Assembly (NCBI GenBank): GCA_016869045.1 | Contig: VGFC01000006.1 | Coordinates: 1-49,131, forward strand | Direction of reading: 5' to 3' | From: Armatimonadota bacterium | Lineage (GTDB): Bacteria; Armatimonadota; Zipacnadia; Zipacnadales; VGFC01 | DNA: 49,131 nucleotides | Shown: piece after piece, positions 1 through 49,131 of the stretch | How positions within the stretch are numbered: the first letter of the stretch is position 1 | How the letters are laid out: each line of letters starts with the position of its first letter | The notes under the pieces: generated by a model | Databases searched by the model: none | Seen by the model: the letters and a program-made list of their open reading frames with translations, nothing else | What the model was told of the DNA's origin: nothing | Made by a program: the position numbers and the translations under genes

Positions 1-552
1 CTCGGCAGGCAGAGCGCGCCCGTCGCCCAGTAGCCGCTCGATCTCCTCCACCAGCGCCTTGTCCTCGTCAGGCACCACGACCGGCTGCCTCCGCGTCGGC
101 CCCGGTCCGATGCCGCCCGTGCTCGCAGCCGCGCCGCCACCACCCCGGCCCATCTTGGTGACCGGCTCCGCCCGTGGGAACTGCTGCCGGAAGGCGGCCA
201 GCCACTGCCGCGCCAGGCCGCTGACGCTGCTGCCGGTGCCGGCCGCATCGCCGGGCCGTACTTGCACCAGGAACGTGCCGCCGATGTAGATCGCCGGCAG
301 CCCGCCCATCGACTTCGTCCACATCCTCGGGTTCCCCACGTTCTCCACCGACAGGGCTTCCACCACGTTCTTCTCCACCGCCGACCCGCGCTCCGACACG
401 CTGCCATATCCCCCGGCGTCACGCAGCCGGCAAACCAGCTTGTTGGCGAGGATCACGTCGTAGTAGTCCCCGGCGAGCACCGGGCCCACGATGGCGACGG
501 TCAGAGCGAACAGCGCGCCGGCTCTCAGTGTGCTGCGAGTGAGTGGTGTCAT
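1..552 (-). CDS. Secreted protein of unknown function, truncated by the window edge
   Basis: The frame is open from an ATG at 552 to the left edge with no stop, so only the first 184 codons are visible. Residues 1-27 form a classical Sec signal peptide (basic n-region, hydrophobic FALTVAIVGPVLAG core). The mature part begins DYYDVILANKLVCRLRD and contains a block ending LPAIYIGGTFLVQV; a Gly/Ala/Pro-rich low-complexity linker follows at about residues 135-165. I do not recognise the family. A GGGGGAAG ribosome site precedes the ATG. The upstream region carries a CRP-type palindrome at 640-655 and a TACTACTG palindrome at 597-614. The same pair lies upstream of the unrelated small secreted gene at 27214, so the two genes are probably co-regulated (inference). 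Confidence 0.75.
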   Translation of the reverse strand, partial: MTPLTRSTLRAGALFALTVAIVGPVLAGDYYDVILANKLVCRLRDAGGYGSVSERGSAVEKNVVEALSVENVGNPRMWTKSMGGLPAIYIGGTFLVQVRPGDAAGTGSSVSGLARQWLAAFRQQFPRAEPVTKMGRGGGGAAASTGGIGPGPTRRQPVVVPDEDKALVEEIERLLGDGRALPAE

Positions 553-596
553 CTCCGCTTCCCCCGTGCTTCGGTTTGCTGCGTCTGTTGGCTCAG

Positions 597-614
597 TACT
601 ACTGTGGATAGTAG
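597..614 (-). promoter_or_regulatory. TACTACTG-N4-TAGTAG operator-like palindrome
   Basis: The plus strand reads TACTACTGTGGATAGTAG, with CTACT/AGTAG arms at 599-603 and 610-614. It closely matches the palindrome at 27162-27183 (TACTACTG followed by N4 and TAGTAG). On the minus strand a possible -10, TACTAT (613..608), lies inside it, so a bound protein would block transcription of the gene starting at 552. It resembles BlaI/MecI-type operators in half-site sequence, but the half-sites are further apart, so I do not name the regulator. Confidence 0.6.
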
Positions 615-639
615 ACCATCCACACGACCGGAGGTTTCT

Positions 640-655
640 TGTGACGGCGCTCACA
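640..655 (-). promoter_or_regulatory. CRP/FNR-type binding site (TGTGA-N6-TCACA)
   Basis: TGTGACGGCGCTCACA is a perfect match to the CRP-family consensus palindrome with 6-bp spacing. Its centre (647.5) is 41 bp from the centre of the TACTACTG palindrome and about 95 bp upstream of the start codon at 552. The only other copy I found, at 27120-27135, is in the same context. Confidence 0.65.
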
Positions 656-862
656 CAGGGGCTTACAGCCGAGGAGAAGCGTCTGCGTCCGCCCTCTCAT
701 GCCCGCATGGCTGCGATGCTGTGCTGTGACGAGCAGGCCTCCAGTGCAAGGCACGTATTGTGGCCCGTAGGGGGCCTGGTGTCAAGAGGCCGACGCGGGC
801 TCTGAGAGCAGGGATGCACGGCGAGCGTGGCGAATGGGAGAGGGGTCAACAAGGACTGTGGC

Positions 863-1225
863 ATGGGCGAAGAGGCAACCGGCGTAGGCGGAGACGCAGT
901 CGCGCCAGCGTTGGACCCGGAGGTGGGGCGCTTCCTTCGCGAATGCCTCGACCCGATCCGAGCCGCGTTCGCTCCCCAGGCCCTGTTCCTGTTCGGGTCC
1001 CGTGTCCATGCCGCGCGCGATGAGTGGAGTGACATCGACATCCTCCTCGTCTCGGACCGCTTCGCGGGCCAGCGGATGTTGGACCGCCTTCGCGCTTTCC
1101 GCCGGCAGATCGACCCCCACCGCCATGTGGACGTCCTCTGCGTCACCCCCGAGGGGTTCGAGCAACGCCGCAACGGTGCCACCATCATCGCCGAGGCCGT
1201 GCGCACCGGCGTGCGGATCATCTGA
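863..1225 (+). CDS. Minimal nucleotidyltransferase (MNT / DNA polymerase beta-like fold)
   Basis: A 120-residue protein with the nucleotidyltransferase signature: FLFGSR at about residues 41-46, then WSDIDILLV, where D57 and D59 would be the metal-binding aspartates. The order is helix, GS motif, paired Asp, then a third acidic strand (HVDVLCV), as in MNT-type toxins, antitoxins and small NTases. The frame is open from an earlier ATG at 827, but the ATG at 863 has an AAGGA ribosome site with 8-nt spacing, so I start there. No HEPN partner is visible on either side, so it is a solo member. Substrate unknown: it could be an antitoxin-like AMP-transferase remnant or a free-standing NTase. Confidence 0.75.
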   Translation: MGEEATGVGGDAVAPALDPEVGRFLRECLDPIRAAFAPQALFLFGSRVHAARDEWSDIDILLVSDRFAGQRMLDRLRAFRRQIDPHRHVDVLCVTPEGFEQRRNGATIIAEAVRTGVRII

Positions 1226-1349
1226 GGGCGGCTCCCAGGAAGGAACCCGCTCGCCTCGCGCCCAATAACGCCCCTGGCGTGCTCTGGAGGGCCGCCGGCC
1301 TGCGGTCACGAGCCGCCATTCACCGATCGCAGTGGGAGGGTATGACTGC

Positions 1350-2690
1350 ATGGAAGACCAGACCGGGTCGGATAGGGGAGTACCGTTTGCGCCGATGGAG
1401 CCGCCCGGCTACGCGCCGCAGCCGAGTTCGCTCTACTTCCGGCTGTCCGTGATGATGTTCCTGCAGTTCGCGGTGTGGGGCGGTTGGGCGGTCATGATCT
1501 TCGTGCACATGCTCAACAACCTGCACTTCACCGGCTTCCAGATCGGGCTGGTGTTTGGCACCACCGCCTTCGGCGCGCTGATCTCGCCCATCATCGCGGG
1601 CTGGCTGGCCGACCGGCTGATGCCCAGCCAGCGCTTCGCCGCCATCTGTCACTTCCTGGGCGCCATCCCGCTCTTCCTCGCCTGGAGGCAGGACACGTTC
1701 TGGGGCCTCTGGGCGTGCGTCCTCGCCCACGCGGTGCTCTACATGCCGACGATCGCCCTGACCAACACGGTGGCCTTTCATCACATGGGGCAGTCGAACA
1801 AGTTCGGCAACATCCGCGTGTGGGGCACCATCGGCTGGATCTGCATCCAGTTCCTGTTGGGCTGGTATGTGGGGAAGGAGTTCGCGCGAGCCCGGGACTG
1901 CCTGCTGTTCGGAGCCGTCGCGGGCGTGTTGATGGCTGCGTACTGTCTGACGCTGCCCAACACCCCGCCCTCCAAGGAAGCGAAGAACCCCTACGCCTTC
2001 CTCGAAGCCCTCAAGCTCATGGGCGAGCGCAACTTCGCCGTGCTGCTGATCATCTCGTTCATCGTCGGCATTGAGCTTCCGTTCTACTACAACCTGACGC
2101 CCGGCTTCTTTACGGACCCCGTGACGGGGGTCGGTCTCACGCCCGGCCACGCGCAGTGGGCTCAGGTGCTGGGGCAGGTCGGCGAGGTCCTGCTGATGGT
2201 CCTGCTCTGGCCCTCGATCCGTCGGCTCGGCATGGGTTGGACGATCTTCATCGGCATCCTGGGCTGGCCGCTGCGCTACGGCATCTTCGCGATCGGTCAC
2301 CCGACCTGGCTCGTGATCGCGGCCCAGACGCTCCACGGCGTCTGCTACTCGTTCTTCTTCGTCGGCGGCATGATCGCCGTCGAGCGCCTCTCCCACAAGG
2401 ACATCCGTGCCAGCGCGCAGGCCCTGCTGGTGTTCGCCACGAGCGGTCTTGGGATGTTGATCGGCCACTTCGGCTCAGGCACGATCCACGACTACTTCAA
2501 ACTGACCGTTGACCCGCCGTCCTGGGCCTGGCCCAAGATCTTCATGGTGCCCATCGTGCTCACGGTCGTCGCGGGGATCGCCTTCATCGTCCTGTTCAAC
2601 GAGCGCCGCTTCCAAGAGCGGGCCAAGGAGATCGAGGAGGAGGACAAGGCCGAAGCGCCAGAAGAGACGGCGACTGGGGTGCCGGAGTAG
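1350..2690 (+). CDS. MFS permease, nucleoside:H+ symporter (NupG-like) family
   Basis: A polytopic inner-membrane protein of 446 residues with about 12 hydrophobic segments. The motifs LQFAVWGGWAVM in TM1, ISPIIAGWLADRLMPSQR after TM2, ALTNTVAFHHM and IRVWGTIGWI are characteristic of the NupG/XapB-like nucleoside:proton symporter family, common in Bacteroidetes, Planctomycetes and relatives. The C-terminus is a charged tail (KEIEEEDKAEAPEE). A GTG at 1332 would add six residues, but the ATG at 1350 has a GGGAGGG site 9 nt upstream. In such gut/soil genomes these permeases often sit beside sugar or nucleoside catabolic genes; here no such enzyme is adjacent, so the substrate is not established. 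Confidence 0.85.
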   Translation: MEDQTGSDRGVPFAPMEPPGYAPQPSSLYFRLSVMMFLQFAVWGGWAVMIFVHMLNNLHFTGFQIGLVFGTTAFGALISPIIAGWLADRLMPSQRFAAICHFLGAIPLFLAWRQDTFWGLWACVLAHAVLYMPTIALTNTVAFHHMGQSNKFGNIRVWGTIGWICIQFLLGWYVGKEFARARDCLLFGAVAGVLMAAYCLTLPNTPPSKEAKNPYAFLEALKLMGERNFAVLLIISFIVGIELPFYYNLTPGFFTDPVTGVGLTPGHAQWAQVLGQVGEVLLMVLLWPSIRRLGMGWTIFIGILGWPLRYGIFAIGHPTWLVIAAQTLHGVCYSFFFVGGMIAVERLSHKDIRASAQALLVFATSGLGMLIGHFGSGTIHDYFKLTVDPPSWAWPKIFMVPIVLTVVAGIAFIVLFNERRFQERAKEIEEEDKAEAPEETATGVPE

Positions 2691-2718
2691 GCAACATCCC
2701 CTCCGACAAGAAGCGTGC

Positions 2719-2749
2719 AGCCGCCCGGAACTGGTGCAGCCGGGCGGCT
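2719..2749. terminator. Bidirectional hairpin between convergent genes
   Basis: AGCCGCCCGG (2719-2728) and CCGGGCGGCT (2740-2749) form a perfect 10-bp GC stem with an 11-nt loop. It sits between the stop of the MFS gene (2690) and the stop of the minus-strand gene (2748-2750), which it overlaps. No T-tract follows, so it is only a probable terminator. Confidence 0.5.
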
Positions 2750-5291
2750 ACCGTTCGGGGACAAGCTCCTCGTAGACCCGCGCCAGCTGGCTCGGCGTCA
2801 CGAAGACGTACGGCTCACCGAGTTCGGCGGCGGCGCGGTTGATCATCTCCGGCTTGAAGGTCCAGCTCAGCGCGAACACGCTCATGAAGCCGGGCCGGGC
2901 CCGGGGCGTCATCTTGCGGACCTCGGCAACGAGGCTCGCAACCTCCGCGTCCTCGCGACGCTGCGTGAGGTCTCCGACAAACGCCCACTGCACCCAGCGC
3001 GTCAGGCAGTGGAAGACGGGAACGCGGCTGCCGGGCTCGGGCCCTGCCAGGAAGTGGTTCGCGATCTCGGGCGTGGTCGTCTCATGCCGGCCGATGTCGG
3101 GCAGGAAGGCGTTCACCCGCCGGAGCTTCCGCGCGAACAGCGCGAGGTCGCCATCCTGCGCGAAGTCCGAGCGTTCCCCCCACGAGCCGTGGTAGGTCTG
3201 CACGGTCCGCAAGTCCAGACGGTCGAGGCACTCCTGCGTCAGGTTCAGGTACTCATCCAGCACTCGGGCGCGATTGTCGTAGGCCGTGCCGTAGTCGGGG
3301 ACGTTCATGTAGCCGAGACCGGACAGCCCGCAGATCAGCTCGTCGCGGTCGGTCAGGTGTCCGTAGTACCACTCGACGATCCCCGGCGCGAGGTCGAGCA
3401 GCGAGGTGCCCATGATCCACCCGGTCGGCGTCACGCCGCGCCCAGGCGCGTCCCAGACCTCGCGCTGGGGGCGTAGCCAGTACCACGGGTCGTTCCCGCT
3501 GTCCAGCACGCTGATGGATACGTAGACCTTCGCGGGATCGAGGGAGGGGAGAGGCAGCCGGTCGATCTGCGGCTGGCGGAATCGGTCGGGCGCCGGGATG
3601 CCGCTGTGCAAGCTCATGTTCGTCAGGAAGTCGGTGCCGATGGTGAGCTTCGCGTAGCGCGAGGCGAGCGTCATCCCCCAGTACTCACCGATCCCCTCCG
3701 CCGGGTCGTTCCAGCCCCACCAGCCCATCACCGGTGAGTGCGGCTCCGTCGCGGCGAGGAGCTTCTCGGCGAACGCGGTCTCGGCGACGGGGTCCTTCCC
3801 CTCGTCCGCGCCATCGACGCCGCCGGAGATGAAGAACGTGAAGATCCGGTGCGCGACGAGGTAGTCGGTCTGCTGCTCGGAGCGCTCCGGGTGGCCCGAG
3901 CACAACACATCGTGTCGCATCTGCGGCCACAACTCCCGGAACGCCCACTCGTAGGCCTCGGCGTCCGTCCGCCAGCGCCCGCGGAGGTCGTCGATGACCG
4001 GCAGGGCCCAGTCCTTCGCCTGCTGCTCAGTGCAGACGATACCGTCGCGCACCGAGGCCACCATCGTCCCGACGTTCCGGTAGCGGTCCTCGACGAGAAC
4101 CGCCCCCTGTGCTGCCTCCCGGAAGAGCCCGATGATCTCAGCGGCGTGCTCGATCCGCCGGACCTTCTGACCTACGTACCCACGTTCCTGGTACCACTGC
4201 AGCGACTGCTCGTCATGCGGCGAGTACACGAAGTACAGGCGGGGTCGATTGCGGTTCACGAGGCCTTGCAGGCAGGCCAAGGCCACCCGTGTCGCCTGGT
4301 CGTCCCCGGCGACCGAGTGCACGATCACCTCGTCCTCAGGGGAGATTGCGGGTGAGCGTGGGAAGATGCGCCGACTGCGGCGCGGCCGGAACGGCACCGG
4401 CTGTCTCTTGGGCAGGCGCTCCCGCGCCACCCAGTCAGACAGCGCCCGCTCAGCCCTCTGCGCGGCCTCCTCCGACAGCGCGCCGGACTCCTGCAGCGCC
4501 CAGATTGTGCTCCGCACGACCAGCTGTCGCAGCACGAGCACTTCGCCCGGGTCACGCGGATCGCTCAGCCACTGCGTGCCCGCCCACACGTCGATTGCTC
4601 CCCGGAAGCGCGGGCAGTGGTGCTTGATGGCCGCAACCGGCGCCCCCCGCAAGCCCTCGCGGTCGCCGACGCCAACGATGCCGATCAGCTCGTCCTCTTC
4701 AGCAAGAGGTGCCTTGCCCGGGAAGAACACCACCCCCATGCCGCCAGGCACTCGGTACTGGAACGGGTCCACGTCCGCGCGCGTGCTTTCGAGACGGAAG
4801 GGTGCCTTGGACATCGGTGAGAAGAGCGCGGTGTCCACCGGCACGGAGCCGACGACCTGCCCGATTCCGACACGCTCATGCTGGCCGTGGTCCTCGTGGC
4901 CCTCGTCGCGCCAGACAGTCCTCCCCGCCACGTCCTCCCGCACACACGGGTGCGTGAACGGCGCTCCGGTGGCGATGAGACAGCCGCCGCGCCGATGGAA
5001 CTCGGTGATGTCGGCCTCTGCCTCGCGCGGGAAGGTGTTCCCGTAGCACCACACGAGGGCCCGCGCGTCCGGCTCTCGCAGTGCGCTTGCGAGGCCGTCG
5101 GCGTCGGCCAGACGCGCGTCGAGGCCGCACTCCGTCAGTATCTCGGCGACGATGCGGGGGCTGACGGCCTGGTTGGCGCCGAAGTACGGGAAGCCGCGCT
5201 CCGCGAACACGACGACCGTCGGCGCTTGGGCGCGGCAGCAGCCGCCGAGTGCTGCGACGGCCGCGAGAGTGACTGCCCACCGATCACTCAT
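2748..5291 (-). CDS. GxGYxYP-type putative glycoside hydrolase, probable lipoprotein
   Basis: An 847-residue exported protein. The N-terminus ends its hydrophobic core in ALGGC, which fits a lipobox, so the mature protein is probably lipid-anchored at Cys18. Residues about 24-300 resemble a class I amidotransferase/ThuA-like sandwich (VVVFAERGFPYFG, RGGCLIATGAP). The remainder matches the GxGYxYP family: residues about 325-560 form the N-terminal domain, and the C-terminal domain includes VYVSISVLDSGND, GVTPTGWIMGTSLLDLAPG and GLSGLGYMNVPDYG (about 655-668), a variant of the family-naming motif. GxGYxYP proteins are predicted, not proven, glycoside hydrolases. The gene is divergent from another secreted hydrolase-like gene at 5421 and convergent with the MFS gene. 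The ribosome site is weak. Confidence 0.7.
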   Translation of the reverse strand: MSDRWAVTLAAVAALGGCCRAQAPTVVVFAERGFPYFGANQAVSPRIVAEILTECGLDARLADADGLASALREPDARALVWCYGNTFPREAEADITEFHRRGGCLIATGAPFTHPCVREDVAGRTVWRDEGHEDHGQHERVGIGQVVGSVPVDTALFSPMSKAPFRLESTRADVDPFQYRVPGGMGVVFFPGKAPLAEEDELIGIVGVGDREGLRGAPVAAIKHHCPRFRGAIDVWAGTQWLSDPRDPGEVLVLRQLVVRSTIWALQESGALSEEAAQRAERALSDWVARERLPKRQPVPFRPRRSRRIFPRSPAISPEDEVIVHSVAGDDQATRVALACLQGLVNRNRPRLYFVYSPHDEQSLQWYQERGYVGQKVRRIEHAAEIIGLFREAAQGAVLVEDRYRNVGTMVASVRDGIVCTEQQAKDWALPVIDDLRGRWRTDAEAYEWAFRELWPQMRHDVLCSGHPERSEQQTDYLVAHRIFTFFISGGVDGADEGKDPVAETAFAEKLLAATEPHSPVMGWWGWNDPAEGIGEYWGMTLASRYAKLTIGTDFLTNMSLHSGIPAPDRFRQPQIDRLPLPSLDPAKVYVSISVLDSGNDPWYWLRPQREVWDAPGRGVTPTGWIMGTSLLDLAPGIVEWYYGHLTDRDELICGLSGLGYMNVPDYGTAYDNRARVLDEYLNLTQECLDRLDLRTVQTYHGSWGERSDFAQDGDLALFARKLRRVNAFLPDIGRHETTTPEIANHFLAGPEPGSRVPVFHCLTRWVQWAFVGDLTQRREDAEVASLVAEVRKMTPRARPGFMSVFALSWTFKPEMINRAAAELGEPYVFVTPSQLARVYEELVPER

Positions 5292-5420
5292 TCAAGACCA
5301 CCAGTAGTTGCGGGATGATGTGCCGTTCTTGCGTGTTGCGCCCTCGATTCCCTCCCCGCGAAGTCGAAGCAGGATTGCGCCGCTTGCCCCCGAACCTCCC
5401 GGGTGTGAGGTGATGACGAC

Positions 5421-7388
5421 ATGCCCCGGCTGTCGGCCGCATTCGCTGTGTTCCTGTTGGTTGCCTCGACGGTCTCCGCTCTCGCGGACGAGTTCACGTA
5501 TGCGCCGCTGGACGACTTCGAGGATGCCTCGCCCTGGGTGAAGGGCGACCCGAACACCGATCTCACGCAGAAAGAGGTCGCCATCGCGCCCAGTACGCAG
5601 CGCATGAAGCAGGGCAAGCAGTCCTTGGCCTTCATGATCCGCGTGGACTGGACGCCCAAGCCCGGCGAGAAGTACCCCAAGGGCTGGCCGATGCTCTCGC
5701 GCGAGTTCGCACAGCCGCAGGACTGGTCGAAGTACGACGCAGTGAGGTTCTGGCTTTACACGGAGACCCAGGCCGAGTTGCCGAAGGACCGCGTGCTCCG
5801 TTGCGGGTTCCAGCATGGCGACCAGGTCCTGGCCGATGATGAGTGGTACACGCTGCCGGGCATCCGCCCCGGGGAGTGGCAGCAGATGACGGTGCCCCTC
5901 GACCCGCGACGCAAGTGGGATGACGTGACCCGCATCCTGTTCTACGTCGCGGAGGGCTGGTACCAGGATGGCGACCGAATCAGCTTCTACATCGACGACA
6001 TGCGCCTCGCGACGCGCAAGTGGCCGGTGCTGGAAGGCCTCGAGGCCGGTACGCGCACGCTTCCGCGCGGGTCGGGGATCGCCGTAACCGCCGCGATCGC
6101 CGGTCCGCCGGAGGGCAGCAAGCTCCGCTGGAGCGTGACGGATATGCGGGGCAAGGTGGAAAGCACGGGCAAGCAGGCCGTCGCGGGAAGGACCGTCGAG
6201 TTCACGATCCCCCCTGCCGGCATCCTGGCGGGGAACCACTGTGTCCGGCTGGCTCTCGTCGATGCCACGGGTGAGGAGCGCAGCATTCGACGCCAGTTCG
6301 TGACGGTCCTCGAACCAGGCAAGCGCGCCTATCTCTCGCTTATCACCTTCTACACCTCCGTCTGGCGCGAGAAACCGGAGCAGCTGGCCGTCGTGAACGA
6401 CTCAGCCTATGCCGGGGTGGCCGTGCCCGTGTGGAGCGGGTACGACACGGATCCGGTGCCGCCCTACGCCGAGACGATCCCGAAGCTCCGCGAGCTGAGG
6501 AAGCTGGTGAACATCGACGTGTGGCCGTGGGTCTTCTCCAACCGGCTCTTCGGCGTGCCGGAGGACGCGACGCGGCACCCCTCGGTAGTGGGCGGCGCCG
6601 TCCCGGACTACTTCGCCCGCATCCGAGTCCTCGACCTCGACGACGAGGCGGGCGCACGCTCCGACGTGCTCACGCAGTGGCGCTACGCCGTGCGTGCGGC
6701 GAGGGAGCTGGGGGCGCCCGGCATTGTGCTGGACTTGGAGGCCTACAACAACTACAAGGCGTATGACGTCGCCTACGTGGCAGAGAAGCGGGGAGAGTCG
6801 GTGTCCGGCATCGTCGCCAAGTGCGAGTCCATCGGCGCCGATCTCGCGCGAATCTGCGAGGAGGAGTACCCAACCTGCATCGTGTGGAGCCTATTCAGTC
6901 GGCTCGAGGCGTCGCAGCGCAGAGAGACGCCGGACGGGCCGCTTTACTCTACGGCGGGCCATATCAGCCTCGGCTTCCTGAAGCACGCCCGGGACCACCA
7001 TGTGCCCTGCAAGTACCTGTGCGGCGGCGAGGTGACTCCGGGCTACTACAACCGCAACGTGGACGCCCTGAAGCGCAGGATCGCGCAGCGAGACGCTGAG
7101 ATGGCCGACATGCTCGCCGCCTTCCCGAACCACCTCTTCTTGGCCGGCACGATCTCGCCGTACCACGACGCCTCGATCCTGACGTCGTGGATCAAGGACG
7201 CGGCGGGGGAGAACCCGGAGCTGAAGACCATCCAGGACTTCGGCCCGATGTTCCGCACGCTGTTTGATGCCTACGACTGGGTGTGGATCTACGCCTCCAG
7301 CGCGGCGAAAACCGAGCCCTACGACCCCGAACGCAATCGGCAGTACAGCGACGTGCTGCGGGCAGCGCTGGAGGAAGCGTCACGCTGA
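5421..7388 (+). CDS. Secreted protein: carbohydrate-binding-like domain plus TIM-barrel-like domain
   Basis: A 655-residue protein with a clear Sec signal (residues 1-22, cleavage after SALA). Residues about 28-200 look like a galactose-binding/CBM-type jelly roll: DDFED start, WSKYDAVRFWLY, GEWQQMTVPLD and ISFYIDDMRLA are typical strands. A short Ig-like sandwich follows (about 205-305). The C-terminal 350 residues have TIM-barrel-style strand ends (YLSLITFYTSVW, VNIDVWPWVF, APGIVLDLEAYNNYKAYD, LFLAGTISPYHD). The acidic DLEAY strand end is a candidate active-site position. I cannot assign a CAZy family. A GAGGTGAT ribosome site precedes the ATG. It lies 129 bp from the divergent GxGYxYP gene, suggesting a shared degradative role. 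Confidence 0.65.
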   Translation: MPRLSAAFAVFLLVASTVSALADEFTYAPLDDFEDASPWVKGDPNTDLTQKEVAIAPSTQRMKQGKQSLAFMIRVDWTPKPGEKYPKGWPMLSREFAQPQDWSKYDAVRFWLYTETQAELPKDRVLRCGFQHGDQVLADDEWYTLPGIRPGEWQQMTVPLDPRRKWDDVTRILFYVAEGWYQDGDRISFYIDDMRLATRKWPVLEGLEAGTRTLPRGSGIAVTAAIAGPPEGSKLRWSVTDMRGKVESTGKQAVAGRTVEFTIPPAGILAGNHCVRLALVDATGEERSIRRQFVTVLEPGKRAYLSLITFYTSVWREKPEQLAVVNDSAYAGVAVPVWSGYDTDPVPPYAETIPKLRELRKLVNIDVWPWVFSNRLFGVPEDATRHPSVVGGAVPDYFARIRVLDLDDEAGARSDVLTQWRYAVRAARELGAPGIVLDLEAYNNYKAYDVAYVAEKRGESVSGIVAKCESIGADLARICEEEYPTCIVWSLFSRLEASQRRETPDGPLYSTAGHISLGFLKHARDHHVPCKYLCGGEVTPGYYNRNVDALKRRIAQRDAEMADMLAAFPNHLFLAGTISPYHDASILTSWIKDAAGENPELKTIQDFGPMFRTLFDAYDWVWIYASSAAKTEPYDPERNRQYSDVLRAALEEASR

Positions 7389-7450
7389 GAGCGTGTATGG
7401 GCGGCCAGGCGCCATGGACCGCCCCCCTGCGTCACACACGACCGTACATC

Positions 7451-7527
7451 GCCGTCATGTAGGGGCGCGATTCATCGCGCCCGCGTGTAGGGGCGTGACT
7501 CATCACGCCCCATGCCGTGCTTCTCAT
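7451..7527. repeat. Palindromic repeat element (TGTAGGGGC family), tandem form
   Basis: Two hairpins lie in a row. The first is GGGCGCGAT-tc-ATCGCGCCC (7463-7482) and the second GGGCGTGA-ctca-TCACGCCC (7491-7510), each headed by TGTAGGGGC. The outer flanks (GCCGTCATGTAGGGG on the left, GCCGTGC-TCTCAT on the right) recur around the single hairpin at 47287-47340 in reverse orientation. The whole is therefore a dispersed element of about 60 bp, here with an internal duplication. It lies just after the end of the gene at 7388 and could also act as a transcript-end hairpin. Confidence 0.7.
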
Positions 7528-7631
7528 ACACGCTCTGAGGTCCGGCCCACACCGAGGCCTCGGGGGCCGGCAACCGTCTGCAGACTTGAGTGCCCGCACT
7601 TGGCCACACACGGCAAGGGAGGTCGGAGACC

Positions 7632-8510
7632 ATGTACAAGGTGATCGGAGCGCTTCTAGTGATGTGCCTCATCCGTCCGGCCTTGGCCCAGGAGGCGCCC
7701 CCCGCGAAGGCGGCGCCGGAGCAGCTCGACCCGGCGGAGCTCATGCGGCAGATGGGGGCCGACGAAGAGGACATCATGAAGTTCCAGTTGATGTCCCAAC
7801 TGCTGGGTGAGGACGCCTCGCCGCTGCTCTTGCTGATGATGATGCAGGGCGACGGGGGGAACATGGACGGGGACTTCTTGGGGATGATGCTCATGATGAA
7901 GGCGCTGTCGGGCGGCGGCAAGACGGCGCCTGCCGTGGCCGCCATCGGCACGCGCCTCTTCATCATCGAGGACGGCACGGTCTACATCCTCGACACCACG
8001 ACGCTGAAGCTGGAGACGTCCGTCCAGTACCGGCCATCCAAGAAGGTCGCCGGTCTCCCCGCAGACCTCCTGCCGATGTTCCAGCAGGCGAAGGACAAGG
8101 CCCTGGCCTCGTCCTGCCTGTCGAACATGAAGCAGCTCGTACTGGGGGCGTTGATGTACGCGCAGGACTGGGACCAGATGCTGCCTGGGGAGCAGTGGCC
8201 GGAGCAGCTGCAGCCCTACCTGAAGAACCTGCAGATCTACCAGTGCCCCGGCGCGCCGGACAAGGAGCGGGCCTACGCGCTGAACGAGGCGCTGGCGGGG
8301 GCCAAGATGGGGGATATCAAGCGCCCGGCGGAGATCGCGCTGTTCTTCGAGTCGGATCTGCCGGACGACGTGCCCTTCGGTGGTCCGGACGGCGTGCTCA
8401 TGGAGCCTCGCCACGGTGGAATGCTGACGGTGGGCTTCGTCGATGGGCACGCGAAGCTGATGAAGCCGGAGGACGCGAAGAAGCTCCTCGCGGAAGACCC
8501 GTTCCAGTAG
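7632..8510 (+). CDS. Secreted H-x9-DG pseudopilin-like protein
   Basis: A 292-residue protein with a Sec-type signal (MYKVIGALLVMCLIRPALAQ) instead of a prepilin leader. The region from about residue 155 matches the C-terminal half of DUF1559/pseudopilin-like proteins: SSCLSNMKQLVLGALMYAQ, DQMLPG, a cysteine after LQIYQ, and the terminal HGGMLTVGFVDGH, an exact H-x9-DG. Residues about 55-97 are strikingly methionine- and leucine-rich (LLLLMMMQ, MMLMMK) with Asp/Gly turns. A GGGAGGT ribosome site precedes this ATG; the frame is open 14 codons further upstream but without a signal. A typical prepilin with the same C-terminal motif is encoded convergently at 8676-9326. Probably periplasmic or surface; function unknown. 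Confidence 0.75.
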   Translation: MYKVIGALLVMCLIRPALAQEAPPAKAAPEQLDPAELMRQMGADEEDIMKFQLMSQLLGEDASPLLLLMMMQGDGGNMDGDFLGMMLMMKALSGGGKTAPAVAAIGTRLFIIEDGTVYILDTTTLKLETSVQYRPSKKVAGLPADLLPMFQQAKDKALASSCLSNMKQLVLGALMYAQDWDQMLPGEQWPEQLQPYLKNLQIYQCPGAPDKERAYALNEALAGAKMGDIKRPAEIALFFESDLPDDVPFGGPDGVLMEPRHGGMLTVGFVDGHAKLMKPEDAKKLLAEDPFQ

Positions 8511-8516
8511 GGGAGT

Positions 8517-8671
8517 CTCAGGTCTCGCGTCTCATGTCTCGGGTTGACGTCAACGGCGGCACGGGTCGGACCGTTGCCGTGAACACGGGACCCGAGACCC
8601 CCAAACCTGAGACCCGAGACCTGAGACCCGAGACCTGAGACCCGAGACCTGAGACCCGAGACCTGAGACCT
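8517..8671. repeat. 14-bp tandem array with an inverted partner
   Basis: Four exact copies of CCTGAGACCCGAGA run from 8606 to 8661, followed by a partial fifth to 8671. The stretch 8517-8545 contains degenerate copies of the reverse complement (CTCAGGTCTC, GTCTCGGGT). The transcript could therefore fold into alternative stems. The array lies between two convergent genes, where it may act as a terminator, and its copy number is likely to vary. Confidence 0.8.
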
Positions 8672-8675
8672 GCCG

Positions 8676-9326
8676 TCAGGGCAGCCACCGCAGGCCGGCC
8701 GGGTTGTTGAGCTGCCAGATCCTCGAGGACGCGTACCACTTCGCGTGGCCGTCCAGGAACCCCACGCTCGTGCCGTCGTTGTGGCGTGAACCGATGGCGG
8801 ACTGCGTGTCAGGCTGCCGGTCCGCCTGCACCTGGAAACCCCTCCCGCCGCCGGAGCCCGTGCCCGTGGGAGCGGGCGTGGAGTCGGCCAGCAGGATGTT
8901 CGTCGCGGGTTCCTGGAAGACGCTCAGGGAGTAGGCCACGTTCGTGTTGCGATCCTCCAGGTCGCGGTTCAGGCCCAGGGACAGCGGGCCCCGATCCTGC
9001 CAGACCTGCCCGTACTGGCTCTGGTTGGCGGCCGACGGGCAGATGAAGACCTGGGTGTTCTTCAGGTAGGGTAGCAGGTACGCGGGCCAGATCAGAGCGT
9101 TGTTGACGTTGCCCTGGCGGGACGGGAGGAGCATCTCGTCGTAGTCCTGCGTGTACATCGTGATCGCCAGGGAGAGCTGCTTCACGTTCGAGAGGCAGGC
9201 CGTCTGACGGGCCTTCTCCCGGGCCCGGGCGAAGACGGGAAACAGGATGGCGGCCAGGATCGCGACGATCGCAATGACCACGAGAAGCTCGATGAGGGTG
9301 AAGCCTTGAGGCGTGCGACGAGGCAT
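8676..9326 (-). CDS. Type II secretion/type IV pilin-like prepilin with H-x9-DG C-terminus
   Basis: A 216-residue protein with a textbook class III signal: MPRRTPQG then [18 protein letters not shown], with cleavage before Phe and a Glu at position 5 of the mature chain. [34 protein letters not shown] and the closing [14 protein letters not shown] (exact H-x9-DG) follow. Prepilin peptidase would process it before assembly in the inner membrane or export as a pseudopilus-like subunit. Armatimonadota and Planctomycetota encode dozens of these; their individual roles are mostly unknown. The frame continues about 190 codons upstream of the chosen ATG at 9326, but that part has no sensible protein character. 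No assembly ATPase or peptidase gene is nearby. Confidence 0.9.
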
Positions 9327-9459
9327 ATCCACGCTGCCCTTTCCAAGCACGGGAGGCATGCGCGTTTCCACGCATACCCTATCGCCCGGTCGCCATGGCC
9401 CTTGCGGCTGTAGGCAGACAGGGTCGGACAGGCGTCGGTCAGCTACTCGGTTGTGGAAC

Positions 9460-9526
9460 GGGCGGACACGCGGGTCCGCCCCTACCCTATGCGAGGGCTG
9501 TAGGGGCAGACCCATGTGTCTGCCCC
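9460..9526. repeat. Two palindromes of the TGTAGGGGC family
   Basis: GGGCGGAC-N6-GTCCGCCC (9460-9481) and GGGGCAGAC-N6-GTCTGCCCC (9503-9526, headed by TGTAGGGGC). The arm sequences differ from the other copies in the window, but each pair is perfectly complementary. They sit just after the 3' end of the minus-strand operon finishing at 9536, so they may also serve as its terminator. Confidence 0.65.
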
Positions 9527-9535
9527 GTCTACCAG

Positions 9536-10075
9536 CTACGTCCTCCTCTTGCGCAGCCGCGCCCAGCCGGCGAGAATGCCGATCGCGATGAAGCCCGCGA
9601 CCAGCCCCGACGCGGCATAGATGGCCAGCGTCGGCATGAAGGGCAGACCCGTGTGGTTCAGCGGCAGCCCCGCGAGGCCGAGCGTGAACCCCTTCAGGGC
9701 GAGTTTCCCGAGATTGCCGGCGATCCCCGCCACTAGCAACAGCACGGTGCGCCAGCGGCTCGTGAGCGCCAGCCCGAAGGCCTCGACGATGGAGGCCGAG
9801 ATCATGAGAGCCGCCAGCTCGTTCGGCCGGATCGCGCCAAGCGCAGCTCCCAGCCCGCCGCCCGCGAGGGCCGCCCCGGCCGTCATGCCCGGACGCCGGC
9901 AGCACGCGAGCAGCAGGACGGGCATCCAGAAGACAGCGGAATGGCCCGGCAGGGCCATCGGGGTCTTGATGAGCCCCGCCGTCACGGTGATCGCCAGGGA
10001 GAATCCCAGCAGCGCGGCCAGCTCCGTAGCGATCACGTGGGCATCGAGTCGCGCAACCGCCGTCCTATCGCGCAT
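9536..10075 (-). CDS. Small polytopic membrane protein, ECF-transporter S-component-like
   Basis: A 179-residue integral membrane protein with about five or six hydrophobic segments and a positively charged C-terminus (WARLRKRRT). The size, the segment pattern and motifs such as [31 protein letters not shown] and [12 protein letters not shown] resemble substrate-binding S components of energy-coupling-factor (ECF) vitamin transporters or related small permeases. No EcfA/EcfT genes are in the window; group II S components commonly share a remote energising module. The ATG at 10075 overlaps the end of the upstream ATP-binding-like gene by 11 bp, so the two are probably translationally coupled. 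Substrate unknown; the S-component call is tentative. Confidence 0.5.
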
Positions 10076-10811
10076 GGAGACGTGCCTCTTCCTCTCGGTC
10101 GCCCGGCGCCCCGTGGATCGGGACCCACCGGGCCTTCTCCCTCTTACAGTACAAGACACACTTGCCGTAGCGCAAGGCCGGACGCAGCTTGTCTGCGAGC
10201 AGAACCTCGTCCGTCAGGAGGTCTTCTTCGACGGAACGGACCTCATCTCCTCCCGCCTCCAGCACTTCCTTCACCGTCACCTCGCCGGCCAGCTCCCTCA
10301 GCCGGCCCATCTCAACGAACCGCCCGTCGTTGCCCTGCGCCGCCAGGCACGCCCCGGCGAAGGCGCCGACGATCCCATCCTCCGCCTCGACGGCGTGACG
10401 CAGAACCGCGCCGGCCGCCGCCGCCGCGTCCCAGGCCTCGGACCGGTGAACGAACCGCCCCTTGGCCTCCAGGCCGAGAGGCACCCCTAGAAGCGCCTCC
10501 GCGCGGGCGACGCATACGCCGGGCTCCGAGCCCGCGACGTGCAGGCCCCGCACCCAGTCCACAACCTCGTGCGCGAGGGCATGTAAGTCGTCCGGCGCAT
10601 CCAGCAGATGGATGACGTTGCCGCTGTTGCGCGCGGTGAGGGGGATCTCCGGCAGGACCGCAAACTGGTGCCGCGTAACGCCCCAGACGCGGAAGTCCGG
10701 GCTCAGGCGCGCCGCGATGGCCCGAGCGACGCTGCCCGTCCCCCCTTCCCCTGGAATGTCCGTGTCATCGACGGCGACGACGACCTCGGCTTGCGTACGC
10801 CACTCCGGCAT
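10065..10811 (-). CDS. TiaS-like (tRNA(Ile2) agmatinylcytidine synthetase-related) protein
   Basis: A 248-residue cytosolic protein. Its N-terminus reads VVVAVDDTDIPGEGGTGS, followed at about residue 47 by GVTRHQFAVLPEIPLTARNS. The DDTD-x-P-x-G-G-T nucleotide-binding start and the LP-x3-P-x-T-x2-N block are the pattern of the TCS domain of archaeal TiaS and its uncharacterised relatives. Full TiaS is about 420 residues with zinc-ribbon and OB domains; these are absent here, so it is at most the catalytic-domain fold. Bacteria use TilS for that tRNA base, so another substrate is likely. It lies 5 bp after a membrane-anchored protein gene and overlaps an S-component-like gene by 11 bp. The family call rests on motifs only. 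Confidence 0.5.
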   Translation of the reverse strand: MPEWRTQAEVVVAVDDTDIPGEGGTGSVARAIAARLSPDFRVWGVTRHQFAVLPEIPLTARNSGNVIHLLDAPDDLHALAHEVVDWVRGLHVAGSEPGVCVARAEALLGVPLGLEAKGRFVHRSEAWDAAAAAGAVLRHAVEAEDGIVGAFAGACLAAQGNDGRFVEMGRLRELAGEVTVKEVLEAGGDEVRSVEEDLLTDEVLLADKLRPALRYGKCVLYCKREKARWVPIHGAPGDREEEARLHAR

Positions 10812-10816
10812 CGGAC

Positions 10817-11365
10817 CTACCTGTACACATCCCGCGGGCGGCCGACGTGGAACGTCACCCGGCCGTCCACCGTGAGATAGTTGAAGGCCTTCTCGGTTGG
10901 GGAGTGAGGCCCGGGAGCCTCGCGATCGGTGACATCCGCCGCCAGCCATGTGTCTGGCTTGGAGCCCTTGGTCACGACGTGCTTCTCCGCCATCCATCGC
11001 GGCCAGTTCCCCTCGCCGAGCTTCCGGTAGCAATGGTACACGTAGGGCGGCTGGCCCTCGCCCGTCGCGGGGCAGTGCAGGTCCGCTTGGGCCAGGCCCT
11101 GCTTCTTCAGCCGCTGGGGGAGCCATGCGTCTGCGTCAGCGGGTGTGTCACCGATGGGGAAGGCGCCATCGTTGTCGTCCGCATAGAGGCGCAGGGCCTT
11201 GCCCAGCTTCTCCAGCCGCTGCGCGCAGAGCGTGACATCGTCTCGGTCGGGGGGGTGTGCAGTCGGCTCCGGCGGCGCGTGCGGCCGGCTCACCCACAGG
11301 GCGAGCGCGAGGCCCACCGCTGCCGCGCCGACGCTCGCCAGGATGCGCAGGACGTTGCCGTGCAT
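10817..11365 (-). CDS. Membrane-anchored pseudopilin-like protein without a prepilin leader
   Basis: A 182-residue protein with one N-terminal membrane segment (VLRILASVGAAAVGLALALWV) and a Pro-rich linker. Its periplasmic domain includes CAQRLEKLGKALRLYADDNDG, FPIG and a later cysteine in LHCPATG. The KLGKALRLYADDN block is the same helix found after the transmembrane segment in DUF1559-like pseudopilins, but there is no G/FTLIE processing site. The end of the protein (FNYLTVDGRVTFHVG) resembles a shortened version of the final strands, with no H-x9-DG. It lies 28 bp after the SLH-like lipoprotein gene and 5 bp before the TiaS-like gene, which implies one operon. Function unknown. Confidence 0.65.
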   Translation of the reverse strand: MHGNVLRILASVGAAAVGLALALWVSRPHAPPEPTAHPPDRDDVTLCAQRLEKLGKALRLYADDNDGAFPIGDTPADADAWLPQRLKKQGLAQADLHCPATGEGQPPYVYHCYRKLGEGNWPRWMAEKHVVTKGSKPDTWLAADVTDREAPGPHSPTEKAFNYLTVDGRVTFHVGRPRDVYR

Positions 11366-11393
11366 GGGGCCGCGCGCCCGCGCGGGCTGCCTC

Positions 11394-12302
11394 TCAGTGC
11401 TCGTGCTCGGGGGGAACGGCCCCCTTCCGCTTCACCTCATCCGCCTTGTCCAGGGCCTTCGCTTCTTCCTTGCTGAGCGGCTTCCATTCCCCGAGTGCGG
11501 CGACACCGGCATTGCGGAAGTTGCGCTCGCCGAGCTTCGACAGCGCCTGAACCGCCTCCCTTCGGGTGACCAGGTCCAGGGGCTTCAGCGCCGGCTTGTG
11601 CTCGCGGTCGGCGAGGTTGACGTCCGTGAAGGCAAGCTTGATGGACTCCCCCTCCGCAATGTCGTTCGCGACGGCCGCGAGGTACTCCTCACGGGTCTCG
11701 TCGGCATCGCTGAGGTAGGAGCGGAGACGGATCCGGTAGTCGTCGCGCTCCTCCTCCGGCGCCCACACCTTCTCCCTCCCGTTCCTGCCGCCCCCCAGCA
11801 CCACGGAGTTGCGCAACAGGATCAGCTCCTGCCGCGTGATGCGGCGGGAGTACTGCCATTCGCCCTGCTCGGGTCCCACCAGCCTCCCCGCCTCCACCAT
11901 GCCCTGCAGGTACGGGTACAGGGGCGTGTGCGCCATGGCATCGCCGAACTGGCACGGAGCATTGGGCTTGACTTCCGCCAGGCGGACCCACCTCTTGGGC
12001 TGGTCGCGGTAGTAGATGTTCCACGCCCGAACCAACCACGTCAGGAAGGTCCCTCGTTCCAGTGTGGCCTTGGGCAGGAACGCCTCCCCCCCGGAGAAGT
12101 CGAAGACGCCCAGCCGGACGAACGCTGCGAGCGTTTCCTCCAGCGGGTCACCACGCATGTCCTTGAAGGTCGCGTTCTCGTACCGAGGTCTGAAGTGGAC
12201 GTCGAGCTGTTCCTTCGGTTTGCAGCCGTACAACGCAGCGACGATCGCGGACGCCGAGATGAGTGCGAGGATCAAACCAACGGCACACAAACGGCTACGC
12301 AT
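11394..12302 (-). CDS. Lipoprotein with degenerate S-layer-homology (SLH)-like repeats
   Basis: A 302-residue exported protein whose signal ends AALYGC, a plausible lipobox. Three stretches have the SLH layout of FxD, a hydrophobic helix, and TRxE/TRRE: FKDMRGDPLEETLAAFVRLGVF followed by LERGTFLTWLVRA; FGDAMAHTPLYPYLQGMVEAG followed by ITRQELILLR; and FTDVNLADREH followed by VTRREAVQALSKLG. SLH domains normally bind cell-wall polysaccharide or peptidoglycan, so an outer-membrane lipoprotein tethering to the wall is plausible (inference). A GGGAGGGAG ribosome site lies 8 nt before the ATG. It begins a tight four-gene run down to 9536. The C-terminus is charged and histidine-tipped (PPEHEH). 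Confidence 0.6.
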   Translation of the reverse strand: MRSRLCAVGLILALISASAIVAALYGCKPKEQLDVHFRPRYENATFKDMRGDPLEETLAAFVRLGVFDFSGGEAFLPKATLERGTFLTWLVRAWNIYYRDQPKRWVRLAEVKPNAPCQFGDAMAHTPLYPYLQGMVEAGRLVGPEQGEWQYSRRITRQELILLRNSVVLGGGRNGREKVWAPEEERDDYRIRLRSYLSDADETREEYLAAVANDIAEGESIKLAFTDVNLADREHKPALKPLDLVTRREAVQALSKLGERNFRNAGVAALGEWKPLSKEEAKALDKADEVKRKGAVPPEHEH

Positions 12303-12406
12303 GTGGGAACTCCCTCCCCTGGAGGATCAGGCGAGCCAAGTGGCCCCGGGGGCTTCCCTTGTAGTAACGTCAAAGGGCCCCCCGGAAGCCTCCGCTCGCA
12401 CGCCGC

Positions 12407-12694
12407 TCAGTAGATCTCGCAGTCGGACACGATGAACTTCATGCCAGGCTTCAGGGGGAACGTCTCGCGGACGGCGTGGCAGCCGGCGATGAGGGGCTCG
12501 ACCTTCTCGGGCGGCAGCACCAGCAGCAGAACCTCATTGAGGCCGGGCCAGATGGCGTTGCCCTCCCGGATGTTCCGCTCGCCGGCGCCCTTGGCGTCCG
12601 ACAGCCGCGTCCAGTGACGGATCTCCAGATCCTCGAGCACGCGCATGATGTCGGGCAGTACGCCGGAGTCGAAGACGGCGATGACCTGCTTCAC
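12407..12694 (-). CDS. PII-like signalling protein at the end of the RND operon
   Basis: A 95-residue protein with the ferredoxin-like layout and spacing of the PII superfamily: [22 protein letters not shown], a loop carrying GAGERNIREGNAIWPG, then EVLLLVLPPEKVEPLIAGC and the closing KFIVSDCEIY. It has neither the canonical T-loop Tyr uridylylation site nor the GlnB PROSITE blocks, so it belongs with the PII-like proteins encoded beside efflux systems. The start is GTG; GTGA is shared with the RND stop codon (4-bp overlap), so the protein is made by translational coupling with the pump. Expected role: sensing or trimming pump activity in the cytoplasm (inference). Confidence 0.7.
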   Translation of the reverse strand: MKQVIAVFDSGVLPDIMRVLEDLEIRHWTRLSDAKGAGERNIREGNAIWPGLNEVLLLVLPPEKVEPLIAGCHAVRETFPLKPGMKFIVSDCEIY

Positions 12695-15600
12695 TCGGTT
12701 CCCGTACCCTTCCCGCGGCCGCCCATCAGCCGGGCCCCGATTCGGTAGTACACGCTCTGGATCGTGTCGGTAATGACGTAGAACGACGGGACGATGAGCA
12801 GCGTGAGCACGGTCGAGAGAATGAGCCCGCCGATCACCACGGTCGCCATCGGCTGACGGAACTCCGATCCCTCGTTCAGCGCCAGCGCCGTCGGCAGCAG
12901 CCCCATGATGCAGGCGATCGTGGTCATGAAGATCGGCCGCATTCGCGTCGGCCCCGCCTCCAGCAGCGCCTCGTACGTGCTCTTCCCTCGAGCTTTCAGC
13001 GTGTTCGTGTAGTCCACCACCAGGATCGCGTTCTTGCCCACGATCCCCATGAGCATGATCGTCCCGATCAGGGAGGAGATCGAGATCGACTGCCCCATGA
13101 TGGCCAGCGCGAGAATCCCGCCGCCGAAGGCCATCGGGATGGTCAGCATGACGTTCAGCGGCTGTAGGATGTTCGTGTACAGCGCGGCGGTGACCATGTA
13201 GACCAGGACGATCGCCAGCGCGATGGCCTGGAACATGTACCCGAACTCCTCGCCGCGCCGCTGAGTCGTGCCCGTCCAGCGCCAATTCACGCCCGCCAGC
13301 CGTCCCTGCGCCTGCATCTCCTGGAGCACCTTGCCGGCCAACACCTGGCCCTCGCCCTCGGCCACCCCCTCCTCCAGGTAGGACTCCACCGTCACCGAGC
13401 GCTGGCGGTCTTGCCGTTCGATGCGGGATGGCCCGGTGTCCATGTAGACTTGCGCCAGGTCCCCCAGGCGCACCGTCTGCCCCGTGGGTGACAGGCCGAC
13501 AAACAGCCCCTCCACATCCTCCACCCGCGTGCGGTCGAACTCCGACAGCCGCACCCGTAGGTCGTACTCGTCGCCGCCCTCGCGGAACTGGCTGCTCGTA
13601 TCGCCCTCGTAGGCCGCTCGCAGCGCCATGGCCACCTGGGCGGCAGTGAAGCCGAGGTCCGCCGACCGTGCGCGATCGATGCGCACCCGCAGTTCAGGGC
13701 GCCCGCGCTTCGCCGACACATCCGGGTACAGCAAGCCGGGAACCTCGCTCAGGCCACGCGCCAGCTCCGCCGAGGCTCGGTCAAGCGCCGTCGGGTCGGG
13801 GCTCTGCATGAGGATCGCGACGGGCGCGCCGCCGCCGCCATGCTCCTGGGCGCGGACGACCTTCACCTCGACCGACGGCAGACCGGCCAGGTCGCGGCGC
13901 AGGTCCTCCTCGAACTGCCCGTCCGTGCGCTGGCCCCGTTCTCGGCGCTCGGTCTTGCGGGCCAGCTTCACGTTGACGACGCCGTACTGCCCGCCCGTAT
14001 TCCCCGCGCCCATGAATGATGAGCCCTGGCTGCCGGCGGTGGAGCTGACGTCCTTGACCTCGGGATAGCGGGCCTTGTCGAGCACGCGCTCCTCGACCTG
14101 TCGGGTGAGTGCGTCCATCACCTCCAGGCGCGTGCCGGGCGCCGTCTCCAGCAGGACCTGAATCTGGCCGGTCTGGGAGGCCGGGAAGAACTCGAACGGC
14201 ACGCGGCCGGACTTCATCGCGGCCATCGTGATCGTGATCAAGCCCATGTACCCCAGCACCACCGCCAGGTACGGATGCCGCAAGGTCGGCGGCAGGAAGC
14301 GCCGGTATGTGCGCTCGAGGAAGTTGAAGGGCGCATCCATGGCGGCCCAGATCGGGCGAGTCCAGTGCCCCGCCGCCCGGTCGCGCTCGGCCGCCGTCTC
14401 GCGCTTGAACCACCACGACGCCAGCATCGGGGTGAGCGTGAACGACATGAACAGCGACAAGAGCGTCGCACACGCCGCCGTAATCCCGAAGGCGAAGAAG
14501 AAGCGCCCGATCATGCCCTTCATGAAGGCGACCGGCACGAAGACCACGACGTCCACCAACGTGATGGCGACCGCCGCCCCGCCGATCTCGGCGCGCCCGT
14601 TCACAGCGGCGACGGCCGGCTCCTCGCCGATCCGGAAGTGCCGCTCGATGTTCTCGATGACGACGATGGAGTCGTCTACGAGAATGCCGACCGACAGCGA
14701 CAACGCCAGCATGGTCAGCATGTTGAGCGTGAAGCCGAAGAAGTAGATCGGTAAAAAGGTGCAGATGATGGAGGTCGGGATCGCCAGGGCGACGATGACC
14801 ATCGCCCGCAGGTTGTGCAGGAAGATGAAGGTCACCAGCGAGGCCAGCAGCGCTCCCAGCAGTAGCGAATCGCGAACGTCCTTGACGGCCTCCCGCGTAT
14901 CGTCGGCCGAGTCCTGGTAGATGGTGAACTCGATGTCTTGCGGCAGCGTCTGGTCGAGTTCCTTGATCGCCGCGCGCACGCCATCGGAGACGTCCACCGT
15001 GTTCGCGCCCGTCTGCTTCAGGACGTCAACCGCCACCGTGGACTGACCGTTCAGCCGGCTGATGGTGCTCGCGTCGGCCGCCGCATCCTGCACGTCCGCA
15101 AGGTCGCTGAGATAGACGATTCCGCCCCGTGGCGTCGGAATCCGCAGGCGGCGGATCTCGTCGAGGCTCTTGAACTGCCCTATCGCCCGGACGGCGAAGC
15201 TCCGCGCGCCCTCCTTCAGCTCGCCGGCGGGGATGTCCAGGTTCTCCGCCGCCACGAGGTTCGCCAACTGGTTGATGGAGAGCCCGACCGCCTCCAGGCG
15301 CTCCTTGCGGGCCTCCACCTGGATCTCGCGTACCTCGCCGCCGCTCACGTTGACCGCCGACACGCCCGACACCTGACCCAGCCGCGGCTTGACGTAGTCC
15401 TCGACGAAGGTCAGCATGTTCTTGGGCGAGCGGCTGCCCGTCACCCCGATCGACACGATCGGGATCGCGTTGATGTCGAGCTTGCGGACGACCGGGTCCT
15501 TCACATCGTCGGGGAACGTGGCCTTGGCCTGGGCCACCGCATCTCTTACGTCGGCAGCCGCCACGTCGGCGTTGACCTCCAGCTTGAACTGGACGATGAC

Positions 15601-15870
15601 TACCGACAGGCTGTCCTGGCTCTGCGAGGTCAGTTCATCGACGCCGTTGAGGATGGCGACCGTGTCCTCGATGGGCTTGGTGACCTTCTGCTCGATCTCG
15701 TCCGGTCCGGCCCCGGGGTACGCCGTGAACACGGTCACGATGGGGAAATCGACCTGGGGGAAGTACTCCAGCGGCATCTCCCGTAGCCGCGTGTAGCCCA
15801 GGACCATCAGGGCGCCCACGATCATCAGCATCGTGACCCGGCGCCGCACGGCTACGTTGGTGAGCCACAT
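12691..15870 (-). CDS. RND-family efflux pump inner-membrane subunit (HAE1/AcrB type)
   Basis: A 1059-residue proton-driven exporter with two repeated halves, each a membrane segment, a large periplasmic loop and further segments. The N-terminal [21 protein letters not shown] and [19 protein letters not shown] are standard. TM4 carries [13 protein letters not shown] with D399/D400 and TM10 carries [10 protein letters not shown] with K946, the proton-relay residues equivalent to AcrB D407/D408 and K940. The TM4 signature is that of drug/hydrophobe exporters, not the heavy-metal subfamily. The gene follows the adaptor gene by 61 bp and is read through to a PII-like gene with a GTGA overlap. Likely substrates are lipophilic toxins or metabolites; none can be named from sequence. 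Confidence 0.95.
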
Positions 15871-15931
15871 GAGACAAAGCGCTCCGACGGAGTGCTACCT
15901 TCAAGTGCGATCACGTGAGGGCCGGCTTCGG

Positions 15932-17593
15932 CTACCCGCCGGCCTCCCGCTGGACGGGCTCCACCTTCTGGCCGTCGGCCAGCCCCGACTGCCCGGCCAC
16001 CACCAGCGTATCCCCCTCCTTGACCCCCGACGTGACCTCGACCCTCCCGCGCTCCTCCGCGCCCAGCTCGACCGGGCGGATCTTGATCTGGCCGCTCTCC
16101 ACGGCGTACACCACTCGCTTCTCCCGGTCCTCCACGATGGCGTCGCGCGGAACGAGGACCGCCGCCGAGCTCTCACCCACAACCAGCGAGACATCGGCCG
16201 ACATCCCGGGCTTGAGCACCTCGCCATCGTTCTTCACCAGCACGCGGGCGGTGAAGTTGCGTTGGTTGCGCATCGACGAGGGCGTGACATCGACCACCCG
16301 GCCCTTGAGCGTCGCGCCCGGCAGGCCCGGCACCGAGACCTCCGCCTCCTGTCCCTTGGTGACCTTGGCGATGTCGCGCTCGCCCACGACCGCGTGGACG
16401 TAGACGCTGGTGATATCGACGATCCGGAACACCGTATGGGCGTTGGACGCCCACGCGCCCGGCTCGACCAGCCGCTCGGCCACCAGGCCCGTGACCGGTG
16501 AGTAGACGCTCTGCTTGCCCAGGGCGGTGCGGGCCAGGTCGCGCGACGCCTGCGCCTGCTTCACACCCGCCCGCGCGGCGTCGATGTCGCTCTGCCGCAC
16601 GGTCACCTCGCCGTGGCCGGCCCGCGCCATCGACAACTGGTCTTCGGCCAGGCGCACCTGCGTCCTCGCCAGGTTCACGTCTTCCCGCGCGAGGGTGATC
16701 TGGTCGCGCTGCGCTTCCGCCAGACGCAGTTGCTCGTTCGCTTGGTCGACTTGCAGCTCAGCCAGGCGCACCTGCTCAGCCGTCGGGCCCTCGTTCGTCA
16801 AGCTGAGCTGCTGCTTCACCTGCTCGAGGTTCGAGCGCGCCTGCTGGAACTCGGCCAGGGCCTGCCCGAACTCGGTGCCGGAGGCGGCGCCCTGCGTGTA
16901 GAGGCGCTTCTTGACCTCGTAGTGGGACTTGGCGAAGTCATAGCCCGCCTGCGCAATCTCGACCTGCGCCTGCACCTGCTTCTTCTGTTGGTCGCGCGCG
17001 CCGCGGCGCACCTCGGCGAGTTGCGTCTCGGCGGAGCGAACTGCGAGCTGCGCCTGCGCGATCCGGTTGTTGACAGCGGTCTCGGTCGTGGAGGCCGCCG
17101 TCTGGGCCTTCGCGAGCTGCGTGTTCGCGGCGTCGGCCTGCTTCTGGGCCTGCTCGACCGTGATTCCGGTGGTCGAGGTAGTGAGGGAGACCATGTCGCG
17201 GGCCTGCTTCAGCCGCGCCTTCGCCACGTCCACTCCGGCATCGGCCTGCCGCGCCTGAGCGCCCATCACGTCGGAGTCGAGACGCGCCAGGAGACTGCCC
17301 CTGACCACCCGATCGCCCACGTCCGCGTAGACGGCGATGGCGGTGCCGCTGCCCTCGGACGCCACCTCAACCTCGCGCAGCGCCGCGACGGTGCCTGTGA
17401 CGTGGACGGCGTCGCGGATCGACCCGCGCATCGCCGTGATGACGGAGACCGGCGTCGCCGTTTTGACGGGCGGCGTGGCTCCCGCCTTCGGGCCGCCGCG
17501 CTTCATCTTGCCGCAGCTCACGGCCGCGACGCCGACCAGGAGCAGCGCCGCGGCTGCCAGTCCGATTCGGTACGCCCACGGCCTCATGGTCAC
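15932..17593 (-). CDS. Periplasmic adaptor (membrane fusion protein) of the RND pump
   Basis: A 553-residue HlyD/AcrA-family lipoprotein: the signal ends GVAAVSC, a good lipobox. The lipoyl half-motif follows (VAALREVEVASEGSGT, YADVGDRVVRGSLLARLDS), then an unusually long, Gln/Ala-rich alpha-helical hairpin (about residues 105-340, e.g. AKTQLAEVRR-like heptads). The second lipoyl half (YSPVTGLVAERLVEPGAW) and beta-barrel/MP domains with NFTARVLVKNDGEVLKPGMSA come last. The family is usually 350-450 residues; the extra length is the coiled coil. A GTG at 17593 forms a GTGA overlap with the tolC-type stop; an ATG two codons in (17587) has AGGAGG at 10 nt and is an equally good start. Confidence 0.9.
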   Translation of the reverse strand: MTMRPWAYRIGLAAAALLLVGVAAVSCGKMKRGGPKAGATPPVKTATPVSVITAMRGSIRDAVHVTGTVAALREVEVASEGSGTAIAVYADVGDRVVRGSLLARLDSDVMGAQARQADAGVDVAKARLKQARDMVSLTTSTTGITVEQAQKQADAANTQLAKAQTAASTTETAVNNRIAQAQLAVRSAETQLAEVRRGARDQQKKQVQAQVEIAQAGYDFAKSHYEVKKRLYTQGAASGTEFGQALAEFQQARSNLEQVKQQLSLTNEGPTAEQVRLAELQVDQANEQLRLAEAQRDQITLAREDVNLARTQVRLAEDQLSMARAGHGEVTVRQSDIDAARAGVKQAQASRDLARTALGKQSVYSPVTGLVAERLVEPGAWASNAHTVFRIVDITSVYVHAVVGERDIAKVTKGQEAEVSVPGLPGATLKGRVVDVTPSSMRNQRNFTARVLVKNDGEVLKPGMSADVSLVVGESSAAVLVPRDAIVEDREKRVVYAVESGQIKIRPVELGAEERGRVEVTSGVKEGDTLVVAGQSGLADGQKVEPVQREAGG

Positions 17594-18942
17594 GGTGCCT
17601 CCTGCAGATCGAGCATCCCCATCGCCGCCCGAAGACCGACGAGGACGAGATTCAGCTCCAGTTCCCCCTCCGCCCGGTCCGTCTGAGCGGTGGCCACGGC
17701 CGCCTGCGCGTCGATCACTTCGGCCCCCAGGCCGACGTCCTCATCGAAGCGCAGACGGGCGATCCGCAACTGCTCGCGGGCCGACCGCTCGGCCATCTCC
17801 GCCGCGGCGATCCGCTCCTTGAGCCGGTCGATCTGCACGTACTTGTCCGCCACTTCCGCCCCCACCGCCTGCGCCACCAACTCCACCCGCTGACGTGCCG
17901 CTTCAAGGCCCGCCTGCGCTCCCTTGATCTTGGCCTTCGTCGCGCCGCCGTCGAGAATCGGTTTCTGCAGCGCGACCACGATCTGGTACGTGATCGGCTT
18001 CATGCTGAAGCTGGCGGTCTGGTCCTGAACCTGTGCGGACACGCTGACGGTCGGCCGCAGCGAGGTCTGGGCCACGCGGATCGAGGCCTCCTGCAGGCGA
18101 ACGGCCGTCTGTGCCTGCTTCATCTCCGGCCGGTTCTCGAGCGCGTACTCGATGTTCTCCTTCAGGCCCGTGGTCGGCGGCTCCGGCATGTTGTTGACGC
18201 TGACCGCCAGCGGCGTCGTCTGATCAACGGCCAGCACCCGCCGCAGGGCGACCCGATCCCGCTCGATGAGGGAGCGACGGTCCGCGATCAGGCTCTGCGC
18301 CCTCGCGACCTGGGCTTCGGCCTGGGCGACCTCGAAGAACGCGATCAGCCCCTCGCGGTAGCGCTTCTCGGTCACGCGCTGGTGCTCCGTGAGGCTCGCG
18401 AGGGTCTCGTGGTCTACATCCAGCAGGCGTTCGTCGTAGACCAGCTCGATCAGCGCCTCGCGCGCGAGCTTCGCTAGCGCGAGCCGGGTCACGGCCGGCG
18501 CCGCCTGCGCCGTCTCAACACCCGCCTGCGCGAGATCCCGCTGCGACTCGAGCTTGCCCCACGTCCACAGGATCTTGCTCGCCGTCAGGGACTCGGAGTG
18601 GATCGTCTTGATGTAGAAGGACTCGAACCCGGGCGGTAGGGATGGCTGCGGCCCGCGACGGACGAGGTTGGTCGCGAGGTTGAGTTGGACGTTGTCCAGG
18701 GCCAGGATCTCGCGGAGTTGCGCCTCCGCCTGCGCCACGCTCTGCGCGTCGATCCGGAGCTGCGCGCTGTTCTTCAGGGCCAGTGCCGCCGCACCATTTG
18801 GATCGAGAACCAGCGGCTGAGGGGGAGGGGAGGGCTCCTGGGCGCTGAGAGGCACGCACACCCAGGCCCAGGTACAACTCAGCGTCACGATGCCTGGCAC
18901 TCGACAGAGCGCGACAACCGATCTAGCCACTGCGGTCCTCAT
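17590..18942 (-). CDS. TolC-family outer-membrane efflux channel
   Basis: A 450-residue outer-membrane protein with a signal peptide ending near PLSAQ and two repeats of the OEP domain. Helices such as LALKNSAQLRIDAQSVAQAEAQLREI, shortened here as ALALKNSAQLRIDAQ, and EVAQAEAQVARAQSLIADRR open the repeats, and LENRPEMKQAQTAVRLQEAS starts the second. Strands such as VSVSAQVQDQTASFS provide the barrel. It lies upstream of the adaptor (4-bp overlap) and RND genes, so the three proteins should form the complete tripartite pump. It follows the AbrB-like regulator gene by 72 bp, with a GC hairpin in between. The ribosome site is weak. Confidence 0.9.
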   Translation of the reverse strand: MRTAVARSVVALCRVPGIVTLSCTWAWVCVPLSAQEPSPPPQPLVLDPNGAAALALKNSAQLRIDAQSVAQAEAQLREILALDNVQLNLATNLVRRGPQPSLPPGFESFYIKTIHSESLTASKILWTWGKLESQRDLAQAGVETAQAAPAVTRLALAKLAREALIELVYDERLLDVDHETLASLTEHQRVTEKRYREGLIAFFEVAQAEAQVARAQSLIADRRSLIERDRVALRRVLAVDQTTPLAVSVNNMPEPPTTGLKENIEYALENRPEMKQAQTAVRLQEASIRVAQTSLRPTVSVSAQVQDQTASFSMKPITYQIVVALQKPILDGGATKAKIKGAQAGLEAARQRVELVAQAVGAEVADKYVQIDRLKERIAAAEMAERSAREQLRIARLRFDEDVGLGAEVIDAQAAVATAQTDRAEGELELNLVLVGLRAAMGMLDLQEAP

Positions 18943-18961
18943 TGACTGAGTCAGGCGCCCA

Positions 18962-18988
18962 CGCGGTCGCGGGATCGCCGCGACCGCG
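18962..18988. terminator. GC hairpin between regulator and efflux genes
   Basis: CGCGGTCGCGG (18962-18972) and CCGCGACCGCG (18978-18988) form a perfect 11-bp stem with a 5-nt loop. It lies between the stop of the AbrB-like gene (19015) and the start of the TolC gene (18942), both read leftwards. No T-tract follows, so it may attenuate read-through or protect the upstream message rather than terminate fully. Confidence 0.45.
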
Positions 18989-19014
18989 ACCGACCACCCG
19001 GGGCGAGACGGACG

Positions 19015-19293
19015 CTACGCCGTCCCGGCCTTCTCGTGATCCTGCTCGGCGTCGATGTGCTCCACGGCCTCCATGAAGTGGAGCCAGTCCTCCAGGAGAC
19101 GCTGCACATCCTGCACGCGGACGATCGTCAGTCCGCAGTGGCCCGGATGGTGGAACACCAGCAGCTTGTCCCCTCCGCGAAGACCGTAGGCCTCGCGCGC
19201 CTCGGCAGGAATCACGATCTGGCCGCGCTCTCCGACCGTCACGGCGCCCAAGAACAGGTCGTTCAGCTTCACCGACTGCGGTCCGTCCAGCAT
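19015..19293 (-). CDS. AbrB/SpoVT/MazE-type DNA-binding regulator
   Basis: A 92-residue protein. The swapped-hairpin DNA-binding domain is clear at residues about 8-45: LGAVTVGERGQIVIPAEAR, then YGLRGGDKLLVF. The V-x2-RGQIVIP-x2-R core is diagnostic for the AbrB/SpoVT fold. The C-terminal part (VQDVQRLLEDWLHFMEAVEH) is a predicted helix, probably for oligomerisation, and ends in a charged tail. An upstream in-frame GTG at 19329 would extend it by 12 residues, but the ATG at 19293 gives the usual N-terminal length. It is the first gene of the leftward efflux operon, just behind a strong promoter, so it is probably its autoregulated controller (inference). Confidence 0.8.
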   Translation of the reverse strand: MLDGPQSVKLNDLFLGAVTVGERGQIVIPAEAREAYGLRGGDKLLVFHHPGHCGLTIVRVQDVQRLLEDWLHFMEAVEHIDAEQDHEKAGTA

Positions 19294-19379
19294 GAGAAAA
19301 CCACCGGCACGCGGAGGGCGGAAATCCACTCCATGAGTGATTTACATGATTCCCGCGTCAAACACGCTATGCCACGCGA

Positions 19380-19408
19380 ATACTACCGCGCATGTCCAGG
19401 AATGTCAA
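19380..19408 (-). promoter_or_regulatory. Sigma-70-type promoter of the efflux operon
   Basis: On the minus strand a perfect -35 TTGACA (19408..19403) is followed, after exactly 17 bp, by TAGTAT (19385..19380) as the -10. Transcription would begin near 19373 and run into the AbrB-like gene and the tolC-adaptor-RND-PII genes. The promoter overlaps the first bases downstream of the MttB-family gene, whose stop is at 19416. Confidence 0.7.
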
Positions 19409-19415
19409 GCGTACC

Positions 19416-20876
19416 TTACCGCTTGCTCGTCCCCCCGGTCTCCGCCCGCGCTTCGGCCATCAGCGCGCGCACCGCCTCCTGCTGCGCGGGCGTGAGCGGG
19501 CACTGGTTCTCGGCTGCAGTGGCCGTCTCCCTCGCGCGCTCCCGGGCGCGTTCGATGATGTCCGACGGGTCTCGCTGCCAGCCCAGGGGGTTCCGGAAGT
19601 CCAGGAACATCGGCAGCCACAACTCCTCCCGGTAGAAGCGCGCCGTGTGCTCGGTCTCCATGAACCGCGCCCCTTGCGGCACTGTCTGCAGGATTGTCTC
19701 CTCCCCGAGCCGCTCATTGTCCACGGTCACCTCGCGCAGGAGGTGCTTCAGCGCCATCGCCATCTCGTAATCCAACAGGAGCTGCACGAGGCTGCCCACG
19801 TCGCTTGCCGCCAGGCACCCGATCCCCAGGCTACGCCCGCCCGACATCACGTCGAGGGCCATCCCCAGGCCCTTCTCCAGGAGCGCTTGTGGCCCGACAA
19901 CCTGCGCACCGGCGTTGAACCCGAAGATCCGCGGGTAGCCGCCGAAGAAGTGCCGGTGCATCTCGTGGGTGGCCGCGCGGTGCAGGATCACGTCCGGCCC
20001 CGCCTGCCGATGGCTTGCCGCGCGCATGTCCATGACCAGGGGGTTGTGCATGATGCCGCACGTGCCGTCATCCACTGCGAGCGTGAGGGCATTCAGCGCC
20101 AAGGCCTCGGCGGTCGTCTGCGCCGCCTGGCCGGCCACCGTCACGGGCGTCGCCGCCCCCGCGACCGGCATGGTGGAGGGCGCGATCGGGCGGCCCAGCA
20201 GGCGCCGCGCCTCCATCGCGATCTCCGCGTTCTCTCGCGTGATCATGAACGGCGAGTTCACCCACATCACGCTCGCGAACTCCGCGTCGGCCCCGACGAC
20301 CTCCCGCGACCCCTTCACCACCGCCAGTGCCTCGATGAAGTACGGCAACATCCGAGCCGAGTACACCGACACGCGGTGCGGTTGGCGGCTGTTCAGGATG
20401 ATGGTCGCGAAGGTCAGGAAGTCCGAGCACCCCGGCGGAAAGTCGGTCGGGATGAAGGTCGGGTGGCTCCGCGTCGGCACGCCCAGCGCATCGGCGACGC
20501 GACACCACTCCTCCAGGTCCGCGCAGACCGCGGGCCGGAGTCGGTTCGTCTCCAGGTCACAAGCGAGCAGCGCCTGCCCGTGGGTGAAGACGTCGATCTC
20601 CGAGCCCGGCCACGGCGGCGGCCCGTCGCCATGCGCCTCCAGCCACGCTTGCTTCGCCTGCGCGATGCGGTCGAGCACCTTGCCGCGGACCGGCTGCGGG
20701 AAGAACACGCGCTCGCCATCCACCCGGCACCCATAGTCGAGCAGGTAGTCGAACAGCTCGTCGCTGCCCTGGATCCTGAGAGGCAGCTCGCCCCACAGCC
20801 GAATCGCGGCCGCCGCGATCCGCTGCACCTCCTCCGGGCTGAACAGCTCGACTTCGAGTCGCGCGCGGAGTCTCAT
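19416..20876 (-). CDS. MttB-superfamily (trimethylamine methyltransferase-like) protein, non-pyrrolysine
   Basis: A 486-residue protein of the COG5598 family. These methyltransferases pass a methyl group from a quaternary or tertiary amine to a corrinoid protein. Recognisable blocks are SDFLTFATIILNSRQPHRVS, FGGYPRIFGFNAGAQ, SGGRSLGIGCLAASDVGSL and the C-terminal ENQCPLTPAQ region; the family's TIM-barrel length (about 470-500) is matched. True MttB uses pyrrolysine at an in-frame UAG. Here the frame is uninterrupted, so it is a non-Pyl member like the glycine-betaine methyltransferases. GAGGGGAC lies 7 nt before the ATG at 20876. No corrinoid protein, RamA-like reductase or partner methyltransferase is adjacent, which leaves the substrate open. 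Confidence 0.8.
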   Translation of the reverse strand: MRLRARLEVELFSPEEVQRIAAAAIRLWGELPLRIQGSDELFDYLLDYGCRVDGERVFFPQPVRGKVLDRIAQAKQAWLEAHGDGPPPWPGSEIDVFTHGQALLACDLETNRLRPAVCADLEEWCRVADALGVPTRSHPTFIPTDFPPGCSDFLTFATIILNSRQPHRVSVYSARMLPYFIEALAVVKGSREVVGADAEFASVMWVNSPFMITRENAEIAMEARRLLGRPIAPSTMPVAGAATPVTVAGQAAQTTAEALALNALTLAVDDGTCGIMHNPLVMDMRAASHRQAGPDVILHRAATHEMHRHFFGGYPRIFGFNAGAQVVGPQALLEKGLGMALDVMSGGRSLGIGCLAASDVGSLVQLLLDYEMAMALKHLLREVTVDNERLGEETILQTVPQGARFMETEHTARFYREELWLPMFLDFRNPLGWQRDPSDIIERARERARETATAAENQCPLTPAQQEAVRALMAEARAETGGTSKR

Positions 20877-21028
20877 CGGAAGTCCCCTCGCTTTGCACGG
20901 AAAGCAGGAAACGGGGCGGCGTCCGGCCAATCATGTGGGTCCGAGGCCGGCAAGCGACCCGCGCCTGTTTGGCTGCGCAACCGGCGGACACCTTTCTTGC
21001 CTCTGCCTGAGAAGGGAAGTGAGCGCAC

Positions 21029-22396
21029 ATGCCCCCAGCCGCTCGCGCCAAGCTGCGTGCCGGAGTCTCGCGCGCCAACATCACCCCCAGCATCGGGATC
21101 GACCTGGTTGGCTTCGCAGGACGCGGACCCTCCGTTGGGCTCGGCGACGAGCTCCATGCCACGGCGCTGCTACTGGACGATGGTCGGGAGCGCGTGGCGA
21201 TCCTGCACCTTGACCTCATCGGGCTCGATGCGGAGTGGAGCCGCGCGGTGTGCGAGTTCATCGGCAAGCGCGCCCGCTTGCCGGCGCGCAACATCGTGCT
21301 CTGCTGCACGCACACCCACTATGGGCCGAGCGTACGCGGCTTCGAGGGCGACCCGAGAGAGTCGCCCGAGGCCGCCTACATGGCCGAGCTGCGGTTCAAG
21401 CTGGCGGGCATCGTCGCCGAGGCGCGCACGAAGCTGACTCCCGTGACGGCGCGAATCGGCCGCAGTACTTCCGACATCGGAATCAACCGCCGCGAGCGCC
21501 TCCCCGACGGCCGGATCATCCTCGGCCGAAACCCGACAGGTCCCATCGACCGCGAGGTCATCCTTGCCCGACTGGACCGCCCGAGCGGCGAGCCCCTGGC
21601 GTGCCTCCTGAACTTCGCGACCCACCCCGTAAGCCAGAGCGGCGCGGCGCGCTTGATCTCCGCTGACTTCCCCGGCTACGCGAGGGAGGTCGTCGAGCAC
21701 CTCACGGGAACTACGTGCCTCTACCTGCAGGGGGCGTGCGGGAACATCAACTCGGTCATCATGCAGGAGGGCCTGGACTCCCCGCGTACGCTCGGGAAGC
21801 GCCTGGGCGCCGCGGCGGTGCAAGCCTACGAGACCGCAGAGCCGGTGCCGCTCGCGCCCCTCGCGGTCGCGCACGCGGAGGCGAAGCTCCCCGCGAAGAC
21901 CTACGCTTCCGTCGCGGAGGCCGAGGCCGCCGTCCAGGCCCTCCAGGCGGAGCATGATCGGGCCAAGGAGGCGGGGGGCAACAAAGGTCGCCTCTGGTGG
22001 GCGCAACACCGGCTGGACCGCGCGAAGACGGCCCTCGAGAGCCTACAGACCGGCAAGCCGCTCCCGCCCGTGCTCGCGCCGGTCTGGGGCGTTGCCCTGG
22101 GCGAACTCGGTCTCGTGACCGGCCCGGGGGAGATCTTCTGCGAGATCGGAATGGCGGCAAAGGAGGCCGGCATCTTCCCTCACACGATGTACCTGAGCAA
22201 CACCAACGGCTCCATCGGCTACGTCCCGGTGCCCGAGGCCTACCCAGAGGGAGGGTACGAGGTCGAGAGCGCTTCGCGCGTCGGACCTGGGGCGGCCGCG
22301 GTGCTCACGGACGCCTCCCGGTCCGTCCTCCGACGGGCTCGCAAGACTCGCGGCAAGCTGACGCCGCGGCAGGGCCCGTCCAGCCGCCCTGGGTGA
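21029..22396 (+). CDS. Neutral/alkaline ceramidase-like (PF04734-type) hydrolase
   Basis: A 455-residue protein opening with AGVSRANITPSIGIDLVGFAGR, shortened as RANITPSIGIDLVGF, the hallmark start of ceramidase-like proteins. Zinc-ligand candidates are the CTHTHYGP block (about residues 93-100) and FATHPVS (about 195); YLQGACGNIN (about 231) is the family oxyanion/anchor motif. Near the end, NTNGSIGYVPVPEAYPEGGYEV is the usual signature (shortened: GYVPVPEAYPEGGYEV). There is no evident signal peptide and no C-terminal Ig-like domain, and it is shorter than true ceramidases (about 650), so it is one of the many bacterial relatives of unknown substrate. It is divergent from the MttB-type gene, 152 bp apart. 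Confidence 0.85.
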   Translation: MPPAARAKLRAGVSRANITPSIGIDLVGFAGRGPSVGLGDELHATALLLDDGRERVAILHLDLIGLDAEWSRAVCEFIGKRARLPARNIVLCCTHTHYGPSVRGFEGDPRESPEAAYMAELRFKLAGIVAEARTKLTPVTARIGRSTSDIGINRRERLPDGRIILGRNPTGPIDREVILARLDRPSGEPLACLLNFATHPVSQSGAARLISADFPGYAREVVEHLTGTTCLYLQGACGNINSVIMQEGLDSPRTLGKRLGAAAVQAYETAEPVPLAPLAVAHAEAKLPAKTYASVAEAEAAVQALQAEHDRAKEAGGNKGRLWWAQHRLDRAKTALESLQTGKPLPPVLAPVWGVALGELGLVTGPGEIFCEIGMAAKEAGIFPHTMYLSNTNGSIGYVPVPEAYPEGGYEVESASRVGPGAAAVLTDASRSVLRRARKTRGKLTPRQGPSSRPG

Positions 22397-22550
22397 ACCT
22401 TCTGGTGTGGAAAGGCGTTGTAGAGGGTAAGATGACAATAGTTGTACAGACTTGCACTTCGGGAACGGGGGCACATCGCACTGGCGCAGGCAACACAGCT
22501 ACGGGAGGGTAATCACCGCAACCTGCGCCGTACGAAGGGAGTCGAGGGGG

Positions 22551-23021
22551 ATGGCCAGGGACGTAGAGAGCAGGCAACTGCTCTATGCCATGACAAGCGC
22601 CCACACAACGCAGGACAGCGACATCGCCGGGATCGCCGTAATCATCAAGGCCGCACGTCACCACACGCTCCGCAAGTTCGCCGGCATCGTTCCCACCAAC
22701 GACCGCGTCACCGCTGCCTACGAAGCAATCAGCGCCGCCCTGCGCGAGGCCCGCGAGATGGGGGCCCGGGCGCTCATCGTCTACACCGACTGTGATGCTG
22801 TCGTCGGCCAGCTGGACCGCTCTGTGCGCGTCGATCCGGTCCATCTGGCCCGGCACCTGGAGGCGCGCAGCCTCCTGAACCAGTTCCATCGCGCCGAGGT
22901 CGCTCCGGTCTCCCCGGCGCAAAACGACGGCGCCCGACTGCTGGCTGCCGAGGCCTGGGAACGCGGCGGCGCCTGCTCACGCCAACTCGAGCTGCCGCTG
23001 GCTCTCAGCGGCACCGCGTAG
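22551..23021 (+). CDS. RNase H-fold protein lacking the first catalytic Asp
   Basis: A 156-residue protein with the RNase H/RVT_3 layout: strand AGIAVIIKAARHHTL, helix TAAYEAISAALREARE with E58, strand IVYTDCDAVVGQL with D80 (and D82), and the final NDGARLLAAEAW helix with D126. In active RNase HI the first strand carries the fourth acid in a TDGS-like turn. Here the equivalent stretch is YAMTSAHTTQ, so that Asp is missing. It may be a nucleic-acid-binding relative, or use D22/D24 instead. AAGGGAG lies 8 nt before the ATG at 22551; an upstream ATG at 22452 adds unconvincing sequence. It is followed by a signalling kinase on the same strand. Confidence 0.55.
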   Translation: MARDVESRQLLYAMTSAHTTQDSDIAGIAVIIKAARHHTLRKFAGIVPTNDRVTAAYEAISAALREAREMGARALIVYTDCDAVVGQLDRSVRVDPVHLARHLEARSLLNQFHRAEVAPVSPAQNDGARLLAAEAWERGGACSRQLELPLALSGTA

Positions 23022-23173
23022 CCACGCGACGCGCCGCTGTTGATTCGGCCCCGGGACGCTGAACCCGCCCCGAAAGGTGCACACCCCACGAACGTCGAAA
23101 GATGGGGATGAAGCACGATTCCGCCCCACGCAACGACCGGCGACAGCGCCGATCGAGTGGGGGAGCAGGCGCC

Positions 23174-24499
23174 ATGTCGGGTCGGGACGACCGTGAGGAC
23201 GAGCCGGTGTCAGGACGCGGAGACCGCCGTATTGCCGCGATCCTGGGAATCACCGAGGTCCTCTGCGGAAAGACGGAGTATACGGAGGTCGTCGCGTCCG
23301 CCCTGGAGGCCAGCCTCGAGACCGTGGACGCCGACTCCGGCTCCATCCTCCTGCATTCGCCCGCGGACAACGCCCTGGTTTTCGAGTACGTCGTAGGCCC
23401 CATTGCGGACCGGCTGCTCGGGCGCGCCATGCCGGTGACGGAGGGCGTTGCGGGCAAGGTGTTCCGCACCGGCCAACCCTCCCTGCTCAATGATGTCTCC
23501 CAGGCTCCGGAGCACTACCACCAGATTGCCGACGAGACGGGCTACCCGTCGGTCACCATGATCACCGTGCCACTAAGGACGGCCGGCGGCCGCACCTTGG
23601 GCGCCCTGCAGGCCGTCAACAAGCGCCACGGCGCCTTCGAGCAGGAGGACCTCGAGCTGCTGACGATCGTGGGCACGCAGGCGGCCACGATCATCGAAAA
23701 CGCCCGCCTGCACGAAGCCGCACGCCTCGGAGCCGTTGCCCGGCTGCTCGCCAAGGTCGGCCATGACGTGAAGAACATGATCGCCCCCGTCGTGGCCTCG
23801 GCGCGCGCGATCGAGAAGGTCCTGGAGAAGCACTTTGACGCACTCGAGGCCGCCGCGCAGGACGGTCCGCTCGCGGAAACGGAGCTGGCCACCCGGTGGG
23901 TCCGCGACCGTAGCCGCTGTCGGGAGGCGACCGATCTGTTGGTGCAGGCCACGCTGCGGGTCGGCGAGCGGACGCAGCAGATGGCCGACTGCATCCGGGG
24001 CGAGATGCCGCCCCCCGTGATGGCGCCGACCCGCGTGTCGGCCATCGCGCGTGAAGTTGCCGGCGTGCTCGCCCCGGTGGCCGCCGAGCGCGGCGTCGAG
24101 CTGCAGCTCCACGCGGGCGATGATCCGGAGGTCATGGCGGACAGCTCCCAGATCTTCAACGCGATCTACAACCTCGTCCTGAACGCGATCCCCGCCACCC
24201 CTTCCGGCGGAACGGTGCGGCTGGGGGTCGAAGCGATCCTGGGCGGGAGCTTCCCCGAGGGGCGTTGCGTGCGCGTGGAGGTCTCGGACAACGGCTCCGG
24301 CATTCCCGCGCCGATCCTGCGCCGGCTCTTCAGTGCCGACGGCATCAGCACCAAGAGCGGCGGAACAGGCCTCGGCACGCGCATCGTCAAGGAGGTGGCC
24401 GACATCCACGGCGGCACCGTGTCGGCCGTTAGCGAGGAGGGGAAGGGGAGCTGCTTCACGCTGACGCTCCCGCTCGCCGAGGCCGCCGCTGCACAGTAG
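23174..24499 (+). CDS. Soluble GAF-domain sensor histidine kinase
   Basis: A 441-residue cytosolic kinase. The N-terminal GAF domain (residues about 15-175) includes SGSILLHSPADNALVF, VTEGVAGKVFRTGQPSLLNDV and GALQAVNKRHGAFEQEDLELL. A dimerisation helix follows with KVGHDVKNMIAPVV, where H197 would be the phosphorylated histidine. The ATPase domain contains the N box (IFNAIYNLVLNAI), G1 (VSDNGSGIP) and G2 (GGTGLGTRIVKEVADIHGG). No membrane segment or response regulator is present nearby, so it is an orphan kinase reacting to a small-molecule or redox signal through GAF (inference). The frame is open from 23102, but the ATG at 23174 has GGGGGAG at 8 nt. Confidence 0.9.
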   Translation: MSGRDDREDEPVSGRGDRRIAAILGITEVLCGKTEYTEVVASALEASLETVDADSGSILLHSPADNALVFEYVVGPIADRLLGRAMPVTEGVAGKVFRTGQPSLLNDVSQAPEHYHQIADETGYPSVTMITVPLRTAGGRTLGALQAVNKRHGAFEQEDLELLTIVGTQAATIIENARLHEAARLGAVARLLAKVGHDVKNMIAPVVASARAIEKVLEKHFDALEAAAQDGPLAETELATRWVRDRSRCREATDLLVQATLRVGERTQQMADCIRGEMPPPVMAPTRVSAIAREVAGVLAPVAAERGVELQLHAGDDPEVMADSSQIFNAIYNLVLNAIPATPSGGTVRLGVEAILGGSFPEGRCVRVEVSDNGSGIPAPILRRLFSADGISTKSGGTGLGTRIVKEVADIHGGTVSAVSEEGKGSCFTLTLPLAEAAAAQ

Positions 24500-24583
24500 C
24501 CCGCGCTCGTCGTAGGAAGCCGGCTCGGCCCCGCAACTGTTGTTCTTGGTAGGCGTATCTCGATGACGGTGATGCATTGACCT

Positions 24584-25480
24584 ATGGAACGGCACGTACG
24601 CTTCGTGAACCGAGGAGCCACGCTGCTGGGCGTGCTCTTCACTCCCGACGACGTGGGCCGCGTGCGCGACACGGGCCTCGTCTTCCTGCACGGTTGGGCA
24701 GGTTATCGCATCGGGCCGCACCAGATGTTCACCAAGATGGCCCGCCGCGCGTGCGCGATGGGCTTCCCTTCACTGGCCTTCGACTTCCGGGGGCGCGGCG
24801 ACTCCGAGGGCGATGCCCTGAAGGCCTCGATCAGCACAATGATCACCGATGCCCAGCGCGCGGCACGTACGCTCGTTGAGGAAACCGGGGTGCGGCGGGT
24901 GGCGCTGGTCGGCGTCTGCTCGGGCGGAGAGGTCGCCCTCGGTGCCGGCGCGACGATCCCTGAGTGTGATGCGATGGTGCTCTGGTCCGTCCCGCAGGTC
25001 GCGGCGGACCGCTCGCACGCCGATCGGGCGAAGCGAGCGGCGATCCTGCGTGAGTACTGGTCCAAGCTCTTCCGCGCGGCGACTTGGCGCAAGCTGGTCT
25101 CCGGCGCCCTGAACTTCGGCATGATCGGCAAGGCCATCGCGCGTGGCGGCAAGGGGGAGGGCGAGGAGAGCGCGCCCGATGACGAGCGGATCGACTGGCG
25201 ACGCCGGTTCATCGAGTTCCGGGGCGAGGTCCTCTACGTGTACGGAAGCAACGACCCGACCACTCCCGACTGCATCGCCCACTACGCGCGTCTCTCGAAG
25301 GAAGCCGGCCGAACCTTCAAGCACCACGTCATCGAGGGGGCCAACCACTCGTTCTACTCGCTCAAGTGGGAGGCCGAGGTGCTGGACGAATCGCTCCGCT
25401 GGCTCGATGAACGCTACCCTCGCCCGGCTGACCCGGCTCCCCTCGGGTCCGGTCCGGTACCGTCGCGCGCCCCGGCGTGA
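24584..25480 (+). CDS. Alpha/beta hydrolase with a cysteine nucleophile
   Basis: A 298-residue cytosolic alpha/beta-hydrolase. The oxyanion-hole turn is VFLHGWAGYR (about residue 33-42), followed by FDFRGRGDSEG. The nucleophile elbow is GVCSGG, with C112 in the nucleophile position rather than the usual Ser. The acid is D224 in YGSNDPTTPD and the histidine is H255 in EGANHSFYS. Cys nucleophiles occur in dienelactone hydrolases and in some exosortase-associated hydrolases, which this resembles in fold and length. No exosortase/PEP-CTERM genes are visible. It lies between a histidine-kinase gene and a transaldolase-like gene on the same strand. Substrate unknown. Confidence 0.85.
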   Translation: MERHVRFVNRGATLLGVLFTPDDVGRVRDTGLVFLHGWAGYRIGPHQMFTKMARRACAMGFPSLAFDFRGRGDSEGDALKASISTMITDAQRAARTLVEETGVRRVALVGVCSGGEVALGAGATIPECDAMVLWSVPQVAADRSHADRAKRAAILREYWSKLFRAATWRKLVSGALNFGMIGKAIARGGKGEGEESAPDDERIDWRRRFIEFRGEVLYVYGSNDPTTPDCIAHYARLSKEAGRTFKHHVIEGANHSFYSLKWEAEVLDESLRWLDERYPRPADPAPLGSGPVPSRAPA

Positions 25481-25568
25481 GGGTCTTGACCCCCGCCCCC
25501 GGAATGGTCCACAATGCGCGCAGCCCAAGCGGCGCCTTCTCGCGCGCACAGTCCAGGAGTGAAGCCCG

Positions 25569-27005
25569 ATGACCGATCGCACGATCCGGACCCTCCAGTA
25601 CCTGATGTTCGAGGTCGAGCCGCACGACTACTCCGAGGAGCTGGAGGCCGTCCGCAAAGAGCAGAAGGCGCTGCACGTCTCCGGCGATACCGCCCTTCAG
25701 GCTGAGGCCGCCGATCTGCTGGCCGAGAACGCCGTGGACATGCAGTCCTACCTCGCCGACTGGCACCTCAAGTCGACGAAGCGCCATCCCGACACGGCCT
25801 TGTCCGGCGCCGACCTGATGGCGGAGGTCGAGAAGAACTACGCGCTGCTCGAGGAACTCGGAGGGTGGGAGCGCGTCGCTGCTGCGAAGGCGAAGGCGGC
25901 TGGCGTCAAGGCCAGCAACCTGCTGAGGCTCGCGCGCGGCGCCGATGACGGGACGCACAATACGCGGTGGGGCAACGACTACGCCTCGGGGCTCCGCAAC
26001 GCGATGCAGAAGGGCGCCATCCTCGTTACCACCAATCCGGTGCTCGTGGGCACGGCGGCGAAGGAGGACCCGGCGATGTGGCTCCCCGTCCGCGACCGTG
26101 TGCGCGCCGACAACCCGAAGGCCGACGCGGTCGAAGTAGCCGCGCTGATGACGATCAAGGTCGTCGTGCAAAACGCGCGCCTGCTGCGCCCGATCTGGCA
26201 GACGTGCGATCGCAAGCTCGGCCTCGTCAGCCTCCAGCTCTCCCCCAAAGAGGCTTTCGAGGAGGACGTGATGATCGAGGGTGCGCTCCGCATCTATGAG
26301 GGGCTCAAGGGCGAACTCGGCGGGACCCCCAACACCGTCTTCAAGGTCCCAGGGACGAAGGCGGGAATCACCGTCGCCGGCGAGCTGACGAAGCGCGGCA
26401 TCGGCGTGAACGTGACAGTCAACTACTCTCTGCCTCAGCAGATCGCCTTCGCCGGCGTCATCGAGAGGAACAGCACCGCGCCGCTCTCCTTCCGCACCCA
26501 GATGGATGGCCGCCTGGACGATCCGGTCGGCGAGGAACTGAAGGCCGCGGGCGTGTCGGACTGGGAGGAAGTCAAGACCTGGGCAACCACCGCCATCCGC
26601 CAGCGCGAGTACCGCCTGCTGTGCATGGCCCCGCAGCAGGGCGGCATTGGCTTCACCAAGAGCTTCTGCCTCGGCGCCGCCGGACGTGGCCCCTGGAACA
26701 TCTCGCGCTCCGTGACCGATGGCCCGGCAACCCTCTTCCTGACGGTCTTCCCCCAACGTCAGGTCGAGTTCGACGCCGAGCCGCGCGAGATCGACCCGCG
26801 GGCCATCTGGGAGCCGATTGCGCCCGAGAAGCTCTCGACGCTCCTGCACCACAGCAAGCTCTTCCGCCAGGCCTTCGAGCCGGACGGCATGACACCCGAG
26901 GAGTTCGATACGTTCCTGCCCACCCAGCAGACCCTCAAGCAGTTCAGCGAGGCCTACGACAAGTTCGTCGCCTGGTGCGGCGGCAACGACAACGCCCTGG
27001 CGTAG
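25569..27005 (+). CDS. Transaldolase-like class I aldolase (long form)
   Basis: A 478-residue cytosolic enzyme with the transaldolase core: TTNPVLVG near residue 153, FKVPGTKAGI with the Schiff-base lysine K259, and TKRGIGVNVTVNYSLPQ after it. Transaldolases are normally 215-390 residues; here an N-terminal helical extension of about 140 residues and a C-terminal segment with WEPIAPEKLSTLLHH account for the extra length, and the active-site spacing is preserved. It probably moves a dihydroxyacetone unit between sugar phosphates or performs a related fructose-6-phosphate aldol cleavage (inference). AGGAGTG lies 9 nt before the ATG. It shares the strand with the hydrolase gene 88 bp upstream; no other pentose-phosphate gene is close. 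Confidence 0.8.
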   Translation: MTDRTIRTLQYLMFEVEPHDYSEELEAVRKEQKALHVSGDTALQAEAADLLAENAVDMQSYLADWHLKSTKRHPDTALSGADLMAEVEKNYALLEELGGWERVAAAKAKAAGVKASNLLRLARGADDGTHNTRWGNDYASGLRNAMQKGAILVTTNPVLVGTAAKEDPAMWLPVRDRVRADNPKADAVEVAALMTIKVVVQNARLLRPIWQTCDRKLGLVSLQLSPKEAFEEDVMIEGALRIYEGLKGELGGTPNTVFKVPGTKAGITVAGELTKRGIGVNVTVNYSLPQQIAFAGVIERNSTAPLSFRTQMDGRLDDPVGEELKAAGVSDWEEVKTWATTAIRQREYRLLCMAPQQGGIGFTKSFCLGAAGRGPWNISRSVTDGPATLFLTVFPQRQVEFDAEPREIDPRAIWEPIAPEKLSTLLHHSKLFRQAFEPDGMTPEEFDTFLPTQQTLKQFSEAYDKFVAWCGGNDNALA

Positions 27006-27119
27006 GCCCATTCCGGTGGCAAGAGCGGCCCGCCCGCGAGCGGTGGGGTGTTGCCGTCGGTCGTGTCGTGTGCTGTTCTCCTAATCTCCTGCTCTCCCAA
27101 ACTCCTGCTCTCCTGCCGT

Positions 27120-27135
27120 TGTGACGTCCGTCACA
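27120..27135 (+). promoter_or_regulatory. CRP/FNR-type binding site (TGTGA-N6-TCACA)
   Basis: TGTGACGTCCGTCACA is a perfect CRP-family palindrome, with 7-bp arms around a 2-nt centre. Its centre (27127.5) lies about 41.5 bp before the start point predicted from the TATAAT at 27157-27162. That is the standard class II activator position, and it would explain the absence of a good -35 hexamer. Confidence 0.7.
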
Positions 27136-27139
27136 GAAC

Positions 27140-27183
27140 TACTACTGCCGATAGGGTATAATTACTACTGACGGTAGTAGTAA
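27140..27183 (+). promoter_or_regulatory. TATAAT promoter flanked by two TACTACTG operator-like sites
   Basis: A consensus -10 TATAAT sits at 27157-27162. On its left, TACTACTGCCGATAG (27140-27154) is a half-conserved site. On its right, TTACTACT-GACGGT-AGTAGTAA (27162-27183) is a perfect inverted repeat with 8-bp arms that would cover the transcription start. The two sites are 23 bp apart, about two helical turns. A third copy lies upstream of the gene at 552. A repressor bound here would compete with RNA polymerase. Confidence 0.65.
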
Positions 27184-27213
27184 ATCCTGAGTCGGCGATC
27201 GGAGGAGATCACC

Positions 27214-27732
27214 ATGTTCAAGACCCGAGGCATGACCATGATGTTGGTGGCTGTGATGCTGTTCGGAGTCGTCTCGATCGCCGCAGCGCGCGACTGGGAC
27301 CAGTTCTACAACCAGCGTCCCAACTACCAGGGGATGTTCACCAACCGAGAGGCCTGGAGTGCGACCATCGTGGGGTTTGGGCCCGAGTGGTTCGAGGTCC
27401 AGCGCTATGGAGAGGTCATCAGGCTTCGACTGAGGGAAGGCAACCCCCGGTTGTACGTGGGGCAGCGGGTGCGGATCGTCCCGTTCGCGAGAGATGGTGA
27501 AGCGGAGATCGCAGAGCTGCGACTGCCGGACCAGGACTTCCGACCGGTTGGCATCGTGCGGTACATCGAGCGGTTCGTGCCGAAGGAGGGGCCGCACTAC
27601 TGGCGCGGAGACCACGGCCAGCCTCGCTGGGGCATCCGCATCGAGACGGGCCCACGGCCCGGGTATCGGCCGCCCACGGGCTACCGCCAGCCGCCCGCCT
27701 TCCGGCACGGCCACTGGGAGTATCGCAGGTAG
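27214..27732 (+). CDS. Small secreted protein with a Pro/Tyr/Arg-rich tail
   Basis: A 172-residue protein with a Sec signal (MFKTRGMTMMLVAVMLFGVVSIAAA, residues 1-25; shortened core MMLVAVMLFGVVSIAAA). The mature domain has alternating strands typical of a small beta-barrel or OB/SH3-like module: WSATIVGFGPEWFEVQRYG, VIRLRLREGNPRLYVGQRV and AEIAELRLPDQDF. The last 40 residues are rich in Pro, Gly, Tyr and Arg (PGYRPPTGYRQPPAFRHG), a pattern seen in envelope-associated proteins. GGAGGAG precedes the ATG. The upstream CRP-type and TACTACTG sites are shared with the gene at 1-552. I do not recognise a named family. Confidence 0.75.
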   Translation: MFKTRGMTMMLVAVMLFGVVSIAAARDWDQFYNQRPNYQGMFTNREAWSATIVGFGPEWFEVQRYGEVIRLRLREGNPRLYVGQRVRIVPFARDGEAEIAELRLPDQDFRPVGIVRYIERFVPKEGPHYWRGDHGQPRWGIRIETGPRPGYRPPTGYRQPPAFRHGHWEYRR

Positions 27733-27771
27733 CGCCTACACTCGGCACAGCGCCGTCTGAGCGCCTCCCCC

Positions 27772-27802
27772 ACAGGCCCGCCGCGATGAGCGGCGGGCCT
27801 GT
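27772..27802 (+). terminator. Strong hairpin after the small secreted gene
   Basis: ACAGGCCCGCCGC (27772-27784) pairs perfectly with GCGGCGGGCCTGT (27790-27802) around the loop gatga: a 13-bp stem, 39 bp after the stop codon. No run of T follows, so termination would be weaker than for a classical intrinsic terminator. Confidence 0.6.
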
Positions 27803-27863
27803 CGTCGCCCCCCTGTAACCTGCGCCGACTCCCGAGGCACCATGCACATGGCGCCGGGAGGCA

Positions 27864-27892
27864 TTGAGTGTGCGCGCAGGTTGGGGTAGAAT
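27864..27892 (+). promoter_or_regulatory. Promoter of the DUF1549/DUF1501/PPC operon
   Basis: TTGAGT (27864-27869) and TAGAAT (27887-27892) are separated by exactly 17 bp, a reasonable sigma-70-type promoter. It would start transcription near 27899, about 40 bp before the ATG at 27941. Confidence 0.55.
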
Positions 27893-27940
27893 GCCAGAGG
27901 AGCCCAGGCGAAACGCTGCCTTGGCGCGAGTAGAGGGCCA

Positions 27941-29497
27941 ATGAACCGACTCCTGCTCCCAGCACTCGTCTGTTTGGCGGCCGTGAGCGTCCGCGCCCAG
28001 GTCGTGCGCCCCTTTGAGACCGACGTGTGGCCTGTGGCGATGAGTCCCCTCGACGAGCGCGTAGACGCCGCGCTCAAGGCGCACGGAATCCCCGCCGCCA
28101 ACCCGTGCTCGGACGAGGTCTTCCTCCGCCGCGTATACCTCGACGTGATCGGCACGCTGCCCGACCCGGAGGCGGTCCGCTCCTTCCTGGCCGACCGCAA
28201 CCCGGGCAAGCGCGCGGCCCTGATCGACGCCCTGCTGCAGAGAGAGGAGTTCTCCGACTACTGGTCGCTCAAGTGGGGCGACCTCCTGCGGATCAAGGCG
28301 GAGTTCCCCATCAACCTCTGGCCGAATGCCGTGCAGGCGTACCACCGCTGGGTGCGCGACGCGATCCACGAGAACAAGCCCTACGACCAGTTCGCCCGCG
28401 AGCTGCTGACCTCCAGCGGCAGCAACTTCCGCGACCCGCCGGCCAACTTCTACCGTGCCATTCAAGGACGCGAGCCCGCGGCGATCGCCGACGCCGTGGC
28501 CCTAACCTTCATGGGCTCACGCATCGCGACTTGGCCACAGGACCGTCGCGCGGGCATGGAGGCGCTCTTCTCCCGTGTGGCCTACAAGAAGACGGATGAG
28601 TGGAAAGAGGAGATCGTCTACCTCGAGCCCTCCGCCACCGGTCCGCTCAACGCCGTCCTGCCCGATGGCTCCAAGATCCGCGTCGAGGCCGGGCAGGACC
28701 CTCGCCAGGCCTTCGCCGACTGGCTGCTCAAGCCCGAGAACCCCTGGTTCGCCCGCAACATCGCCAACCGCGTTTGGTCGTGGCTCTTCGGGCGCGGGAT
28801 CATCCACGAACCGGACGACAGCCGCCCGGACAACCCGCCCTCCAACCCCGAGCTCCTGGCCTACCTGGAGAAGGAGCTGGTGGCGGCGCACTATGACCTG
28901 CGGCACCTCTATCGCCTCATCCTGAACTCGCGCACGTACCAGCAGTCCTCGATCGCTCGCAGCACCGACCCGGCCGCCGAGACGCTGTTCGCCTACTACC
29001 CGGTGCGCCGGCTGGACGCCGAGGTGCTCATCGACGCCCTCTGCTCGATCAGCGGCACCCGCGAGAGCTACTCAAGCCCGATTCCCGAGCCGTTCACGTA
29101 CATCCCGGAAGACCAGCGCAGCATCGCACTCGCGGACGGCAGCATCACCAGCCAGTTCCTCGAGATGTTTGGGCGCCCTGCTCGCGACACGGGCCTGGAG
29201 TCGGAGCGCAGCAACGAGCCCACCGACGCCCAGCGGCTGCACCTCCTGAACTCCACTCACATCCAGCGGAAGATCGACCAGAGCTGGCGCCTGATCGGCA
29301 TCGGGCGTCTCGGCCGCATGAACCCTCGCCTGGCGATCTCGTCTGTGTACGCAGTCGTCTTGTCCCGCTACCCAACGCCGGAGGAGCTGAACGCGGCACT
29401 GGCCTACTGCACGGCCCCCGGCTCGAACCCGCAGCAGGCCGCGTCCGACCTGGCCTGGGCGCTGATCAACACCAAGGAGTTCCTCTACCGGCATTGA
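27941..29497 (+). CDS. DUF1549 + DUF1553 secreted protein
   Basis: A 518-residue exported protein (signal MNRLLLPALVCLAAVSVRAQ). The DUF1549 half (about residues 35-200) has the family start DERVDAALKAHGIP, FLRRVYLDVIGTLP, GKRAALIDALLQREEFSDYW and the NKPYDQFARELLTSSG block. The DUF1553 half (about 240-510) has NPWFARNIANRVWSWLFGRG, ELLAYLEKELVAAHYDLRHL, LILNSRTYQQSS and the terminal ALINTKEFLYRH. These families are hugely expanded in Planctomycetota and some Armatimonadota, nearly always followed by a DUF1501 gene, as here 13 bp downstream. Their biochemical activity is unproven; surface polysaccharide or glycoprotein breakdown is suspected. No cytochrome c (PSCyt) domain is fused. Confidence 0.9.
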   Translation: MNRLLLPALVCLAAVSVRAQVVRPFETDVWPVAMSPLDERVDAALKAHGIPAANPCSDEVFLRRVYLDVIGTLPDPEAVRSFLADRNPGKRAALIDALLQREEFSDYWSLKWGDLLRIKAEFPINLWPNAVQAYHRWVRDAIHENKPYDQFARELLTSSGSNFRDPPANFYRAIQGREPAAIADAVALTFMGSRIATWPQDRRAGMEALFSRVAYKKTDEWKEEIVYLEPSATGPLNAVLPDGSKIRVEAGQDPRQAFADWLLKPENPWFARNIANRVWSWLFGRGIIHEPDDSRPDNPPSNPELLAYLEKELVAAHYDLRHLYRLILNSRTYQQSSIARSTDPAAETLFAYYPVRRLDAEVLIDALCSISGTRESYSSPIPEPFTYIPEDQRSIALADGSITSQFLEMFGRPARDTGLESERSNEPTDAQRLHLLNSTHIQRKIDQSWRLIGIGRLGRMNPRLAISSVYAVVLSRYPTPEELNAALAYCTAPGSNPQQAASDLAWALINTKEFLYRH

Positions 29498-29510
29498 TGA
29501 GGCACCACCC

Positions 29511-30845
29511 ATGAGCGCATACGCAGGTGCAGGGATGTTCACCCGTCGCGAGGCGCTGAAGCGCGGCATACTCGGCGCCGCCGGGCTGGCGCTGTTCGAT
29601 CCGCTCCGGGCGCTCGCACAGAAGCCCGCTCCGGTGGCCCGCGCCAAGGCGGTCATCCAGATCTGGATGTGGGGCGGCCCGTCGCAGCTCGACACCTTCG
29701 ACCCCAAGCCGGACGCGGGCTACGACTACTGCGGCCAGCTGGCGAAGGCCATCCCGACCAACGTGGCGGGCATTCAGGTTGGCGAGTTGCTGCCGCTGCT
29801 TGCGCAGCAGGCCGACAAGTACTCGATCATCCGCAGCATGACCCACGCCAGCAACGCGCACGAGACGGCCTCGTACATGGTGCAGACCGGGCGCGAGCCC
29901 GGCCGGCTTGTCTTCCCCTGCGTCGGGGCGGTCGTGTCACTGTTCAAGGGCTACGACCACGGCTACCAGGGCCTGATCCCGCCCTACGTCGTGCTCACCG
30001 AGGCGCAAGGCCGGTTCGATGAGGCCGGCTTCCTCGGCCAGCGGTACAAGCCCTTCGCCACCGGCGGCGACCCTAACAAGCAGCCCTTCGTCGTGGAGGG
30101 TGTGATCCAGGAGGGCATCTCCGATCAGCGCCAGCAGGCCCGCCGCGAGCTCCTCCACTCGCTCGACTCACTGGGCAAGGCCATGCCGACGGACCTGCAC
30201 TTCCAGAAGCTGGACCAGTGCGAGGCCCATGCCTACGACATGATCCTGGGGGATGCCCGGAAGCTGTTCGATCTCTCGACCGAAACGGCGGAGACGCGCG
30301 AGGCCTATGGGCGCAACACGTTCGGCCAGTCCTGCCTGATGGCGCGGCGGCTCGTCGAGGCCGGGATGCCATATGTCACCATCAACTACAAGGGCTGGGA
30401 TACCCACAAGCAGCACTTCGAGACCATGCGCCGCAAGCTCCCGGAGATGGATAAGGGCTTTGCAGCGCTCCTGACCGACCTGGCCGGGCGCGGCCTGCTG
30501 GACAGTACCATCATCTGGTGGAGCGGCGAGTTCGGGCGGACTCCCAGAGTCCAGTGGGAGGCGCCCTGGAACGGCGGCCGAGGACACTGGGGCAAGTGCT
30601 TCTCGGCAGTCGTGGCGGGTGGCGGCTTCAAGGGCGGCCAGGTGGTCGGCGCCTCGAACGCGACCGGCGAGGAGGTCGCCCAGCGGCCCGTGTACCCGGT
30701 GGACCTGATCGGCAGCATCTACGAACTGCTCGGCGTCGATCCCGACGGCCCGCTGCCCAACCCGCGCGGCATGGATGTCACGGTCCTGCCCACGGCGGCG
30801 GAGGGCGCGAAGTCCGGCGGGCGCCTCAAGGAGATCATGCCGTAG
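29511..30845 (+). CDS. DUF1501 secreted (sulfatase-fold) protein
   Basis: A 444-residue protein. FTRREALKRGILGAAGLALF near the N-terminus is a twin-arginine-type start, although the second residue pair is RRE rather than the strict RRxFLK, so Tat export is probable, not certain. The mature part carries the DUF1501 hallmarks: QIWMWGGPSQLDTFDPKP, SIIRSMTHASNAHE, GWDTHKQHFETM and IIWWSGEFGRTP, which belong to the alkaline-phosphatase/sulfatase-like fold. Putative metal ligands are in GGPSQLDTFD and the GEFGR turn. It lies 13 bp after its DUF1549/DUF1553 partner and 16 bp before a PPC-domain protein, completing the usual triad. Substrate unknown. Confidence 0.9.
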   Translation: MSAYAGAGMFTRREALKRGILGAAGLALFDPLRALAQKPAPVARAKAVIQIWMWGGPSQLDTFDPKPDAGYDYCGQLAKAIPTNVAGIQVGELLPLLAQQADKYSIIRSMTHASNAHETASYMVQTGREPGRLVFPCVGAVVSLFKGYDHGYQGLIPPYVVLTEAQGRFDEAGFLGQRYKPFATGGDPNKQPFVVEGVIQEGISDQRQQARRELLHSLDSLGKAMPTDLHFQKLDQCEAHAYDMILGDARKLFDLSTETAETREAYGRNTFGQSCLMARRLVEAGMPYVTINYKGWDTHKQHFETMRRKLPEMDKGFAALLTDLAGRGLLDSTIIWWSGEFGRTPRVQWEAPWNGGRGHWGKCFSAVVAGGGFKGGQVVGASNATGEEVAQRPVYPVDLIGSIYELLGVDPDGPLPNPRGMDVTVLPTAAEGAKSGGRLKEIMP

Positions 30846-30861
30846 GCCGGGGAGCGCAAAC

Positions 30862-33165
30862 ATGAGAGCAACTAGACTGGTTCCGATGGCCGCCCTGGCC
30901 CTCTGCGCCGCAGTTGCCTCCGCTCAGCCACCTCGCGGGGAGCTGCACCTCGGCTATGTCTATCCGGCGGGCGCGCAGCAGGGCGCCAAGCTGCGGATCA
31001 CCGCCGGCGGGCAGTCCCTCCAGGGCGTCAGTGTCGTGTACGTCTCCGGCCAGGGCGTGCAGGCCTCGGTTGTCGAGTACGTGCGTGCCCTGAACAACAA
31101 GCAGCTCGGCGATATCGCGATGCACCTGCGGGCGCTGACGAAGCAGCGCCTGGCGGAGATGCAGGGGAAGCAGGGCGCTGCGCCCGCCCAGCCGGCCCCG
31201 CCTCGGGCCAACGAGGAACCCCTGCCCGCGCTTCCGGATCACCCCCTGCTGCGGGGCCTGGAGCAGAAGAGCCTGGCCGAGCTGGCGGCTCTGCGCGACA
31301 TCCTGTTCAACCCCAAGAAGCAGCCCAACATGCAGATCGCCGAGACCGTCGCGATCGACCTCTCGGTCGATCCCGCGGCGCCGCCCGGCGACCGGGAGAT
31401 CCGCCTCGGGACTCCCGCCGGCCTTACCAACCCGATGCTCTTCCAGGTGGGCGCCATCCCGGAGTCATGGGAGCAGGAGCCCAACGACCCCAGACCCAAC
31501 CGCCCGGCGACCGTCGCCCTCGCCTTGCCGGTAACGCTCAACGGGCAGATTCAGCCGGGCGATGTTGACCGGTTCCGCATCCTCGCGACCCAGGGCCAGC
31601 GACTCGTCGTCCGCACGCAGGCCCGCCGCCTGGTGCCCTATCTTGCCGACGCCGTCCCGGGCTGGTTCCAGGCCGCCGTCGCCTTGTACGACGCCAAGGG
31701 CAGCGAAGTGGCCTACGTAGACGACTACCGCTTCGATCCCGATCCCGTCCTCTTCTACCAGATCCCCCAGGCGGGCGAGTACGAAGTGGAGATCCGCGAC
31801 TCCATCTATCGCGGACGCGAGGACTTCGTCTACCGCATCTCGGTCGGGGAGCTGCCCTTCGTCACGCAGCTCTTCCCTCTCGGCGGTCCCGTGGAGGGCA
31901 ACACCGTTGCCGCGATCGGGGGCTGGAACCTGTCGGTGAACCAACTGACGCTGGACACTCAGCCCGGCGGCGGCCCCATCCGCCAGACCGTCCTCCAGCA
32001 GAACGGCCTCGCCTCGAACCCCATCGCCTATGCGGTCGATGACCTACCCGAGTGCACGGAGAAGGAACCGAATGAGGCCGCTGCTTCGGCCCAGCCGATC
32101 GGGCTCCCGCAGGCGGTGAACGGCCGGATCGGGAAGCCCGGCGATACGGACGTGTTCAAGGTCAAGGGCCGGCCGGGCGACGAGATCGTGGCCGAAGTGT
32201 TGGCCCGCAAGCTTGGCTCGCCGCTCGATTCGCTGCTGAGGGTGACCGACGGCGCGGGGGAGACGCTTGCGCTCAACGATGACTGCCAGGACAAGGCCAG
32301 TGGGCTGCTGACCCATCACGCCGACTCGTACGTGCGCACGAAGCTCCCGCAGGACGGCGTCTGCTACGTGCGGGTCGCGGACTCGCAGGACCACGGCGGC
32401 GAGGCCTTCGGCTACCGCCTGCGCGTCTCCGCTCCGCGACCGGACTTCGCTCTCCGTGTGACCCCTTCGAGCCTGAACGTGCGCCCCGGCGGAGCCGTCG
32501 CCTTCTGGGCCCATGTCCTGCGCGAGGATGGCTTCGACGGCGACATCGAGCTGGCGCTGAAGGACGCGCCCGCGGGTCTCGCGCTCCAGGGGGCCCGCAT
32601 CCCTTCGGGCCGCGACAGCCTCCGCCTGACCCTTACGGCTCCTCAGATCCAGGCGCAAGGGCCGATCCCCCTCCACCTGGAGGGCCGCGCCCAGATCGGC
32701 GGCCAGACGGTGACCCACACAGCCGTCCCCGCCGAGGACATGATGCAGGCCTTCGCTTACCGTCACCTCGTGCCCTCGCAGGAGCTGCTGGCGGCTCTGG
32801 CCGGTGGCGGCCGCTTCGGCCCGATCATCCAGCCGATGGACAACACGACCCTTCGCCTTCCCGCCGGCGGCTCGGCTCAGGTCCGCATCAGCGCCCCCGG
32901 CCGCGCGTTCATCCCGAGCCTACAGCTCGAGTTGAGCGACCCGCCGAAGGGCCTCTCTCTCGGCGCAGTCTCACCCGTGTTCGGCGGGTTCGTGGTCACC
33001 GTCAAGGCCGACGCGGAGTCGCTGGCTGTCGGCTATGCCGACAACCTGATCCTCGAAGCCTTCACCGAGCTGCAGCCCAAGCGGCCGGACGGCACGCTCG
33101 GCGAGAAGCGCCGCGTCCCCCTCGGCGTGTTGCCCGCGATCCCCGTTGAGATCGTCAAGGGCTGA
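30862..33165 (+). CDS. Secreted protein with two PPC (pre-peptidase C-terminal) domains
   Basis: A 767-residue exported protein (signal MRATRLVPMAALALCAAVASAQ). The N-terminal 190 residues resemble the PPC-associated beta domain seen with DUF1501 genes (LGYVYPAGAQQGAKLRITAG). Two PPC jelly rolls follow, at about 200-320 (QEPNDPRPNRPATVALALP, GDVDRFRILATQGQ) and 395-525 (KEPNEAAASAQPI, GDTDVFKVKGRPGD). The remaining 240 residues are Ig-like sandwiches. There is no catalytic domain, so a binding or scaffold role on the cell surface is likely (inference). The chosen ATG has GGGGAG upstream; a longer in-frame start at 30775 inside the preceding gene would give a basic, signal-less leader. Confidence 0.8.
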   Translation: MRATRLVPMAALALCAAVASAQPPRGELHLGYVYPAGAQQGAKLRITAGGQSLQGVSVVYVSGQGVQASVVEYVRALNNKQLGDIAMHLRALTKQRLAEMQGKQGAAPAQPAPPRANEEPLPALPDHPLLRGLEQKSLAELAALRDILFNPKKQPNMQIAETVAIDLSVDPAAPPGDREIRLGTPAGLTNPMLFQVGAIPESWEQEPNDPRPNRPATVALALPVTLNGQIQPGDVDRFRILATQGQRLVVRTQARRLVPYLADAVPGWFQAAVALYDAKGSEVAYVDDYRFDPDPVLFYQIPQAGEYEVEIRDSIYRGREDFVYRISVGELPFVTQLFPLGGPVEGNTVAAIGGWNLSVNQLTLDTQPGGGPIRQTVLQQNGLASNPIAYAVDDLPECTEKEPNEAAASAQPIGLPQAVNGRIGKPGDTDVFKVKGRPGDEIVAEVLARKLGSPLDSLLRVTDGAGETLALNDDCQDKASGLLTHHADSYVRTKLPQDGVCYVRVADSQDHGGEAFGYRLRVSAPRPDFALRVTPSSLNVRPGGAVAFWAHVLREDGFDGDIELALKDAPAGLALQGARIPSGRDSLRLTLTAPQIQAQGPIPLHLEGRAQIGGQTVTHTAVPAEDMMQAFAYRHLVPSQELLAALAGGGRFGPIIQPMDNTTLRLPAGGSAQVRISAPGRAFIPSLQLELSDPPKGLSLGAVSPVFGGFVVTVKADAESLAVGYADNLILEAFTELQPKRPDGTLGEKRRVPLGVLPAIPVEIVKG

Positions 33166-33241
33166 GCCCTTCCCGCCTCAAGGGCTTGGCTTCCCTCCCG
33201 GCGAAGCAGCGTGCCCGAAGCTGCTTCGAAGAGGACCACTG

Positions 33242-34696
33242 ATGCCGGCTGTTGACCTCGTTGTGGTGGGCGGCGGCAGCGGCGGGATCGGCGCCGCGCT
33301 GGCTGCCGCCCGACTCGGACTCTCCGTGCTCCTCGTTGAGCGGGCGGACACCCTCGGCGGCACGGCCGTCCGCGGCGGGGTCCACTGCTGGCAGCCCAGC
33401 GCCGGTGGCACGGGGATTCCGTTCGACATCTACCGGCGGCTGAAGCGCCTCCCGAAGGCGGTCGCGATCACCTCCATCGGTCGCCACTGCCTGTGGCCCG
33501 GCCCACAGGAGCCGTACCCGTTCCCCGGCGGCGAGAACGTGGTCGACCCGCGCCGCCGCTACATCGAGACACTCCAGCGGTGTGGCGCGCGCTCCATGGC
33601 CGAGGACGAGGCCTTCGTGCGCGAATGCTGGCACGGCGTGGTCTTCGAGCCGGAGGCCTACTGCCAGGTTGTCGAAGGGCTGCTCGCCGGGACCGGACGT
33701 TGCACGGTCCTGAAGGGCGCGACCTTCGCCGGCGTGCGCATGGAGGGGTCGCGCGTCGCCCTCCTGAAGCTAAGCACCGGCGAGGATGTGGAGGCGGCGT
33801 TCTGCGTGGACGCCACTGCGGACATCGACCTCGCCGTCGCCTGCGGCTGCCGGACGCTGCTGGGTCAGGACGGTCAGGACACCTTCGGCGAGCCAGGCGC
33901 CTCTGAGGAGCCCAACGACCACCTCAACGCCGTGACGCTGATCTACCGCGTTACGCCGGCCGACCAGCCTGCCGTGCAGCCGCTTCCAGACGGCAGCCCT
34001 GAGGGTTGCTGGTGGCGGCCGAGCTTTCCGGTGGCGGTCATGGATCACATGCCTCGCGAGGGCCTCACGGTCAACATGCTCCCTGCGATGGAGGGGCGCG
34101 AGGCCTCCGATATGGGTCCGCAGGCCGCCTACGACGAATGTCGCCGCCGCGTTCACGCGCACTGGCGGCACCTTCAGGTTGAGTACCCGGAGTTCCGCCG
34201 GTACCGCCTGTCGCAGTTCGCGCCGGCGCTTGGGGTGCGCGAGGGCAGACGCGTCGTGGCGCGCTACATGCTCCGCGAGCAGGACCTGATGGCGGGTCTG
34301 AGTGGGCAATCGCACGACGACACCATCGCCATCGCCGACCACGGCCTGGATACCCATGGACATGCGACGGGCCGGGCGGGCTGCCGGGAGTTGCGCGAGC
34401 CGTACGGCATTCCGTATCGCTGCCTGCTGCCCGTCGGCGTGGACAACCTGCTGGTGGCGTGCCGGGGCGCCGGCTTCAGTTCGCTGGCGGCGTCCAGTTG
34501 CCGGCTATCGCGCACGATGATGGGCCTCGGCCAGGCCGCGGGCACCGCCGCCGCGATCGCGCGCCGCAGTGGCTGCGATCTGGCCGATGTGCGTGCCTCA
34601 GACCTGCGCGCTGCCTTGCTCGAGCAGCATGTGCACCTCGAATGGCCCCTGCCCGAGAGCCTGCGACAGCATCTCACGGACGAGGACACCTACTGA
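33242..34696 (+). CDS. FAD-dependent oxidoreductase (PF12831-type)
   Basis: A 484-residue flavoprotein. The Rossmann motif LVVVGGGSGGIGAALAAARLG starts at residue 5 (core VGGGSGGIGAALAAARLG), followed by LLVERADTLGGTAVRGGVH, the FAD-binding continuation typical of FAD-dependent oxidoreductases near carbohydrate genes. The C-terminal CRGAGFSSLAASSCRLSRTM and GLGQAAGTAAAIA form the second FAD-contacting block. There is no signal peptide, so it is cytosolic. It follows the PPC gene by 76 bp on the same strand and may belong to the same unit. Its stop codon (34694-34696) lies inside the left end of an inverted-repeat element, which may have replaced the original C-terminus. Confidence 0.85.
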   Translation: MPAVDLVVVGGGSGGIGAALAAARLGLSVLLVERADTLGGTAVRGGVHCWQPSAGGTGIPFDIYRRLKRLPKAVAITSIGRHCLWPGPQEPYPFPGGENVVDPRRRYIETLQRCGARSMAEDEAFVRECWHGVVFEPEAYCQVVEGLLAGTGRCTVLKGATFAGVRMEGSRVALLKLSTGEDVEAAFCVDATADIDLAVACGCRTLLGQDGQDTFGEPGASEEPNDHLNAVTLIYRVTPADQPAVQPLPDGSPEGCWWRPSFPVAVMDHMPREGLTVNMLPAMEGREASDMGPQAAYDECRRRVHAHWRHLQVEYPEFRRYRLSQFAPALGVREGRRVVARYMLREQDLMAGLSGQSHDDTIAIADHGLDTHGHATGRAGCRELREPYGIPYRCLLPVGVDNLLVACRGAGFSSLAASSCRLSRTMMGLGQAAGTAAAIARRSGCDLADVRASDLRAALLEQHVHLEWPLPESLRQHLTDEDTY

Positions 34697-34817
34697 GTCT
34701 CCTGTATCTCGGGGAACAAGGAGCGAATTCGTGGGGCGGGCATTCTTGCCCGCCAATGGCCCGTGGCGGGCAAGAATGCCCGCCCCACGAGTTTCCCTAC
34801 CTACACGAGACTCAGTA
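34691..34817. repeat. MITE-like nested inverted repeat
   Basis: The 127-bp region is an almost complete palindrome. The outer ends TACTGAGTCTC (34691-34701) and GAGACTCAGTA (34807-34817) are perfectly inverted. The centre has 27-bp perfect arms (34729-34755 and 34764-34790) around an 8-nt loop, each containing the GGGCGGGCA/TGCCCGCC palindrome. TA at both ends is compatible with a TA target duplication, as for Tc1/IS630-type MITEs. The stop codon TGA of the upstream flavoprotein gene is part of the element's left end. Confidence 0.75.
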
Positions 34818-34833
34818 AGGGGATGGATGCGCG

Positions 34834-37800
34834 ATGACACCAATCCTGGTTGCCCTTCTCGTTTCAGCCCTGCCGCTCGTGGCCCAACGCCCACTTGATG
34901 GAACCACCGCCACCCGCTGGGAGCCGCGCACCGGCTGGGTGCAGGCCGTGCCGACGAGCTATGGCGTCACGAACGAGGACGGCGCGCTTGTCTTCACTGC
35001 CAAGGGCGCAGGCGCCGAACTCCCCTGGCAGATCACCCTTGCCCCCGAGGAGATCGGCGGCGACGCCCGCTACCTTGCCATCCGCTACCGCGCCGAGGGG
35101 CTCGCGAATCCGCCGGGCAACTACTTCCTCCACGGCTGGGAGGGAACGACGGGCGGGCTGACCTACGCCTTCAGTGACGAGCTGCAGCCCGATGGCGCCT
35201 GGCACACGCTCGCTGTTGACCTCCTGAAGGTCATGCCTCAGGGCGACACGACGCAGATCGCGGTGAAGGTCATCGTCGGCCCCACCGAGAGCGCGAAGCT
35301 GACGGTCGAGAGGGTCTGGTTCACCGACGACCTCCCCGCCGATGCGACCATATCGCGCGCGGGCGCCCGCGAGGCCAAGTCGATCGGGCTCGAGTGGAGC
35401 AAGCTCCCTCCGCTGACGCCGGCTCCCACATGGACGCAGTCACCCGCGACCGACTTCAGCGCGACACTCGAAGGCAGCGCGATGACGTTCCGCGTACGCG
35501 GGGCGGGCAAGCAGATGCGCTGGCCGCTGAAGCTGCCCGAGCCGGTGGACCTCAAGGCGCTCTCACGCTTCTCCCTGCGCTACAAGGCCACCGGGCAGCT
35601 TGGCAGCAGCACATATGCGGTCTGGTTGGGGGATGACGCGACGGGCGCGGGCCAACACTCCGCCCACCCGCTCCTGGCGCGGGATGTCATCGCCGACGGT
35701 CAGTGGCATCGCGTCGATGTCCAGGTCAACCAGAGCTTCACCGCGACGCAACTCGCCGTGGGCCTGGACTGCGCGGGCGATGAGGCGACGATGACGCTCG
35801 ACCCAATCACCTTCGGCTCCGTGCCCGCGCGCTGGCCGATCGGGCAGGTGCTCAGCTACGAGCAGCGCGCGTCCGATGCGCTCGGGGGATTCATGCTCCT
35901 GTCGCCCGCCACCGGCGGCAGTGCCTCCCCGTTCCTCGGGCAGCGGTTGGGCCTCTCGGACTGGTTCGCCTCCCAGCACATCACCGTCGGCGGAATCCCC
36001 TTTGCGGTGCCGGCGACTCCGGGAGAGGTGCAGCAGACCGGCTCCGCCGCGCTGGGCACGCTCAGCGTCGCTCTGCCGCCCACAGCCGCCGAGGTGTACC
36101 TCCTCACCGCAGCCGTCGCGCCTCCGACAGAGCCCTGGGGGATCGACTGGGCCCATCCGCGCCCGGTGGAGATGCTCTCGGTCCCGGAGAAGCTGGTCTG
36201 CGAGGTGCGCTACGCCGAAGGGCCGCCGGACTTCGTGCTGCCGCTCGACCTGGCCACCGGCGCCTGGGGGCTGAAGCGCGGGCTGGGGGTCTGCGTCGTG
36301 CATCCGGACCCCGCGCGCCACCCGACCGAGCTGCTACTGCATGACCGCATGCGCGGCGCTGCCTTCGCCATCCTCGGCGCAACCCTTCGCCCAGGCACGC
36401 CACGCACCGCCGCGCCCTCGTGGGACGCGCTGGCCTATCCCGAGCCGCCGGCGGGCGCGCTGCAGAAGATCACCGGCGCGCGCCGCAACGTGCCGGGCTA
36501 CCCGCTGGTGCGCTCCGGGAAGCTCTACGCGGAGTTCGCCCTGATGCCGGCCTTCGGCTGGTCAGCGCTTCAGGCGGGCGACTCCGAGGACGCCCTTGCG
36601 TGCAGCAGGGGGCCTGTCTTCGAGGTCGAGGTAGACGGCCAGGTCCTGCCTCAAGAAGAGTGGCAGCAGCGCAGCTTCGAGGACGTCGGGCAAGGAATGC
36701 GCTTCGTGCTTGAGCACCCGGGCAAGCACCTGCGCGCGACGCTGGACTGCGCTCCGGGCGTACAGGATGGCCTGCGGATGCAACTCACCATCGAGAACAC
36801 GGGCGCCGAGCCAACGACCGCCACTGTCCGCTTCCCGGTGCTGCGCGGAGTGCGACTCGGGAGCGCCGAGGACACGTGGTATCTCTTCGACAAGCGGGGC
36901 GGGATCATCAACCGCGAGCCTGTCTCGTTCCGCGAGGCGCTCGGCGATCCGCACCCGCTGCAAGCCGATGGCTTCTTCAACCCCAAGACGGGGCTGGCCC
37001 TCGCCTGCCTGACGCACGACACCGTGGCCCAGCACCACTTCATCAACATGGGCAAGTCAGCCGAGGGGGGCGCCTGGTCGCCCGAGTATGTCCGGCGCGA
37101 CCTCGCTCCGGGCGGCAGCTTCACGACGACCGAGGCCGAACTCATCCTCCGGGAGGGCGACTGGCGCGCGATCTTCGGGGCCTATCGCGAGTGGCTGAAG
37201 ACTTGGTTCAAGCCGCCGGCGCCGAAGCCCTGGTGGGAGCGCACCTTCGCCTTCCTCGGCTGCAACGCGCACTACGACGCCTCGCCCGATCCGAAGGTGC
37301 GCGGCGCCGTTCAGCCCCGCATCGACACCGCCCTGAAGTACCTCGGCCTCTGCGACTACATCCACCTTTTCGGCTGGTCCTCCTCGAAGACCTATGGCGA
37401 CTGGGGCGACTACGATCACTACGACGAGACGGTCGGCGGGCTGGACTACTTCCGGGGCAGCATCGCCGCCGCCCAGGCGAAGGGCGTCGCCGTGGGCCTC
37501 TACCAGGACGGTTACCTGAGCTGCGGCAAGGGCCAGAGCGTCGGGGCACAGGCCGAGGAGTGGGCGATGAAGCGCGCGGACGGCAGCCCGAACTTCGTCC
37601 CCGAGTACGATGCCTACAACGAATGCCCGTACAACGAGCAGTGGCGTGCCTACCTGGCCTCAACCTACAAACGCATCGAAGCGGAGACGGGCGCGAAGGG
37701 CCTCTACATTGACGAGTATGGCGCGACGGACGGCCGTTGGACGTGCTACGCGAAGGATCACGGTCACAACGGCTACGAGGTCCCATACGCAGGCGAGGTG

Positions 37801-38490
37801 GCAACGCTGCGCGCGATCCGCGAGGCGGTCGGGCCGCAGGTCGCGCTCTACACGGAGTACCCCTCCGCCGAGGTGAGCCGGCAGGTGCTCGACGGCTCGT
37901 TCACCTACCAGGCCCTGTGGAGCGCCGAACAGGAGCCGCTCGCGCCGCACTTCATCGATCTCCCGCGTTTCGCGTTCCCGCACTTCAAGCAGTTCCACAT
38001 CATCCACTACGTCACGCCCCGCGACGGGAACTGGTGGCTGCTCAAGTTCCCGTTCTTCAACGGGGAGAGCTACGACGTGGGGGAGCCCGGCCTCGCCGCC
38101 TGGGATGATGCCGCCCTCGCGTTTCAGAAGCGCGCGCTGGAGGTCCTTTGCGCTCACCGCGAGGCCTTCTCATCTCACGATGTGGAGCCGCTCGTGAGGA
38201 CCGAGGTGCCCGGCGTTTTCGCGAACGAGTTCCGGGCTACGAACGAGACGGTCTGGACCCTCTACAATGCGAACGGGCGAAGCGTCCACCAACCTGTGCT
38301 GAAGGTCAAGCACGTGCGGGGCGCGACCTACGAGGATGCGTGGAATTCGGGGACACGATCCCAATTCGATACGACCGAATTGGGTCATGTCCCCGAATTC
38401 CGCCCGGAGGTGCGCGGGGAGACCGCGCTTCTCGCTGTCGAACTGGGACCCAAGGCCGTCGGCTGCATCGTGCAACACAGGGGCGGCTGA
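34834..38490 (+). CDS. Large secreted glycoside-hydrolase-like protein (DUF6259-like), with in-frame REP insertion
   Basis: A 1218-residue protein with a short signal peptide (PILVALLVSALPLVA). Residues about 20-330 contain two carbohydrate-binding-like jelly rolls (repeat units such as LAIRYRAEGLANPPGNY and FSLRYKATGQLGSSTY). A long beta-sandwich region follows. From about 800 the TIM-barrel-like catalytic region begins: FLGCNAHYDASPDPKV, VGLYQDGYLSCG, GLYIDEYGATDGRW (about 950, IDEYG as candidate acid) and ALYTEYPSAE (about 1007, second candidate acid). Residues 1170-1189 are encoded by a 60-bp REP-like palindrome and break the C-terminal beta domain. It lies 22 bp upstream of the TIGR03790 gene. 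Confidence 0.65.
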   Translation: MTPILVALLVSALPLVAQRPLDGTTATRWEPRTGWVQAVPTSYGVTNEDGALVFTAKGAGAELPWQITLAPEEIGGDARYLAIRYRAEGLANPPGNYFLHGWEGTTGGLTYAFSDELQPDGAWHTLAVDLLKVMPQGDTTQIAVKVIVGPTESAKLTVERVWFTDDLPADATISRAGAREAKSIGLEWSKLPPLTPAPTWTQSPATDFSATLEGSAMTFRVRGAGKQMRWPLKLPEPVDLKALSRFSLRYKATGQLGSSTYAVWLGDDATGAGQHSAHPLLARDVIADGQWHRVDVQVNQSFTATQLAVGLDCAGDEATMTLDPITFGSVPARWPIGQVLSYEQRASDALGGFMLLSPATGGSASPFLGQRLGLSDWFASQHITVGGIPFAVPATPGEVQQTGSAALGTLSVALPPTAAEVYLLTAAVAPPTEPWGIDWAHPRPVEMLSVPEKLVCEVRYAEGPPDFVLPLDLATGAWGLKRGLGVCVVHPDPARHPTELLLHDRMRGAAFAILGATLRPGTPRTAAPSWDALAYPEPPAGALQKITGARRNVPGYPLVRSGKLYAEFALMPAFGWSALQAGDSEDALACSRGPVFEVEVDGQVLPQEEWQQRSFEDVGQGMRFVLEHPGKHLRATLDCAPGVQDGLRMQLTIENTGAEPTTATVRFPVLRGVRLGSAEDTWYLFDKRGGIINREPVSFREALGDPHPLQADGFFNPKTGLALACLTHDTVAQHHFINMGKSAEGGAWSPEYVRRDLAPGGSFTTTEAELILREGDWRAIFGAYREWLKTWFKPPAPKPWWERTFAFLGCNAHYDASPDPKVRGAVQPRIDTALKYLGLCDYIHLFGWSSSKTYGDWGDYDHYDETVGGLDYFRGSIAAAQAKGVAVGLYQDGYLSCGKGQSVGAQAEEWAMKRADGSPNFVPEYDAYNECPYNEQWRAYLASTYKRIEAETGAKGLYIDEYGATDGRWTCYAKDHGHNGYEVPYAGEVATLRAIREAVGPQVALYTEYPSAEVSRQVLDGSFTYQALWSAEQEPLAPHFIDLPRFAFPHFKQFHIIHYVTPRDGNWWLLKFPFFNGESYDVGEPGLAAWDDAALAFQKRALEVLCAHREAFSSHDVEPLVRTEVPGVFANEFRATNETVWTLYNANGRSVHQPVLKVKHVRGATYEDAWNSGTRSQFDTTELGHVPEFRPEVRGETALLAVELGPKAVGCIVQHRGG
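38342..38401. repeat. REP-like palindrome inserted in frame within a gene
   Basis: The 60-bp block starts GGAATTCGGGGACA and ends with its complement TGTCCCCGAATTCC; CCCAATTCG and CGAATTGGG form the inner stem around a short loop. GGAATTCGGGGACA-type ends are typical of REP elements mobilised by RAYT (TnpA_REP) transposases. Its length, exactly 20 codons, keeps the host gene open. No RAYT gene is in the window. Confidence 0.8.
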
Positions 38491-38512
38491 CGGCCTGTCA
38501 GAAGGAGCAACA

Positions 38513-40576
38513 ATGCTCAGCGCTCTAGTTGCCTGCGTCGTGTGCCTCGCGCCGCCCAGCTTCGCCGGCGGAGGACCGGAGAACCTTGCGTTGGTCGTCA
38601 ACGCCGACAGCCCGGACTCGCTGGCCGTCGCGAACGAGTACGTGTCGCTTCGTCAGGTGCCGCCGAGTCACGTCATCTACCTCAGCGGCCTCGACCCAGC
38701 GCGCACGATCAAGTCGGCCGACTGCCGGGACCGCATCCTGCGGCCTGTGCTGGAGTCGATCCGCAGTCGGGGGCTGGAGGGGCAGATCGACTACCTGGTC
38801 TATTCGGCCGGATTCCCGTTCGCGGTTGACGTGAGCGAGGACATGGCGGGCAAGCAGTTCCCGCGCCTCATCACGCAGCCCGCCTCGCTGACGGGTGTCA
38901 CGTACTTCGAGGACCTCGTCCTTGCGGGGAGCACCGAGTACTTGGCGATCGACGCGAACTGGTACGCTCGCCGGCTGACGAACGAGAAGTCGCAGGCCGC
39001 GTGGCCGGAGTCCGACCAGGCCCTCGGCGCGAAGCTGCACACGCTCCTCAGGCAGTACCAGGACGCGCGCAAGAAGGCCGCGGAGGCGAACACTCCGCTC
39101 GAGCCGGAGGCCGCCCGCCTCCTCGACGAGGCCGTGGGCGCCCTGCAGATCCTCGTCGCCAACCATCCCGCCAACCCCGAGTTGCTCTACGACCTCGCGT
39201 GCGTCCTCGCGCTGCAGGGCAAGCCGGATGACGCGATGACGGCGCTGAGGGCGGCCTGTGATTCGGGCTGGTGGAACGCGCTGCTGACCGAGGCCGACAC
39301 CGACCTCGTCTCGCTCCGCGACCGCGCGGACTTCAAGGCTCTCGTCGAGAAGATGCGCGGGGTCATCGTCGAGAGCCAACCCGCGCAGCCCTTCAGCGGC
39401 GCCACCGTCTGGGACAGAAGTGGTGCGCCCACGACCTCCGCCGACGGCCGCCGCTTCGTGATCTCCGCGATGCTGGCCTACACGGGCGGTCCGGCGAACA
39501 CGCTCGACGAGGCCCTCCAATGCCTGCGCACGAGCTGCGCGGCGGATGGCAGTTGCCCCGCCGGCACAATCTACTACATGGTGTCCAGCGACCGCGCGCG
39601 CACGGGACCGCGCCAGGCCGTCTTCCGGTCCGCGGTGAATGCTCTGGGCAAGCTGGGCGTGCAGGGCGCGGTGCTCGACGGCGTGCTGCCTCAGGGCAAG
39701 CCGGACGTCGCCGGGGCCATGATCGGAATCGCGGGCTTCAAATGGGCGGACGCGGGGAGCACGATCCTCCCGGGGGCCTTCTGCGACCACCTCACCAGCT
39801 TCGGCGCCGTAATGACCGGAGCGGGCCAGACGCTGCTCAGCGAGTTCATCCGCTACGGCGCGGCGGGCGCGTGCGGCACGGTGACGGAGCCTTACGCGAT
39901 CCCCGGCAAGTTCCCCAGCCCCTTCTTCCACGTCTACTACGCGAGTGGCTGCTCGCTCGCCGAGGCCTTCTACCAGTCCGTGCGCGGCCCATATCAGCAG
40001 CTCCTCGTCGGCGATCCGCTCTGCCGGCCGTGGGCGAAGATACCACAGGTGCAAGTGAAGGGGCTGTCCTCGGGGGAAGCCCTGAGCCGCGTCCGCCGTT
40101 TGACGCCCACTGCAACCGGCGCCGACCCGGCGACTCGCTTCGAACTGTACGTGGACGGTCTGCGCACGCAGTCCTGCGCGCCGGGTGAGACGCTGACTCT
40201 CGATCCCAAGGGCCTGGCGGAGGGCTACCACGAGGCGTGCATCGTCGCGATTGCCGGGCCGGTCGAGACGCAGGGCCAGACCATCATCCCCTTCCGCGTC
40301 GGCAAGCGGGACGCAAAGACCGAGGGCTGGCCTGCGGCGCTGGTACCCAGTGACGCGGTCATCCATCTCACGGCGTCCCTGCCGGGCGCGCAACGGATCG
40401 CGTTCCTGCAGAACAGCCGCGAGGTCGCCGCGATCGAGGGCGCTACGGGCGCGGTCGACATTCAGGCCGCAACCCTCGGCCTCGGCCCCGTCCAGCTTCA
40501 GCCCGTCGCGACACTGGGAGACGGCCGCCAGGTGCTCGGCGCGCCGCACGTGGTCACGGTGGGGCCTACGGGGTGA
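38513..40576 (+). CDS. TIGR03790 family secreted protein with TPR-like insert
   Basis: A 687-residue exported protein (signal MLSALVACVVCLAPPSFAGG). The opening ENLALVVNADSPDSLAVANEYVS, core ALVVNADSPDSLAVANEY, plus PPSHVIYLSGL and IDYLVYSAGFPFAV are diagnostic of the TIGR03790 family, found in Planctomycetota, Verrucomicrobiota and Armatimonadota, function unknown. Residues about 170-285 form a helical insert with TPR-like periodicity (AVGALQILVANHPANPELLYD, ALRAACDSGWWNALL). The conserved second half resumes with ATVWDRSGAPTTSADGRRF, GVLPQGKPDVAGAMIGIAGF and SEFIRYGAAGACGTV, then ends in Ig-like strands. AAGGAG lies 5 nt before the ATG. It is convergent with, and overlaps by 11 bp, the GH5-like gene. 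Confidence 0.85.
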   Translation: MLSALVACVVCLAPPSFAGGGPENLALVVNADSPDSLAVANEYVSLRQVPPSHVIYLSGLDPARTIKSADCRDRILRPVLESIRSRGLEGQIDYLVYSAGFPFAVDVSEDMAGKQFPRLITQPASLTGVTYFEDLVLAGSTEYLAIDANWYARRLTNEKSQAAWPESDQALGAKLHTLLRQYQDARKKAAEANTPLEPEAARLLDEAVGALQILVANHPANPELLYDLACVLALQGKPDDAMTALRAACDSGWWNALLTEADTDLVSLRDRADFKALVEKMRGVIVESQPAQPFSGATVWDRSGAPTTSADGRRFVISAMLAYTGGPANTLDEALQCLRTSCAADGSCPAGTIYYMVSSDRARTGPRQAVFRSAVNALGKLGVQGAVLDGVLPQGKPDVAGAMIGIAGFKWADAGSTILPGAFCDHLTSFGAVMTGAGQTLLSEFIRYGAAGACGTVTEPYAIPGKFPSPFFHVYYASGCSLAEAFYQSVRGPYQQLLVGDPLCRPWAKIPQVQVKGLSSGEALSRVRRLTPTATGADPATRFELYVDGLRTQSCAPGETLTLDPKGLAEGYHEACIVAIAGPVETQGQTIIPFRVGKRDAKTEGWPAALVPSDAVIHLTASLPGAQRIAFLQNSREVAAIEGATGAVDIQAATLGLGPVQLQPVATLGDGRQVLGAPHVVTVGPTG

Positions 40577-41795
40577 GGAGCGCGTGCCGCTCGTTGAACG
40601 CCTTCGCCCGAGCCACGACCTCCGGGTAGGTCTCGCTGTCCATCGTGAGGTCGGGCTGCCAGCTGAAGTGCCATACCCAGAGGGCCATCAGCGAGACGCC
40701 CTCGGTCTCCATCGCGTCGATGGACTTGCAGATCCAGGTGCCGTGCGGGTCCGCCTGGTTGTTGGGTGACGCGCCCAGCTCGCCGATGAACACCGGCGCG
40801 CCCGCCGCGTGCACGCAGCGCACCACGCCCTGTATCTCCTCGATGGTCGTCATGCCCGCCCACGGTACGCTCGGCCCGGCGACCTCGTCGTTGCCGTAGA
40901 AGTGGAAGCTGAGCACATCGAGCGGCTCCGGCTGAGACAGCAGGTTGTTCCCGAGCCATTCCCGCCACGTGTCGGAGCGGAAGCGGAAGTCCGGGAAGGT
41001 CTCCCGGCGGCTCGTGCACTCCGGGCGCACCGAGGCATCTCCGCTCGTGACGAGGTGGTTTGGGTCGAGCGACTTGATGAATGCCGCGTGCTCCCGGTAG
41101 AGCTGCTGGAAGTCGTCCCATCGCAGGCTGTCGCTCAACTGGCCATCCTCGCGGACGGTCGCGCCGGGAGGGTAGACGCCGGCGGGTAGCAGCTTGCGCC
41201 CCTGCATCTCGACATCCGCGTGCAGCATCCCCTCGTTCATCAGCTCCCACATCAGCACGGTGGGATCGTCCTTGTAGCGCGTGACGATCTCGCGTACGTA
41301 TCGGTACACCGCCTCATGGGTCTTCGAGTTCGGGTCGAGGATCGCCCGGCCCGTCTCGCCGAAGATGCCGTACGGACCGGGGATGGTCTGCAGCGAGGGA
41401 ACCAGCTTCACGTGGTGCTCCCGGCAGAGCGCGAACAGCTCATCCATCCCGCGCCAGTACGCCTCGGGGTCCTTGTCGTAGAGCAGCGAGCGATCGAGCG
41501 GATAGCCCGGGTCGGCGAAGAAGCGGATGAAGGCCAGCCGGCTCCTCTCTGCATCCTCGATGGCCGCCATCACGGCCGCCTTGGCGTTCTCCGGCGTGCC
41601 GTACTTCTCCCGGATGTGGAACCAGGTGCCCAGGTACGCCTGGTGCAGGTGCGGCACGTTCACGCCGATGGCGCGGTACTCGCGCCCATCGAGCATGAGC
41701 TTGCAGCCCTCGGCCTTCATGAACCCCTCGGCCATCGTCGCGCCTCCAGTCAGGATCAGCGTCACCCCAACCCAACACGTTGTGACCAGTCGCAT
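40566..41795 (-). CDS. Secreted GH5-like glycoside hydrolase
   Basis: A 409-residue protein with a Sec signal (MRLVTTCWVGVTLILTGGATMAEG). The (beta/alpha)8 clan GH-A fold is evident. VLMWELMNEG carries the acid/base E188 after the conserved Asn, and VFIGELG carries the nucleophile E339. FHFYGND and the WVWHFSW strand end are also typical of cellulase/mannanase GH5 or the related GH families. Substrate (mannan, cellulose or another beta-glycan) cannot be fixed from motifs. GGGAGG lies 5 nt before the ATG. It is the second gene of a two-gene minus-strand operon (17 bp after the TIM-barrel-like gene) and convergent with the TIGR03790 gene. Confidence 0.8.
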   Translation of the reverse strand: MRLVTTCWVGVTLILTGGATMAEGFMKAEGCKLMLDGREYRAIGVNVPHLHQAYLGTWFHIREKYGTPENAKAAVMAAIEDAERSRLAFIRFFADPGYPLDRSLLYDKDPEAYWRGMDELFALCREHHVKLVPSLQTIPGPYGIFGETGRAILDPNSKTHEAVYRYVREIVTRYKDDPTVLMWELMNEGMLHADVEMQGRKLLPAGVYPPGATVREDGQLSDSLRWDDFQQLYREHAAFIKSLDPNHLVTSGDASVRPECTSRRETFPDFRFRSDTWREWLGNNLLSQPEPLDVLSFHFYGNDEVAGPSVPWAGMTTIEEIQGVVRCVHAAGAPVFIGELGASPNNQADPHGTWICKSIDAMETEGVSLMALWVWHFSWQPDLTMDSETYPEVVARAKAFNERHALLTP

Positions 41796-41812
41796 CGCTG
41801 CCTCCCTTCGGT

Positions 41813-42982
41813 TCAGCGCAGTTTGGTCCTCTCGCGGACCGCGTTCACGAGGCCCGGCCTCCAGTGGCCCTGCAGATCGCGCAGGCCCGTCGGCTCGGTC
41901 GGCGAGTCCTGATACGACCAGACCCACCATCCGCCGAACCCGTACTCCGTGACCTTGTCGAAGTGCCAGCGCAGGACGTCCGCCTCCGACAGCTTGCGCT
42001 TGTCCACGATACAGAGCGCGATGTTGTGGCCGGCGCCCTTGAAATCCGTCGAGATGATTCGGCTGGCGTTCTCCGGGCCGAGGATGCGCACGATCTCCCG
42101 CAGGTAGTAGAACCCATCGGTCGCGGGGTCGCAGCACGGGTAGGTGCTCATCACCCAGTAGTCGGGCGGCATCTGCAGGTCGTCAACCAGCCAGCGCTTG
42201 AGGTTGCTCACCGAACTCAGGCGTACCTGCGGGGACTTCGCATTCCAGTACTCGGTGTCGGCGAAGATCGGGAGCATGATCGGTGACCCGACCGGTCGGT
42301 GCGCCGCCTCGCGGAACTTCGGCCAGACCTCGTGCACGAAGCGCTCCGAGTAAGCCGCGATCTCTGGCCGCTCGGGCCAGTCCCAGGTAACGGGCTCCGC
42401 GCCCCCGAAGTGGTGGTTCCCCATCATCGTCCACATCGCGATGGACTCGGGCGCGGCGACGCGTTCCTCGACGTATCGGATGATCTGCCCATACCAGACC
42501 GCCGATTCCGTCCACGGGGTATCGTCCGGCTTCGGCCACCACTCGCTCTGCCCGATGTGTTCGGCAGTATCCACGCGGTAGGGAATCCACATGTTGGTGC
42601 ACAGGTCGATCTCGACCGATACGCCCACCGCGTGGCAGTCATCCAGGAACGCCACCAGGTTGTCGAGCGTGGTCATGTTGGCCCACTCGGTCACATCGCG
42701 CGCATCGTCCGATGGGGGCGTCGCCTTCTCGCGCAGCGTGAACGGGATCAGCACCATCACGTCGAGGAAGTCGATCCCCGTCTCTGCCACGAGTTGCGCG
42801 ACCTCGCGCTTGACCCGGTCCCGGATGAGGTGGTAGTCCATGAGCCAGTGACTCGTGCCTGGCGGCGAGGGCGACGCGGGGTTGAAGTGCACGCCCTGTA
42901 GCTTCTCCGGCAGGCGGCCTTCCGCGCGCCCGATCCCGATGGACAGGCTCCCTACCAACGCAGCGACCACTGCAACCCTCAC
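41813..42982 (-). CDS. Secreted TIM-barrel-like glycoside hydrolase-related protein
   Basis: A 389-residue protein with a Sec signal (VRVAVVAALVGSLSIGIGRAEG). The start is GTG at 42982, with AGGGAG 9 nt upstream. Barrel-type strand ends include DFLDVMVLIPFTLREK, GVSVEIDLCTNMWIP, IAMWTMMGNHHFGG (position of the usual NE motif, but reading MGNHHF), VGSPIMLPIFADTEYWNA and GFGGWWVWSYQDSP. The lack of a clear Asn-Glu pair suggests either a different family or an inactive relative. It is followed 17 bp later by the GH5-like gene, so the two are likely to be made together. No CAZy family assigned. Confidence 0.6.
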   Translation of the reverse strand: MRVAVVAALVGSLSIGIGRAEGRLPEKLQGVHFNPASPSPPGTSHWLMDYHLIRDRVKREVAQLVAETGIDFLDVMVLIPFTLREKATPPSDDARDVTEWANMTTLDNLVAFLDDCHAVGVSVEIDLCTNMWIPYRVDTAEHIGQSEWWPKPDDTPWTESAVWYGQIIRYVEERVAAPESIAMWTMMGNHHFGGAEPVTWDWPERPEIAAYSERFVHEVWPKFREAAHRPVGSPIMLPIFADTEYWNAKSPQVRLSSVSNLKRWLVDDLQMPPDYWVMSTYPCCDPATDGFYYLREIVRILGPENASRIISTDFKGAGHNIALCIVDKRKLSEADVLRWHFDKVTEYGFGGWWVWSYQDSPTEPTGLRDLQGHWRPGLVNAVRERTKLR

Positions 42983-43075
42983 GGTACGCAACTCCCTAAG
43001 CAGTAGACAGGTCGGTGACTCCCTCGCGCGGAACCGCTTCGACTGGGCCGGCCATGACACCTCCGGCCTGAGAGG

Positions 43076-45052
43076 GTGTGTGGGAGGCTGCATGAGCTGA
43101 CATCCGATCATCGGGACGCGACCTCCGGGAAGCCGCCTTCAGCGGTCAGCGTGCGGGCGGTCCTGCTGGGCGTCGTCCTCATTCCCCTCAACACGCTATG
43201 GGTTCAGAGCATGGAGCTGGTCTGGGACTCCGGCCAGCCGACCATGCTCTCGCTGTTCTTCAGTGCCGTGTTCACGCTGCTCGTCTTGGCCCTGGCGAAC
43301 CTCGCGCTACGTCGCTGGCTGCCCCGGTGGGCGCTCGCTCCGGGGGAGTTGCTGGTCGTCTACATCATGGTCAGCCTCGGGAGCGCGATCGGCGGCCACG
43401 ACTTCCTGCAGGTCCTCGTCCTGATGCTGCCCACCGGCAGCTACTACGCCACACCCGAGAACCACTGGGGCGACCTCTTCTCGGGCGAGCTGTCCTCGCC
43501 GCTGCTCGTGAACCGCCACGACGCCATCCGCGCCTTCTGGGAGGGAGGGGGAGGGCTCTACTCGTGGGCGGGCCTGTCGCCGTGGCTGCGGCCGACGGCG
43601 ATCTGGGCGGGGTTTGCGGTGGTCCTCCTCGCGACGCTGATGTGCCTCAACCTGCTCGTCTGGCGCCGCTGGACCGAGCAGGAGAAGCTCACGTATCCCC
43701 TCACGGAGATTCCCTTCCAGCTCACGCGGCCTGGGTTTGGGCTGCTGGGCCCCGACCTGCTCGGCAACCGGCTGCTCTGGATGGGGTTCGGCGTGGCTGC
43801 TGCCCTTGACGTCCTGAATGGCCTCGCGCGTCTGTACCCCTCGGTGCCATCCATCAAGCTCACCGCGCGCGATCTGAGCCCGTACCTCCAGGCCTACCCC
43901 TGGCGGGCGATGGGCTACGTGACGGTCTCGGCGTACCCCTTCGCGTTCGGGTTGGCCTACCTCATGCCCCAGGAGTTTCTCTTCGCGAGCTGGTTCTTCT
44001 ACTGGCTGTGGAAGGCGCAGCTGGTCCTGGGCTACGTGCTCGGCGTCGAACGCGTGGGGTTCCCCTATGTGAAGGAGCAGACGTTCGGCGCGTACGCGGG
44101 CATCGCGGTGTTCGCCCTATGGGCGGGCCGGGGGTACTTCGCGCGGTTGCTCGGGCACCTGCGTCAGGGAAGTGCGCCTGAGGACCAGGCGCGCCAGGCC
44201 CTGCCGTACCGGATCACCCTCGGCGGAGTGCTCATCGGTGCGGGTCTGCTGGTGCTGTTCATGACCTCGGCTCTCGGCGCTAGCCTTCCGGCGGCGCTGC
44301 TGTACCTGGGCGGATACCTGCTGGTCTCCCTTGCCATCACCCGCATGCGGGCCGAGTTCGGCCTGCCGGTCCACGACTTCTTCACCGGTCCCCTCTCCGC
44401 AATGGTGAACATCGGCGGCTCCGGCATCCTCGGTCGGCGGAACCTCGGCGGGCTGAGCCTGCTGTGGTGGCTGGAGCGGGCCCAGCGCAGCCATCCGATG
44501 CCCCACGGGATCGAGGGCCTACACCTCGGCGAGCGCCGGGGCCTGCGGCCTTCGGGGGTCGTGATCGCGCTTGGGATCGCGATGGTTGTGGGCACGGTGG
44601 CGGGCATCTGGAGCATGCTGCACCTCGGCCACACCTACGGCTTCGTCACCCGCAGTACCGACGCGTCCTACCTCGGCATGGAGGCCTTCAGCCGCCCCGC
44701 AAGCTGGCTCGCGTACCCCGTGCGCCCGAGCCTCGGCCGGGGCGCAGGCCTGGTGGCGGGCGCCTGCTTCACGATCCTGCTCATGCTGCTGCGCCAGCGC
44801 TACGTCTGGTGGCCCTTCCATCCCGTTGGGTATGCGGCCTCAAGTATCTGGTTCATCGGCCTGTTGTGGTTGCCGATGTTCGTGGCGTGGCTCCTGAAAG
44901 GCCTGATCCTCCGCTACGGGAGTCATCGGCTATACCGCCGCCTGGCGCCGCTGTTCGTGGGTCTCGTGCTGGGGGAGTTCATGGTGGGCGGGCTGTGGGG
45001 CCTCATCGGCGCCATTGGCAGGTTCCCCACCTACCGCTTCTGGGCGTACTGA
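43076..45052 (+). CDS. Polytopic membrane protein, DUF6785/DUF6784-like
   Basis: A 658-residue integral membrane protein with about 14 hydrophobic segments. Motifs WVQSMELVWDSGQPTMLSLF, ALAPGELLVVYIMVSLGSAI, GGHDFLQVLVLMLP, TEQEKLTYPLTEIPFQL and RMRAEFGLPVHDFF fit the DUF6785/DUF6784 family of Armatimonadota and relatives, which recalls oligopeptide-transporter (OPT)-like permeases. The transport role and substrate are unproven; the position among secreted degradative enzymes suggests uptake of breakdown products (inference). The start is uncertain: GTG at 43076 has a ribosome site very close, and the first membrane segment begins about residue 27, so GTG at 43151 is possible. It is divergent from the gene starting at 42982. 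Confidence 0.65.
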   Translation: MCGRLHELTSDHRDATSGKPPSAVSVRAVLLGVVLIPLNTLWVQSMELVWDSGQPTMLSLFFSAVFTLLVLALANLALRRWLPRWALAPGELLVVYIMVSLGSAIGGHDFLQVLVLMLPTGSYYATPENHWGDLFSGELSSPLLVNRHDAIRAFWEGGGGLYSWAGLSPWLRPTAIWAGFAVVLLATLMCLNLLVWRRWTEQEKLTYPLTEIPFQLTRPGFGLLGPDLLGNRLLWMGFGVAAALDVLNGLARLYPSVPSIKLTARDLSPYLQAYPWRAMGYVTVSAYPFAFGLAYLMPQEFLFASWFFYWLWKAQLVLGYVLGVERVGFPYVKEQTFGAYAGIAVFALWAGRGYFARLLGHLRQGSAPEDQARQALPYRITLGGVLIGAGLLVLFMTSALGASLPAALLYLGGYLLVSLAITRMRAEFGLPVHDFFTGPLSAMVNIGGSGILGRRNLGGLSLLWWLERAQRSHPMPHGIEGLHLGERRGLRPSGVVIALGIAMVVGTVAGIWSMLHLGHTYGFVTRSTDASYLGMEAFSRPASWLAYPVRPSLGRGAGLVAGACFTILLMLLRQRYVWWPFHPVGYAASSIWFIGLLWLPMFVAWLLKGLILRYGSHRLYRRLAPLFVGLVLGEFMVGGLWGLIGAIGRFPTYRFWAY

Positions 45053-45121
45053 ATCGCCAACACGAGGGCGCACTCGGCCCTCCGTCGAAGTGGCCGACTG
45101 CTGCGCAACAGGGAGGCCACG

Positions 45122-47281
45122 ATGGGATCACTCCACCATGCCGGTTGGGCCGTCCTTGCCTCGGGCCTTCTCGTCTTGCCGGGAGCGACGCACGCCGAGC
45201 CAACGCGTGGGAGGGAGGGTGTGATGGTCGCCCAGCAAGCGCCGCAAGGTGCCGCGCCGTTGGACCTCGCCAAGTTGCGCGAGTTGCGCCGGCAGGCCGC
45301 CCACCGGCGCCGGCGGATGATCTTCAACAACGATGGCGACGATGTCATCTACACGAAGAAGGAGCCGGCCGCCGAAGCCCTCCTCGCGCTGCGCACGACG
45401 CCGCTGCTAGGCAGCCAGGTGGACAGCATCTTCTACAGTAACTCCCTGTGCTTCGGCCAGGCCCTGCACAACAGCCAGGTAATGGAGCCGTTCACCTGCA
45501 CGGAGGCGATGTTCGCTGACAACAGCCTGCCCGGCCTCATGGCGCGGGGGATCGACCCGATCCGCGTGATGACCGACTTCGGCCACGCCAACGGCATCGA
45601 GATCTTCTGGGACATGCGCATGAACGATACGCATGACGCGTTGCTCGACAGCTATGGCCCGTACCTCCGGCCGAAGTTCAAGCTCGACCACCCCGAGTTC
45701 CTCGTCGGCTCGCCCGACAAACAGCCGCCCTATGGCCCGTGGTCGTCCGTGAACTACGCCGAGCCGCAGGTGCGCGACCTGGCGTGCCGCTTCTTCGAGG
45801 AGGTCTGCGCCCGCTTCGACATCGACGGCATCGAGCTGGACTTCCTCCGCCACGCCTGCTTCTTCAAGAGCGTCGCCGAGGGCGGTCGCGCGAGCCAGGC
45901 TGAGCTGGACCTGATGACCGACCTCGTGCGCCGCACGCGCGAGATGAGCGAGCGCGAGGGCCTCCGGCGCGGCCGACCCATCCTCATCGCGATCCGAGTG
46001 CCCGACTCGGTCGAGTACTGCCGCGGCATCGGGCTGGACGTCGAGAAGTGGCTGTCCGAGGGGCTTGTCGATATCCTGATCGGCTCCTGCTACTTCCAGC
46101 TCAACCCGTGGGAGTACCTCGTCGATCTCGGGCACCGCTACGACGTGCCCGTGTACCCCTCGCTGAGCGAGTCACGCGTCCAGGGCGAGACGCGCTTCAG
46201 CCGGAACTCGCTGGAGAGCTACCGGGCGCGCGCCCTGCGGGCCTGGGCCGCCGGCGCCGATGGCGTCTACATCTTCAACTACTTCAACCCGAAGGGTCCG
46301 ATCTGGCGCGAGCTGGGCGACCCGGAGACCTTGCAGGCCAAGGACAAGCTCTACTTCGTGACCGTGCGCAATGGCTCGCCGAACGGCTACCTCGCCGGCG
46401 GGCGGGAGTACCAGTATGTGCCCGTCCTGACGCCCACCAATCCGTGGCTCGTGCCGGTGGGTGAGCCCGTGCAGGTCGAGCTGCCCGTGGGCGATGACCT
46501 CGCGTCTGCCGTCCAGGCCGGCCTGAAGCCCCAGGTCACCTGCCACGTGCGCTTGCTCGGCGGCAGCGCCGTGCAGGTCGCGCTTAACGGCCACGCGCTC
46601 GCGGATCCGACCGTTGCCGATCAGTGGCTTGACTTCCCGGTGCAGCCGGAGTGGGTCGCGAAGGGCGTCAACCGGCTCGCGCTCTCCGCGCCGTCTGAGC
46701 CTGCCGCAGGCGACGAGTGGACGACCGTCTACGAGGGACCTGACTTGCCCGCCCTGCCGTGGCAGCGCATGGGCTTTGGCGAGGGCTGCGTCGCCGAGAT
46801 GCAGGATGGCAGGCTGCTGATCGCCGACCGCAGCGCGGCGGGCGGGAGCTACGCCTTCTTCCAGTGCCCGTGCTTCATCCGCCCGGAGGACGAGACCGTC
46901 ACCGAGGCGCGCCTGAAGGTGCTCTCCGGCTGGAGCAGCATCGAGATCGAGAACGGCGTGTCGGGCGAGGAGATCCAGTTCTACCCGGACATGGTCAAGG
47001 CGCGCTACTGCGGCCTGAGTCACGCGCTGGACACGACCGACGCCTTCCACACGTACCGAATCGTGCTTCAGCGGGACACGTTCCAGGTCTTCGTCGATGG
47101 CGAGTTGCGCATCGACGGGACGAGCAAGCTCACGCACCCGGCCTATAACGGGCGCAGCGGCGTGATGTTCGGCGCGGCCAACAGCCCCAGCCTGGGCGAG
47201 GCGCTCTGGGAGTCCGTGAGAATCCGCAACCGCGCCCTCACGCTGCTCGACCTTGCCCTCAGCATCCGTTACGGCGCCTGA
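45122..47281 (+). CDS. Secreted GHL10-like glycoside-hydrolase-related protein with a C-terminal LamG/CBM-like domain
   Basis: A 719-residue exported protein (signal ends near GATHA). The central barrel (about residues 60-400) reads MIFNNDGDDVIYTKKEP, NGIEIFWDMRMNDTHD, IDGIELDFLRH (about 237-247, candidate acids), ILIAIRVPDSVEYCRG, LVDILIGSCYFQLN and GADGVYIFNYFNP, a pattern seen in GHL10/glycosyl-hydrolase-like 10 families. The segment around 430-530 is a beta-sandwich. The last 190 residues form a concanavalin-like/LamG fold (YAFFQCPCFIRPED, DAFHTYRIVLQRDTFQVFVDG, RSGVMFGAANSPS). GGGAGG precedes the ATG. It is 69 bp after the DUF6785-like gene. Confidence 0.65.
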   Translation: MGSLHHAGWAVLASGLLVLPGATHAEPTRGREGVMVAQQAPQGAAPLDLAKLRELRRQAAHRRRRMIFNNDGDDVIYTKKEPAAEALLALRTTPLLGSQVDSIFYSNSLCFGQALHNSQVMEPFTCTEAMFADNSLPGLMARGIDPIRVMTDFGHANGIEIFWDMRMNDTHDALLDSYGPYLRPKFKLDHPEFLVGSPDKQPPYGPWSSVNYAEPQVRDLACRFFEEVCARFDIDGIELDFLRHACFFKSVAEGGRASQAELDLMTDLVRRTREMSEREGLRRGRPILIAIRVPDSVEYCRGIGLDVEKWLSEGLVDILIGSCYFQLNPWEYLVDLGHRYDVPVYPSLSESRVQGETRFSRNSLESYRARALRAWAAGADGVYIFNYFNPKGPIWRELGDPETLQAKDKLYFVTVRNGSPNGYLAGGREYQYVPVLTPTNPWLVPVGEPVQVELPVGDDLASAVQAGLKPQVTCHVRLLGGSAVQVALNGHALADPTVADQWLDFPVQPEWVAKGVNRLALSAPSEPAAGDEWTTVYEGPDLPALPWQRMGFGEGCVAEMQDGRLLIADRSAAGGSYAFFQCPCFIRPEDETVTEARLKVLSGWSSIEIENGVSGEEIQFYPDMVKARYCGLSHALDTTDAFHTYRIVLQRDTFQVFVDGELRIDGTSKLTHPAYNGRSGVMFGAANSPSLGEALWESVRIRNRALTLLDLALSIRYGA

Positions 47282-47286
47282 CAGGG

Positions 47287-47440
47287 CGCATGAGAGGCAC
47301 GGCACTGGGCGTGATGAATCACGCCCCTACATGACGGCAATCTCCGGTCATCCGCAACGTAGGGCCAGTCCGCGGCCGTTTGCAGTGTAGGGGCGCGATT
47401 CATCGCGCCCGATCGTGTAGGGGCGCCATTCATGGCGCCC
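47287..47440. repeat. Three palindromes of the TGTAGGGGC family
   Basis: GGGCGTGAT-ga-ATCACGCCC (47307-47326), GGGCGCGAT-tc-ATCGCGCCC (47391-47410) and GGGCGCCAT-tc-ATGGCGCCC (47421-47440). The first, on the minus strand, has the same long flanks as the element at 7451-7527. The second is identical in stem and header (GTGTAGGGGCG) to 7463-7482. They fill the gap between the convergent genes ending at 47281 and 47430; the last hairpin overlaps the 3' end of the latter. Confidence 0.7.
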
Positions 47441-48818
47441 GCCCACGCGTCCCATTCCCTGTCTGCGGCTTCGCGAACCGTTCCGGGCAGCGACCCGCCT
47501 TCCAGTACGGGGCGAGTTCGCGCGTGAGGGCCATGTAGCACTCCGGGGTGTCGCCCCAGCGGTCGATCAGCTCACCCGCCTCGGTGCGGAAGTCCTTCGG
47601 CTCGCTGTACTGGATCGCGCACCCCTCGTCGTTGTTGTTCCAGCTCTCGACGATGAGCATCCGCCGCCGGAAGTTGCCCGGGTCGCTCAGCACCTTCCGC
47701 CAGCAGTGCTCGTAGCGGCTCTGGTCGGGAGCATACTCGGGGCTGTGGTGCAGCGTCACCGGCTTCATGCCCGTCTGGCGCGGGCACCAGTGGCCGGGCC
47801 CGATGGCGATGGCGTTCGGGTAGACCTGCGGGCCCGCCATCCCGCCCCACCACGCGACATCGTAGTCCACGACGCCGGCCTCGGAGCTGATGTCCACCCG
47901 CCCGCCTCCCGGCTGCTTACCGTTCCAGCCGCCGACCATCTCCGGCCCGTAGACGTGTTGGTTCACCCCGATGAAGGGCTCCACGCCGAAGGTCTCCCGG
48001 CACTTGCGGCGCAGCTCGCGGAAGGTCCACGCGTCCCACTTCTTCAGGCCCGCCTCGACCCAGGTGGGGAACCAGAACTGGATGATCGGCCGCGCCTCTC
48101 CGTCCACCTCCACTCGGGCCAGCGCCCGCAGTGGCAGGCGCGCCGGGTAGTCCTTCTCCCCGCAGAACTGCCGCAGGAACGTGCGGGTCGGTTCCCACAG
48201 CTCCGCGATGCCGTCCGCCGACGCCTCGGTGCCGTCGCCGTCCTTCGGCTGGTACCAGGCGAAGGGAGTCTCCAGGAACATGGCCATCGGCAGCGGCTTC
48301 TCCCCGCGCTGGTCCAGCTCCGACCAGGCCCGCATGAGCCCCTCGAAGCAGGGCTGCGGCGTCAGGTCGGCGTTGAACCAGAGCGAGTGCCAGTCATCCA
48401 GGAACACGAGGTCAAACCTGCTCCACTTCATGGCCCGCCACTCGGCCATCAGCCAGAGCGGGAACTGCTGCTCATTCTTGTAGGTGACCGGCCACTTCGA
48501 CGCATCCGGCAGGACACTGCCGGGCCACTTCGCGGCCGCGTCCAGGCCGTAGATCCCCGCGCGCGGGTCGTCCGGTGCCGGGTAAATCGCCTTCCACGTC
48601 CCCGACATGCCCAGTTCTCCCCCCGACGTCACCGCCGTATCGTCCCACGGCCCGCGTGAGAAGAAGTAGACCCCCAGCAGTCGCTCCTGCGATCCGAACA
48701 CGCCCTCGTCGGCGCGGCCGGGAAGACACACTGCGGCCTGCGTCAGCACAGCGAGCGCCGCCGGCGTCAACGCACGCCCGAGGCGCCGTTGAAACGTCAA
48801 GCTCTCCACGACGATCAT
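47430..48818 (-). CDS. Secreted TIM-barrel-like protein (GH71/99- or DUF5010-like)
   Basis: A 462-residue exported protein; AGGAGA lies 8 nt before the ATG and the signal ends near LPGRADEG. Strand ends typical of endo-alpha-mannosidase-like or DUF5010-like barrels are visible: LLGVYFFSRGPWD, FDLVFLDDWHSLWF, PMAMFLETPFAWYQ, RPIIQFWFPTWVE, VEPFIGVNQHVYG and MLIVESWNNNDEGCAIQ. The last block is the counterpart of the NEWxEG stretch of GH99-like proteins, with the acidic pair in ESWNNNDEG. The family call is tentative. It is convergent with the GHL10-like gene, with TGTAGGGGC palindromes in the gap. Confidence 0.5.
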   Translation of the reverse strand: MIVVESLTFQRRLGRALTPAALAVLTQAAVCLPGRADEGVFGSQERLLGVYFFSRGPWDDTAVTSGGELGMSGTWKAIYPAPDDPRAGIYGLDAAAKWPGSVLPDASKWPVTYKNEQQFPLWLMAEWRAMKWSRFDLVFLDDWHSLWFNADLTPQPCFEGLMRAWSELDQRGEKPLPMAMFLETPFAWYQPKDGDGTEASADGIAELWEPTRTFLRQFCGEKDYPARLPLRALARVEVDGEARPIIQFWFPTWVEAGLKKWDAWTFRELRRKCRETFGVEPFIGVNQHVYGPEMVGGWNGKQPGGGRVDISSEAGVVDYDVAWWGGMAGPQVYPNAIAIGPGHWCPRQTGMKPVTLHHSPEYAPDQSRYEHCWRKVLSDPGNFRRRMLIVESWNNNDEGCAIQYSEPKDFRTEAGELIDRWGDTPECYMALTRELAPYWKAGRCPERFAKPQTGNGTRGRAP

Positions 48819-49131
48819 TGGCCGATTCTCCTGCTTGGGTGTCCGAAGGCGCGCTCCCGGTAGACGGGTTCGCCGAGGGTTGAGCCCCACACCTCCCGAA
48901 ACGAGCGCAGGGCCATTGCATTGTCGGCGACATCACCGCAGGCGCCGCGCAAGGCGGGCCATGGTCGGGTTGTTGTAGGGGCAGAGCGTGCTCTGCCCGC
49001 CGTTCTGGACGTGGGCAGAGCACGGATTGTGTTGATAAAGGCAGTGTCGGGATTGGTTGCACATTCCGCACTTGGCGGCCGGGTCTATGGGTGGCCGCGG
49101 GATTCACAACTGATTCGCAATTGCGCCGGTT
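48819..49131. other. Gene-free right edge with one palindrome
   Basis: The last 313 bp show no convincing gene. They contain a TGTAGGGGC-headed palindrome, GGGCAGAGC-gt-GCTCTGCCC (48979-48998), and a further GTGGGCAGAGCAC half-copy at 49011-49023. Nothing else is recognisable. Confidence 0.5.

Follow-up and report, generated by a model that had tools for sequence, protein, structure and literature searches.

The window analysed here, 49,131 nucleotides that make up the entire contig C6 of an Armatimonadota assembly (G000; 7.87 Mb, 723 contigs), contains two genes, starting at 552 on the minus strand and at 27214 on the plus strand, whose promoters carry the same two palindromes. Which regulators do these palindromes serve, and do they act together? 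A first-pass annotation had described two perfect TGTGA-N6-TCACA sites, each followed 41-45 bp further towards the gene by a second palindrome. We found both pairs exact and in place: the window has no exact TGTGA-N6-TCACA sites besides TGTGACGGCGCTCACA (640-655) and TGTGACGTCCGTCACA (27120-27135), and no exact copies of TACTACTG-N4-TAGTAG besides TACTACTGTGGATAGTAG (597-614) and TACTACTGACGGTAGTAG (27163-27180). The centres of the two elements are 42.5 and 43.5 bp apart, with the second element on the gene side in both promoters, in line with the offset described. The form given for the second motif had to be revised, since its recurrence genome-wide is better captured by TACTAY-N5-RTAGTA.

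First, we compared these counts with those expected by chance. Across 400 first-order Markov simulations of the window, exact TGTGA-N6-TCACA sites had a mean of 0.015 and exact TACTAYN5RTAGTA a mean of 0, against two observed for each; with up to three mismatches, TACTACTG-N4-TAGTAG gave six matches in the window against 0.24 expected. Genome-wide, where the reversed motif was scanned alongside each motif as a control, TGTGA-N6-TCACA occurs at 17 exact places (reversed, 0) and TACTAY-N5-RTAGTA at nine (reversed, 1), plus a few one-mismatch copies. With the phylum-wide counts given below, a chance origin of the palindromes is ruled out. The two promoters share a genuine two-part layout, predicted to consist of a CRP-type activator site and a BlaI-type repressor operator.

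At the plus-strand promoter, the centre of the CRP-type palindrome (27120..27135) lies 32 bp from that of a perfect -10 hexamer, TATAAT (27157..27162), that is at about -41.5, and the operator TACTACTGACGGTAGTAGTA (27163..27182) spans about -6 to +14, covering +1. A ribosome-binding site, GGAGGAG (27201..27207), precedes the gene (27214..27732), and no good -35 hexamer was seen at this promoter. A class II CRP site is found at about -41.5, 32 bp from the -10 centre, and such a site next to a TATAAT that lacks a -35 hexamer is what activator promoters usually show. As read from the letters, the geometry of 27120-27182 is that of a textbook class II promoter, with a predicted CRP site at -41.5, TATAAT and an operator placed over +1. 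A degenerate copy of the operator with three mismatches, TACTACTGCCGATAGGG (27140..27156), is found 23 bp before the main one. The sister genome, G001, retains the whole CRP-TATAAT-operator block with an identical spacing of 43.5 bp (ATCACAGAACTACTACAGGCGATAGGGTATAATTACTACAGATAGTAGTA): the CRP site reads TGTGATGTTCATCACT on the other strand, TATAAT is kept, the degenerate operator reads TACTACAGGCGATAGGG, and the main operator keeps its arms with a different core (TACTACAGATAGTAGTA). The gene encodes an exported protein of 172 aa whose one orthologue, at 64% identity, is that of the sister genome. A small beta-sheet domain is predicted for it in a low-confidence model, with which a fold search gave no useful match.

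On the minus strand, the operator reads TACTATCCACAGTAGTA along the gene (597..613; one of the nine exact copies in the genome) and includes a candidate -10 hexamer, TACTAT (608..613). The centre of the CRP-type palindrome (640..655; one of the 17 exact sites) is 37 bp from that of the candidate hexamer, compared to the canonical 32. We found no orthologous copy of this promoter in the sister genome and no conservation of it among 19 homologue loci; conservation of the palindromes upstream of orthologues was seen for the gene at 27214 in the sister genome and not found for the gene at 552. Both genes encode exported proteins, as first annotated, but the one at 552 (1..552, 5' 184 codons, no Pfam family) runs off the contig. 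Because the last ~300 bp of contig C144 overlap window positions 1-300 and encode residues 85-184 with 99% identity, C144 adjoins the window contig and the gene runs on there, to give a protein of ~265 aa. Its homologues (26-43% identity) are spread across the order. The predicted structure contains a confident domain, and a fold search returned no PDB match below E 0.35. The predicted structures of the two window proteins thus offer a functional lead for neither.

To which regulator does TACTAY-N5-RTAGTA belong? Most genomes of the order carry 3-10 copies of the motif, against 0-2 for the reversed control, and one other family of the class has as many; nearly all the remaining phylum has none (0), and the control stayed within 0-4 in every genome. 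Two BlaI-family genes (Penicillinase_R, PF03965) are present in G000, on C11 and C27. The C11 blaI (PF03965, E 7e-26) is followed by a gene for an M56/M48-type metalloprotease with HExxH (PF05569, 1.7e-8; PF01435, 7e-10), and the operator upstream of it overlaps a TTGATA -35 hexamer, the promoter reading TACTAGGGTTGATAGTA..TATACT. With at most one mismatch, the operator lies upstream of blaI at 29 of 30 loci of relatives, the remaining locus being cut by a contig end, and at 20 of 20 testable loci in named Armatimonadota, whose genomes overlap the 30-locus set; an M56-type HExxH frame follows blaI at 19 of 21 loci. In this BlaI comparison the nearest named relative is the MAG 'Armatimonadetes bacterium K_DeepCast_150m_m2_147' (85% identity), and further genomes from the order carry the label Candidatus Zipacnadia or WS1. 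At least three operators per genome were found in 30 of the 31 genomes with a C11-type BlaI and in 1 of the 15 without (Fisher p = 9e-10). Further afield, an exact operator also precedes blaI at seven loci (Polyangia, Myxococcota, Bacillota and other bacteria). These operators before blaI, the co-occurrence with blaI, the distant loci and the architecture of 6-bp arms around a 5-nt core lead us to assign the palindrome to BlaI, and we predict with high confidence that TACTAY-N5-RTAGTA is the autoregulatory operator of a C11-type BlaI/MecI-family repressor. The first-pass annotation had proposed a separate repressor, left unnamed, with a BlaI- or MarR-like gene carrying the same operator as the candidate to look for; a separate repressor operator is supported, the repressor can now be named as BlaI, and a BlaI-family gene with that operator upstream is found in G000 and across the order. 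A MarR-like regulator was set aside once BlaI autoregulation had been found.

The second BlaI-BlaR pair, on C27 (L057 8070-10495), has its own operator, TACTATATATATAGTA (TACTAT-N4-ATAGTA, with a 4-bp core), directly after a TTGACA/TATAGT promoter, and its M56 partner bears carboxypeptidase regulatory-like repeats. This pair could share sites with the C11 protein, and one N5 operator lies ~4 kb from it, so that the C27 paralogue, or both proteins, might be the main occupant of the N5 operators and the C11 protein not the principal regulator. We regard this as improbable: the C27 blaI has a 4-bp-core site of its own, whereas the N5 operator fronts the C11-type blaI across the order and operator number follows the C11-type gene. 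The C11 protein is thus retained as the predicted repressor.

The target list consists of the ~12 operator promoters of G000, assigned by sequence. Besides the two window genes and blaI-M56 itself, they precede genes for related small exported proteins (C3 and C189, family GDLGKILGALAVGYVTYEVLD), a lipoprotein (C35), a type IV pilin-like protein (C27), two paralogous exported proteins (C301 and C391) and an ECF sigma factor with a zf-HC2 anti-sigma (C39); in two further cases (C43 and C371), tandem operators are followed by a short stretch ending in a terminator-like hairpin. The targets are mostly small exported, lipo- or pilin-like proteins, which agrees with the small envelope or stress regulon first suggested, and none of the target proteins scanned against Pfam matched a beta-lactamase or a penicillin-binding protein family. 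In addition to the one at 27163, the operators on C3, C11, C27, C35, C43, C189 and C391 have orthologous counterparts in the sister genome, where no ECF-sigma orthologue with the same promoter was found. Members of family GDLGKILGALAVGYVTYEVLD also come with their own operator in other taxonomic families of the order. In about ten other genomes from many genera, an operator of the form TACTATTGACARTAGTA holds a -35 TTGACA with 17 bp to the -10 (TATAAT, TATACT or similar), and the gene behind such a promoter usually encodes a small exported protein, in many cases one bearing a YRGYFDG-type motif.

The tandem operators are 25 bp apart (C43:22721-22762, L060 5722-5763; C371:3981-4022, L065; and C152 of G001, L247 1793). 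At all three places they overlap the -35 and -10, with a short noncoding stretch and a GC hairpin behind. These stretches are possibly BlaI-repressed small RNAs or leaders; an Rfam scan of them gave no match.

The other palindrome had been ascribed to a CRP/FNR-family activator, a view strengthened both by the excess of the motif over chance and by a strong CRP homologue in the genome. This gene, C406, is the only one in G000 with a strong Crp-type HTH match (E 1.3e-17), alongside weaker matches. Its recognition helix, SRETLTRVL, is E. coli-like (RETxxR), its nucleotide pocket reads GEPRSATV, and its closest PDB relatives are mycobacterial CRP, with E. coli CRP lower in the list. Beyond the window contig, 12 of the 13 exact CRP sites examined fall outside predicted genes. 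A repeated block, TGTGATCNNCATCACATT ... GTAACAAGTATAT, follows the exact CRP site at C121:2952, C211:11402 and C254:8225, similar CRP sites occur at C224, C230 and C284, and the whole may be a multi-copy CRP-site element. Another exact site (C189:4542, L061) precedes a short secreted-protein gene with LNLIWEPEPPPPPPP-type proline-rich repeats and lies 2.5 kb from a BlaI operator.

Then, we asked how often the two palindromes occur together. First, a CRP palindrome with at most one mismatch lies within 75 bp of the operator at 4 of the 12 operator promoters of G000, compared to a background of 0.55%. Second, in the sister genome the same was seen at 2 of 13 operators, and at 4 of 13 when two mismatches were allowed (background 2.2%). 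Third, when all 320 five-base arms with two G/C were ranked upstream of the remaining operators, the two discovery sites and their orthologue having been removed against circularity, TGTGA headed the list (6 of 22 promoters), ahead of runners-up with 3. The genome scan nevertheless showed that the motifs are not obligatorily linked, as no more than a few of the 17 exact CRP sites lie near an operator, and in 39 other genomes of the order the pairing was absent at the pattern used. Together, the proximity counts, the arm ranking and the 39-genome scan indicate that the pairing is genuine yet partial and, with the pattern searched for, does not extend beyond the genus. As predicted from sequence, the operator regulon is order-wide and the CRP pairing is genus-level.

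Taking these observations together, we consider it likely that both window promoters belong to a BlaI-family regulon of envelope genes that CRP activates and BlaI represses. A dimer of the C11 BlaI would bind TACTAY-N5-RTAGTA, often at two operators ~23-25 bp apart, and would block RNA polymerase at the -35, the -10 or +1. The CRP homologue would use TGTGA-N6-TCACA at some operator promoters of this genus, and at 27120 its site would take the class II activator position instead of a -35 hexamer. The output logic would be 'CRP active AND BlaI released', and the genes induced would be those for small exported and envelope proteins and probably the ECF sigma factor with its anti-sigma. The signals would probably be a nutritional cue and an envelope stress sensed via the metalloprotease, the latter suggested by the presence of an ECF sigma factor and of exported proteins among the products. 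A beta-lactam is unlikely to be the signal, or at least the sole one, given that the protease lacks a penicillin-binding domain and that no beta-lactamase is among the targets. Binding, the signals and the role of the exported proteins are inferred from these sequence features, as is the direction of control, for which activation by CRP, repression by BlaI and relief through the metalloprotease would be the simplest reading. More tentatively, and with somewhat less than even confidence, the order-wide BlaI-M56 system without a beta-lactam sensor might be an envelope-homeostasis switch for small exported proteins which, in one genus, has become rewired as an AND-NOT gate with CRP and also feeds an ECF sigma/anti-sigma cascade.

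The logic of control could also differ, with CRP acting as a repressor or anti-activator, or with another Crp/Fnr paralogue as the ligand-sensing partner. Control direction is invisible in sequence, weaker Crp-type HTH matches exist, and the distance from the CRP site to the candidate -10 is non-canonical both at 640 and at the ECF-sigma promoter on C39, which makes the activation mechanism at these two promoters uncertain. At C189 and its sister orthologue, a conserved CRP-like site is 52-53 bp from the -10 centre, which is a class I distance. We nonetheless find another logic unlikely, given the activator-type arrangement at 27120 (class II spacing, TATAAT, no -35) and C406 as the only strong Crp HTH match. 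Least probable of all is that CRP runs a separate regulon whose sites beside BlaI operators are coincidental or non-functional: most exact CRP sites have no operator nearby, most operators have no CRP site and the pairing is not conserved beyond the genus, but the excess over background, the first rank of TGTGA after removal of the discovery sites, and the spacing and class II geometry kept in the sister genome all speak against it.

We therefore return to activation by CRP and repression by BlaI as the preferred reading, and compare it with known systems. BlaI-M56 pairs are widespread, and to our knowledge their signals and targets are mostly unknown outside beta-lactam resistance. Here, strong phylogenetic footprints make it possible to reconstruct a regulon in an uncultured lineage, to list its targets, to define its operator and to point to a protease partner that has no sensor domain; the CRP sites added at genus level offer a clear example in which to study the gain of a second input by a repressor regulon. 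Among open-licence papers, none turned up that describes co-control by BlaI and CRP, and searching for the operator letters gave no match. As in Staphylococcus BlaI/MecI and BlaR1/MecR1 (PDB 1sd4, 1okr), a winged-helix repressor gene adjoins an M56-type metalloprotease gene, and a palindromic operator over the promoter with autoregulation is predicted here; in contrast, the partner on C11 (339 aa) matched only peptidase families in a profile search, with no penicillin-sensor domain, and the targets are exported proteins instead of beta-lactamase. The closest solved structure to the C11 BlaI is Mycobacterium tuberculosis BlaI Rv1846c (PDB 2g9w, E 3e-11), a protein that regulates genes beyond beta-lactamase (PMC12565901), with targets that differ from those here. 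BlaI_0696 of Clostridium thermocellum has an experimentally derived inverted repeat with 6-bp arms (GTCTAT) 5 nt apart, autoregulation, and paired operators for four protomers, and its regulon comprises three operons (PMC8457756). The predicted system shares the 6-bp arms and 5-nt core, the autoregulation and, sometimes, the two operators, but its arms are TACTAY and it has ~12 promoters, compared to three operons there and no CRP co-control reported in the section consulted. The CRP half resembles E. coli class II promoters and M. tuberculosis CRP in TGTGA-N6-TCACA, the RETxxR helix and the -41.5 site at 27120, and departs from them in being combined with a BlaI operator at +1. Both regulator types and the kind of operator are already known; a BlaI regulon of exported proteins that spans an order, has a partner lacking the sensor domain and is coupled to CRP in one genus appears to be undescribed in the open-licence literature searched.
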